A stretch of DNA of 43,937 nucleotides from Aliihoeflea sp. 2WW (GTDB lineage: Bacteria > Pseudomonadota > Alphaproteobacteria > Rhizobiales > Rhizobiaceae), in the NCBI RefSeq assembly GCF_000497755.1, contig NZ_AYOD01000060.1, positions 1-43,937 on the forward strand. The letters are read 5' to 3'. The first letter of the stretch is position 1. The number at the start of each line of letters is the position of its first letter. The notes under the pieces were generated by a model that ran no database searches, was not told the DNA's origin, and saw nothing but the letters and a program-made list of their open reading frames with translations. Made by a program: the position numbers and the translations under genes. Below, one piece after another: positions 1 through 43,937 of this stretch.

Positions 1-29
1 TATCCCTCCCCACAAGGGGGAGGGAGGGC
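1..29. repeat. Partial copy of palindromic intergenic repeat (family A), cut by window edge
   Basis: The sequence opens with TATCCCTCCCCACAAGGGGG followed by AGGGAGG. This is the same arm found in complete copies at 16381-16519 and 41641-41784. The bases that follow (about 29-46, GCGTCGGCGTGGCGCC) match the conserved inner part of those copies, so this is one end of a family A element. No second arm is found downstream; the copy is therefore truncated here, or the other arm lies left of the window. Confidence 0.75.
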
Positions 30-68
30 GTCGGCGTGGCGCCAGACCATTCGTACGCTCACCCGAAC

Positions 69-569
69 TTACGCGTTCCCGCGGGTCTCGAAGAGGACGT
101 TCGCCAGCGCGTCCCGGGCGTTCGAGCCAGACCAGACGACGAACTGGAAGGCGGGGAAGTAGCATTCGCAGGCTTCGAGTGCGGAGTGCAGAAGGACTTC
201 GACCTGCTGGCTCGTCGGTTCGGCGCCGCCCGAAAGCAGGAGCGACTGGCGGAACATGATCGCGCCTTCCTGCTCCCAAAGGTCGAAATGGCCGAACAGC
301 ATCTGCTCGTTGATCAGCGAGAGGAGGCGCATGACTTCAAGCGCACGGTTTTCGGGAACCTTGATGTCGAAGGCGCAGGCCAGGTGCAGCGCCTCGAAAT
401 CCTCCATCCAGGAGAAGGAGACGTGGTAGTCGGTCCAGCTTCCGGCCACCGAGATCGCGATCTCGTCGCTGCCTGTCCGCTCGAACGACCATTCATTGGT
501 GTTGGCGACATGCTCGATCACATCCACCGGGTGGAGATCGCGGGCGATATCGAGTTCAACAAGGCTCAT
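69..569 (-). CDS. YbjN domain-containing protein
   Basis: The 166-residue product has the YbjN / CesT-like sensory-chaperone fold signature: an N-terminal helix (VDVIEHVANTNEWSFERTG), a beta-rich core (DEIAISVAGSWTDYHVSFSW), a central 'LMSLINEQMLFGHFDLWE'-type helix (here LLSLINEQMLFGHFDLWE) and a C-terminal 'ALEACECYFPAFQFVVW' helix. The frame stays open upstream to 722, but MSLVELDI at 569 begins the conserved part and gives the usual length for alphaproteobacterial members. Family members are thought to be chaperone-like; their client is unknown. In related genomes proC usually lies immediately downstream, which would be outside this window (recalled synteny, not seen). The start is the least certain point. 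Confidence 0.85.
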   Translation of the reverse strand: MSLVELDIARDLHPVDVIEHVANTNEWSFERTGSDEIAISVAGSWTDYHVSFSWMEDFEALHLACAFDIKVPENRALEVMRLLSLINEQMLFGHFDLWEQEGAIMFRQSLLLSGGAEPTSQQVEVLLHSALEACECYFPAFQFVVWSGSNARDALANVLFETRGNA

Positions 570-927
570 CAAAATCTTTGCTTTCCCGTTCGTTCCCGGC
601 GCGACACGCGCGCCAATCAGGACCTGCCCCACACGGACTGAAACTGCCGGCGACAGCCGCATCGAACCGGCCGCCTCACCGTCTCCCGCAGGACCCCGGC
701 GCTTCGAAGCGCTCCGAATCATGCTGTAAATTCAGTCTATTGATGCCGAGTCCCGTGAACAGCCCCTTTTTGGGAGCGGGCCGGAGCAACATGTGGATAG
801 TCGCAAGGCGGCAAAGATGAAGGAAGGCTTAAGCGATTCAGCGGAAAGGTCTTTTCGCGCCGAGCCCCTGTGGAGAACCGGCGCACTGAAACTTGCGCAA
901 AACTTGTGCGGCGTCGCGCTTGGCCGG
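570..927. other. 358-base gap between ubiK-like and ybjN-like genes
   Basis: Both flanking genes are on the minus strand, so this gap should contain the promoter of the YbjN-family gene and the 3' end of the ubiK-like transcript. I see no convincing coding sequence. Frames that stay open here are opposite-strand artefacts of GC-rich DNA or an upstream extension of the YbjN frame. There is no strong hairpin followed by a T run and no tRNA-like fold. A small RNA cannot be excluded by eye. Confidence 0.4.
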
Positions 928-1200
928 TCAGGCGGTCGGTTCGACCGGCTTGTCGGCGAGCCTGGCTTCGAGCGCGTCGACACGCGCGGCCAGCTTCTCG
1001 TTTTCCGCGCGCGCCTTGAGCGCCATTTCGCGCACCGCCTCGAATTCCTCGCGCTGGACGAGGTCCATGGAATTCAAGATGCGCTCGGCCTGGCCGCGAA
1101 AGGCCGTCTCGAACTCGCGGCGCACGCCCTGCGCGGCGCCGGCGGCATCCGTCATCAGCTTGGCGAACTCGTCCAGAATGCGGTTGGGGCCGGTCGACAT
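928..1200 (-). CDS. ubiK: UbiK-type accessory factor (BMFP/YqiC family)
   Basis: This 90-residue protein has the BMFP architecture: an amphipathic N-terminal helix beginning NRILDEFAKLMTDAAG, then a predicted C-terminal coiled coil (EFEAVREMALKARAENEKLAARVDALEARLAD, residues about 50-82). In Escherichia coli UbiK is a small trimeric factor that assists ubiquinone-ring modifying enzymes and binds membranes. Alphaproteobacterial homologues are assigned by similarity only. The start at 1200 is chosen because GAGGTG lies six bases upstream and the conserved N-terminus begins here. The gene is divergent from lgt, with about 140 bases between them for both promoters. Confidence 0.85.
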   Translation of the reverse strand: MSTGPNRILDEFAKLMTDAAGAAQGVRREFETAFRGQAERILNSMDLVQREEFEAVREMALKARAENEKLAARVDALEARLADKPVEPTA

Positions 1201-1339
1201 ATTCACACCTCGCGTCAGGAACACCGTTTCGTTTGAGGTAGTCGCGGCCCCTTCATATTGCAAGGAAAAGCGGGCCGCTTGACCCGGCAAACCCGCCCGC
1301 GCCATATGAGGCCCGCGTCATTCGCCTGCGGAGCCTGAC

Positions 1340-2176
1340 TTGCCCGATTATCTCGCCCTTCCCCTGACGGCGATCGCCTTCCCCAATATCGATCCCGTCG
1401 CCCTGCAGCTCGGCCCGCTCGCGATCCATTGGTACGGGCTCGGCTATGTCGTCGGCATCCTGTTCGCCTGGTGGTATGCACGCAGGCTGATCGCCACGCC
1501 GCATCTGTGGCCGAACGACACCGCGCCGATCAAGCCGGTCGACATCGATGACTTCCTGATCTGGGCAGCGGCCGGCGTCGTGCTCGGCGGGCGCATCGGC
1601 TACATGCTCTTCTACGATTTTGCGCGCTATGCGGAAAACCCGCTCGACGCGCTGGCGATCTGGCGCGGCGGCATGTCGTTCCATGGCGGGCTTGCCGGCG
1701 TCACCATCGCGATGATCCTCTTCGCGCGCCGGCGCGGCTTTTCCCCCTGGAGCCTGTTCGACACCATCGCGGTCGGCGCACCTGTCGGTCTCGGCATCGT
1801 GCGGGTGACGAACTTCATCAATTCCGAACTCTGGGGACGGCCGACCGACGTTCCATGGGCGGTCGTCTTCCCCAATGGCGGACCGTTCGCGCGGCATCCA
1901 AGCCAGCTTTATGAAGCCATCCTCGAAGGGCTGGTGCTCTTCCTCGTTCTGTTCGTGCTCACCCACAAGGGGCTGAAGCTGAAGCAGCCGGGCTTCCTCG
2001 CCGGCATCTTCATCGCAGGCTACGGGCTCTCGCGCATCATCGTCGAGTTCTTCCGCGAGCCGGACGCCCATATCGGTTATCTCGCCGGCAACTGGCTGAC
2101 CATGGGCATGATCCTGTCGGTGCCGCTGGTGCTGCTCGGCCTCTGGGCGATTGCCCGGGCGCGCCGGGCGGCGTGA
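1340..2176 (+). CDS. lgt: Prolipoprotein diacylglyceryl transferase Lgt
   Basis: This inner-membrane enzyme transfers diacylglycerol from phosphatidylglycerol to the lipobox cysteine of prolipoproteins. The 278 residues have the family length and several hydrophobic segments. Visible landmarks are [10 protein letters not shown] (His115), the Lgt signature [16 protein letters not shown] at residues 155-170, RHPSQLYEA at 185-193 and [12 protein letters not shown] at 231-242. The start is TTG; no ATG precedes the conserved [18 protein letters not shown] block. The stop overlaps the GTG of the next gene (GTGA), so the two are translationally coupled. One likely substrate is the lipoprotein encoded at 5421. 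Confidence 0.97.
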
Positions 2177-3219
2177 GCCTCAAGCAGCGCATCACTGAGC
2201 TGATCGCCGAGACGGGGCCGATCCCCGTCTCGCAATACATGGCGCTCTGCCTCTTCGATCCGGCCGACGGCTACTACACGACGCGCGAGCCTTTTGGCGC
2301 CAAGGGCGACTTCACCACCGCGCCGGAAATCAGCCAGATGTTCGGCGAACTCGCCGCCGTCTGGCTCGCCTCGGCCTGGCAGGCGGCAGGCGCGCCGCAG
2401 GACGCGATCCTTGCGGAGATCGGGCCGGGACGCGGCACGCTTGCGCGGGACATGCTTCGGACGCTGGCCCGCATCGCGCCGGATTTGACACGGCGTGTCG
2501 CATTGATCGAGACCAGCCCGCGGCTGACCGCGATCCAGAAGGAAACGCTCGGCGCGACAAGCGCGACGTGGCATCGCGACATCGGGGAACTGCCCGGCGC
2601 ACCGCTTTTCATCGTCGGCAACGAACTCTTCGACGCGATCCCGATCCGTCAATTCGTGAAGACGCCGCAGGGCTGGCGCGAGCGCTGCGTCGGGCTCGAT
2701 GCCGATGGCGCGCTGACATTCGTCGCCGGCCCCGGCACGACGGATGCCGCCCTGCCCGATGCGCCGAACGGCGCGATCTTCGAAATCGCACCTGCCCGCA
2801 ATGCGCTGATGCAGGAGATCGCCGAGCGGATTGCACGAGATGGCGGCGCGGGGCTTTTCATCGATTACGGGCATTTGCAAACCGGCGTCGGCGACACGCT
2901 GCAGGCCATGCGCGCGCATGCTCATGTCGACGTGCTGGCGACGCCCGGCGAGGCGGATCTGACGAGCCATGTCGACTTCGCGGCGCTTGGAGCGGCAGCC
3001 GGCGCGGGCAGGTTGGAGACGCGGGCCATGACGCAGGCGCGGTTTCTCCTCGGCATGGGACTGCTCGAGCGCGCGGGACAGTTGGGTGCGGGCGGCGATG
3101 CGGGGTTGCGTGAGCGGCTAAGGGGTGAGGTCGAAAGGCTGGCGGGGCCGGATGAGATGGGGGAGTTGTTCAAGGTGTTGATGGTGGGGAAGGATTTAGC
3201 CAATCTGCCACCGCAGTAG
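2173..3219 (+). CDS. MidA/NDUFAF7-family class I SAM-dependent methyltransferase
   Basis: The 348-residue product is a SAM-dependent protein methyltransferase of the MidA (DUF185) family. Its mitochondrial relative NDUFAF7 methylates an arginine of the complex I subunit NDUFS2, so a role in respiratory complex I assembly is a family-based inference. The conserved block [20 protein letters not shown] is at residues 32-51, the SAM-binding loop [14 protein letters not shown] at 82-95, and [12 protein letters not shown] at 150-161. The GTG start overlaps the lgt stop. A long inverted repeat begins at the stop codon and may end the transcript. Confidence 0.93.
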
Positions 3220-3366
3220 CCCCCTCTCCGCCTCGCTTCGCGAGGCACCTCTCCCCCACTTCGCGGGGGCGAGGAAACGCTGCTGCAAACGGCGAGCGAT
3301 TTCCAGCTTGGAGTTCCTCGCCCCCTTCGGGGGAGAGGTGCCTCGCGAAGCGAGGCGGAGAGGGGG
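3220..3366. repeat. Long inverted repeat (family B) between midA-like gene and pgeF
   Basis: The left arm 3220-3274 and right arm 3316-3366 are almost perfect reverse complements over about 50 bases; only the tip differs. Each arm contains CCTCGCTTCGCGAGGCACCT or its complement, itself a smaller palindrome. About 40 bases of unrelated sequence separate the arms. It is a different family from the TATCCCTCCCC repeats. The last bases of the window (from about 43881) look like a diverged copy. A transcript through it would fold into a very stable hairpin. Confidence 0.85.
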
Positions 3367-3454
3367 TGCCTTGGCGCAAACCTCCCCCCAATTGACACCA
3401 CCCCTCCCCTCCACCACCATCGCGCCGACCCGGCAGAAGACGAGAAGGCGGCAT

Positions 3455-4249
3455 ATGCTCGATCTGGCTCGACCGGACCCGGTGCGGTCCGATCTACTCG
3501 ACACACTTGCGCTCAAGGGCATACGCCACGGCTTCTTCACGCGCGCAGGCGGCGTGTCGGACGGCATCTATCGCGGCTTGAATGTCGGCCTCGGCTCGAA
3601 CGATTCGCGCGAGGCGGTGGTCGAAAATCGCCGGCGCGCGGCCAAATGGCTGGGCGTGCCCGAGACGCATCTGACGACGGTGCATCAAATCCACTCGCCC
3701 GACGTCGAGATCGTGACCGCGCCGATCCCCTATGACCAGCGCCCGAAGGCGGATGCGCTGGTGACGGCGACGCCCGGCATTGCGATTGGCGTGCTGACGG
3801 CCGATTGCGGCCCGATCCTCTTTGCCGACGCCGATGCGGGCGTCATCGGCGCCGCCCATGCCGGCTGGAAAGGCGCGGTCTTCGGCGTCATCGAGAACAC
3901 GCTCGCCGCGATGGAAAAACTCGGCGCGGACCGTGCGCGCATCCATGCCGTGCTCGGTCCGGCGATCAGCGCCGCAAACTACGAGGTAGGGCCGGAACGC
4001 GTCGCCGATCTGATCGCGGCGGACGGTGCGAACGAAGCCTATCTCGCGTCCTCGGCGAGCGCCGGCCATGCGATGTTCGACCTGAACCGCTACACGATCG
4101 ACCGCCTGACGCGCGCGGGCGTGGCGGTTGACCATGTCGCGCGCTGCACCTATGCGGAAGCCGACAACTTCTTTTCCTACAGGCGGACGACGCACAGGCA
4201 GGAGCCGGATTACGGCCGCCAGCTCTCCGCAATCGTCCTGGAGACCTGA
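3455..4249 (+). CDS. pgeF: Peptidoglycan editing factor PgeF (YfiH / purine nucleoside phosphorylase LACC1-like)
   Basis: The 264-residue product belongs to the DUF152 / multicopper polyphenol oxidase superfamily. Members hydrolyse or phosphorolyse purine nucleosides in vitro, and the E. coli protein keeps L-Ser out of peptidoglycan stems. The metal-site residues are present: His80 in HQIHS (77-81), Cys118 in ADCGP (116-120) and His135 in HAGWKG (135-140). The frame is open upstream into repeat DNA, but ATG at 3455 follows GAAGGCGG and starts the conserved region. The next gene begins three bases after the stop, so they are probably co-transcribed. Confidence 0.94.
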   Translation: MLDLARPDPVRSDLLDTLALKGIRHGFFTRAGGVSDGIYRGLNVGLGSNDSREAVVENRRRAAKWLGVPETHLTTVHQIHSPDVEIVTAPIPYDQRPKADALVTATPGIAIGVLTADCGPILFADADAGVIGAAHAGWKGAVFGVIENTLAAMEKLGADRARIHAVLGPAISAANYEVGPERVADLIAADGANEAYLASSASAGHAMFDLNRYTIDRLTRAGVAVDHVARCTYAEADNFFSYRRTTHRQEPDYGRQLSAIVLET

Positions 4250-4252
4250 TTG

Positions 4253-5404
4253 ATGGCGCTGCATTTCGACAGAACCGAATTCGATTCCCGCCGTGACCGT
4301 CTGCTGATCGAAATGGCCGAGCGCAAGCTCGACGCGATCCTGCTCTTTGCGCAGGAGAGCATGTACTGGCTGACCGGTTACGACACGTTCGGCTTCTGCT
4401 TCTTCCAGTCGATGGTGGTGAAGTCGGACGGCTCGATGGTGCTTCTGACCCGCTCCGCCGACATGCGGCAGGCCAAGCACACCTCGACCATCGAGAATGT
4501 CGTCCTGTGGACCGACCGCGACAAGGTCGATCCGACCGCCGACCTGCGCAACCTTCTGAACGACATCGACCTTCTGGGCTGCCGCATCGGCGTCGAATAC
4601 GACACGCACGGCCTGACCGGCCACAATGCGCGCCTGCTCGACGAGCAGTTGAAGACCTTCGGCAAGATCGAGGACGCCTCCGACCTCGTCTCGCGCCTTC
4701 GCCTCTTCAAGAGCCCCGCCGAGATCAAGAAGGCCGAACGCGCGGCTGCCCTCTCCGACGACGCGCTCGACGCGGCGCTGCCCTTGATCAAGCAGGGCGG
4801 CGACGAGGGCGCGATCCTGGCGGCGATGCAGGGGGCGATCTTCGAGGGAGGCGGCGACTATCCGGCCAACGAGTTCATCATCGGGTCGGGCGCCGACGCG
4901 CTCCTCTGCCGCTACAAGTCGGGCCGCCGCAAGCTGACCAAGACCGACCAGTTGACGCTCGAATGGTCGGGCGCCTTCGCGCACTACCACGCGCCGATGA
5001 TGCGCACGGTCCTGATCGGAAAGGCGACCAAGCGCCATCAGGAACTCTACGAGGCCGCCCATGACGCGCTTCTGGCGGTCGAAAAGGCCATGGTTCCGGG
5101 CTCGACCTTCGGCGACGTCTTCGACGCCCATGCCCGCGTGATGGAGGCCCGCGGTCTGACGCGCCACCGGCTCAACGCCTGCGGCTATTCGGTCGGCGCG
5201 CGCTTCACGCCGTCCTGGATGGACAAGCAGATGTTCTTCTCCGGCAATCCCGAGCCGATCGCGCCCGACATGACGCTGTTCGCCCACATGATCATCATGG
5301 ACTCGGATTCGGAGACGGCCATGACGCTCGGCCGCACCTACCTGACCACCGAAGCCGCCCCGCGCGCCCTGTCGCGCCACGGCCTCGACTTGATCGTGCA
5401 TTGA
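4253..5404 (+). CDS. M24-fold (Xaa-Pro peptidase/creatinase-like) protein with degenerate metal site
   Basis: The 383-residue product has a creatinase-type N-terminal domain (about 1-150, including the LTGYDT strand) and a C-terminal pita-bread M24 domain. In metallo-members the ligands lie in IDAG, SDITRT, GHGIG, TIEPG and a final E. Aligned by eye, this protein has LEWSGA, HAPMMRT, CGYSVG, AHMIIMD and LGRTY, so none of the five ligands is kept. That pattern fits metal-independent relatives such as creatinase, or ectoine-hydrolase-like proteins; peptidase activity should not be assumed. A TTG at 4250 is also in frame; ATG at 4253 is preferred. It follows pgeF by three bases. Confidence 0.85.
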   Translation: MALHFDRTEFDSRRDRLLIEMAERKLDAILLFAQESMYWLTGYDTFGFCFFQSMVVKSDGSMVLLTRSADMRQAKHTSTIENVVLWTDRDKVDPTADLRNLLNDIDLLGCRIGVEYDTHGLTGHNARLLDEQLKTFGKIEDASDLVSRLRLFKSPAEIKKAERAAALSDDALDAALPLIKQGGDEGAILAAMQGAIFEGGGDYPANEFIIGSGADALLCRYKSGRRKLTKTDQLTLEWSGAFAHYHAPMMRTVLIGKATKRHQELYEAAHDALLAVEKAMVPGSTFGDVFDAHARVMEARGLTRHRLNACGYSVGARFTPSWMDKQMFFSGNPEPIAPDMTLFAHMIIMDSDSETAMTLGRTYLTTEAAPRALSRHGLDLIVH

Positions 5405-5420
5405 CGGCATAGTTCGCGCC

Positions 5421-5963
5421 ATGGCTGTTTCGAGAACTCTTGCAAACGGATTCGCTTTGTCGACGGCGCTGGCGCTCGCCGGTTGCGCCGGCTCGAACGC
5501 GCTCCAGCCGAACGCGTTGACCAGCACGCAGGAGGAGGCGATCGCCGCCGCCTCGTCGAACCCGGCCGGCCGGCAGACGGCGTCTCTGGCCGCCGCCGCC
5601 AATCCGCGGCTTGCGATCCCGCCCGCCATCGGCGCGCCCGACAGCGCCAACGCGCCGCTGAACGCCCGTCTCGTCGCCCGCGCGCAGGAACTCGGCATCC
5701 CCCTCACCCCCGCCGCCAGCGCCGATGGGCTGACGATGAAGGGCTATTTCTCCGCCATCTCCGAAGGTCCGCAGACGACCGTCATCTATGTCTGGGACGT
5801 GATCGATGGCCAGGGCAATCGCCTGACCCGCATCCAGGGCCAGGAGCGCGGCGCCCGTACCTCCGGCGATGGCTGGACGAGCGTCGGGCCGGAACTGATG
5901 CAGCGCATCGCCGACCAGACGATCGATGCCTACGCATCCTGGCTTCTTGCCCGCGCCGGTTGA
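5421..5963 (+). CDS. Putative outer-membrane lipoprotein, function unknown
   Basis: The 180-residue precursor begins MAVSRTLANGFALSTALALAGC, a typical lipoprotein signal peptide with lipobox LALAGC and acylated Cys22. After it comes an Ala/Asn-rich low-complexity linker to about residue 80. The C-terminal domain contains MKGYFSAISEGPQTTVIYVW and ends in helix ELMQRIADQTIDAYASWLL. The domain suggests a small beta-rich periplasmic fold. I recognise it only as a protein conserved next to prs in rhizobia and assign no function. It lies 17 bases after the M24-fold gene. Confidence 0.85.
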   Translation: MAVSRTLANGFALSTALALAGCAGSNALQPNALTSTQEEAIAAASSNPAGRQTASLAAAANPRLAIPPAIGAPDSANAPLNARLVARAQELGIPLTPAASADGLTMKGYFSAISEGPQTTVIYVWDVIDGQGNRLTRIQGQERGARTSGDGWTSVGPELMQRIADQTIDAYASWLLARAG

Positions 5964-6072
5964 ATCGCGCGCAAAGGACGGGAGAGGCCGAAGTGAATCG
6001 TCCCCGAAGGGTTGCATTCGCGACGCTTGCCGGTAAAAGGCCGGTCAAATCCTTTGCCGGGGACCTGACTAC

Positions 6073-7005
<933 letters not shown>

Positions 7006-7029
7006 GGCCTTACCGACGGGCGCGAAATA

Positions 7030-7062
7030 GTATATATACGGATATAGACTCCCCGTAGGAGG
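7030..7062 (+). promoter_or_regulatory. AT-rich promoter/operator and SD of vapBC
   Basis: An AT-rich patch interrupts the GC-rich background. It contains the perfect 10-bp palindrome GTATATATAC (7030-7039) followed by GGATATAGA. The strong SD TAGGAGG (7056-7062) lies eight bases before the antitoxin ATG. Toxin-antitoxin pairs of this type are normally repressed by the antitoxin-toxin complex binding palindromes in the promoter, so this is the likely operator. Promoter hexamers cannot be fixed by eye. Confidence 0.5.
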
Positions 7063-7070
7063 CATGTCCG

Positions 7071-7343
7071 ATGTCGCGCATTCATACCGCAAAGCTGTTC
7101 AGGAACGGCGCAAGCCAGGCCGTCCGCCTGCCGGCCGAATTCCGGTTTGACGGCGACGAGGTCTTCGTCTCGCGTGACGAGCGCACGGGTGACGTGATCC
7201 TGTCGAAGCGCCCTGCCGCGCAGAACTGGGACGACTTTTTCCAGCTTCTGGCAAATACAGACATCCCGCCCGACTTCATGGCCGAACGCCCCCTCAACGT
7301 CCTTGCTCCCGAGCGCAAGCTGTTCAGCGAGGACGACGAGTGA
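7071..7343 (+). CDS. vapB: VapB-family antitoxin (AbrB/MazE-type fold)
   Basis: The 90-residue product has the swapped-hairpin DNA-binding domain: [20 protein letters not shown] (residues 5-24), then [18 protein letters not shown]. The C-terminal half (about 46-90; [18 protein letters not shown]) is the usual disordered toxin-binding tail. It should neutralise the PIN toxin encoded next and repress the operon. Its TGA overlaps the toxin start (GTGA), a standard arrangement. ATG at 7071 is preferred over the out-of-frame ATG at 7064 because of SD spacing. Confidence 0.92.
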
Positions 7344-7753
7344 GCGTCCTGCACATGCTGGACACGGATACGGCAAGCTACATTCTCAAGGGGCGTTCGC
7401 AAGTCGTTGCGCAGCGACTGGCCGAAGTGCCGCCCTCATCGGTCTGCATTTCGGCCGTCACGCAGGCGGAGCTTCTCTACGGCCTGAAATCGCTTCCGGC
7501 CGACCATCGGCTCAACCGGGCGGTCGAGCAGTTCCTGCACCTGCTCCACGTCCTCGCCTGGGACGGCGAAGCGGCCAGATGGTACGCGGAAATCCGGCAC
7601 CGGCTGAAGACGACCGGCCAACCGATCGGCGAAATGGACACGATGATCGCGGCCCATGCCATTGCAACGGGCGCGACCCTCGTGTCCAACAACACGCGCC
7701 ATTTCGGGCGCATCGAGGCACCGCTGACCTTGGTCAACTGGACGGCCGACTAG
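7340..7753 (+). CDS. vapC: VapC-family PIN-domain ribonuclease toxin
   Basis: The 137-residue product is a single PIN domain, the fold of VapC endoribonucleases that cut tRNAs or rRNA. Acidic residues fit the active site: Asp8/Asp10 in MLDTD, Glu44 in QAELLYG and Asp100 in [11 protein letters not shown], with [10 protein letters not shown] (116-125) as the usual C-terminal substrate-site motif. The GTG at 7340 overlaps the vapB stop; an internal ATG at 7355 (MLDTD) is possible. A zeta-like kinase gene starts 32 bases downstream in the same direction. Confidence 0.92.
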
Positions 7754-7785
7754 GGCGTGATGCCCGCAAGAGCGGAGGAACACCA

Positions 7786-8385
7786 ATGGACTCCAGAAAG
7801 CGGTTCTGGTTGATCGCAGGGCCGAACGGCGTCGGCAAGACGACCTATGCGTTCAAGCACGTTGTGGCGATCAGCGGTTCGGTCAACTTCGTCAACATGG
7901 ATGAAATCGCGCGCGGCCTCTCGCCGCTGGCGCCGGTCGCAGCCGAACGGGAAGCTGCGCGTGTCGCGCTGTGGCGCGCCCGCTTCTTCATCGCCAACGA
8001 CATCGTCTTCTCGATGGAAACGACGATGTCCGGCAATGTCCACCTCGCCTTGATGGAGGAGGCGCGGGAGGCGGGCTTGTCGCCCGTTCTGCTCTATTTT
8101 TCGGTTCGTGAGCCGGAGATTTCCCTGCAGCGAATTGCCCGCCGTGTCGCCGAAGGCGGACACGACGTCGCCGAAGACGTCGTTCGCCGCAGGTTCACGC
8201 GTAGCCACGCAAACCTTCCTCGCTATGCCGCCGCTGCCGACCTCTGGCGCGTCTATGAGGCATCCGGCACGAAGCCGTGCCTGGCGCTCGAAGGGCGCGG
8301 TGAAACGCTCGATCACCGCGACGATGATTGTCTCGCCGGCGCCAACGACATGATCCGTGGCTTCGCCGCCGGTCTATCCCGCTAA
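7786..8385 (+). CDS. Zeta-toxin-like P-loop kinase / COG4185-type ATPase
   Basis: The 199-residue protein begins at once with a P-loop: GPNGVGKT at residues 12-19. Then come NMDEIARGL (37-45; Asp39 fits the substrate-binding acid), SMETTMSG (76-83) and an Arg-rich lid (RIARRVAEGGHDV...VRRRF, 117-137). This order is that of zeta toxin / UDP-GlcNAc kinase-like proteins. Zeta toxins phosphorylate UDP-N-acetylglucosamine; whether this protein does is unknown. GGAGG lies seven bases before ATG 7786. No separate epsilon-type antitoxin is visible; the nearest partner genes are vapBC upstream. Its 3' end overlaps the convergent chrA by 12 bases. Confidence 0.85.
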   Translation: MDSRKRFWLIAGPNGVGKTTYAFKHVVAISGSVNFVNMDEIARGLSPLAPVAAEREAARVALWRARFFIANDIVFSMETTMSGNVHLALMEEAREAGLSPVLLYFSVREPEISLQRIARRVAEGGHDVAEDVVRRRFTRSHANLPRYAAAADLWRVYEASGTKPCLALEGRGETLDHRDDDCLAGANDMIRGFAAGLSR

Positions 8386-9684
8386 CACCCAGCCCATCCC
8401 CGCCAGCGCCGCGATTGCCAGCACCACGATCAGATTGACGTGGAAGCGCAGCAGCGCCACGGCCGCGGCAACCGCGATCACCGCCGCCGCCGCATCGAAC
8501 GTCGCGAGTTCCGGCAGCAGGATGCGGAACGGCCCCGCCTGAACCTCCGAAAGTTCGCCGAACAGGACATGCAGGCCGAACCAGACGGCGAGGTTGGCGA
8601 TGACGCCGACGACCGCCGCCGTCACCGCCGAGAGCGCGTTGGCCAGCCAGCGCACGTTGCGCACGGTCTCGACATAGGGCGCGCCGGCGAAAATCCACAG
8701 GAAGCAGGGAACGAAGGTGAACCAGAGCGTGACGACCGCGCCTGCAACGCCGCCCGTCAGCGGCTCGAAACCGGACAGCCGCGCGCCGCCGAGAAAGCCG
8801 ACGAAGGCCAGCACCAGGATCAGCGGACCGGGCGTCGTCTCGGCAAGGCCGAGCCCGGTCAGCATCTCGTCGGGCCGCAGCCAGCCATAAATCTCGACCG
8901 CCTGCTGCGCGACATAGGCAAGCACGGCATAGGCGCCGCCGAAGGTCACCGCCGCCATCACCGAGAAAAATCCGGCCTGTTGGGTGTAGACGTTCTGCGC
9001 GCCTGCGACGGCATAGAGTGCGGCGAGCGGCAGCAGCCAGATCGCAAGCCAGATGGAGGTGGTGCGCAGGAAGCGCGGCCAGCTCGGCTGCGCCCAGTCG
9101 GGGAGGTCGCGCACCGGCGCGCCGTCACCCGCCGCCTTGCCATTGCCCGCGACGCCGAGCGCGCCAAGTGCGGCGGCAGCGAGGATCACGACCGGGAACG
9201 GGATCTGCAACAGCGCGATGGCGACGAAGGCCATCACCGCGATCGCAACCATCGCCAGCCCCTTGATCGCGCGTTTCGAAACTTTCACCAGCGCTTCGAG
9301 CACGATGGCGAGCACCGCCGCCTTGAGGCCGAAGAGCAGGCCCTGGACGATCGTGACCTCGCCGGCGACGATGTAGATCGCCGACAGGATGGTGATGAGG
9401 AGCGCGCCGGGCAGCACGAAGAGCAGGCCCGCGATCAACCCGCCGAGCGTGCCCTTGAGCAGCCAGCCGGCATAGGTCGCAAGCTGCATCGCCTCCGGCC
9501 CGGGCAGCATCATGCAGTAATTGAGCGCGTGCAGGAAACGCGGCTCGTCGAGCCAGTCGCGCTCCTCGACGAGTTCGCGGTGCATCAGCGCGATCTGCCC
9601 GGCCGGGCCGCCGAAGGAGAGGAAGCCGATCTTGGCGAAGACGCGCGTGACCTCGCCAAGCGAAGGATCTGAATGTGTCTGCAC
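8374..9684 (-). CDS. chrA: Chromate transporter ChrA (two-domain CHR family)
   Basis: The membrane protein of about 436 residues has two homologous CHR halves. The first shows FLSFGGPAGQIALMHRELVEERDWLD and LPGPEAMQLATYAG; the second shows VTFGGAYAVLAYVAQQAVE, 'GLAETTPGPLILVLAFVGF' and a final hydrophobic pair. Full-length ChrA exports chromate using the proton gradient; many chromosomal homologues have no proven substrate. A TTG at 9702 is also in frame, but GTG 9684 (QTHSDPSLGEV next) is better placed behind GCGGGG. It is convergent with the zeta-like kinase and sits 47 bases downstream of the ABC-F gene on the same strand. Confidence 0.92.
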   Translation of the reverse strand: MQTHSDPSLGEVTRVFAKIGFLSFGGPAGQIALMHRELVEERDWLDEPRFLHALNYCMMLPGPEAMQLATYAGWLLKGTLGGLIAGLLFVLPGALLITILSAIYIVAGEVTIVQGLLFGLKAAVLAIVLEALVKVSKRAIKGLAMVAIAVMAFVAIALLQIPFPVVILAAAALGALGVAGNGKAAGDGAPVRDLPDWAQPSWPRFLRTTSIWLAIWLLPLAALYAVAGAQNVYTQQAGFFSVMAAVTFGGAYAVLAYVAQQAVEIYGWLRPDEMLTGLGLAETTPGPLILVLAFVGFLGGARLSGFEPLTGGVAGAVVTLWFTFVPCFLWIFAGAPYVETVRNVRWLANALSAVTAAVVGVIANLAVWFGLHVLFGELSEVQAGPFRILLPELATFDAAAAVIAVAAAVALLRFHVNLIVVLAIAALAGMGWVLAG

Positions 9685-9731
9685 GAAAACCCCGCATCTC
9701 AAGTCGTCGGCAAACTAGATCGCGCTCCCTA

Positions 9732-11333
9732 TCATCTCAATGACATATCCGATTCATTTCCAAGGGAAATCACCCGCTCGATGCCGATTGCATCGAGGAA
9801 GGCAGTATCGTGGCTGACGACGAGGAGCGCGCCGGAGAACTCGCGTAACCCCGCTTCGACCTCGACGATGGAGTCGAGATCGAGATGGTTGGTCGGCTCG
9901 TCGAGGATGAGCAGTTCGGGCATTTCGCCGCCGACGAGAACGCAGGCGAGCCCCGCCCGCAGGCGTTCGCCGCCCGAAAGCGTGGCGACGCGCTGCAAGG
10001 CGGCGTCGGCGCGGAACGCGTAGCGTGCGAGCGCGGAGCGGCAGAAATTCTCCTCGGCGTCAGGATTGATCCGCCTGAAATTCTCCAGGATCGATCGCTC
10101 CGGGTCGAGCAGGCCGACATGCTGGTCGAACATGGCGAGCCGCGCCGGCACGCGCAGCGACCCGCCGAGCGGCGGCAACATCCCCGCGATCGTCTTCAGA
10201 AGCGTCGACTTGCCCGAACCGTTCGGGCCGGTGAGCGCAATGCGCTCCGGCCCGGCGATGGAAAGGTCGATCCCGGTGCGGATGGGCGTTGCACCGAAAC
10301 CGATCGCGAGCTGCCGCGCCTCGACGAGAAGCTTGCCGCCCGGCACATGCGCCTCGCCGAGCCCGGCGGAAAAGGGCGTGACGCGCTCCACCGCCGCGCG
10401 CGCCTGCTTGAGCGCGTCTTGCGCGATCCGGCTCTGCTTTTCTGCCAGGCGGCTGCCCCGGCCCGCGGTCGCCTCGGCACGCTGCTGCTTCGCGTCGAGC
10501 AGGATCTTGGGGTCGGAACTACCCTTGCGCGACGTCCGGCCCGCGGCATCGCGCCGGTCCTGCTTCTCGCGGGCGATCTGGGCATCGCGCCCCGCCTGTT
10601 TCGCCTCCGCCTCGGCCGATTGAAGCTGGCGCCGGGCCGCCTCGCGCTCGGCCTCACGCGCTGCGCGATAGGCGTCGAAATTGCCGCCATAAATCTTCGC
10701 GCCGAGCGGTGAGAGCTCGACGATGCGGTCCATCCGGTTCAGAAGCGCTCGGTCGTGGCTGACCACCAATGCCCCGCCTTTCCAGCTACCGATCAAGTCC
10801 GCCACCAGCGCGCGGCCGTCGGCGTCGAGATTGTTGGTCGGCTCGTCGAGCAGGATCATGTCGGGTTGGCCGAAGACGAGGGCGGCAAGCGCTGCTCGGG
10901 TGCGTTGGCCGCCACTGAGGCTCGCCAGCAGGCTATCCGGCGCTACGCGCTCCAGCCCGACATCCGCCAGCGCCTTGTCGAGCCGTGCGTCGAGCGTCCA
11001 GTCGACCGAGGCGACCTCGTCGGCATCGGCGTCACCGGCAAGCGCGCGTTCGGCAAGGCGCAGCGCGCCGCCGACGCCGAAGAGATCGGCGACCGTTCCG
11101 CCCGGCACGACATCCGTCATCTGGCTGAGGAAGGCGATCGTGCCGGAGCGCTGGACGCTGCCCGATGCGGGCAAGACCGCGCCCGTCAAAATCGCCAGCA
11201 ACGACGACTTGCCGACGCCGTTGCGCCCGACGAGGCCGGTGCGTTCCGCCCCGAGGGCGAGATCGAGATTGTCGAGGAGAACCCGCCCGTCAGGCAGGCG
11301 GAAGGTCAGATTGCGAACGGAGAGGAACGGCAT
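9732..11333 (-). CDS. ABC-F family ATP-binding protein (ribosome-associated type)
   Basis: This is a soluble tandem ATPase of 533 residues with no membrane segment. Domain 1 has Walker A GRNGVGKSS (36-44), signature LSGGQRTR and Walker B MILLDEPTNNLD. A charged, helical linker of about 120 residues (rich in A, E, K, R, Q) follows. Domain 2 has GPNGSGKST, LSGGERLR and LLILDEPTNHLD. ABC-F proteins act on the ribosome, in translation or antibiotic protection; the exact subgroup is not clear. Its own ATG lacks a good SD. A short ORF with a strong SD overlaps its start (11290-11391). Confidence 0.93.
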   Translation of the reverse strand: MPFLSVRNLTFRLPDGRVLLDNLDLALGAERTGLVGRNGVGKSSLLAILTGAVLPASGSVQRSGTIAFLSQMTDVVPGGTVADLFGVGGALRLAERALAGDADADEVASVDWTLDARLDKALADVGLERVAPDSLLASLSGGQRTRAALAALVFGQPDMILLDEPTNNLDADGRALVADLIGSWKGGALVVSHDRALLNRMDRIVELSPLGAKIYGGNFDAYRAAREAEREAARRQLQSAEAEAKQAGRDAQIAREKQDRRDAAGRTSRKGSSDPKILLDAKQQRAEATAGRGSRLAEKQSRIAQDALKQARAAVERVTPFSAGLGEAHVPGGKLLVEARQLAIGFGATPIRTGIDLSIAGPERIALTGPNGSGKSTLLKTIAGMLPPLGGSLRVPARLAMFDQHVGLLDPERSILENFRRINPDAEENFCRSALARYAFRADAALQRVATLSGGERLRAGLACVLVGGEMPELLILDEPTNHLDLDSIVEVEAGLREFSGALLVVSHDTAFLDAIGIERVISLGNESDMSLR

Positions 11334-11391
11334 GGAACACCAGGCGAACGGTTGCGAAGCGGGCGAGATTGGCGCGCGTCGTGTCGTTCAT
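11290..11391 (-). CDS. Candidate leader peptide (33 codons) overlapping the ABC-F start
   Basis: The ORF begins ATG at 11391, nine bases after a perfect AGGAGG (11401-11406, minus strand), the best SD in this stretch. It reads MNDTTRANLARFATVRLVF, continues HAVPLRSQ and stops at 11290, overlapping the first 44 bases of the ABC-F gene in another frame. The ABC-F ATG has no comparable SD, so its translation may depend on this ORF. Some antibiotic-responsive ABC-F genes are controlled by leader peptides at which ribosomes stall. Applying this here is inference; the peptide itself may have no function. Confidence 0.5.
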   Translation of the reverse strand: MNDTTRANLARFATVRLVFHAVPLRSQSDLPPA

Positions 11392-11483
11392 CGGTGTCGA
11401 CCTCCTGTTGGAATTTCCGTTCTGGAAAGCTCAAATAGGCCCCCGCAAAGATTTGTTCAACCCGCGCTTGCGTCCGTGCGGCG

Positions 11484-11503
11484 GGCGACGGAAGATCGTC
11501 GCC
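11484..11503. promoter_or_regulatory. Hairpin in the ABC-F / hydrolase divergent region
   Basis: GGCGACG (11484-11490) and CGTCGCC (11497-11503) form a 7-bp GC-rich stem with a six-base loop. It lies about 100 bases upstream of the leader ORF on the minus strand and 80 bases before the hydrolase gene on the plus strand. No T run follows on either side, so a plain terminator is unlikely. It could be part of a leader-RNA structure; this is weak. Confidence 0.3.
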
Positions 11504-11584
11504 GACCGTCACGCAACCGTCAGCCGGCCCCGATAGAAGGCGGCACGTCGCAATCACTGTCTTGCAGAAAAGGGATGGAGTTCC

Positions 11585-12949
11585 ATGAAGATGATCGTCG
11601 CCGCAGCCTTCGCGGCAGGACTTGTCACCACGACGGCAATGGCCCAGGACAGCGCCGCACCGGCCGACGCGCCAGAGGAAGCGGCTGCCGCCACGCATGA
11701 AAACCGCATCGACATCATCCGCCCCGACGCGCCGGAACTGGCCGCACATGGCGATCTGCCGATCGGCGTGCGCACGGTCGAGGTGACCAATGCCGACCAG
11801 ATCGACGTCGCCAACACCACCGCCGGCGGCGAGCCGCCGCGCTATGAGCGCAAGCTGACACTCGAAATCTGGTATCCGGCGGCCGAAGGCACCGGCGACG
11901 AGGGCACCTACACCACGCTGCTTCGCGACGGCGAAACCGAGGTGACGCTGGCGGGACGCGGCGTGCGAGACGCCGAACCGGCCGCAGAGGGCGGCCCCTA
12001 TCCGCTCGTCATCATCTCGCATGGCTACCCCGGAAACCGGTTCCTGATGAGCCACTTGGCCGAGAACCTTGCCACCAAGGGTTATGTCGTCGCCTCGATC
12101 GACCATCTGGAATCGACCTATGCCGACCAGGGCGCGTTCGGCTCGACGCTCGTCAACCGCTCGCTCGACCAGCTCTTCGTGCTGGACGAGATCGAGCGCA
12201 TGAACGGCGAGGAGGGCGACTTCCTCTCCGGCCTCGTCGACACCGAAAACACCGGCCTGATCGGTTATTCGATGGGCGGCTATGGCGCGGTCATCACCGC
12301 CGGCGGCGGCGTCACCGAGACCTCCGTCGGCTATGAATGGGGTGCACCGGCCGGCACGCTGGCCATCCATGAGGCGGGCTCCCCCGAACATGGCGAGCGG
12401 GCGGAAGACCGGATCAAGGCCGTCGTCGCCTTCGCGCCCTGGGGCCGCCAGCGCGGGTTCTGGGATGCCGAAGGGCTGAAGGGCATCGAGACGCCGATCT
12501 TCTATGTCGCCGGTTCCGCCGACGACGTCTCCGGCTACGAGGACGGCGTGAAGATGCTTTATGACGAGACCGTCAATGCCGAGCGCTATCTTCTCACCTT
12601 CGAGAACGCCAACCACAACGCCGCCGCCCCGATGCCTGCGCCTGCCGAAAGCTGGACCGTCTCGCAAAAGCTCGGCTACGCACCCTTCGACCACTACGCC
12701 GACCCGGTCTGGGACACGGTGCGGATGAACAACATCGCCCAGCACTTCGTCACCGCCTTCCTCGGCAAGGAACTGAAGGGCGACGAGGCGATGGGCGAAT
12801 ATCTCGACCTCGTCGAGAACGCCGCCGACGGCGTCACCGCGCTCGACGACGAGGACAAGCCGACCGCCGAGCACACCTACTGGAAGGGCTTTGCCGACCG
12901 CACGGCGATGGGCCTGTCACTGATGCACGCCACGCCGGCGGCGCAGTAG
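11585..12949 (+). CDS. Secreted alpha/beta hydrolase (dienelactone hydrolase / PAF-acetylhydrolase-like)
   Basis: The 454-residue precursor starts with a signal peptide (MKMIVAAAFAAGLVTTTAMA, cleavage near residue 20) and an Ala/Glu-rich linker. The catalytic domain shows an oxyanion strand VIISHGYPGNRF (143-154), the nucleophile elbow GYSMGG (227-232, Ser229), an acid region around 'IFYVAGSADDVSGYEDG' and the final His in FENANHN. The layout resembles predicted dienelactone hydrolases and platelet-activating-factor acetylhydrolases. The substrate is unknown and the location is probably periplasmic. GGGATGGAG precedes the ATG. It is divergent from the ABC-F gene, with about 190 bases between the leader ORF and this start. 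Confidence 0.85.
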   Translation: MKMIVAAAFAAGLVTTTAMAQDSAAPADAPEEAAAATHENRIDIIRPDAPELAAHGDLPIGVRTVEVTNADQIDVANTTAGGEPPRYERKLTLEIWYPAAEGTGDEGTYTTLLRDGETEVTLAGRGVRDAEPAAEGGPYPLVIISHGYPGNRFLMSHLAENLATKGYVVASIDHLESTYADQGAFGSTLVNRSLDQLFVLDEIERMNGEEGDFLSGLVDTENTGLIGYSMGGYGAVITAGGGVTETSVGYEWGAPAGTLAIHEAGSPEHGERAEDRIKAVVAFAPWGRQRGFWDAEGLKGIETPIFYVAGSADDVSGYEDGVKMLYDETVNAERYLLTFENANHNAAAPMPAPAESWTVSQKLGYAPFDHYADPVWDTVRMNNIAQHFVTAFLGKELKGDEAMGEYLDLVENAADGVTALDDEDKPTAEHTYWKGFADRTAMGLSLMHATPAAQ

Positions 12950-12964
12950 GACCTCAATCTTGTC

Positions 12965-13011
12965 GCATCGGATCGATCCGAAAAACCGGCAACCACTTTT
13001 CGGTCCGATGC
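12965..13011. repeat. Inverted repeat, probable bidirectional terminator / rhizobial intergenic element
   Basis: GCATCGGA plus CCGAAAA on the left pairs with TTTTCGG plus TCCGATGC on the right, around a loop near AACCGGCAACCA. It fills the short space between the convergent hydrolase and LuxR genes. Its A-rich left arm and T-rich right arm suit termination on both strands. Very similar motifs recur between genes in rhizobia (RIME-like elements); that is from memory. Confidence 0.6.
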
Positions 13012-13012
13012 T

Positions 13013-14128
13013 CTACCGCATCACATTGCGCAGCAGGGCGACGAGTTCGCCCTGCCGGTGCGTATCTGTCTTGGCAAAGATCGATTTCAGCCGGTGACGC
13101 GCCGTCTCGCGGGCGATGCCGAGGAACTCGGCCGCCCGGTCGATGCTGTCGCCATTGGCCAGAAGAACGGCGAAAATCGCCTCGGCCTCGGTCAGCCCCA
13201 GGATCGATTGCAGCGTTTCGGCACTGGTGCGCGGCGCGGCATCGGGATCGCGCAGGAGGACGATGACGCGCGCCTCGCTGTGAAGCCGGGTCACGAAGGC
13301 CGGCAGGTCGACGACTTCCGCGACGAGCGGGCGGCGGCAGGGGCGAAGGATCGGGATCGGCACCGCGCGCGCCGCATCGGTGAAGCCGGCCCGCAGCCGC
13401 ACGGCCTGCCCGACGAGCGCATGCAGCGCCCGGTTGCTGTCGGCATGGATCGCCGTCAGTCGGCCATTAACGAGACGGATCGCGCGCGGATTATCCTCGA
13501 GCAGCGCCCGGGCCGGCGCATTCATCTCGATGACGCTCCGGTCGGCGGCGATCAGCACGGCGGCCTCGGCCAGTGTGTCGAGGATTTCGAGCCCGGTGAT
13601 GCCGCGCGCATTGTTGAAGAAGCCCGACAGTTTCACCATCCGGCGCAGATGCGGTGCCAGCCGCTCCATCGACTTCGCCTCCTCGCGCGTGAAAAAACCC
13701 TGGTCCGTGCGCCGCAGCATCGGCACGCACCAGGACTGTCCGTCGACCTTGAACCCGACGGCTGCAAAGCCCGAATAGCCCCATTTGAGGTAGAGTTCGT
13801 TGTAGGTCGCGAGCTTGCGGCGCTCCTCGTCGGTCGCCAGATCGTGTTCGATCACCACCGTTCGACCGGAATTGAGCAGCGGCCAGCCGCGATCCGCACG
13901 GTAATGGTCGACATACCATTCGCCGGCGACGTAATCCTCGAGGAACTCCGTATAGGTCGCGGTGGCCGGCATCGCGACGGCCGCCGCTTCCACGTCCTTG
14001 GGATAGAACATCGCATCGGCCGCGCCGAAGACGCCGACGAGGTTGCGCAGCGCCGTCGGCCAGTAGTCGGGCGCGACCGTCGCCGCATAGCATTCGTCGA
14101 GCGCGCGATCGTAGATCGTGTCGGACAT
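13013..14128 (-). CDS. LuxR-type helix-turn-helix transcriptional regulator
   Basis: The 371-residue product has a long N-terminal sensory part (about 1-290, with a PAS-like stretch around 'LIAADRSVIEMNAPARALLE') and a C-terminal LuxR HTH. The HTH reads LGLTEAEAIFAVLLANGDS, RAAEFLGIARETARHRLKSI and FAKTDTHRQGELVALL, the GerE-like pattern. No receiver domain is seen, so it is not a classical response regulator. The signal is unknown. The frame is open upstream to 14395, but ATG 14128 follows GGGGGGAAAC and starts the conserved MSDTIYDRALDECYAA. It is divergent from the Fsr-like exporter gene, which it may control (inference). Confidence 0.85.
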   Translation of the reverse strand: MSDTIYDRALDECYAATVAPDYWPTALRNLVGVFGAADAMFYPKDVEAAAVAMPATATYTEFLEDYVAGEWYVDHYRADRGWPLLNSGRTVVIEHDLATDEERRKLATYNELYLKWGYSGFAAVGFKVDGQSWCVPMLRRTDQGFFTREEAKSMERLAPHLRRMVKLSGFFNNARGITGLEILDTLAEAAVLIAADRSVIEMNAPARALLEDNPRAIRLVNGRLTAIHADSNRALHALVGQAVRLRAGFTDAARAVPIPILRPCRRPLVAEVVDLPAFVTRLHSEARVIVLLRDPDAAPRTSAETLQSILGLTEAEAIFAVLLANGDSIDRAAEFLGIARETARHRLKSIFAKTDTHRQGELVALLRNVMR

Positions 14129-14309
14129 GACCGTTTCCCCCCGGAACGTCGCTTCGGCTTGCCGCTTCGGCCGGCGGTGGTCACCGACAGACGAAAGTCT
14201 AACCCGGAATTGACGTAGCGGCAAAAGAGTTGGCCCAAGAAAATCTCGTCCTGCCGCAAGGCAAAGCGCATGGCTTGCGCTATAGCCGGCCAAGACCGGA
14301 GCTTTTCCC

Positions 14310-15515
14310 TTGACCGATACGACTGCCCAGCCCGCACGACTTCCCGCCGAGACGACGGCGTTCACCGTCATCTTCGCCGTTTCGTTCTGCCACATGCTGA
14401 ACGACGTGATGCAGTCGCTGCTGGCCGCGCTCTATCCGATGCTGAAGGAGGATTACGGCCTCGCCTTCTGGCAGATCGGGCTCCTGACGATGGCGTTCCA
14501 GGTCACGGCCTCGCTGCTGCAGCCGGTCGTCGGGCTCTACACCGACAAGAACCCCAAGCCCTATTCGCTGTCCTTCGGCATGGCGTCGACCTTCTGCGGC
14601 CTGCTGCTGCTCGCCTTCGCCCATTCCTACGGCTTCCTGCTGCTCGGCGCCTCGCTGATCGGCATCGGCTCGGCGATCTTCCACCCCGAGGCCTCGCGCG
14701 TGGCGCGCATGGCGTCCGGCGGGCGCTACGGGCTGGCACAGTCGCTGTTCCAGGTCGGCGGCAATTTCGGCACCGCCATCGGCCCGCTGCTCGCCGCCTT
14801 CATCGTCGTGCCGCGCGGGCAGGAAAGCGTCGCCTGGTTCTGCGCCGCAGCGCTCGCCGGCATGATCATCCTCTACCAGATCGGCAACTGGTATCAGCGC
14901 TATACGGCGGCGCGGAAGGCCCGGCCCGCCGCGGCGGCGATCGCCCTGCCACGCAAGAAAGTCGTCATCGCGCTCGTCGTTCTGGCGCTGCTGGTGTTCA
15001 CCAAGAACATCTACATGGCGTCCTTCACCAGCTACTACACCTTCTACGCCATCGAGCGCTTCGGCGTGACGGTGCAGCAGTCGCAGATGATGCTGTTTCT
15101 GTTCCTCGGCGCGGTCGCGCTCGGCACGGTTCTGGGCGGCCCGTTCGGCGACCGCTACGGCTCCAAGACGGTGATCTGGCTGTCGATCCTCGGCATCCTG
15201 CCCTTCACCATGGCGCTGCCCTATGTGGGCTTCGAGGCAACGCTCGTGCTGACCTTTGTCATCGGCGTGATGATCGCCTCGGCCTTCCCGGCCATCGTCG
15301 TCTTCGCGCAGGAGCTCGTGCCCGGCCGCGTCGGCATGATCGCCGGCATCTTCTTCGGCTTCGCCTTCGGCATGGGCGGCATCGCCGCCGCCGTGCTCGG
15401 CGTGGTGGCGGATGCGCGCGGCATCGAGTTCGTCTACACGATCTGCGCCTTCCTGCCGCTGCTCGGCCTTCTGACGATCTTCCTGCCGAACATGCGCGAG
15501 TTGCACCGCTCCTGA
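14310..15515 (+). CDS. fsr: MFS transporter of the fosmidomycin-resistance (Fsr) type
   Basis: The 401-residue product has about twelve hydrophobic segments. Its N-terminal region is strongly Fsr-like: SFCHMLNDVMQSLLAALYPM (about 30-49), 'WQIGLLTMAFQVTASLLQPVVG', 'TDKNPKPYSLSFGM' and GIGSAIFHPEASRVARMASG. Fsr of E. coli exports fosmidomycin; the natural substrate here is unknown. The start is TTG, with GGAG upstream. It is separated from the divergent LuxR gene by 181 bases, enough for a shared control region. Confidence 0.9.
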   Translation: MTDTTAQPARLPAETTAFTVIFAVSFCHMLNDVMQSLLAALYPMLKEDYGLAFWQIGLLTMAFQVTASLLQPVVGLYTDKNPKPYSLSFGMASTFCGLLLLAFAHSYGFLLLGASLIGIGSAIFHPEASRVARMASGGRYGLAQSLFQVGGNFGTAIGPLLAAFIVVPRGQESVAWFCAAALAGMIILYQIGNWYQRYTAARKARPAAAAIALPRKKVVIALVVLALLVFTKNIYMASFTSYYTFYAIERFGVTVQQSQMMLFLFLGAVALGTVLGGPFGDRYGSKTVIWLSILGILPFTMALPYVGFEATLVLTFVIGVMIASAFPAIVVFAQELVPGRVGMIAGIFFGFAFGMGGIAAAVLGVVADARGIEFVYTICAFLPLLGLLTIFLPNMRELHRS

Positions 15516-15663
15516 TCTTGCGCTATGGAGCCGCCACCCGCGTAGACACCCTTGGAGGCAACGCGGGCGATTGCCGTTGGGATTTTGGTTCCGGCGGCAT
15601 TCGACGTTTGCGACATGAGGCCTGACGCCGTCGCAAGCGCTCCACAACCTGAAAGGAACTGCC

Positions 15664-16359
15664 ATGAGCCACGAGAGCTACACGCTCGAGGCCGAAGCGC
15701 GCGAGACGGTCGGTAAGGGGTCCGCCCGTGCACTGCGCCGCGAAGGTCGCGTCCCCGCCGTCATCTACGGCGACAAGAAGGAACCCGTTTCGATTTCGCT
15801 CCCCTACAAGGAGCTGTTCATGAAGATCCACGGCGGTGGCTTCAAGACGACCGTTGCGACCATCAAGGTCGGCGGGAAGTCGTACCAGGTCCTGCCCAAG
15901 GATTACCAGCTCGACCCCGTCAAGGATTTCCCCGTCCACGTGGATTTCCTGCGCGTGTCGAAGAAGACCGTCGTCACCGTCGAAGTGCCGGTCCACTTCC
16001 TCAACGACGAGAAGTCGCCCGGCATCAAGCGCGGCGGCGTGCTCAACATCGTCCGCCACGCGGTCGAGGTTCACTGCCCGGCCGACTCGATCCCCGATGC
16101 GCTGGAATTCGATCTCACCGGTCTCGACATCGGCGATTCGATCCACATCTCGGCCATCGAACTGCCGAAGGGCGTCGAGCCGACCATCACCGACCGCGAC
16201 TTCACCGTTGCCACCATCGCCGCCCCGGCCGTCCTGACGGCTGAGGAAGAGGCCGGCACGACCGAGGAAGCCGACGCCGAGGCCGTCGAGGTCGAGAACG
16301 GCGCCGAGCCGGAAGGCGAAGGCGAAGAGACCGAAGCCAAGGAAGAAAAGGGCGAGTAA
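15664..16359 (+). CDS. rplY: 50S ribosomal protein L25/general stress protein Ctc
   Basis: The 231-residue long form of L25 binds 5S rRNA. The N-terminal L25 domain (about 1-95) includes [20 protein letters not shown] and [22 protein letters not shown]. The C-terminal TL5/CTC beta domain (about 96-190) includes [19 protein letters not shown] and [13 protein letters not shown] very acidic tail ([19 protein letters not shown] onward) closes it, as in other alphaproteobacteria. AAAGGAA precedes the ATG. The upstream 148 bases hold its promoter; pth follows after a repeat. Confidence 0.97.
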
Positions 16360-16380
16360 TCGCCCGCTCCGGCGCCGAAC

Positions 16381-16519
16381 CCCCACCCTTTATCCCTCCC
16401 CACAAGGGGGAGGGAGGCCATGAGCGCCGCGATTTTCGGATCGGCGCGGTGCCAGGGTTCAAGGTAGGTTCGACGCCGGCGACCTCCCTCCCCCTTGTGG
16501 GGAGGGATAAAGGGTGGGG
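16381..16519. repeat. Complete palindromic repeat, family A, between rplY and pth
   Basis: Arms 16381-16417 and 16483-16519 are perfect 37-base reverse complements, running from CCCCACCCTTTATCCCTCCC on the left to GAGGGATAAAGGGTGGGG on the right. The roughly 65-base centre is not palindromic but contains GACGCCGGCGA, the complement of the CGCCGGCGT motif seen in the other copies. The transcript would fold into a very stable hairpin between two translation genes that are usually co-transcribed. Confidence 0.9.
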
Positions 16520-16582
16520 GTTTTCCCTTCGAAAAAGACTCCCGTCCTTCCCAACTGCCCTTTTCGGGAGACACCAACGCCC

Positions 16583-17281
16583 ATGCGCATCATTGCAGGC
16601 CTCGGCAATCCCGGATCGAAATACGAGAACCACCGGCACAATGTCGGCTTCATGGCCGTGGACGCGATTGCCCGCCGCCATTCCTTTCCGCCCTGGTCGA
16701 AAAAATTCCAGGCGCTGATTTCCTCCGGCACGATCGGCACCGAAAAGGTGCTCCTGATCAAGCCGCAGACCTTCATGAATCTCTCGGGCCAAGCCGTCGG
16801 TGAAGCCCTGCGCTTCCACAAGGCCGAAATCGGCGACCTGATCGTGCTTTACGACGAGCTCGACCTCGACCCCGGCAAGGTGCGCATCAAGACCGGCGGC
16901 GGCCATGGCGGCCATAACGGCATCAAGTCGATCGACGCCCATTGCGGCAAGGACTACCGCCGCGTGCGTATCGGCATCGGCCATCCGGGCATCAAGGAAA
17001 TGGTCACCCACCATGTCCTCGGCGATTTCGCCAAGGCCGACCGCGACTGGCTCGACCCGCTGCTCGACACCTTCGCCGACCACGCCGAACTGCTCGCCAA
17101 GGGCGACGATGCCGGCTTCATGAACAAAGCCGCGCTGGCTGTGCAGGGCAGCAAGGCCGCGCCCAAGCCCGCCCCGAAAGCGCAAAGCCACATCCGCCAG
17201 GCGCGCCCCGCCCCGCAGGTGAAGCTGCCCGAGACGGGGCCGATGGCGGCGATGCTGAAGAAGTTGTTGGGCCGGGACTGA
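16583..17281 (+). CDS. pth: Peptidyl-tRNA hydrolase
   Basis: This enzyme recycles tRNA from drop-off peptidyl-tRNA. The 232-residue product has [18 protein letters not shown] at 6-23 (catalytic His19 in RHNVG), [10 protein letters not shown], the YDELDLDPG segment with the catalytic Asp, and [11 protein letters not shown]. The C-terminal extension (about 185-232, rich in Ala, Pro and Lys) is common in alphaproteobacteria. The frame is open upstream into the repeat, but ATG 16583 begins the conserved [11 protein letters not shown]. It forms a translation cluster with rplY before it and ychF after. Confidence 0.97.
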
Positions 17282-17311
17282 AGCCCTTCCGGTCGGCTCA
17301 GCACCCCGCCG

Positions 17312-17463
17312 CACCCCCCTCTGGCCTGCCGGCCATCTCCCCCTCAAGGGGGGAGATCACGCACGCTATCATTCGCGCCAAAACATTCGTCGGTTCAGCA
17401 GGACGATGGCGAGACTGATCTCCCCCCTTGAGGGGGAGATGCCCGGCAGGGCAGAGGGGGGTG
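17312..17463. repeat. Palindromic repeat, family C, between pth and exoD-like gene
   Basis: The left arm 17312-17358 and right arm 17416-17463 are near-complementary. The right arm reads GATCTCCCCCCTTGAGGGGG, then AGATGCCCGGCAGGGCAGAGG. Each arm holds a smaller palindrome, CTCCCCCTCAAGGGGGGAG. The spacer is about 57 bases. It differs in sequence from families A and B but has the same design of two G/C-rich arms around a short centre. Confidence 0.85.
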
Positions 17464-17555
17464 TGCCGGAGCACGACTTCTTCACTCAATCACCCCTTCC
17501 CTTTTCCCCCCACCGACACGATATCCGACGACCACTCACCGCGGGAACCACCCCC

Positions 17556-18143
17556 ATGCCCGAAAACAACGATCTCGACTCGATGGAAGCCGTCCTCGAC
17601 ACCATCGCCGATGCCGGCGATGGCAGGCGCGTTTCGGTCGAGGACATCGTCGATGAGATCGGCGACGATGCGTTCGGGCCGCTGATGCTGATCCCGGCTC
17701 TCGTCGCGGTGACGCCGGCGAGCGGCGTTCCCGGCCTGACGGCGACGGCCGGGCTGATCATCGCGCTCGTCTCGTTCCAGATGGTGATCGGCCGCAAGGC
17801 GCTCTGGCTGCCGGGCTTCATCCTGAACCGCACCATGTCGCGCTCGAAGCTCGACACCGCGCGCGACTGGCTGGCGAAGCCTGCGCGGATCATCGACAGG
17901 TTGACCGGCAAGCGCCTCTCCTTCCTCGTCAAACCGCCCTTTTCGGTCGTCCCGGCCCTGATCTGCCTTTGCGCCGGGCTCGTCATGCCCTTCCTCGAAG
18001 TCATTCCCTTTTCCGGCTCGGTCATGGCCGGCGCCGTGTCGCTCTTCGCGCTCTCCTTCGTCACCGAGGACGGCATCCTGTCGGTTCTGGGCACCGCACT
18101 CGTCGCCACCGCCGGCTATCTGGCCTGGACCGCCATCGTCTGA
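17556..18143 (+). CDS. ExoD-family membrane protein
   Basis: The 195-residue product matches the ExoD family (exopolysaccharide synthesis protein D of Sinorhizobium). The pattern is 'FGPLMLIPALVAVTPASGVPG', a hydrophobic helix, then ALWLPGFI and two or three more membrane segments near the end. ExoD mutants are affected in exopolysaccharide and alkaline tolerance, but its biochemistry is not known. The frame is open upstream through the repeat; ATG 17556 (MPENNDLDSMEAVLDTI) is the first plausible start after it. Confidence 0.85.
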   Translation: MPENNDLDSMEAVLDTIADAGDGRRVSVEDIVDEIGDDAFGPLMLIPALVAVTPASGVPGLTATAGLIIALVSFQMVIGRKALWLPGFILNRTMSRSKLDTARDWLAKPARIIDRLTGKRLSFLVKPPFSVVPALICLCAGLVMPFLEVIPFSGSVMAGAVSLFALSFVTEDGILSVLGTALVATAGYLAWTAIV

Positions 18144-18214
18144 CCCTTGACCTTCGCGCGCCCATTCCCCATAGCCCCCACAAAGAAAATTTCTGCCACA
18201 GGACGGGCAATTCC

Positions 18215-19318
18215 ATGGGTTTCAAATGCGGCATCGTCGGGCTTCCCAATGTGGGCAAGTCGACGCTCTTCAACGCACTGACCAAGACGGCCGCCGCGCA
18301 GGCCGCCAACTATCCCTTCTGCACCATCGAGCCGAACACCGGCGAGGTCGCGGTTCCCGATCCGCGCCTGAAGGCCATCGCCGGCATCGCGAAGTCGAAG
18401 GAGATCATCCCGACCCGCATCTCCTTCGTCGACATCGCCGGCCTCGTGCGCGGCGCCTCGAAGGGCGAGGGCTTGGGCAACCAGTTCCTCGCCAACATCC
18501 GCGAGGTGGACGCGATCGTCCACGTGCTGCGCTGCTTCGAGGATGACGACATCACCCATGTCGAGGGCAAGATCGACCCGGTCGCCGATGCCGAGACGGT
18601 CGAGACCGAGCTGATGCTCTCCGACCTCGAAAGCCTCGAGCGCCGCGCGCTGCAGTTCCGCAAGCGCGCCGCCTCCAAGGACAAGGAAGCGATGACCGTC
18701 CTGCCGATGATGGAAGCGGCGCTGACGCTGCTGCAGGACGGCAAGCCGGTGCGCATGCTTTTGAAGGGCATCGCGGCGGAGGATCTGCGCATCCTGCAAG
18801 GCCTCAACCTCCTGACCTCGCATCCCGTGCTCTATGTCTGCAACGTCGCCGAAAGCGACGCCGCGTCCGGCAACGAGCACACGGCGGCGGTCGCGAAGAT
18901 GGCCGAGGCGCAGGGCGCGAGCGTCGTCGTCATCTCGGCGGAAATCGAAGCACAGGTCGCGCAATTGTCCGACGAGGAAGCTGCCGAGTTCCTTGGCGAT
19001 CTCGGTCTCGACGAGCCGGGCCTCGACAAGCTCATCCGCGCCGGCTACGAGCTTCTCGACCTCATCACCTATTTCACCGCCGGCCCGAAGGAGACCCGCG
19101 CCTGGACAGTCGCCAAGGGCTCCAAGGCCCCGCAGGCGGCCGGCGTCATCCACACCGATTTCGAGCGCGGCTTCATCCGGGCCCAGACCATCGCCTATAA
19201 CGACTACGTGTCGCTCGGCGGCGAGACGGCGGCCAAGGATGCCGGCAAGGCGCGCGACGAAGGCAAGGAATATGTGGTGCAGGACGGCGACGTGCTGCTC
19301 TTCAAGTTCAACACCTGA
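18215..19318 (+). CDS. ychF: Redox-regulated ATPase YchF (OLA1/Obg family)
   Basis: This universally conserved P-loop NTPase prefers ATP and binds ribosomes. The 367 residues match the family. G1 is GLPNVGKS at 9-16, then NYPFCTIEPNTGEV, the G3 block DIAGLVRGASKGEGLGNQFL, a coiled-coil insertion (about 130-175), the altered G4 region YVCNVAESD that accounts for loss of GTP preference, and the C-terminal TGS domain (AAGVIHTDFERGFIRAQTIA). ATG 18215 starts the invariant MGFKCGIVGLPN. It lies between pth/exoD-like and corA. Confidence 0.98.
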   Translation: MGFKCGIVGLPNVGKSTLFNALTKTAAAQAANYPFCTIEPNTGEVAVPDPRLKAIAGIAKSKEIIPTRISFVDIAGLVRGASKGEGLGNQFLANIREVDAIVHVLRCFEDDDITHVEGKIDPVADAETVETELMLSDLESLERRALQFRKRAASKDKEAMTVLPMMEAALTLLQDGKPVRMLLKGIAAEDLRILQGLNLLTSHPVLYVCNVAESDAASGNEHTAAVAKMAEAQGASVVVISAEIEAQVAQLSDEEAAEFLGDLGLDEPGLDKLIRAGYELLDLITYFTAGPKETRAWTVAKGSKAPQAAGVIHTDFERGFIRAQTIAYNDYVSLGGETAAKDAGKARDEGKEYVVQDGDVLLFKFNT

Positions 19319-19327
19319 CGGACTGCC

Positions 19328-20293
19328 ATGATCCAGGCCTACGCGCTTCAGGGCGGACTTCTCGTGCCCGTCGCCGTCACCGGCGAGGGACGCGACACCG
19401 CGGTCTGGATCGACATGGTGGCGCCGACCGATGCCGACGAGGCGCTGGTGGAGGAATGGCTCGGCATCGACGTGCCGACCCGCGACGAAATGGACGAGAT
19501 CGAGCTTTCCTCGCGGCTCTACAGCGAGGACGACGTCCACTTCATGACGGCGGCTGTCACCGCCAACACGCATCAGGAACGGCCGGAGATCGGTTCGGTC
19601 ACTTTCATCCTCGGTGCCGGCAAGCTGGTCACCGTGCGCTACATCGAGCCCTCCACCTTCACGCGCTTCGCCGAACGCGCTGGGCGCTCGCCGCTCGGCT
19701 GCACGAACGCGACGTCGCTCCTGCTGGCGTTGCTCGAGGCGATCGTGGGCCGCGCGGCCGATGTGATCGAGCAGGTCGGCAGCGACATCGGCGATCTGTC
19801 GGAGCGCATCTTCTACCCCGCCGCCCGCAAGGCCTCGCGCCGCGACCGCGACTTCCAGCTCATCCTGCGCAAGATCGGCCGCAAGGAGGAACTTCTCGCC
19901 AGCCTGCAGGATAGCCTCCACACGCTCCAGCGCGTCGCCGGATACCTCGCCTATGTTACCGACCGCGAGAAGGATCACCGCCACCGCATCCGCTCGCTCT
20001 CGCGCGACGTCACGTCGCTGGCCGATTACTCCGAGCGGCTTTCGCAGAAGATTTTCTTCCTGCTCGATGCCACGCTCGGCATGATCTCCATCGAGCAGAA
20101 CGCGATCATCAAGATCGTCTCGGTGCTGGCGACGATCTTCCTGCCGCCGACGCTGGTCGCCTCGATCTACGGCATGAATTTCGACTTCATGCCGGAGCTT
20201 CACTGGACCTACGGCTACCCGCTGGCGCTCCTGGCCATGGTCGCCGCCGCCGCCCTGCCCTTCTGGTACATCAAGAAGAAGGGCTGGCTGTGA
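19328..20293 (+). CDS. corA: CorA-family magnesium transporter
   Basis: The 321-residue inner-membrane protein has a large N-terminal cytosolic domain with long helices (about 130-250). Two C-terminal membrane helices are joined by the selectivity motif YGMNFDFMPEL, with GMN at 282-284. The C-terminus ends KKKGWL, positive-inside. CorA pentamers conduct Mg2+ (also Co2+ and Ni2+). It begins nine bases after the ychF stop, so the two are probably co-transcribed. Confidence 0.97.
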   Translation: MIQAYALQGGLLVPVAVTGEGRDTAVWIDMVAPTDADEALVEEWLGIDVPTRDEMDEIELSSRLYSEDDVHFMTAAVTANTHQERPEIGSVTFILGAGKLVTVRYIEPSTFTRFAERAGRSPLGCTNATSLLLALLEAIVGRAADVIEQVGSDIGDLSERIFYPAARKASRRDRDFQLILRKIGRKEELLASLQDSLHTLQRVAGYLAYVTDREKDHRHRIRSLSRDVTSLADYSERLSQKIFFLLDATLGMISIEQNAIIKIVSVLATIFLPPTLVASIYGMNFDFMPELHWTYGYPLALLAMVAAAALPFWYIKKKGWL

Positions 20294-20362
20294 ACCGAAC
20301 CCGGTTGCGCATCGCGCTTCTTGCCGCCACACTATCGTTCAAACTTGAACAGGATGACGGAC

Positions 20363-20830
20363 ATGGCTGAAAAGCGCTGGGCGTTCGAGGATTTCACCGT
20401 CGGACGAACGATCGACCTGCCGGTCAAGCACGTTACCGCCGAGGAGATCGTCGACTTCGCCTCGCAGTTCGACGCGCAGCCCATGCACATGGACGAGGAA
20501 GCCGGCAAGGCGTCGATCCTTGGCGGGCTCGCCGCCTCCGGCTGGCACACCTGCGCGATGTTCATGCGCATGATGTGCGACGCCTTCCTGCTCGATTCGA
20601 CCTCGCAAGGCGCGCCCGGCGTCGACTATGTGCGTTGGAAGAAGCCGGTCATCGCCGGCGACACGCTCTCCGGCACCTCGACCGTCACCGCGGCCCGCGT
20701 CTCGGCCAAGCGGCCCAATCTCGGCTTCGTCACCGTCGAGCACCGCATCTTCAACCAGAAGGGCGAGACGGTCTGCGAACTCGCCAACACCGGCATGTTC
20801 CTGCTGCGCAACCCGGGAGTGGCCGCATGA
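20363..20830 (+). CDS. MaoC-like hot-dog hydratase, first of a pair
   Basis: The 155-residue product has a single hot-dog domain. The hydratase-2 motif is seen as DFASQFDAQPMHMDEEAG (about 29-46), with Asp and His as catalytic candidates, then GGLAASGWHTCAMFMRMM. The reaction is probably hydration or dehydration of an enoyl-CoA; the substrate is unknown. An ATG at 20354 is possible, but 20363 is better spaced behind AGGA. The stop overlaps the next start (ATGA), so the two proteins are made in a coupled way and may form a heteromer. Confidence 0.9.
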   Translation: MAEKRWAFEDFTVGRTIDLPVKHVTAEEIVDFASQFDAQPMHMDEEAGKASILGGLAASGWHTCAMFMRMMCDAFLLDSTSQGAPGVDYVRWKKPVIAGDTLSGTSTVTAARVSAKRPNLGFVTVEHRIFNQKGETVCELANTGMFLLRNPGVAA

Positions 20831-21297
20831 CGCTCGACGACTATCTGCTGATCGGCCAGCGCATCGAGCTCGGCAGCCACACCTTCCGCGCCGACGAGAT
20901 CAAGGCATTCGCCGCGAAATACGATCCGCAGCCCTTCCACATGGACGAGACGGAAGCCGAGCACTCCGTCTTCGGCCGCCTCTGCGCCTCCGGCTGGCAC
21001 ACCAGCGCGATGTGGATGCGCTACAATCTCGAAAAGCGCCAGGACATGGAAGGCGCCGGCTGGGGCGGCGACGGCGAAAAGCCCGTCTTCGGCCCCTCCC
21101 CCGGCTTCACCAATCTGAAATGGCTGAAGCCCGTCTATGTCGACGAAACCATCACCTTCACCCGCACCGCCAAAGCCCACCGCACCGTCGCCTCCCGCCC
21201 CGGCTGGCGCGTCATGACGCTCATCTGCGAGGCGTTCGATTCGGGCGGGGACAAGGTGCTGGAGTTTGAGAGCGCAGTGCTGTTGAAGGCGGAGTGA
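20827..21297 (+). CDS. MaoC-like hot-dog hydratase, second of a pair
   Basis: The 156-residue product is a paralogue of the upstream protein, with the same core: FAAKYDPQPFHMDETEAEHS (about 31-50) and GRLCASGWHTSAMWMRYN. It also carries an extra Gly-rich loop 'GAGWGGDGEKPVFGPSPGF' before LKWLKPVYVDE. Both copies keep the Asp/His catalytic pair. The ATGA overlap with the first gene indicates translational coupling. The substrate is not known. Confidence 0.9.
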   Translation: MTLDDYLLIGQRIELGSHTFRADEIKAFAAKYDPQPFHMDETEAEHSVFGRLCASGWHTSAMWMRYNLEKRQDMEGAGWGGDGEKPVFGPSPGFTNLKWLKPVYVDETITFTRTAKAHRTVASRPGWRVMTLICEAFDSGGDKVLEFESAVLLKAE

Positions 21298-21307
21298 GCT
21301 CAGTCCG

Positions 21308-21592
21308 TCAGTCCATCTGGGGCCATTGCTGCGCGGCATGGAGCACTCGCAGGATCGTTACGGCTCGGTCATCCTCGGTATAGACGACGATGTAGTTCGA
21401 GCGCACAACCATTTCGCGCGTACCGACGACACGTCCCGAGCGATAGAGCTTCGGGTAGTCCGGCAAAACTGCTGCCCGGTCGACGATATCTTCCAGGAGC
21501 CGTTGGCTGGCGTCCAGGTTGTCCGCCGCAATATAATCAACGATGGCGATCAGATCGTCGCGCGCGGCCTGTTGCCACTCAAGAACGCGCAC
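21308..21592 (-). CDS. RelE/ParE-family toxin
   Basis: The 94-residue basic toxin of the RelE/ParE superfamily shows WQQAARDDLIAIVDYIA (N-terminal helices), LPDYPKLYRSGRVVGTREMV, NYIVVYTEDD and the C-terminal ILRVLHAAQQWP. RelE members cleave mRNA on the ribosome and ParE members block gyrase; which applies here is not clear. The start is GTG, overlapping the antitoxin gene by 14 bases. Convergent with the MaoC pair, 10 bases away. Confidence 0.92.
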   Translation of the reverse strand: MRVLEWQQAARDDLIAIVDYIAADNLDASQRLLEDIVDRAAVLPDYPKLYRSGRVVGTREMVVRSNYIVVYTEDDRAVTILRVLHAAQQWPQMD

Positions 21593-21875
21593 GGCGCCTG
21601 CTGTCGATCAACGCCTGAGCTTCTTCGATGACCTGTCGATGCGGAATGGTTGGGCGCTTGTCGTCCAACGCCTCCTGAACTTTGGCGCGAAACCAGGTGT
21701 CGTGGGCCTCGGGATCGACTGTCAAACCCGCCGGAAGCCCACCCTCTTTTGAAATTCGCGTCAAAAGAATTCGGACGGCATCCGACAACGTCAGCCCGAC
21801 ATTTGCGAGCTTGGCACCTGCATCTTCTTTTAACTTGTCGTCCACACGTATGTGCAGCATCGAAGTTTGCGCCAT
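21579..21875 (-). CDS. RelB/DinJ-family antitoxin
   Basis: The 98-residue antitoxin has a ribbon-helix-helix N-terminus, MLHIRVDDKLKEDAGAKLAN, then VGLTLSDAVRILLTRISKEG, the RelB/DinJ pattern. The C-terminal half (about 55-98) should wrap the toxin. A strong SD (AGGAGG, nine bases before ATG 21875) drives it, and its end overlaps the toxin start. A palindrome at 21907-21926 lies just upstream and is the probable autoregulatory site. Confidence 0.92.
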   Translation of the reverse strand: MAQTSMLHIRVDDKLKEDAGAKLANVGLTLSDAVRILLTRISKEGGLPAGLTVDPEAHDTWFRAKVQEALDDKRPTIPHRQVIEEAQALIDSRRRARS

Positions 21876-21906
21876 GAGTGTGGCCTCCTGTCAAACTTGA
21901 TCCGAA

Positions 21907-21926
21907 CGTATCTCAATTGAGAGACG
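21907..21926. promoter_or_regulatory. Palindromic operator of the relBE-type module
   Basis: CGTATCTCAATTGAGAGACG is a 20-bp palindrome with one mismatched pair; its core TCTCAATTGAGA (21911-21922) is perfect. It lies 32 bases upstream of the antitoxin ATG, inside an AT-richer patch. Ribbon-helix-helix antitoxins bind such sites as dimers, so autorepression is likely. Confidence 0.65.
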
Positions 21927-21939
21927 CGCGCAATCTGCG

Positions 21940-22743
21940 CTAAAGGCGTATCCCGGTAGCAACCCAGACCCGATGCGGAACGTCGAGCGGATCGCCGGGG
22001 AATTTGCTGCTGAGCACTTCTGCCAAATCCCGATCGAAGCGCTCGACTTCGACGTCGGTGAGACTTGCCTTGACGCCTGCGCTCGCGGCGATGCGCCCGC
22101 GCCACGCCTCGTGCGAATAGGCGACGGAAAGATCGAACGACAACGTCTCGATTGACCCGAAATCGGCATTGGCCAGATCGCCAAGCCATAGCGGATAGAT
22201 GCCGGTTCCTCCGCCCATGGTCCAGTTCGGATTGGCCTGCAGAATGAGCCGCTCCGTCGCCTCGACCACGTTGCCGGGAAGCGGCAGCCAGTCGAAATGC
22301 GCGATGAGCAGCCGGCCACGGGGGCGAAGGACGCGACGCGCCTCCTGTGCGGCCGCAGGGCGATCGAACCAGTGCCAGCACTGGCCGGCGGTGACCAGAT
22401 CGAAGCTCTCATTCGCGAAAGGCAGCGCTTCTGCCTTACCGACATGGTAGTCGATCCCGACGCCCGCCTGGCGGTCCAGTTGACGCGCAACCTCTATCAG
22501 CGCCTCGGCCGGGTCGATCGCAGCGGCTTGCAGGCCAAGCAACGCCAGACCTCGAGCAACCGTCCCCGTTCCCGAGCCCAGATCGAGGACGCGCTGCCCT
22601 GGCCTTGCAAAGCCACATGCGTCGACGGCCTCGAAGAACGCGGGCGGAAAACCTTGCCTGTGCTGCTGATATTCGCGGGCCGTCCGGCCGAAATCGACTT
22701 GCGCCCCGAAACGCCGCGTGGCCGGAATGTTTGGCCCGTTCAT
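21940..22743 (-). CDS. Class I SAM-dependent methyltransferase (UbiE/TAM-like)
   Basis: The 267-residue product has motif I VLDLGSGTGTVARGLA (about 52-67), an acidic motif II in AAIDPAEALIEVA, and motif post-II 'AEALPFANESFDLVTAGQCWHWFD', which is characteristic of Methyltransf_11 enzymes near trans-aconitate methyltransferase. The substrate is unknown. ATG 22743 is chosen; earlier in-frame starts run into the PaiB-like gene. It lies 13 bases after that gene on the same strand, so they are probably co-transcribed. Confidence 0.88.
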   Translation of the reverse strand: MNGPNIPATRRFGAQVDFGRTAREYQQHRQGFPPAFFEAVDACGFARPGQRVLDLGSGTGTVARGLALLGLQAAAIDPAEALIEVARQLDRQAGVGIDYHVGKAEALPFANESFDLVTAGQCWHWFDRPAAAQEARRVLRPRGRLLIAHFDWLPLPGNVVEATERLILQANPNWTMGGGTGIYPLWLGDLANADFGSIETLSFDLSVAYSHEAWRGRIAASAGVKASLTDVEVERFDRDLAEVLSSKFPGDPLDVPHRVWVATGIRL

Positions 22744-22756
22744 GCCTCGATGCCCA

Positions 22757-23392
22757 TCAAGACGACGTGTTCCCCGCCACCATCGCCCCAACCGCCCGAT
22801 CCCCCTCGCGCTCGCTCGCCCCAAGCCCCTCCGCCACCCCGACCCTATCCGCCTCGGGCCTATTCTGGCTCATCTTGCGCTTGCCGAAGAGGCGGGTGAT
22901 GGGCAGGCGGAGACCGACGATGCCGCGCAGTTGCGCGTCGATGAAGCGCTCCGGCGCGTCCGTGACGGCCCACGGATCGGCGCGGGCGGCTTCGTGGCGA
23001 AGGGTCAACCGGGTGACGATGTCGCGCAACCGCTCCGCATCCTCGAAGAACTCGACCGGCCCATGGGCATGGACCGCGACGTAGTTCCAGGTCGGCACGA
23101 CCTTGCCGTGTTCGCGCTTCGTGGCATACCAGGACGGCGTGATGTAGGCGTCCGCGCCCGGGAAGATCGCGAGCGCTTCGCCGACGGGCGCAAGCTTCCA
23201 CTGATGGTTCGCCTTGGCGACATGGCCGTAGAGCGTACCGAACTCGCCCTCGTTTGCGTCAAGGATCAGCGGCAGAGGCGTTGCGACCAAACCTTCCTCA
23301 GTCGCCGTGACGAGCGTCGACAGCCCCGCCTCGCGCATGATGGCGGCGAGTGCGGCGGGGTCGTCCTCACGGAAGGCGGGCGGTGTGTACAT
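22757..23392 (-). CDS. PaiB-family FMN-binding negative transcriptional regulator
   Basis: The 211-residue product begins MYTPPAFREDDPAALAAIMR, the typical PaiB N-terminus. It contains the flavin-binding split-barrel strands (STLVTATEEGLVATPLPLIL, 'GHVAKANHQWK', ITPSWYATKREHGKVVPTWN). PaiB of Bacillus represses sporulation and protease genes; rhizobial members are assigned only by family and the direct role is unproven. About 66 bases separate it from apt upstream. Confidence 0.9.
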   Translation of the reverse strand: MYTPPAFREDDPAALAAIMREAGLSTLVTATEEGLVATPLPLILDANEGEFGTLYGHVAKANHQWKLAPVGEALAIFPGADAYITPSWYATKREHGKVVPTWNYVAVHAHGPVEFFEDAERLRDIVTRLTLRHEAARADPWAVTDAPERFIDAQLRGIVGLRLPITRLFGKRKMSQNRPEADRVGVAEGLGASEREGDRAVGAMVAGNTSS

Positions 23393-23458
23393 GGCCCGAT
23401 CCTAGCATCGCAGCCCGCTCGGAAAAGAGGCGAGATCGTCGAGCGATTGGACCAGCCC

Positions 23459-24004
23459 TCAGTGTCCCTCGAACGCCACCAGCGTGCGCACCGGCACATC
23501 GAGCGCCTCCAGCTTCGCGCGCCCGCCAAGTTCCGGCAGGTCGATGACGAAGCAGGCGGCGACGATCTCGGCGCCCATCTGGCGCAGGAGCTTCACCGCG
23601 CCCTCTGCCGTGCCGCCCGTCGCGATCAGATCGTCGACGAGGATCACCTTCTCGCCCGGCGCGACGGCGTCCTTGTGCATCTCCATCTCGTCGAGGCCGT
23701 ATTCGAGGCTGTAGGCGACGCGCACGGTCTCGTGCGGCAGCTTGCCCTTCTTGCGGATCGGGATGAACCCGGCCGACAATTGATGCGCCATCGCGCCGCC
23801 GAGGATGAACCCTCGCGCCTCGATACCGGCGATCTTGTCGATCTTGGACCCGGCATAAGGATGCACCAGTTCGTCGATCGCCCGGCGGAACGCCCGCGCG
23901 TTGCCGAGCAGCGTGGTGATGTCGCGGAACATGATCCCTGGCTTGGGATAGTCCGGAATGTTGCGGATCGCCGAGACGAGCGTGTCGTGAAGGGTGGTGT
24001 GCAT
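23459..24004 (-). CDS. apt: Adenine phosphoribosyltransferase
   Basis: This enzyme converts adenine plus PRPP into AMP in purine salvage. The 181 residues match the family. The N-terminus has [16 protein letters not shown] (about 18-33), then [10 protein letters not shown] and the PRPP loop [17 protein letters not shown] (about 120-136). Its co-substrate comes from Prs encoded at 6073. It lies downstream of the bc1 operon on the same strand, separated by a terminator, so it has its own promoter within 24005-24077. Confidence 0.97.
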
Positions 24005-24077
24005 GGCTGCCCCGGAGTGGATGAGCGCTATTGGTAGAAGATGGCGACGGCGAAGGAAAGCGGCGCGCGGCCACGAA

Positions 24078-24106
24078 AAAGGGCGCCCGGAGGCGCCCTT
24101 TGCAAA
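24078..24106 (-). terminator. Rho-independent terminator of petABC
   Basis: AAAGGGCGCC (24078-24087) and GGCGCCCTTT (24092-24101) form a perfect 10-bp stem with a four-base loop (CGGA). Read on the minus strand, downstream of petC, the second arm ends in five T residues. This is the cleanest intrinsic terminator in the window. It separates petABC from apt. Confidence 0.88.
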
Positions 24107-24120
24107 TCATGGCGGAAACG

Positions 24121-24948
24121 TCAGTGCGCGACGTTCGCCCAGATCTTGCGCTTGGTGAGATACACCAGAACCGCAAAGCCGATGAGGAACAGCATGACCA
24201 CGAAGCCCATGCTCTTGCGGTCCTCCATATGCGGCTCGGCGGCCCACATCAGGAACGCGGTCACGTCATGCGCATATTGCTCGACCGTTTCGGGCGCGCC
24301 GTCATCGTAGGAGATGAGGCCTTCCTGCAGCGGCGGCGCCATGGAGAGCGACGTGCCGGCGAGGAAATGCGGGTTGTAGTAGGTTCCCGGCTGCTGCTCG
24401 TAGCCCTCGGGCGCATCCTCGTAGCCGGTCAGCAGGTTGTAGATGTAGTCCGGACCGCTTTCGGCATACTGCGTGAAGATGTCGACGACGAAGAGCGGGA
24501 AGCCGCGCTCCACGGCGCGCGCCTTGGCGATCAGCGACAGGTCGGGCGGCGCCGCGCCGTTGTTGGAGGCGGCGGCGGCTTGCGGATTGGCGAATGGCGA
24601 CGGGAAATAGTCGGACGGGATCGCCGTCCGCATGAACATTTCGCCGTCGGCGTCCGGGCCGTCCTGGATTTCGTATTCGCCGGCCAGCGCGCGCACCTGC
24701 GCCTCCGAATAGCCGAGGTCTTCCAGCGTGCGGAAGGCCACGCGCTCGAGCCCGTGACAGGCCGCGCAGCCTTCGCGATAGACCTTGAGGCCGCGCTGCA
24801 GCTCGCCGCGGTCATAGGTGCCGAACGGGCCTGCGAAGCTCCAGTTCTGCTCTACCGGCTTGATCAGCGGATACTCCGCCGCGCTTGCCGCCATCGTCGC
24901 ACCGACGACGAAACCGAGCGCGGCGATCCCCTTGAGAACAGTCTTCAT
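24121..24948 (-). CDS. petC: Cytochrome c1 of the bc1 complex
   Basis: This is the membrane-anchored periplasmic cytochrome that passes electrons from the Rieske protein to cytochrome c. The 275-residue precursor has a signal peptide (VVGATMAASA), the haem motif CAACH at 61-65, a MAPPL segment whose Met is the likely sixth ligand, and a C-terminal anchor 'MGFVVMLFLIGFAVLVYLT' followed by KRKIWANVAH. It is the third gene of the operon, 33 bases after petB. It is a free protein, not fused to cytochrome b as in Bradyrhizobium. Confidence 0.97.
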   Translation of the reverse strand: MKTVLKGIAALGFVVGATMAASAAEYPLIKPVEQNWSFAGPFGTYDRGELQRGLKVYREGCAACHGLERVAFRTLEDLGYSEAQVRALAGEYEIQDGPDADGEMFMRTAIPSDYFPSPFANPQAAAASNNGAAPPDLSLIAKARAVERGFPLFVVDIFTQYAESGPDYIYNLLTGYEDAPEGYEQQPGTYYNPHFLAGTSLSMAPPLQEGLISYDDGAPETVEQYAHDVTAFLMWAAEPHMEDRKSMGFVVMLFLIGFAVLVYLTKRKIWANVAH

Positions 24949-24981
24949 GTCGTGTCAGTCCTTTCGAGCCGGCGCGCCGGT

Positions 24982-26286
24982 TCAGCCTTTGGTTTCCGGC
25001 GACGCATTGGCGCCGGCGGGCTGGACGGATGCCGCCCCCTTGTTCTTGGCAAGCACCGCTTCGGTGATCGAATTCGGCAGGCGCTTCGGCGTCTCGATCA
25101 GGCCGAGCAGCGGCATGATGACGAGGAAGAAGCCGAAATAGTAGAGCGTGCCGATCTGCGACATGATCACATAGGCGCCTTCCGCCGGGCGCGAGCCCAG
25201 CCAGCCGAGGAAGATCGAATTGACCACGAACAGCCAGAAGAACAGCTTGTACCAGGGACGATAGACGGCCGAGCGCACCTTCGACGTGTCGAGCCAGGGC
25301 ACGAAGAACAGCACCGCGATGGCGCCGAACATGGCGAGCACGCCGCCGAGCTTGGAGTCGATCGGGCCGATGTTGAAGGTGATGGCGCGCAGGATCGCGT
25401 AGAAGGGCAGGAAGTACCATTCCGGCACGATGTGCGACGGCGTCTTCAGGGAATCCGCCATGATGTAGTTGTCCGCATGTCCCAGATAGTTCGGGATGTA
25501 GAAGACGAAATAGGCGAACATGATGAAGAACAGCACCATGCCGAACGCGTCCTTGACGGTCGCATAGGGCGTGAAGGGCAGCGTGTCGGTCTTCTGCTTG
25601 ACCTCGATGCCCGTCGGGTTCGTCTGGCCGGTGACGTGAAGCGCCCAGACGTGGAGAACCACGACGCCGGCGATCATGAAGGGCAGCAGATAGTGCAGCG
25701 AGAAGAAGCGGTTCAGCGTCGGATTGTCAACCGCGAAGCCGCCGAGCAGAAGCTGCTGAATCCATTCGCCGACGAGCGGTATGGCGGTGAAGAAGCCGGT
25801 GATGACCGTCGCGCCCCAGAAGGACATCTGGCCCCAGGGCAGGACGTAGCCCATGAAGGCGGTCGCCATCATCAGAAGGTAGATGATCACGCCGAGAATC
25901 CACAGAAGCTCGCGCGGCGCCTTGTAGGAGCCGTAATACATGCCGCGGGCGATGTGGAGGTAGACGGCGATGAAGAACATCGACGCGCCATTGGCGTGGA
26001 GATAGCGGATCAGCCAGCCGGAATTGACGTCGCGCATGATCTTCTCGACCGAATCGAACGCCATGTCGACATGCGCCGAATAGTGCATGGCGAGCACGAT
26101 GCCGGTCACGATCTGCACGACGAGCATGATCGAGAGAATGCCGCCGAACGTGTAGGCGTAGTTCAGATTGCGCGGAACGGGATAGGAAACGAACGAGTCA
26201 TGCACCAGCCGCGGCAGCGGCAGGCGTGAATCGATCCAGCGTCCGATGCCGGTCGTCGGCGTGTAGGTAGAGTGTCCACCGCTCAT
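24982..26286 (-). CDS. petB: Cytochrome b of the bc1 complex
   Basis: This is the core quinol-oxidising subunit, with 434 residues and eight or nine membrane helices. Visible are [18 protein letters not shown], the haem-ligand helix around '[19 protein letters not shown]', the second ligand helix with [10 protein letters not shown] and [10 protein letters not shown], and the Qo motif [17 protein letters not shown]-terminal extension rich in Ala and Pro follows the last helix. It is 21 bases after petA. Confidence 0.98.
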
Positions 26287-26307
26287 TATTGTAAGCTCTC
26301 TCTTGAC

Positions 26308-26871
26308 TTAGCCGATTCTGATGACCGTCTCGGAAATGAATTCGAACACCGGCACGGGCAGGTTCGTCGGCGCCGGGCCGGTACGGATGCGGCCGGCGGT
26401 GTCGTAGTGCGAACCGTGGCAGGGGCAGAACCAGCCGCCGAAATCGCCTGACTGGCCGAGCGGCACGCAGCCCAGATGGGTGCACGAACCGACCATGACG
26501 ATCCAGTTCTCCATGCCTTCGCCTGCCGAGCGCGCCAGATCCGTCGCCGGCTCCGCATCGCCAAGATTGTCGTTGCGGGCGACCGGGTCCTTCAGTTCGG
26601 AAAGCTCGACGGCCTGCGCCTCGGCGACTTCCTCTTCGGTCCGGTTGCGGATGAAGATCGGCTTGCCGCGCCACTTCGCCGTCACCGACATGCCCGGCTC
26701 GATCGCCGACACGTCGACGTCGACGGTCGCGAGAGCCAGCGTCGAGGCATCGGGGCGCATCTGGTCGATGAACGGCCACACGGCGCCGCCGACGGCCACG
26801 ACGCCGGCCATGCCAGTGGCGATGTAAAGAAAGTCGCGGCGGGTCGGCTCGGTCGTATCGTTCACGCTCAC
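26308..26871 (-). CDS. petA: Ubiquinol-cytochrome c reductase Rieske iron-sulfur subunit
   Basis: The 187-residue protein carries the 2Fe-2S cluster that takes the first electron from quinol. The N-terminus has a Tat-type twin arginine (TRRDFLYIATG, residues 10-20) and a single anchor helix (MAGVVAVGGAVWPF). Cluster motifs are CTHLGC at 130-135 and CPCHGS at 149-154. It is the first gene of petABC. Its promoter lies in 26872-27119, shared with the divergent Phd-VapC module. Confidence 0.98.
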   Translation of the reverse strand: MSVNDTTEPTRRDFLYIATGMAGVVAVGGAVWPFIDQMRPDASTLALATVDVDVSAIEPGMSVTAKWRGKPIFIRNRTEEEVAEAQAVELSELKDPVARNDNLGDAEPATDLARSAGEGMENWIVMVGSCTHLGCVPLGQSGDFGGWFCPCHGSHYDTAGRIRTGPAPTNLPVPVFEFISETVIRIG

Positions 26872-27058
26872 GGGACTATGATCCTTATTGCCTCACTTCG
26901 ACCGCAGGAAACCGTGATCTTCACCCGTCCCGGACACGCTGCGCAACGGCAAGCGATGCCGGGGGCGTCCCCCAGTCATTTGGCGAAGGTTTCTATGCCC
27001 GCCTTGGCGTCTTGTCCAGCCGTTACAAGGGCGTGATGGCAGTTTGTCGCGGGGGTTG

Positions 27059-27112
27059 TTGACAAGATCGGCCGCGATGTAGCAACGTTGCTACATGTGA
27101 ATGCAAAGGAGG
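27059..27112 (+). promoter_or_regulatory. Promoter, perfect palindromic operator and SD of the phd-vapC module
   Basis: ATGTAGCAACGTTGCTACAT (27077-27096) is a perfect 20-bp palindrome, flanked upstream by TTGACA (27059-27064) as a -35 candidate. The palindrome covers the expected -10 region. AAAGGAGG (27105-27112) is a strong SD, seven bases before the antitoxin ATG at 27120. Phd-type antitoxins repress their promoters by binding such palindromes, so autoregulation is expected. Confidence 0.7.
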
Positions 27113-27119
27113 TGCGGCC

Positions 27120-27419
27120 ATGAACGTCAAGCCCGCAATCACCGTCATGTCCAGCCGGCAGTTCAACCACGACACCGCCGGCGCCAAGCGCGCCGCAAGG
27201 CAGGGCCCGGTCTTCATCACTGATCGCGGCGAGCCGACCCACGTCCTCATCACCAAGGCCGAGTTCGACCGGCTCGATCAGGAAAAGAAGGCGGCCGAGG
27301 ACAAAAAGCCGTTCAGGAGCATTGCCGAAGCACTCGCCGACAATCGCCCGGAAGCGGATTTCGATTGGGAGGTCCCGGAATTCAAGCAGCCCTTCAAGGG
27401 CTATGATTTCGAGCATTGA
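27120..27419 (+). CDS. Phd/YefM-family antitoxin
   Basis: The 99-residue antitoxin has the Phd/YefM N-terminal DNA-binding fold: SSRQFNHDTAGAKRAARQGP, VFITDRGEPTHVLITKAEFD. The C-terminal tail from about 55 (AEDKKPFRSIAEALADNRPE) should block the toxin. The strong SD and overlapping downstream toxin start fit a toxin-antitoxin operon. The pairing of a Phd-type antitoxin with a PIN toxin is common in proteobacteria. Confidence 0.93.
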   Translation: MNVKPAITVMSSRQFNHDTAGAKRAARQGPVFITDRGEPTHVLITKAEFDRLDQEKKAAEDKKPFRSIAEALADNRPEADFDWEVPEFKQPFKGYDFEH

Positions 27420-27832
27420 TGTTCCTGCTCGATACCAACGTTATCTCAGAGTTGCGCCGTCCGGATCGCGCCAATCAGAATGTCCTTCGCTGGACAGGCG
27501 CGCAGGACCACCGCTTGTTCTACATATCAGTGGCGACCGTAATGGAGCTTCAATACGGCGCGCTGATTCTCGGCCATCGCGACGTTGCTGCGGGGCAGAT
27601 ATTCGTCAACTGGATCGACCGGAACGTGTTGCCCGACTTCAGCGAGCGCACGCTTCATATCACCGCGGACGTTGCGCTCATTTGTGCAGGGCTGCATGTT
27701 CCGCACAAACGCGGCGAACGCGACGCATGGATCGCCGCAACCGCTCTCGTCCATGACCTGACCGTCGTCACGCGAAACGTGCGCGATTTCGAATCGACCG
27801 GTGTGAGGCTTTTGAACCCGTGGAACGACTGA
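27419..27832 (+). CDS. vapC: VapC/FitB-type PIN-domain toxin
   Basis: The 137-residue PIN ribonuclease begins MFLLDTNVISELRRP with the first catalytic Asp (Asp5). It continues with Glu in ATVMELQYGAL, Asp in RDAWIAATALVHDL and TRNVRDFESTGV near the end. ATG 27419 is preferred over TTG 27416; the antitoxin TGA overlaps it by one base. It is distinct from the VapC at 7340, and only the PIN motifs are alike. A 16-bp hairpin follows 69 bases downstream. Confidence 0.93.
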   Translation: MFLLDTNVISELRRPDRANQNVLRWTGAQDHRLFYISVATVMELQYGALILGHRDVAAGQIFVNWIDRNVLPDFSERTLHITADVALICAGLHVPHKRGERDAWIAATALVHDLTVVTRNVRDFESTGVRLLNPWND

Positions 27833-27901
27833 CAGCTTCGGCCAAATGCTGGACGGTCGGCCGACATTGCCTTTGACCAGCGCGGGATTCACGAATATCG
27901 C

Positions 27902-27938
27902 GGCCTGGATTCCTGTGACAAGCACAGGAATCCAGGCC
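27902..27938. repeat. Perfect 16-bp hairpin between phd-vapC and the DUF6665-like gene
   Basis: GGCCTGGATTCCTGTG (27902-27917) pairs without mismatch with CACAGGAATCCAGGCC (27923-27938) around the loop ACAAG. It lies between two convergent genes and could stop transcripts from both sides, although no T run follows. I remember near-identical TTCCTGTGACAAGCACAGGAA hairpins in many rhizobial genomes, which suggests a dispersed element; this cannot be confirmed here. Confidence 0.75.
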
Positions 27939-27993
27939 TCGCTCCGACCGCTTCAAAGACGGTTGAGATCAACCACGGGTCGGGCATCCTAGT

Positions 27994-28302
27994 CTAGCTC
28001 GCACCCAGCCGTGCCAGCACCTCGGGCGGAATGCCGTAATCACGAATGGCATCTTGGTGGCGGCGAAGGCCGATCAGTTCGCGCTGGATGAAATAGGCGT
28101 GGACCGCCTCGGCGGCGGCCCTTACCAGAAGCACGCGCTCGGCATCGCGCGCGTCATGGGCGTTGAGCGCCGCCATCGCCTTGGCGACCCGATCGCCGGC
28201 CCGCCCCAGCAAGGATGCCATTTCGCCGGCAAGCTCGTAGTCGAGCGTGTCTAGCCCCGTCTGGAGCCGGACGCCGCCCTGCCCGGGAAGCCGGAGCGCC
28301 AT
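27994..28302 (-). CDS. Small conserved protein (DUF6665-like)
   Basis: The 102-residue, mostly helical protein contains LDTLDYELAGEMASLLGRAG, a mid-region Ala/Leu helix, 'AEAVHAYFIQRELIGLRRHQ' and the end IRDYGIPPEVLARLGAS. It resembles proteins grouped as DUF6665 (recalled, not checked); the function is unknown. It starts three bases after the stop of the second ABC exporter, so it belongs to that operon and may help the exporter (inference from position only). Confidence 0.75.
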   Translation of the reverse strand: MALRLPGQGGVRLQTGLDTLDYELAGEMASLLGRAGDRVAKAMAALNAHDARDAERVLLVRAAAEAVHAYFIQRELIGLRRHQDAIRDYGIPPEVLARLGAS

Positions 28303-28305
28303 CGT

Positions 28306-30201
28306 CTACTCCGCCGCCAGGCTCTGCGCGAGGAAGCCGCCGGACTGGCGCTTCCACAATTGCGCGTAGAGCCCGTCGCGCGCGATCAGGTCGTCATGCG
28401 TGCCCTCCTCGACGATCCGGCCCTCGTCGATGACGATCAGCCGGTCGAGCGCGGCGATGGTGGAGAGCCGGTGCGCGACGGCAATGACGGTCTTGCCCTC
28501 CATCAGCCGGTAGAGGTTTTCCTGGATGGCGGCCTCGACCTCCGAATCGAGCGCCGAGGTCGCTTCGTCGAGCAGCAGGATCGGCGCGTCCTTCAGCATC
28601 ATGCGCGCGATCGCAATGCGCTGGCGCTGCCCGCCGGACAGCTTGACGCCGCGCTCGCCGACATGCGCGTCGTAGCCGGCGCGTCCCTTGGGGTCCGAAA
28701 CGCCGGCGATGAAATCGTGCGCCGCCGCCCCCCGCGCCGCCTCGATCACCTCCGCCTCGCTCGCATCGGGGCGCGCATAGGCGATGTTGTCGTGGATCGA
28801 GCGGTGCATCAGCATCGGGTCCTGCGCAACCACGCCGAACTGCGCCCGCAGCGAGCCTTGCGTCAGGGAGCGGATGTCGCGCCCGTCGATCAGGATGCGC
28901 CCCTCCTCGACGTCGAAGAGGCGCAGGATCAGGTTCACGATCGTCGTCTTGCCGGCGCCCGACGGGCCGACCAGCGCGATCTTCTCGCCCGGGCGGATGT
29001 GGAGGTTGAGGTTGTCGATGATGCCGCCATCCTTGCCATAGTGGAAGGAGACGTTCTCGAAGCGGATGTCGCCCTTCGCGCGTGGCGCGACGACGGCATC
29101 GGGCGCATCCGTCAGCGTCGGCTTGACGGAGATTGTGCCGGTGGCGTCCTGCACCGTCGCATAGTTGCGGATGAGCCCGTTGATGTTGAACATCATGTAG
29201 CCGGACATCTGGTTGAGCCGGTAGGCGAGGCCCATGGCCGCCGCGATGGCGCCCGTCGTGGCGGCGCCCGCCATCCAGCTTTGCAGCGCGAGCAGGAAGA
29301 TCGCCGCCATCATGAAGCCGTTGATGATGGCGACGGCGGCGCGCACGCGGGTGATCGACCGCGTCAGTCTCTTCACCGCCATCAGGTAGCTGTGCATTCC
29401 GTCGCGCACGAAGGAATGCTCGCGCCCGCCCGAATCGAACAGCTTGACGGCGAGGATGTTGGTGAAGGCGTCGACGAGGCGTCCGTTGACGATGGAACGC
29501 TCGTCGGCCGTGCGCCGCCCGGCCGCACGCAGCGGCGGCAGAAGCTTCCACCCGGCGATGCCGTAGGCGGCAAGCCAAACGGCGAGCACCGCCAGCATCC
29601 ACGGATCGACCGAGAACATGATCGTCGCCGCAAGGACGAGGAATGTGACGAAGCCCCAGACGGTCTGCAACGACGAGATGATGAAATCACCCGTCGCCTC
29701 CGCCCCTTGCGTGATCTTGGTCGCGATCCGGCCGGCGAAATCGTTCTGGAAGAAGGTGTAGGGCTGCTCGATCACCCGCCGGAATGCCTGCCAGCGCACG
29801 CGCTGGTAGAAGTTCGGCGCGATCGTCTGCTCTTCCACCACGGTCTGGAAGATCATCGCCACGGCGCGCACGAGAAGGATCAGGACGAGATAGCCGAGGA
29901 TCGCCCAGCCATAATCGGCGATCAAAGCCGTCGGCGTCGTCGTTTCCAGAACGTCGATGATCCTGCCGAGCGCCCAGTAGAGCCCCGCATCCACCGCCCC
30001 CGTCAGACCGCCGGCGATGAGCAGCAGCACGAACGGGCCCGGCGCCTGCCGCGCGAAGAACCCGATGAAGCCGAAGGCCGTCTTGGGCAGCACGGCGCGA
30101 TCCGTATCGGCGAACGGATCGATGACGTTCTCCACGCTCCGCCACGCCCGTTCGGACAGGCGCGGCGCGGGATCGTCCGTCTTCACCGGCGCTTCGCTCA
30201 T
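28306..30201 (-). CDS. ABC exporter half-transporter B (fused permease-ATPase)
   Basis: The 631-residue product has an N-terminal six-helix exporter domain (about 40-350) and an ATPase domain. In the ATPase domain are Walker A GPSGAGKTT, signature LSGGQRQRIAIAR, Walker B ILLLDEATSALDSE and switch His in AHRLSTIAA. The start (MSEAPVKTDD) overlaps the upstream exporter's stop by four bases (ATGA). The two ATPase domains are almost identical over their last 150 residues, pointing to a duplication kept similar. A heterodimeric exporter is likely; the substrate is unknown. Confidence 0.93.
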   Translation of the reverse strand: MSEAPVKTDDPAPRLSERAWRSVENVIDPFADTDRAVLPKTAFGFIGFFARQAPGPFVLLLIAGGLTGAVDAGLYWALGRIIDVLETTTPTALIADYGWAILGYLVLILLVRAVAMIFQTVVEEQTIAPNFYQRVRWQAFRRVIEQPYTFFQNDFAGRIATKITQGAEATGDFIISSLQTVWGFVTFLVLAATIMFSVDPWMLAVLAVWLAAYGIAGWKLLPPLRAAGRRTADERSIVNGRLVDAFTNILAVKLFDSGGREHSFVRDGMHSYLMAVKRLTRSITRVRAAVAIINGFMMAAIFLLALQSWMAGAATTGAIAAAMGLAYRLNQMSGYMMFNINGLIRNYATVQDATGTISVKPTLTDAPDAVVAPRAKGDIRFENVSFHYGKDGGIIDNLNLHIRPGEKIALVGPSGAGKTTIVNLILRLFDVEEGRILIDGRDIRSLTQGSLRAQFGVVAQDPMLMHRSIHDNIAYARPDASEAEVIEAARGAAAHDFIAGVSDPKGRAGYDAHVGERGVKLSGGQRQRIAIARMMLKDAPILLLDEATSALDSEVEAAIQENLYRLMEGKTVIAVAHRLSTIAALDRLIVIDEGRIVEEGTHDDLIARDGLYAQLWKRQSGGFLAQSLAAE

Positions 30202-32060
30202 TCGGCTGCGATATCCTTCTCGTTTTCCGCCTCGTCTGGCAGAAGGAATCCGCCCGACTGCCGGTTCCACAGATGGGCATAAAGGCCGCCGCTTGCGATC
30301 AATTCCTCGTGCGTCCCATCCTCGACGACATGGCCCTTGTCCATGACGATCAGCCGGTCCATCGCCGCGATGGTCGACAGGCGGTGCGCGATGGCGATCA
30401 CCGTCTTGCCTTCCATCAGGCGGTAGAGGTTCTCCTGGATCGCCGCCTCGACTTCCGAATCGAGCGCCGAGGTCGCCTCGTCGAGGATCAGGATCGGCGC
30501 GTCCTTCAGCATGACGCGGGCAATCGCGATGCGCTGGCGCTGGCCGCCGGACAGCTTGACGCCGCGCTCGCCGACATGGGCGTCGAAGCCCTTGCGCCCT
30601 TCCGGATCGGAAAGCCCGGCGATGAAATCGAGCGCCTCGGCCCGCCGCGCCGCCTCGATCATCATCTCCTCGGTCGCATCGGGGCGGCCATAGAGGATGT
30701 TGTCGCGCACGGAGCGGTGCAGCAGCGATGTATCCTGCGTGACGACGCCGATATGGGCGCGCAGGCTCTCCTGCTTCACGTCGGCAATGTTCTGCCCGTC
30801 GATCATCAGGCGTCCGCCCTCGATGTCGTAGAAGCGCAGCAGCAGATTGACGAGCGTCGACTTGCCCGCGCCCGAGCGACCGACGACGCCGACCTTCTCG
30901 CCTGGTCGGATGGTCAGGTCGAGCTTTTCGAGCACGCCCTTCTGCTTGCCATAGTGGAAGCGCACGTCGTCGAACAGGATCTCGCCCCGCGGCACGGTGA
31001 GTGCCTTCGCATCCGGCTTGTCGTCGACCACGCGCGGCATCGAGATCGAGGCGATGCCGTCCTGCACGGTGCCGACATTCTCGAACAGCGCCGAAAGCTC
31101 CCACATGATCCACTGCGACATGCCCCACAGCCGCAGCACGAGGCCGAGCGCCACCGCAATCGCACCGACCGTGACGGCATCGAGCTGCCACAGATAGATG
31201 CCGAGCGCGGCGACGGAGAACAGGCAGAGCGAGTTGAGCACGTAGAGCAGCCCGTAGAGCCCGGTCACCAGACGCATCTGCCGGTAGACCGTGTCGAGAA
31301 ACGACCGCATCCCCTCACGCGCGAAGGTCGCCTCGCGCTGGGCGTGGCTGAAGAGCTTCACGGTCTGGATGTTGGTGTAGCTGTCGACGACGCGCCCCGT
31401 CATCACCGAGCGCGCATCGGCCTGCTCCTCCGAGACGCGGCCGAGACGCGGCACGAAATAGACCATCAGGCAGACATAGGCGACCATCCAGCCGGCGAGC
31501 GGCACGGCGAGGCGCCAGTCGGCCGACCCGACGATGAAGATCATGCCGAGGAAATAGACGACGACATAGTTCATGACGTCGAACGTCTTGATCACCGTCT
31601 CGCGCACGGCGAGCGCCGTCTGCATCAGCTTGGTGGCGATGCGGCCGGCGAACTCGTCCTGGTAGAAGGTCATAGACTGCTTGAGCAGGTAGCGATGGAC
31701 CTGCCAGCGGATGCGCATCGGGTAGTTGCCGAACAGCGTCTGCTGCTGGAGCAGCGAGTGCATGAACACCATACCGGGCAGGCCGACGAGCACGAGCAGC
31801 GCCATGCCGGCAAGCTGCCAGCCATTATCGGCGAGGAACGTGTCGCGATCCTGCGCCGTCAGCCAGTCGACGATGTTGCCGAGGAAGGAGAACATCCACA
31901 CCTCGGTGATCGCGATCGCCGCGATCAGGATCGCCGCGGGGATCAGGTAGGGCCAGGCGTCCTTCGTGTAGTGGAGGCAGAAGGCGAACAGCGTCTTCGG
32001 CGGCTCCACCGGCTCTTCGGCCGGAAACGGATCGAGGCGGGATTCAAACCAGCGGAACAT
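30198..32060 (-). CDS. ABC exporter half-transporter A (fused permease-ATPase)
   Basis: The 620-residue product begins MFRWFESRLDPFPAEEPVEP; the frame is open further upstream, but this ATG follows a purine-rich stretch and is the usual start of rhizobial homologues. It has six membrane helices (about 30-320), then Walker A GRSGAGKSTLVN, LSGGQRQRIAIAR, LILDEATSALDSE and AHRLSTIAA. Both partners keep complete ATP sites, so neither looks like the degenerate half of an asymmetric pair. It is translationally coupled to exporter B. Confidence 0.93.
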   Translation of the reverse strand: MFRWFESRLDPFPAEEPVEPPKTLFAFCLHYTKDAWPYLIPAAILIAAIAITEVWMFSFLGNIVDWLTAQDRDTFLADNGWQLAGMALLVLVGLPGMVFMHSLLQQQTLFGNYPMRIRWQVHRYLLKQSMTFYQDEFAGRIATKLMQTALAVRETVIKTFDVMNYVVVYFLGMIFIVGSADWRLAVPLAGWMVAYVCLMVYFVPRLGRVSEEQADARSVMTGRVVDSYTNIQTVKLFSHAQREATFAREGMRSFLDTVYRQMRLVTGLYGLLYVLNSLCLFSVAALGIYLWQLDAVTVGAIAVALGLVLRLWGMSQWIMWELSALFENVGTVQDGIASISMPRVVDDKPDAKALTVPRGEILFDDVRFHYGKQKGVLEKLDLTIRPGEKVGVVGRSGAGKSTLVNLLLRFYDIEGGRLMIDGQNIADVKQESLRAHIGVVTQDTSLLHRSVRDNILYGRPDATEEMMIEAARRAEALDFIAGLSDPEGRKGFDAHVGERGVKLSGGQRQRIAIARVMLKDAPILILDEATSALDSEVEAAIQENLYRLMEGKTVIAIAHRLSTIAAMDRLIVMDKGHVVEDGTHEELIASGGLYAHLWNRQSGGFLLPDEAENEKDIAAE

Positions 32061-32289
32061 GGCAAGCTCTTTCAGTCGTATCGGGATCGAGAACGGCGTC
32101 GCAGAGCGACAGCCCATGTTCCGCAGCTCTCATGTAGGGCGTCGCAGCCGGGCTTCCCACATCGGCGCCCAGCCCTCCTGCCATGACGATGGCAACATGC
32201 GCGAAGAGCGCCGAGACGGTCAGGCCGCCGGCAAGGTCTCGAATATCGGGCAGGCGCCGGACGGGGCGCGGGGCGTATTGGGGAAACAT
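32044..32289 (-). CDS. Possible small protein before the ABC exporters
   Basis: An 81-codon frame starts MFPQYAPRPVRRLPDIRDLA, has a hydrophobic stretch GGLTVSALFAHVAIVMAGGLG (about 21-41) and ends just inside the first codons of exporter A (17-base overlap). Third-position GC is high, as in real genes here, and the overlap suggests coupling. The SD is weak and I know no homologue, so it may be a chance frame. No function is proposed. Confidence 0.35.
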   Translation of the reverse strand: MFPQYAPRPVRRLPDIRDLAGGLTVSALFAHVAIVMAGGLGADVGSPAATPYMRAAEHGLSLCDAVLDPDTTERACHVPLV

Positions 32290-32550
32290 CGTCGAAATCT
32301 CGTAGAACCGGTCGTCTTGCCGGCGGATTTCGAAAGCGGATGCTTCAGTGTCTCAGGGAAGCGTCGATCCGAAAACCACAGGCGCGAAATCTGCGCGGCG
32401 CGCGCGAATGCGGGATGGGAAGAAAATATTCATCGCGTGCCTCCTCGTGGTTCGGGTTGGACGAGGATGCTTCATAGCCGAACCGAGGCGATTTGACCAC
32501 CCGCCCGGATTGGCGCTAGGGCCAACTCTCGATTGCACCAGGGAACAACC
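32061..32550. other. 490-base region between the ABC exporters and trmL
   Basis: This region separates minus-strand exporters from plus-strand trmL, so it should hold both promoters. On the minus strand it contains two short frames: a 26-codon ORF with a perfect SD at 32353-32433 and the 81-codon ORF at 32044-32289. I found no repeat of families A-C, no terminator and no tRNA. Confidence 0.5.
32353..32433 (-). CDS. Short ORF (26 codons) with strong SD upstream of the exporters
   Basis: ATG at 32433 lies seven bases after GAGGAGG (AGGAGG at 32441-32446 on the minus strand). The peptide begins MNIFFPSRIRARRADFAPVV and ends at a TGA at 32353-32355. It is basic, with six Arg in 26 residues, and lacks a membrane segment. 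It could be a leader peptide controlling the exporter transcript or a small protein. The perfect SD is the main support. Confidence 0.4.
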   Translation of the reverse strand: MNIFFPSRIRARRADFAPVVFGSTLP

Positions 32551-33012
32551 ATGCGCATCGCGCTCTACCAGCCCGACATCGCCGGCAACACCGGCACGAT
32601 CCTGCGCCTCGCCGCCTGCCTCGGATTGGAGGTCCACATCATCGAGCCGGCCGGCTTCGACCTGTCCGACCGCAACCTGAAACGCGCCGGCATGGACTAT
32701 CTCGAAATGGCCGCGCTGACGCGCCATGTCGACTGGGCGGCGTTCGAGGCGTGGCGCGTGTCCCAGGCCGCGCGCCTCGTCCTCCTCACCACCAAAGCCG
32801 AAACCGCCTACACCGACTTCGCCTACGCGCCGGACGACGTCCTTCTCTTCGGCCGCGAATCCGCCGGCGTTCCCGACACGGTCCACGACGCTGCCGACCA
32901 CCGCCTCACCATTCCCATGCAGCCCGGCGCGCGCAGCCTCAATCTGGCGATGAGCGTCGCGATGGTAGCGGGCGAAGCGGTTCGGCAGACGGGTGGGTTT
33001 CGGAGCGATTGA
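32551..33012 (+). CDS. trmL: tRNA (cytidine(34)-2'-O)-methyltransferase
   Basis: The 153-residue SPOUT-class enzyme methylates the wobble ribose of certain leucine tRNAs. Motifs: MRIALYQPDIAGNTGTILRL (1-20), the central RAGMDYLE, LLFGRESAGVP (about 99-109) and the knotted IPMQPGARSLNLAMSVAMVAGE (about 122-143). ATG 32551 starts the invariant N-terminus. A family A repeat begins 34 bases after its stop. Confidence 0.96.
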   Translation: MRIALYQPDIAGNTGTILRLAACLGLEVHIIEPAGFDLSDRNLKRAGMDYLEMAALTRHVDWAAFEAWRVSQAARLVLLTTKAETAYTDFAYAPDDVLLFGRESAGVPDTVHDAADHRLTIPMQPGARSLNLAMSVAMVAGEAVRQTGGFRSD

Positions 33013-33045
33013 GCCTGGCGCCGGCCGGCCGGCCGGATGGTAGGA

Positions 33046-33189
33046 GACCCCCACCCCATACCCCTCCCCACAAGGAGGAGGGGGTCGCCGGCGTTGTGCC
33101 TGTCCGTTTAACCAAGCTCCGAGCTGAAGAGGATGTGCGACGTGGATGTCCCCCCTCCTCCTTGTGGGGAGGGGTAAGGGGTGGGGGTC
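33046..33189. repeat. Family A palindromic repeat, left copy flanking the DUF559 gene
   Basis: Arms 33046-33084 and 33150-33189 are reverse complements with one mismatch (GACCCCCACCCCATACCCC against GACCCCCACCCCTTACCCC). The centre carries TCGCCGGCGTTGTGCCTGTC and ends GATGTGCGACGTGGATGT. Reverse-complementing the centre of the copy at 33657 gives the same order of motifs, so the two copies are inverted relative to each other. Confidence 0.92.
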
Positions 33190-33259
33190 TTCTTCAGAGG
33201 AATCCTTGCAAACTCTAAATTTGTTCCCGACGTTGACGTTCTCGTGGGGAAAAACCGAG

Positions 33260-33622
33260 ATGCCAAGCGCCGTCGATCCAAATTTAATCTCGCGGGCGCG
33301 CAAACTCCGCCGCGACATGACCGACGGCGAGCGCCGTCTCTGGGCGGAGTTGAAGATGTTCCGGACCTGGTACGGCATCCATGTCAGGCGACAGGCGCCC
33401 ATCGGGCCATACGTCGCCGACTTCGTCATCCACGAGAAGCGTTTGGTCATCGAGATCGACGGCGAGCATCATCAACTGCCGGATCGGCAAGTTCGCGACC
33501 GTTTGCGCGACGAGCGGTTGGCCATGGATGGGTATCGCGTGGTGAGGATCGATACGGGTGAGCTTGGCGACAATTTCGATGGGTGTGTCGAGACGATCCT
33601 GAGGGAAATCGGGGTTGTTTGA
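33260..33622 (+). CDS. DUF559 / Vsr-like endonuclease-domain protein
   Basis: The 120-residue product has the DUF559 signature: RARKLRRDMTDGERRLWAEL, VRRQAPIGPYVADFVI, RLVIEIDGEHH, RDRLRDERLAMDGYRVVRI. The last motifs fit a PD-(D/E)xK-type nuclease core (D in ADFV, E-x-D in VIEIDG). DUF559 proteins resemble the very-short-patch repair nuclease; the biological activity is unproven. The frame runs upstream into the repeat, but ATG 33260 precedes the conserved part. The gene stands alone between two inverted copies of a roughly 142-bp repeat (33046-33189 and 33657-33797). Confidence 0.88.
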   Translation: MPSAVDPNLISRARKLRRDMTDGERRLWAELKMFRTWYGIHVRRQAPIGPYVADFVIHEKRLVIEIDGEHHQLPDRQVRDRLRDERLAMDGYRVVRIDTGELGDNFDGCVETILREIGVV

Positions 33623-33656
33623 GGGGTGGTGCTTCTACTTGCAACGTCTGCGCGGT

Positions 33657-33797
33657 ACCCCCACCCCTTACCCCTCCCCACAAGGAGGAGGGGGACATCC
33701 ACGTCGCACACCCTATTCCGCTTGGTGCCTGGCCGAACGGAAAGGCGCCACGCCGGCGCCCCCTCCTCCTTGTGGGGAGGGGTAAGGGGTGGGGGTC
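33657..33797. repeat. Family A palindromic repeat, right copy flanking the DUF559 gene
   Basis: Arms 33657-33694 and 33759-33797 pair almost perfectly. The centre begins ACATCCACGTCGCACACCC and ends CGCCACGCCGGCGC, the inverted form of the left copy's centre, with differences in between. The short flank outside the right arm (CCTCTTCGCAGAAATCC) resembles the flank right of the left copy (CTTCTTCAGAGGAATCC), so the shared unit may extend beyond the arms. Confidence 0.92.
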
Positions 33798-33836
33798 CTC
33801 TTCGCAGAAATCCGCCTCGCAGAGGCTCCGTATCCC

Positions 33837-34115
33837 CTACCCCCCGCTGATCGCCGTCAGCACGAACACTTCGTCCCCATCCGCAAGCCTGTGCCCAAGC
33901 TTCACCCTCTCCCCATCCACGAACACATTGATATGCCTGCGAATAGCCGGCCGAGAATCGCACAGCCGGTCGCGCATCCCCGGCCACAACGCTTCCAGCC
34001 CGTCGACCATCTCGGCAACACTCCCCGCCTGCATCTCGACCCGCCGCCCCGCCCCCGGAAACAGGTCGACGAGGATCGCCGGCAGCCGGACGACTATGTC
34101 GGGCCGCTCAGTCAT
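33837..34115 (-). CDS. MoaD/ThiS-family ubiquitin-like protein
   Basis: The 92-residue beta-grasp protein starts IVVRLPAILVDLFPGAGRR and ends VKLGHRLADGDEVFVLTAISGG. The C-terminal Gly-Gly is the adenylation and thiocarboxylate site of MoaD and ThiS sulfur carriers. No moaE, thiG or E1-like gene lies nearby. It overlaps the stop of the BNR-repeat gene by eight bases, so the two are coupled. A sulfur-carrier or protein-tag role tied to that neighbour is possible but only inferred. Confidence 0.88.
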   Translation of the reverse strand: MTERPDIVVRLPAILVDLFPGAGRRVEMQAGSVAEMVDGLEALWPGMRDRLCDSRPAIRRHINVFVDGERVKLGHRLADGDEVFVLTAISGG

Positions 34116-35190
34116 GAACCGTCAGCGTCTCGACCGACAGGATCGCCGGCATGTGCGCCTCGATCTCGCGCCATGTCTCGCCCTCGTCGCTCGAGGCGAA
34201 GAGGACGCCGCCGCTGGTGCCGAAATAGACGCCGGCCTTGTCCATGCGGTCGGTCGCCATCGCCTGGCGCAGCACGCCGAAATAGGCGTTTTCCTGCGGC
34301 AGGCCGTTGCGCAAATCCTGCCAGGTGCGGCCCGCATCGCGCGTGCGCCACACGGCGGCTTTGGCGTCCGGCATGTAGCGGCCCTTGGTGTCGCCGTTGA
34401 GCGGCAGGAGGAAGAGCGTGTCGCGGTCGCTCGGATGCGCGGCGGCGGGAAAGCCGAAGCTCGAGGGCAGGCCTTGCTCGATGCTCTCCCATTTCACGCC
34501 GCCATCGTCGGTGCGGTACATGCCGCAATGGTTCTGCTGGTAGAGCCGCCCATTCGCGCCCGCCGCCATGACGACATTGTGCACGCACTGGCCGAATTCG
34601 GGATAGTTCTCGCCCTCCGGCAGGAAGTCGGCGCGCGTGCCGCGGTTGCGTGGTTCCCATGTCTCGCCGCCATCGGCGGTGTGGAAGACGCCGGCGGCCG
34701 AGATGCCGACCCAGATCTTGTCGTCGTCGGCGGGGTCGATCACCAGCGAATGCAGGATCAGCCCGGCCCCGCCGGGGTTCCAGTGCGGGCGTGTCGGGTG
34801 CTTTTGCAATCCTTCGACATGGGTCCATGTCTCGCCGTCGTCGTCGGAGCGGAAGAGGCCGGCAGGCTGGACGCCGGCATAGACGCTGCCATTGTGCGCC
34901 GCCACGCTCCAGACCGAGGAGATCGGCTCCTGCCCTTCCGGATAGGCAAGGCCGTTCGAGGAATGCGTCCATGTCTGGCCGAGATCGGTCGATTTCCAGA
35001 CCGCCGGGCCGAACCACGCGTCGCCACCGCCGGCATAGAGCGTACCCGTCTCGGGATGGGCGACGAAATGGTTGATCGGCCAGGTCTGGCAGAACGGGCC
35101 GGAGAGCTTCCAGTCGCGCCGCGCACCGTCACTTTCCAGGATGAAGGCACCCTTCTTGGTGCCGACCAGTATCAGAACCTTGTCTGCCAT
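34108..35190 (-). CDS. BNR/Asp-box repeat (sialidase-like beta-propeller) protein
   Basis: The 360-residue product is a propeller with six Asp-box motifs: STDLGQTW, SDDDGETW, TADGGETW, TDDGGVKW, TRDAGRTW and SSDEGETW. It has no signal peptide and starts MADKVLILVGTKKGAFILES, so it should be cytosolic, unlike true sialidases. The catalytic residues of sialidases are not evident. ATG 35190 is chosen over 35202 because GGAGG lies five bases before it. The overlap with the MoaD/ThiS-like gene suggests a functional pair. Confidence 0.87.
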   Translation of the reverse strand: MADKVLILVGTKKGAFILESDGARRDWKLSGPFCQTWPINHFVAHPETGTLYAGGGDAWFGPAVWKSTDLGQTWTHSSNGLAYPEGQEPISSVWSVAAHNGSVYAGVQPAGLFRSDDDGETWTHVEGLQKHPTRPHWNPGGAGLILHSLVIDPADDDKIWVGISAAGVFHTADGGETWEPRNRGTRADFLPEGENYPEFGQCVHNVVMAAGANGRLYQQNHCGMYRTDDGGVKWESIEQGLPSSFGFPAAAHPSDRDTLFLLPLNGDTKGRYMPDAKAAVWRTRDAGRTWQDLRNGLPQENAYFGVLRQAMATDRMDKAGVYFGTSGGVLFASSDEGETWREIEAHMPAILSVETLTVHD

Positions 35191-35563
35191 CAGATCCTCC
35201 ATCTATCCGGCCGCGGAGACATTACTCCTTTTCCAATGACGGTTGAACGGGCCGCGTCCCGACAACCATTGGCGCAATTTTTTGAAAGCGATGCGGCTTG
35301 TCACGCAATCATCGCTCGGCTATCTCTTCGCCCATGACTTCGTCGCGCGCCTCTTTCTCGATCTTCCCGGCCATTGCTGCCGGCGATCGCGCGCGCCTAT
35401 CCTCGCTTCTTCTCCTTCTTAGCGGCGATCGTCGGGTTGGCTGAAGGAGCGCCCGGCGGTCGAAGTGCCGCCGAGACCCGGCAAAGCTCCTTGTCCCGAC
35501 ACCATTCCCAGAGCTAGAAGTGCCCGCCGCCGACCGAGATCGCGGCCGGGCAAGGAGACGAAG
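35191..35563 (+). promoter_or_regulatory. leuA leader region with attenuator-like structure
   Basis: This gap between the BNR gene (minus) and leuA (plus) contains a 36-codon leader ORF (35334-35444) with a run of five Leu codons. After its stop, AAGGAGC (35444-35450) can pair with GCTCCTT (35486-35492), enclosing CGGCGG/CCGCCG (35454-35459 with 35468-35473). A second GC-rich hairpin, TGCCCG with CGGGCA, lies just before the SD of leuA (AAGGAGA). Alternative pairings among these arms are possible. The arrangement is that of ribosome-mediated attenuation by leucyl-tRNA supply. Confidence 0.65.
35334..35444 (+). CDS. leuA leader peptide with five consecutive Leu codons
   Basis: The frame starts ATG ACT TCG TCG (35334) and stops at TGA 35442-35444, giving 36 residues. 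Codons 25-29 (35406-35420) are CTT CTT CTC CTT CTT, preceded by RLSS and followed by SGDRRVG. CTT is otherwise a minor Leu codon beside CTC and CTG in this genome, so the run should be sensitive to charged tRNA-Leu. The SD is weak, the main doubt. Transcription of leuA would be continued when ribosomes stall here for lack of leucine. Confidence 0.65.
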   Translation: MTSSRASFSIFPAIAAGDRARLSSLLLLLSGDRRVG

Positions 35564-37276
35564 ATGAACGAGCAATCGAAGATCGTTGCCACGGGTGCCA
35601 AAGGCATGCCCGACGCCGCCCGCAAATACGAACCCTATCCCTTCGTCGGTCTGAAGGACCGGACCTGGCCCGACCGGCGCATCGAGAAGGCGCCGATCTG
35701 GTGCTCCGTCGACCTGCGCGACGGCAACCAGGCGCTGATCGACCCGATGGGCCACGACCGCAAGGCGCGGATGTTCCAGTTGCTGCTGGACATGGGCTTC
35801 AAGGAGATCGAGATCGGCTTTCCGTCGGCCTCGCAGACCGATTTCGACTTCACCCGCTTCGCCATCGAAGAAGCCGGCGTGCCCGACGATGTGTCGTTGC
35901 AGGTGCTGGTCCAGTGCCGGCCCGAACTGATTTCGCGCACCTTTGAGTCCTTGGCGGGCGCGAAGCGCCCGATCGTCCACTTCTACAATTCCACCAGCGA
36001 GTTGCAGCGCCGCGTCGTGTTCGACAAGGACGTCGCCGGCATCAAGGCGATCGCCACGGATGCGGCCAAGATGATCGTGGACGAGGCCGCCAGATCGGTG
36101 CCCGGCTGCCGTTTCCAGTATTCGCCGGAAAGCTTCACCGGCACCGAGCTCGAAGTCGCGCTCGAAATCTGCAACGCAGTCACCGAGATCATCAATCCGA
36201 CGCCTGACAACAAGCTGATCCTCAATCTGCCGGCAACCGTCGAGATGTCGACGCCCAACATTCATGCCGATCAGATCGAGTGGATGAGCCGCCAGCTCGA
36301 CCGGCGCGATTCGATCATCCTGTCCTTGCATCCCCACAATGATCGCGGCACCGGCATCGCCGCGACCGAACTCGGCCTGATGGCGGGCGCCGACCGCGTC
36401 GAGGGTACGCTGTTCGGCAATGGCGAGCGCACCGGCAATGTCGACGTCGTCACGCTGGCGCTCAACATGTACACGCAGGGCATCGATCCGATGCTGGACT
36501 GTTCGCAGATCGAGCGCATGAAGGACGTCTACGAATACTCCAACCAGTTGAAGATCCCCGAGCGCCATCCTTATGTCGGCGAACTGGTCTACACCGCCTT
36601 CTCCGGCTCGCATCAGGATGCCATCAACAAGGGCATGAAGGCGATCAAGACCGCCAACAAGACCCAGTGGGAGGTGCCCTATCTGCCGATCGACCCGCAG
36701 GACGTCGGCCGGTCCTACGAGGCGATCATCCGCATCAACTCGCAGTCCGGCAAGGGCGGCATCGCCTACATCCTGCAGGCTGATTACGGGCTCAACCTGC
36801 CGCGCAATTTGCAGGTCGAATTCAGCCGCGACGTTCAGCAGATCACCGACCGCGAGGGCAAGGAACTGCGCCCCAAGGCGATCCACGAGCGCTTTCTCGA
36901 ACTCTATGTCGACCAGCCCGAGGGCCGGATGAAGTTCGTCGATCACCAGACCTTCCCCGACAGCTCCGCCAAGGGCCGGCGCGTGGTCGAGGCGACGATC
37001 ATCGACAATGGCACGGAAGTGCAGATCACCGGCACCGGCACCGGCCCGGTCGACGGTTTCGTCGACGCGCTGTCGAAGCATATCGGTATCGATTTGACCG
37101 TCCTCGACTATTCGGAACACTCCATGCAGCGCGGCTCGAACGCGGCCGCAATCTGCTACATGGAAGTGGAGCATCCGGACGGAAAGCTCTTCGGCGCGGG
37201 CATCAACACCAACATCGTCGCGGCCTCGCTCGAAGCGGTCGTGTCGGCGGCCAACCGCATTCTCGGTGCCAAATGA
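35564..37276 (+). CDS. leuA: 2-isopropylmalate synthase (long form, LeuA2-type)
   Basis: This enzyme condenses acetyl-CoA and 2-oxoisovalerate in the first step of leucine synthesis. The 570-residue product has the catalytic barrel: WCSVDLRDGNQALIDPM (about 46-62), IGFPSASQTDFDFTRF, NLPATVEMSTPNIHADQIEW and LHPHNDRGTGIAATELGL. A C-terminal regulatory domain (about 430-570) includes the feedback region near 'GTGTGPVDGFVDALSKH'. ATG 35564 follows AAGGAGACGAAG. The leader upstream predicts attenuation control. Its stop overlaps the next gene by four bases (ATGA). Confidence 0.97.
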   Translation: MNEQSKIVATGAKGMPDAARKYEPYPFVGLKDRTWPDRRIEKAPIWCSVDLRDGNQALIDPMGHDRKARMFQLLLDMGFKEIEIGFPSASQTDFDFTRFAIEEAGVPDDVSLQVLVQCRPELISRTFESLAGAKRPIVHFYNSTSELQRRVVFDKDVAGIKAIATDAAKMIVDEAARSVPGCRFQYSPESFTGTELEVALEICNAVTEIINPTPDNKLILNLPATVEMSTPNIHADQIEWMSRQLDRRDSIILSLHPHNDRGTGIAATELGLMAGADRVEGTLFGNGERTGNVDVVTLALNMYTQGIDPMLDCSQIERMKDVYEYSNQLKIPERHPYVGELVYTAFSGSHQDAINKGMKAIKTANKTQWEVPYLPIDPQDVGRSYEAIIRINSQSGKGGIAYILQADYGLNLPRNLQVEFSRDVQQITDREGKELRPKAIHERFLELYVDQPEGRMKFVDHQTFPDSSAKGRRVVEATIIDNGTEVQITGTGTGPVDGFVDALSKHIGIDLTVLDYSEHSMQRGSNAAAICYMEVEHPDGKLFGAGINTNIVAASLEAVVSAANRILGAK

Positions 37277-38043
37277 GCGACAAGCTCGGTGCCCGCGTAG
37301 AGGGGAAAGGCGGCGAGACCATCGTCCTTCTCCACGGTTTCGGCGGATCGCATTCGACCTGGACCGACATCCAGCCATCGCTTGCACGATACGCGCGGGT
37401 GATCGCCTATGACCTTCCAGGTCATGGGCGCTCGCTCGATTTTCCAGGCGCGGGCCCGGCGACGGTGGCGGCGAAAGCCGTCGCCGCCGATTTGACGGCG
37501 CGCGGGATCGAGCGTGTACATCTCGTCGGCCATTCGATGGGCGGCGCGATCGCCACGCTGATCGCCATGCGCTCGCCCGAGCGCGTCGCCTCGCTGACGC
37601 TGCTGGCGCCCGGCGGGTTCGGCCCGCAGATCAATGGCGAACTTCTGAAACGCTACGCCAATGCGCCCGACGCCGGCGCATTGGGACTGATCATGGACGA
37701 GATGTCCGCGCCCGGCTTTTCGACTCCGCCTAAATACGTCCTCGGCCTTGCCGCCGTGCGCGGCCAGCGCGGCCAGCGCACCAACCTCGACACCTTCCAC
37801 GGAATCATCCAGAAGGACGGCGTGCAGGGCGAGATCCCACGCGAGGCGCTGGCCAAGCTCGCCATGCCGGTCAACCTCGTCTGGGGAACGGCCGATCCGG
37901 TCCTGCCCTTTTCGCAGACCCAGAACCTGCCCGAAAACATTCGCCTCACCCGCATCGACGGCGCCGGCCACATGCTGACCGTCGAGGCCAAGCCTGCCGT
38001 CCTCGCTGCCATCCGTGCTTCTCTGATCGCCGGAAGCCCTTGA
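37273..38043 (+). CDS. Alpha/beta hydrolase
   Basis: The 256-residue cytosolic hydrolase has the oxyanion HG motif LLHGFGGSHSTW (about 19-30), the nucleophile elbow GHSMGG (about 85-90), the acid in VWGTADPVLPF and the final His in GAGHMLTVE. It resembles the lipase-like domain of AcoC dihydrolipoamide acyltransferases and esterases; the substrate is unknown. ATGA overlap with leuA implies translational coupling, although no link to leucine synthesis is known. Confidence 0.9.
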   Translation: MSDKLGARVEGKGGETIVLLHGFGGSHSTWTDIQPSLARYARVIAYDLPGHGRSLDFPGAGPATVAAKAVAADLTARGIERVHLVGHSMGGAIATLIAMRSPERVASLTLLAPGGFGPQINGELLKRYANAPDAGALGLIMDEMSAPGFSTPPKYVLGLAAVRGQRGQRTNLDTFHGIIQKDGVQGEIPREALAKLAMPVNLVWGTADPVLPFSQTQNLPENIRLTRIDGAGHMLTVEAKPAVLAAIRASLIAGSP

Positions 38044-38116
38044 CTTTTGGCGCGTTTTCGCCGGAATCGGGGTGTAACGAAGCGTTAACTGTACCCTTGA
38101 GTCCCGGAGCGCCGGC

Positions 38117-38695
38117 ATGAGCGAAGCTTTGGAAGAAACGCCCCACAAGGGCGAGATGCGCCGCCTCGCCGCCGCGATCCGCGAGGTCAAGACCAACAAT
38201 GCCGACCGCACCGACGTCGTCGTCGATTTGCGCGAGGCGCAGCAGACGCGGCTCGAAATCCTGGCGCAAGACCTCGAACAGGTGTTTGCCGACATCCCGT
38301 CGGACGACGAGCGCTTCGATCTCAACGTCACCGCCGGGCTCCAGCCGCGCCTTTGGATCGACGCGGTCAGCCACGTCACCATGGGCCGCGACAAGCGCAC
38401 CTATCGCTTCCTGAAGGACACCCGCAACGGCCGCATCGTGCTGGCCGAGACGCCCGACATCAAGAAGGCGGCCAATGCAGTAACGCTCTATGTCGCCGAG
38501 CGGATGGTCGAGCGCGAAGCGGTGCTGGCCGGCGACCGCGAGGCCCCTGCCCCCGTCCTCGGCGTGCTCGACCGCGAGCCGGCCAAGGCCGCCTTCGACG
38601 TCTTCACCTCGCTGGCGCTGTTCCTGGCCGGTGCCTTCGTCGGCATCGCCGCAGTGCTCTATTTCGCCTGGGACCGGCTGGCGATCAGCTTCTGA
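38117..38695 (+). CDS. Conserved protein of unknown function with C-terminal membrane anchor
   Basis: The 192-residue product starts MSEALEETPHKGEMRRLAAA and has an N-terminal helical segment with LREAQQTRLEILAQDLEQVF (about 38-57). The middle block LNVTAGLQPRLWIDAVSHVT (about 69-88) and RDKRTYRFLKDTRNGRIVL look beta-rich. One hydrophobic helix near the end (ALFLAGAFVGIAAVLYFAW) should anchor it, with a short positive tail. I recognise it only as conserved in rhizobia; no function is proposed. It overlaps the convergent metallophosphoesterase gene by 37 bases. Confidence 0.8.
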   Translation: MSEALEETPHKGEMRRLAAAIREVKTNNADRTDVVVDLREAQQTRLEILAQDLEQVFADIPSDDERFDLNVTAGLQPRLWIDAVSHVTMGRDKRTYRFLKDTRNGRIVLAETPDIKKAANAVTLYVAERMVEREAVLAGDREAPAPVLGVLDREPAKAAFDVFTSLALFLAGAFVGIAAVLYFAWDRLAISF

Positions 38696-39609
38696 GCGCC
38701 TTCTTCAGCCGGCAGGAGCGTCTGCGCGACGATCTCGCGCACGCCTTCATGGCCGTACATCAGCCCGCGCCGCTGGACGCGCACGCCCCAGCTATCCGGT
38801 CCGCCGTCGATCTCGATGAGGTTGTACTGCGCCGCCGGCTTCGACCCGCCGATCGCCTGCCCCGCCGCGGCAACGCCCAGCACCGGCACCCGCCCGTCGC
38901 GCCCGTCGAGCCAGTAGAGGCTCGGCAGATGCGTGTGACCGTGGAGGACGAGTTCGGCGCCGTGGCGCAACATCACCTTCTTGAACCGCCCGATGCCGTA
39001 GAGCCGCTTGTGCTGCGGCGCCGCCCCGCGAACCGGCGGGTGGTGGATCAGGATCACGCGGCAAAGCCCCTTCGTCTTCGCCTCGTCGAGCATCCGCCCG
39101 AGCCGCCGCGCCTGCGTCGAGCCGAAATAGCCCGACGCCATGAAGGGTGCCGTCGCGCGGGCCGAAGAAACGCCGATGATCGCCATGTCCCCGCGCACGC
39201 GCATATAGGGAAACGCGCCGCGATGGGCGGGCTGCGCCTTGCCGTCGCCCCACATCCACTTGCCCCAGGCCCGGCACGCCTTGTCGAGCGCGCCCGGCAC
39301 ATAGGCATCGTGGTTGCCCGGCACGACCGAGACGTCGTCGCCATGGCCGACCTCTTCCAGCCACTGGCGCGCGACCTCCACTTCGGCGTCGAGCGCGAGG
39401 TTGACCAGATCGCCGGTGACCGCGATATGGTCGGGCGCGCGCGCCTTCATGTCGTCGAGCAGCATCCCGATCACCTGATCGTGGAGATTGGCTTTCCGGT
39501 TGCGCTGCCAGTTGATGTAGCCCGTGATCCGCTTCGAGGCGAGTTCACGATAGGACATGTCGGGAAGGGGGCCGAGGTGGACGTCCGAGAGATGAGCGAG
39601 CCTGAGCAT
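38659..39609 (-). CDS. Metallophosphoesterase (calcineurin-like)
   Basis: The 316-residue product carries the two-metal phosphoesterase set: HLSDVHLG (residues 6-13), GDLVN, VPGNHDAYVPGAL, LIHHPP and LHGHTHLPS. Family members cleave phosphodiesters such as cyclic nucleotides or lipid headgroups; the substrate here is not predictable. The frame is open upstream, but ATG 39609 follows AAGGAAGGGT and starts at MLRLAHLSDVH. It is divergent from the Nudix gene, with 50 bases between. Confidence 0.93.
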   Translation of the reverse strand: MLRLAHLSDVHLGPLPDMSYRELASKRITGYINWQRNRKANLHDQVIGMLLDDMKARAPDHIAVTGDLVNLALDAEVEVARQWLEEVGHGDDVSVVPGNHDAYVPGALDKACRAWGKWMWGDGKAQPAHRGAFPYMRVRGDMAIIGVSSARATAPFMASGYFGSTQARRLGRMLDEAKTKGLCRVILIHHPPVRGAAPQHKRLYGIGRFKKVMLRHGAELVLHGHTHLPSLYWLDGRDGRVPVLGVAAAGQAIGGSKPAAQYNLIEIDGGPDSWGVRVQRRGLMYGHEGVREIVAQTLLPAEEGAQKLIASRSQAK

Positions 39610-39659
39610 ACCCTTCCTTACGATATGAAATTCCGCGTGACCACCCCGGGAGGCGCGCG

Positions 39660-40151
39660 GTGAGCGAGACGTCCCGCACAATGCCGACCCGGCTGCAATG
39701 GTTGCGCATCAAGCTCTTTCACGGCTGGTTTCTCCTGCGCCGTCCGATGACGCTCGGCGTGCGCGGCATCGTCCACGACGCGGAAAAAGGCACCGTCTTC
39801 CTCATCCGCCACACCTACATCGCCGGCTGGCAACTGCCCGGCGGCGGGGTGGAAGTGGGCGAAACGATGCGCCTTTCGCTCGAACGGGAACTGGCCGAGG
39901 AAGGCAATATCGAGTTCACCGGCGAGCCGCGCCTTGTCTCGATTCACCTGAACCGACAGGCCAGCCCGCGCGATCATGTCGCGCTCTATCTCATCACGCA
40001 GTTCCGCCAGACAACGCCGAAACTCCCCGACCACGAGATCGCCGAGGCCGGCTTCTTCCCTCTCGACGCCCTGCCCGAAGCGACCACCCCCGCCACCCGC
40101 CGCCGCCTCGCCGAAGTGTTCGGTGACGCCGTGTTGGAGCATCACTGGTAG
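39660..40151 (+). CDS. Nudix hydrolase
   Basis: The 163-residue product contains a full Nudix box, GGGVEVGETMRLSLERELAE followed by EGN (about 61-83), matching G-x5-E-x7-R-E-U-x-E-E-x-G. The preceding YIAGWQLPGG and following RLVSIHLNRQASPRDH are typical. It should cleave a nucleoside diphosphate linked to another group; the substrate is unknown. The start is GTG 39660 with GGGAGG about eight bases upstream. Confidence 0.93.
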   Translation: MSETSRTMPTRLQWLRIKLFHGWFLLRRPMTLGVRGIVHDAEKGTVFLIRHTYIAGWQLPGGGVEVGETMRLSLERELAEEGNIEFTGEPRLVSIHLNRQASPRDHVALYLITQFRQTTPKLPDHEIAEAGFFPLDALPEATTPATRRRLAEVFGDAVLEHHW

Positions 40152-40284
40152 AGCGCAAGGGCGCGTTGAGATTCGGGGCTGAGCGTGCCGAAAAAGGTGG
40201 ATTTCGAGGTACATCAGTACGTGAGCACCGGAAGCGCAGAAAGTCGCCATTTGCAGGCCGCTCAGGCGCGAATATCGACGCGCC

Positions 40285-40542
40285 CTAGTCGGCCGTAGGC
40301 AAGCGCCGGATGGTGAACTCGATGATGTCGTCGGGGCGCTCGGCCCAGCTTTCGATTTCGGTCCAGTAGGCCTGTTTCGGCCAGCGGTCGAACCACTCCT
40401 GCGCCTTCACGCGCGCGTCGGGGCGCGGCAGGCGGAACGTCTCGCGCACGAAGCCGTCGCGCGGATGGGGGCTGCCTTCTGCGCGATGCTTGTTGAGGCT
40501 GCGCCTCAACCCCTCCAGCGGTGGTCTCGCAGGCACCCGCAA
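40285..40542 (-). CDS. Small conserved hypothetical protein, start uncertain
   Basis: The recognisable core is ETFRLPRPDARVKAQEWFDR, WPKQAYWTEIESWAERPDDI, IEFTIRRLPTAD, which resembles short rhizobial proteins with a WF-RWP-AAY-TE-ESW pattern (from memory). The frame has no good ATG. TTG 40542 has AAGGAG seven bases upstream; GTG 40449 begins exactly at the conserved core but lacks an SD. Function unknown. It is the only gene on this strand between the Nudix hydrolase and hemF. Confidence 0.6.
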   Translation of the reverse strand: MRVPARPPLEGLRRSLNKHRAEGSPHPRDGFVRETFRLPRPDARVKAQEWFDRWPKQAYWTEIESWAERPDDIIEFTIRRLPTAD

Positions 40543-40660
40543 CAAAGAACTCCTTGACCCCAACGACCAACAGATTAGGGATCAGGGCGTCAAATTACGA
40601 GTCAAATGTTGAACGCGCCCCGGCTGCCGCCGAATGCGCGCCCTCCCCACGGAGCTTTGC

Positions 40661-41575
40661 ATGGAACGTCCCGACATCCCGGCCGGCCTGCCCGACGACA
40701 TCGAGTCGAAAAAGGCGACCGCGAAGGCCTGGTTCGAGGAACTGCGCGACAAGATCGTCGCCGGTTTCGAGGCGATCGAGGACGATCTGTCGGGCCCGCA
40801 CGCCTCCTGGGCGCCGGGCCGGTTCGAACGCACCGAATGGCTGCGCGACGAAGGCCGCGGCGGTGGCGGCATCATGTCGATGATGCGCGGCCGCGTCTTC
40901 GAAAAGGTCGGCGTCCACACCTCGACCGTGCATGGCGAGTTCTCGCCAGAATTCCGCAAGCAGATCCCCGGCGCCGACGAGGACCCGCGCTTCTGGGCGA
41001 GCGGCATCTCGCTCATCGCCCACCCGCACAATCCCAACGTGCCGGCCGTCCACATGAACACGCGCATGGTCGTCACCACGCGGCAATGGTTCGGCGGCGG
41101 CGCCGACCTCACCCCGGTCCTCGACCGCCGCCGCAAGCAGGACGACCCCGACACGGCCGCCTTCCACAAGGCGATGAAATTCGTCTGCGACAAGCACAAG
41201 GCGGTCGCCGACCATGACCGCCTGAAGGCCTGGTGCGACGAATATTTCCACCTCCCCCACCGCGACGAGCCCCGCGGCACCGGCGGCATCTTCTACGACT
41301 GGCTGAAGACGCCGGAAAACAAGGGCGGCTGGAACGCCGATCTGCGTTTCTCCCAGGACGTCGGCCGCGCCTTCCTCGTCGTCTACAACCACCTGGTCCG
41401 CAAGAATTTCAACGACAACTGGACCGACGCCGACCGCGAGGAACAACTCATCCGCCGCGGCCGCTACGTCGAGTTCAACCTCCTCTACGACCGCGGCACG
41501 ATCTTCGGCCTGAAGACGGGCGGGAACGTCGATTCCATCCTGTCGTCGATGCCGCCCGAGGTGAAGTGGCCGTAG
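40661..41575 (+). CDS. hemF: Oxygen-dependent coproporphyrinogen III oxidase
   Basis: This enzyme converts coproporphyrinogen III to protoporphyrinogen IX in haem synthesis, using oxygen. The 304-residue product shows [67 protein letters not shown] and the ending '[21 protein letters not shown]'. ATG 40661 lies seven bases after GGAG. The haem is needed for the bc1 cytochromes encoded at 24-26 kb. No FNR-like box was found upstream. Confidence 0.97.
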
Positions 41576-41640
41576 GATGTGTGAGGCGAGCCAGTACGAT
41601 TCATCGAACAGCTCGCGGGTAGGTCCGGTTTTCCTGAATT

Positions 41641-41784
41641 GACCCCCACCCTGTATCCCTCCCCACAAGGGGGAGGGAGACGTGATCGCTGCGCCAGCCC
41701 TTAACGCGTGGCTCCACGCTGAAAGGCAAACACGACGCCGACGCCCTCCCTCCCCCTTGTGGGGAGGGATAAAGGGTGGGGGTC
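41641..41784. repeat. Complete palindromic repeat, family A, downstream of hemF
   Basis: Left arm 41641-41679 (GACCCCCACCCTGTATCCCT...) and right arm 41744-41784 pair with few mismatches. The centre contains CACGACGCCGACG, whose complement CGTCGGCGTCGTG aligns with the core of the other copies. The right arm's final GGGGGTCA supplies the stop codon of the small gene at 41783-42001. It lies 65 bases after hemF and could act as a strong hairpin for both flanking transcripts. Confidence 0.9.
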
Positions 41785-42001
41785 ACTTCGGAGAGAACGC
41801 AACCTCGCGCTTGCCACTTTCAGGGGCAGGTAACCTGGCGCCTCGCAGGCTGCGGTGACGAAACCCCGCACACCCATCCGGCCATTGTGGCGTCAGTGGC
41901 AGATCGGCGATTTCGTCCAGCGACATGGCCTGGATAGCGGGATGTGCGAGCGGGTCGTCGGGACTGGGTTCGGGACAGCGTCTCAAGAAAAACTTGAACA
42001 T
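41783..42001 (-). CDS. Small protein divergent from a LysR regulator
   Basis: The 72-residue product begins MFKFFLRRCPEPSPDDPLAH and continues PAIQAMSLDEIADLPLTPQW. It has a short basic hydrophobic start and no recognised domain. GAGGAG lies eight bases before ATG 42001, a good SD. Its last codons run into the family A repeat, so the C-terminus may have been altered by insertion of the element. The gene is divergent from the LysR gene, 92 bases away, and may be its target. Confidence 0.6.
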   Translation of the reverse strand: MFKFFLRRCPEPSPDDPLAHPAIQAMSLDEIADLPLTPQWPDGCAGFRHRSLRGARLPAPESGKREVAFSPK

Positions 42002-42093
42002 GGCATTGCTCCTCAACCTCAGATGCCAGATTATCCGGTCCTTCCAATTCGATTTCACTGGAGTTTGCCTTCGCCTCACTTTAGTTTTTCTCC

Positions 42094-42990
42094 ATGACAG
42101 AACTGAACCGCGTCCATATGAACGGGCTGCGCGCGACGGAAGCCGTCGGTCGGCTCAGTGGGCTACAGGCGGCTGCCGATGAACTGGGCGTCACCGTCGG
42201 CGCGGTCAGCCAGCATGTCGCTCGTCTTGAAGCCGCGCTTGCTCGGCCCGTTTTCGTCCGAACGTCGCGCGGGCTCGTCGCGACGGAGTTCGGCCGCACC
42301 TTCCTCGCACGTCTGACGTCCGGCTTTGCCGAACTCGAAGGCGCACTGAAAAGCGCGCGTTACGACCGGGCGAACATCCTCACCGTGTCGGTTGCCCCTG
42401 TTCTCGCCTCGAAATGGCTCGTGCCGCGCCTTGCCCGGTTTTCCGCGCTTCATCCGGACATCACCTTGCGCCTCGACGCCTCAGTCACGCTCGTCGATCC
42501 CGATGCCAGCGACGTCGACGCCGCCATCCGCGTCGGCGACGGAAACTGGCCGGGCGTGACGAAGACGTTTCTGCTGCCGCAGGATATCTTTCCGGTTTGC
42601 GCACCGGCGCTCGCGAATCGCCTGCGCGTGCCGCTAGATCTGACGAATGCGCCGATCATTCGCGATGCGAACTCGACACTGAAATGGTCGACCTGGCTCG
42701 CCCCGTTCGGCATCAATGAAGACCAGCTTGCCGATGGCCACAGCTTCACCGATGCCGCCCTATGCCTCGACGCGGCGATCGCCGGCCAGGGCGTCATGCT
42801 CGCCTGGCAGACGCTTGCGCAATATGCGATCGGCGCAGGACAGCTCGTGGCTCCCTTTCCGCAACGCGCCGCAACCGGCCTCGGCTACTGGGCGGTCACC
42901 TCGTCGTCCCAGTCACTTGCGCGGAAGACACGCGCTTTCATCACGTGGCTCAAGGCGGAACTCGACGAAACCCGCCTGGCCTTTCCTTAG
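42094..42990 (+). CDS. LysR-family transcriptional regulator (GcvA-like)
   Basis: The 298-residue product has an N-terminal winged HTH: MNGLRATEAVGRLSGLQAAA, DELGVTVGAVSQHVARLEAA, followed by FVRTSRGLVATEFG. The C-terminal effector domain (about 90-298) has the typical VSVAPVLASKWLVPRLARF and 'DVDAAIRVGDGNWPGV'. The pattern is that of GcvA-like regulators. The inducer is unknown. The divergent small gene across 92 AT-richer bases is the obvious candidate target. An in-frame ATG at 42118 is an alternative start. Confidence 0.92.
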   Translation: MTELNRVHMNGLRATEAVGRLSGLQAAADELGVTVGAVSQHVARLEAALARPVFVRTSRGLVATEFGRTFLARLTSGFAELEGALKSARYDRANILTVSVAPVLASKWLVPRLARFSALHPDITLRLDASVTLVDPDASDVDAAIRVGDGNWPGVTKTFLLPQDIFPVCAPALANRLRVPLDLTNAPIIRDANSTLKWSTWLAPFGINEDQLADGHSFTDAALCLDAAIAGQGVMLAWQTLAQYAIGAGQLVAPFPQRAATGLGYWAVTSSSQSLARKTRAFITWLKAELDETRLAFP

Positions 42991-43065
42991 ACCTCGAACG
43001 ACAAGTTGCGCCCAAGCAACAGCAGCCATTCACGAAATTGCGAGCGCATTTTCCTTAAATCACGC

Positions 43066-43084
43066 ATTAACCTTCTGCGTTAAT
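43066..43084. promoter_or_regulatory. Short inverted repeat before the secreted hydrolase
   Basis: ATTAAC (43066-43071) and GTTAAT (43079-43084) are a perfect inverted pair spaced by seven bases, ten bases before the ATG of the esterase-like gene, in an AT-rich patch (43051-43086). It could be an operator or part of the promoter. Evidence is only the symmetry. Confidence 0.35.
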
Positions 43085-43093
43085 CTCGCGTGC

Positions 43094-43852
43094 ATGAAGA
43101 CAGCGCGCATCATTACATTAGCCTTGACTGTTGCAACCGCCTGGCCCGCCATGGCCAGCGAGGTCGTGCCGTTCCCTGCCCTGCCTGCGCCGCAAATTCC
43201 GGCGACCGTGGAGAGCGTGACGCGCGAGACCAACTTCACGCACCGCATCCATAAGCCGGCGCAGGCGAATGGGCGGACGATCATCCTGATGCACGGCTCG
43301 GGCGGCGACGAGACGACCTTGCTGCCGCTGGCGACCAAGATCGACCCGAACGCGACGCTGATCGGCATTCGCGGACGAGTCGTGCAGGAGGGTGTGAAGC
43401 GCTGGTACAAGCGCATCACCCCGACGAGCTTCGACCAGACCGACATTCGCGGCGAAGCGGCGGCGTTTGCCGAGTTTTTCGGCCGGCTGGTCAGGAGCGA
43501 GGGCATCGACCTCGAGCGCACGACCTTCCTCGGCTATTCCAACGGCGCGAATCTGATCGCGGCGCTGTCCGTGCTGCACCCGGACGTGGTGAAGACCGCC
43601 GTCCTGCTGCGCCCCATGCCGGTTCTCGAAACCGCGCCCCATGCCGACCTCGCCAAGGCGAAGTTCCTGACGATATCGGGCCGCGACGACACGCTCTACG
43701 CGCCGTACGCCCCGAAGCTGGAGGCGATGTTCAAGTCGTGCGGCGCCGACGTGGTGGCCAAGACCATCATCGCCGGCCACGACATCGGCGACGAGGACGC
43801 GAAGATCGCGTCGGAGTGGCTGGCCGGGTTGCAGATGGCTTCGATGGAGTAG
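43094..43852 (+). CDS. Secreted alpha/beta hydrolase (phospholipase/carboxylesterase-like)
   Basis: The 252-residue precursor begins with a signal peptide (MKTARIITLALTVATAWPAM, cleavage near ASE at 22). The hydrolase domain shows TIILMHGSGGDETTL (about 62-76), the nucleophile motif FLGYSNGANL (about 149-158), the acid in ISGRDDTLYAPY and the His in IIAGHDIGDED. The layout is of the predicted esterase YpfH / phospholipase type. It is probably periplasmic. The frame is open upstream through the LysR gene, but that is another gene's antisense frame. Confidence 0.88.
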   Translation: MKTARIITLALTVATAWPAMASEVVPFPALPAPQIPATVESVTRETNFTHRIHKPAQANGRTIILMHGSGGDETTLLPLATKIDPNATLIGIRGRVVQEGVKRWYKRITPTSFDQTDIRGEAAAFAEFFGRLVRSEGIDLERTTFLGYSNGANLIAALSVLHPDVVKTAVLLRPMPVLETAPHADLAKAKFLTISGRDDTLYAPYAPKLEAMFKSCGADVVAKTIIAGHDIGDEDAKIASEWLAGLQMASME

Positions 43853-43880
43853 TGCGGCGACTGACACGGTAGCGCTGAGC

Positions 43881-43937
43881 ACCCCCACTCCGTCGCGCTT
43901 CGCGCGCCACCTCTCCCCCTGCCCGGGGGAGAGGAAA
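43881..43937. repeat. Partial G/C-rich repeat at window end (family B-like)
   Basis: CCCCCACTCCGTCGCGCTTC, then GCGCGCCACCTCTCCCCCTG and GGGGGAGAGG, resembles the left arm at 3220-3274 (CTCCGCCTCGCTTCGCGAGGCACCTCTCCCCC) with several differences. The window ends inside it, so the other arm is not seen. Confidence 0.6.

What the first reader, a model, noticed from the sequence alone, without database searches (positions are those of the whole stretch)
33046..33797. DUF559 nuclease gene bracketed by inverted copies of a dispersed palindromic repeat
Seen: two roughly 142-bp copies of family A (33046-33189, 33657-33797) are inverted relative to each other, sharing centre motifs (GATGTGCGACGTGGATGT, and CGCCGGCGT near the other end). 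They enclose one gene, a 120-residue DUF559 protein with Vsr-like nuclease motifs. The total is 752 bp. Known: REP elements in other bacteria are mobilised by RAYT tyrosine transposases flanked by inverted REPs. Inferred: this may be an analogous unit in which a nuclease, not a transposase, spreads or maintains the palindromes, while the other copies in this window are solo elements.
Basis: partly seen in the sequence, partly recalled or inferred. Interest (0 to 1): 0.78.

Follow-up and report, generated by a model that had tools for sequence, protein, structure and literature searches.

The report
Nuclease gene paired with palindromic repeats
A tiny nuclease gene of unknown function (DUF559) is usually bracketed by its own kind of hairpin-forming repeat, in this bacterium and in very different ones, so nuclease and repeats look like one selfish unit that may explain where many scattered bacterial palindromes come from.

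Summary
The window's DUF559 gene (33260-33622) lies between two inverted ~142-bp palindromes of a dispersed family. In 60 family genomes (one locus each), 52 of 60 DUF559 genes abut a long palindrome or bracketing inverted pair, against 19 of 338 neighbouring ORFs (bracketed 27 of 60 vs 0 of 338). In 80 named loci from many phyla it is 66 of 80 vs 31 of 251 (bracketed 49 vs 2). Protein clade predicts palindrome type even without synteny. Genomes with DUF559 more often hold many dispersed copies (more than four arm hits: 46 of 74 vs 3 of 47). A relative of the unit has clean empty sites in another genus. The window's unit lies inverted in two of four congeners. Arms across phyla share a C-rich hairpin core; E. 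coli ycjD has the same layout. The fold matches the homing endonuclease I-Bth0305I and Vsr. Best reading: a REPtron-like selfish unit whose nuclease, not a transposase, acts on cognate hairpins and relies on host repair to spread. Cleavage and spreading are inferred, not shown.

The parts
33046..33189 (+). family-A palindrome, copy 1, 5' side of the nuclease gene; about 38-nt complementary outer arms; both arms contain a four-G-tract (quadruplex-type) motif on one strand
33260..33622 (+). DUF559 (Vsr-like PD-(D/E)XK-type) nuclease gene, 120 aa; it keeps the 12 residues that are invariant in the 64 aligned domains, itself included (R8, E15, R35, Q36, D45, E56, D58, G59, H62, D71, R74, R87 in domain numbering)
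33657..33797 (-). family-A palindrome, copy 2, 3' side, inverted relative to copy 1 (90% identity)
16378..16522 (.). solo family-A palindrome (G123 has a copy at the same place; G060 has a short gap without one; G122 not read out)
41636..41789 (.). solo family-A palindrome (G123 has a diverged copy at the same place; G060 has a family-A match about 60 bp after the matching left flank)
1..51 (.). part of a family-A copy cut by the contig end
17306..17469 (.). solo palindrome that reads (by eye) as the type flanking DUF559 clade 6; this genome's clade-6 gene is locus L001
3220..3366 (.). solo palindrome that reads (by eye) as the type flanking DUF559 clade 4; this genome's clade-4 genes are loci L002 and L003

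Best explanation
The DUF559 gene and its flanking palindromes form one small co-inherited selfish unit, typically about 0.5 kb. It works like a REP/RAYT unit but with a nuclease in place of the transposase. The nuclease recognises its cognate arm, a hairpin with a G-rich tail, probably when the DNA is extruded or single-stranded, and nicks or breaks it. Host recombination repairs the break from another copy. That would copy and homogenise arms at dispersed sites, let the whole unit be copied into sites or genomes that already hold an arm or a related target, and flip DNA between inverted copies. Shown here: the linkage, the clade-specific pairing, the association with dispersed copies, gain or loss with an empty site, strong purifying selection on the protein, inversion of the unit between its palindromes, and a fold close to a homing endonuclease. 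Inferred: binding, cleavage, and repair-driven copying as the way of spread.
Against: No activity was tested. Some arm-rich genomes lack the window clade (G087 100, G104 66, G033 48 arm hits); in G104 one DUF559 of another clade has a type-A arm next to it, the others stay unexplained. Three of nine window-clade genomes (G030, G099, G020) have only 3 arm hits, which may all be the unit's own. Most arm hits in G000 differ by 2-3 mismatches from the subtype beside the gene. Several DUF559 genes sit at the same place in different genera, so part of the distribution is vertical. The unit with empty sites has palindromes on one side only. No target-site duplication was found. RAYT or other transposase genes in these genomes were not searched for, and the genome comparisons are not corrected for relatedness.
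Confidence: 0.6

Rival explanations
1. The palindromes are spread by another enzyme (a RAYT-type HUH transposase or an IS in trans), and DUF559 is a host or passenger gene that processes their hairpins or cruciforms, sitting next to them as a domesticated or hitch-hiking partner.
Against: Clade-specific pairing without synteny, bracketing across phyla and repeat load mostly where DUF559 is present make DUF559 the obvious partner. Family-A ends show no GTAG tag at the foot (read).
Confidence: 0.2
2. DUF559 units are ordinary site-specific homing endonuclease genes; the palindromes are only their cleavage-site halves or terminators, and the dispersed copies are by-products of cutting and repair at random sites.
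Against: Up to 166 (type A) and 304 (type 6) dispersed arm hits per genome are more than a one-site homing gene should leave. The genes sit at many different loci.
Confidence: 0.15
3. Palindromes and DUF559 share a place because intergenic hairpin-rich spots tolerate insertions; there is no functional link.
For: Both lie between genes. The empty-site locus also carries other inserts in 2 of 30 read loci.
Against: Control ORFs in the same loci are rarely adjacent (19 of 338, 31 of 251) and almost never bracketed (0 of 338, 2 of 251). Pairing follows protein clade. A shared core motif is found across phyla.
Confidence: 0.03

Closest known systems
REPtrons (RAYT/TnpA-REP transposase gene flanked by REP palindromes) and TIRtrons
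   Same: Small enzyme gene bracketed by inverted copies of a dispersed palindrome; enzyme and palindrome co-diversify; solo copies outnumber the unit
   Different: The enzyme is a DUF559 nuclease (Vsr-like fold) with no HUH-domain match; no GTAG/CGTC foot tag in family A; arms across phyla share a C-rich hairpin plus G-rich tail instead
Vsr-like (EDxHD) homing endonucleases such as I-Bth0305I
   Different: No intron or intein host seen, no long extra DNA-binding region (120 aa in all), flanked by dispersed palindromes
Vsr very-short-patch repair endonuclease
   Different: Bracketed by palindromes; no linked methyltransferase was looked for
Bacterial palindromic repeat families without a known mobiliser: rhizobial intergenic palindromes (RIME/RPE) and E. 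coli Box C (names recalled, not from a call)
   Same: The dispersed copies seen here look like repeats of these kinds; the E. coli element next to ycjD has 12 further pattern hits in the record searched
   Different: No dedicated enzyme is known to me for those families (recall); here palindrome types go with DUF559 clades
MITEs
   Same: Short inverted-repeat elements in many copies
   Different: No target-site duplication signal; no DDE transposase match in the enclosed gene

Membership tests
REPtron (RAYT + REP) | HUH superfamily transposase with catalytic tyrosine | tested here: not met
   Pfam scan of the protein gives DUF559 and, just below its cut-off, REase_MTES_1575 only; fold is Vsr-like
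REPtron (RAYT + REP) | enzyme gene flanked by inverted copies of a dispersed palindrome | tested here: met
REPtron (RAYT + REP) | GTAG or CGTC tag at the foot of the hairpin | tested here: not met
   read from the window copies and the 23-copy alignment; other palindrome types were not tested for this
REPtron (RAYT + REP) | enzyme clades paired with cognate palindrome types | tested here: met
REPtron (RAYT + REP) | enzyme cuts its palindrome as single-stranded hairpin | not testable with these tools
   needs protein
Vsr-like homing endonuclease gene | EDxHD/Vsr-type catalytic fold | tested here: met
Vsr-like homing endonuclease gene | same site empty in relatives and occupied in scattered lineages | tested here: met
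   one site in one genus
Vsr-like homing endonuclease gene | cleaves the empty site | not testable with these tools
   needs protein
IS/MITE with DDE transposase | target-site duplication | tested here: not met
   longest flanking direct repeat averages 2.92 vs 3.11 in control positions, 76 bracketed units; duplications of 2-4 bp cannot be excluded
VSP mismatch repair (Vsr) | functional link to a cytosine methyltransferase | not tested
   reported for Caulobacter VsrA in PMC12907096 (passages); the ScmA motif is in 5 of 23 family-A copies only

The most novel reading that the evidence does not exclude
DUF559 nucleases are the engines of a pan-bacterial class of palindromic selfish elements, unrelated to transposases. 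Their cognate arms share one ancient recognition core (CCCTCTCCC-hairpin-GGGAGAGGG with a TTAGGGTGAGGG-like tail). They seeded many dispersed palindromic repeats whose origin was unknown, including several abundant rhizobial families and the Box-C-like element of E. coli.
Probability: 0.45. Interest if true: 0.95.

Novelty: categorically new. Interest (0 to 1): 0.86.

Why it matters
Dispersed palindromes are common bacterial repeats, and to my knowledge only those paired with RAYT transposases have a proposed mobiliser. A nuclease family found in 108 of 299 sampled genomes of the phylum and in E. coli, physically and evolutionarily paired with such palindromes, would give others one by a route without a transposase. 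It also gives DUF559, a 'domain of unknown function', a testable substrate: its own flanking arm. E. coli ycjD makes the test cheap.

Tried and rejected
Caulobacter ScmA motif YGCCGGCR as the target: in 5 of 23 family-A copies only, dropped.

Quadruplex motif as the universal feature: 26 of 56 non-Rhizobiales loci vs 3 of 186 far windows and 11 of 24 named Rhizobiales loci vs 3 of 110, but only 3 of 60 family loci vs 7 of 288, so not universal.

Target-site duplication: no signal.

Clean empty site in the window's own genus: G121 and G122 show no unit at this place, but the flanking genes are rearranged, so it proves nothing.

Solo-copy polymorphism in the window: ambiguous. At 16378 G123 has a copy and G060 a short gap; at 41636 G123 has a diverged copy.

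E. coli lineages without ycjD as empty sites: another operon (eefRABCD) stands there (PMC12817139, passages), so not a clean empty site.

Presence counts that include the unit's own arms (type A 9 of 9 vs 20 of 112; type 6 21 of 21, 41 of 53, 7 of 47, and either type 64 of 74 vs 8 of 47) are partly circular; the more-than-four-hits counts replace them.

Plasmids: 41 records have a DUF559 match to the window's protein, all under 60% identity; of these only one was followed, the E. coli record. Match counts of DNA searches over many genomes are capped by the tool (7 candidates scored per genome), so pattern counts were used. The cholera-toxin-like rows (E 0.3-0.7) are taken as chance matches and were not followed. 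A plain Foldseek search of the PDB did not run; the VIA-align second look did.

Full report
What is there. Two inverted copies of a dispersed palindrome (33046-33189, 33657-33797) enclose a 120-aa DUF559 gene. Each copy is itself a hairpin. In 23 copies from this genome, picked from the best matches, the arms are 92-93% identical and the middles 56%. The consensus folds as one long hairpin of 36 pairs, four of which show changes on both sides. The genome holds 166 arm matches (84 and 82 on the two strands) and 0 for the reversed-pattern control. Four of its five DUF559 genes have such repeats beside them, of three different types. By reading, L001 has a type-6 repeat upstream, cut by the contig end. 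L002 has an inverted pair of type 4, and L003 has type-4-like repeats upstream that the automatic test did not flag. The fifth match lies in a very long open frame.

Is the link general? I took 60 loci from 60 genomes of the family out of the list, which lists only part of the matches and was ordered by profile score. They were fetched with 6 kb on each side where the contig allowed. Palindromes cover 33% and 26% of the first 250 bp upstream and downstream, 4-5% of the next 250 bp and 0-0.9% beyond 500 bp. With a gene-level control (ORFs of 100 aa or more called by my script, not annotated genes), 52 of 60 DUF559 genes abut a palindrome or a bracketing pair against 19 of 338 other ORFs; bracketed 27 of 60 against 0 of 338. 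Many of the 23 distal palindromes in these loci read as solo copies of the same repeat types (by eye, not counted).

Across phyla. Of these, 66 of 80 vs 31 of 251 control ORFs are adjacent; bracketed 49 of 80 vs 2 of 251. An earlier, slightly looser count gave 67 of 80: Rhizobiales 20 of 24, other Alphaproteobacteria 19 of 20, beta/gamma 8 of 9, other groups 20 of 27 (groups assigned by me from record titles). A further 28 phylum loci, some of them from the same family, gave 25 of 28 with a limit of 300 bp (one truncated locus skipped). In viral contigs 18 of 23 full-length DUF559 matches vs 8 of 57 distant relatives are adjacent (two of the 23 lie on one contig and a few look like near-duplicates). 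Pooling the 60 and 80 loci, 76 of 140 units are bracketed, median length 500 bp, with no target-site duplication signal.

A shared core. In the 56 non-Rhizobiales loci the flanks are enriched for CCCCTC (42 loci, 4.6 expected from far windows), CCTCTC (34 vs 2.2) and CTCCCC (39 vs 4.0). Of 20 arm pairs that I chose and printed, most show C-rich stem, loop, G-rich stem and a G-rich tail. A pattern written after seeing these hits 46 of 56 near vs 4 of 186 far windows, so it is fitted to them. On the 28 loci read afterwards it hits 19 of 28 near vs 1 of 56 far.

Cognate pairing. Among 64 DUF559 loci, flank repeats match in 0 of 140 non-syntenic pairs below 40% protein identity, 21 of 1018 at 40-50%, 40 of 387 at 50-55%, 33 of 126 at 55-60%, 44 of 73 at 60-65%, 39 of 45 at 65-70% and 31 of 31 above that. 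Clades cut from the proteins alone match flank types closely: one clade holds 21 loci, all of type 6, with one type-6 locus outside it; another holds 15 of type 3 and that one; a third mixes types 4 (7) and 2 (4); type 5 is spread over three. The window's clade shows the same in another way. Of 11 relatives read (49-93% protein identity), the congener G060 has the whole unit, seven in other genera (G030, G073, G083, G031, G099, G062, G020; 55-66%) have family-A arms beside the gene, and three (G055, G082, G021; 54%, 50%, 49%) show none.

Nuclease presence and repeat load. Simple presence counts are partly circular, because a unit brings its own arms. I therefore recounted genomes with more than four arm hits. 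Type A: 6 of 9 genomes with the window clade (55% identity or more) vs 10 of 112 others (p 1e-4). Type 6: 16 of 21 clade-6 genomes, 27 of 53 other DUF559 genomes (whose other DUF559 genes were not assigned to clades), 3 of 47 without DUF559. Either type: 46 of 74 vs 3 of 47 (p 2e-10), or vs 3 of 37 when the genomes under 3 Mb are left out of the second group (p 2e-8). These tests are not corrected for relatedness. In the genus of the window the arm hits are 166, 53 and 27 with the unit and 4 and 0 without a listed match to it. Against: G087, G104 and G033 are arm-rich without the clade. In G104 a DUF559 of another clade has a type-A arm beside it; of 18 extra loci fetched to look for this, that is the only one with a nearly full arm match.

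Mobility. In another genus (99 genomes searched) the listed matches span the window-clade unit at one intergenic place in 10 genomes, with a shortened match in an eleventh (G420, internally deleted). I read the 30 loci that the call returned. Ten are occupied (526-723 bp between anchors, the 526-bp one being the deleted copy), 17 empty (70-76 bp), 2 carry other inserts (173 and 463 bp), and 1 could not be measured because the right flank is missing. On a tree of the flanks (29 rows) occupancy needs 5 changes, at least 4 forced by supported branches. G073 (occupied) and G192 (empty) are sisters. Selection on the protein is strong (dN/dS 0.03-0.13; one of 36 pairs had saturated dS and gave no value). 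The G073 unit has dS 1.2-2.2 to the eight other intact copies while the right flanking gene has 0.43-0.62. This may mean that lineages of the unit arrived more than once, but unit dS is above flank dS in nearly all pairs, so weaker constraint is possible too. The left-flank values of that call used the wrong strand and are not used, and dS on about 118 codons is noisy. In the window's genus the unit is inverted between its palindromes in G060 and G123, with flanking genes in the same orientation.

E. coli. ycjD, the E. coli DUF559 gene, has a 45-nt palindrome (89% self-complementary) just upstream and an inverted pair of a dispersed element downstream. That element's pattern occurs 14 times in the 4.94-Mb record searched (control 0), two of the hits being the pair itself. 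I recall this element as Box C; no call confirms the name. ycjD is present in K-12 MG1655. It stands where other lineages carry eefRABCD (PMC12817139, passages read).

Literature. Searches for DUF559 (14 papers), DUF559 with palindromic (2), ycjD (16 papers, 15 listed), COG2852 (4) and combinations with REP, RAYT, Vsr and inverted-repeat terms showed no title or abstract start that links DUF559 to palindromes. Most listed papers were not opened, and the library lacks most subscription journals and bioRxiv as such. REPtron features are from passages of PMC3733652 and the abstract of PMC8266576; homing endonuclease features from passages of PMC3943268. Passages of PMC4692102 on G-rich repeats concern tandem heptamers, not these elements. 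The mended counts did not change my odds: the recount weakens the load test, the fold match strengthens the nuclease side.

Noticed in passing
window 1-51 and contig ends of G000: The window's contig starts inside a family-A copy, and many listed arm hits of this assembly lie within about 15 bp of a contig end: these repeats seem to break the assembly.
   Followed up: no
window 27899-27941: A further short palindrome (GGCCTGGATTCCTGTG...), of a type also seen after the trmL-like gene in congener G121.
   Followed up: no
L002, L115, L117, L122: Clade-4 units sit at the same place in different genera, just after the same upstream gene, so some DUF559 units are kept vertically.
   Followed up: partly
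L001, L082, L087, L096, L099: Clade-6 units sit directly upstream of the same small gene (CQCGAVRFRVEG motif, GFA/CENP-V-like by recall).
   Followed up: no
L069, L115, L117, L122: Some DUF559 reading frames stay open into the palindrome, so arm-derived residues could form the N-terminus.
   Followed up: no
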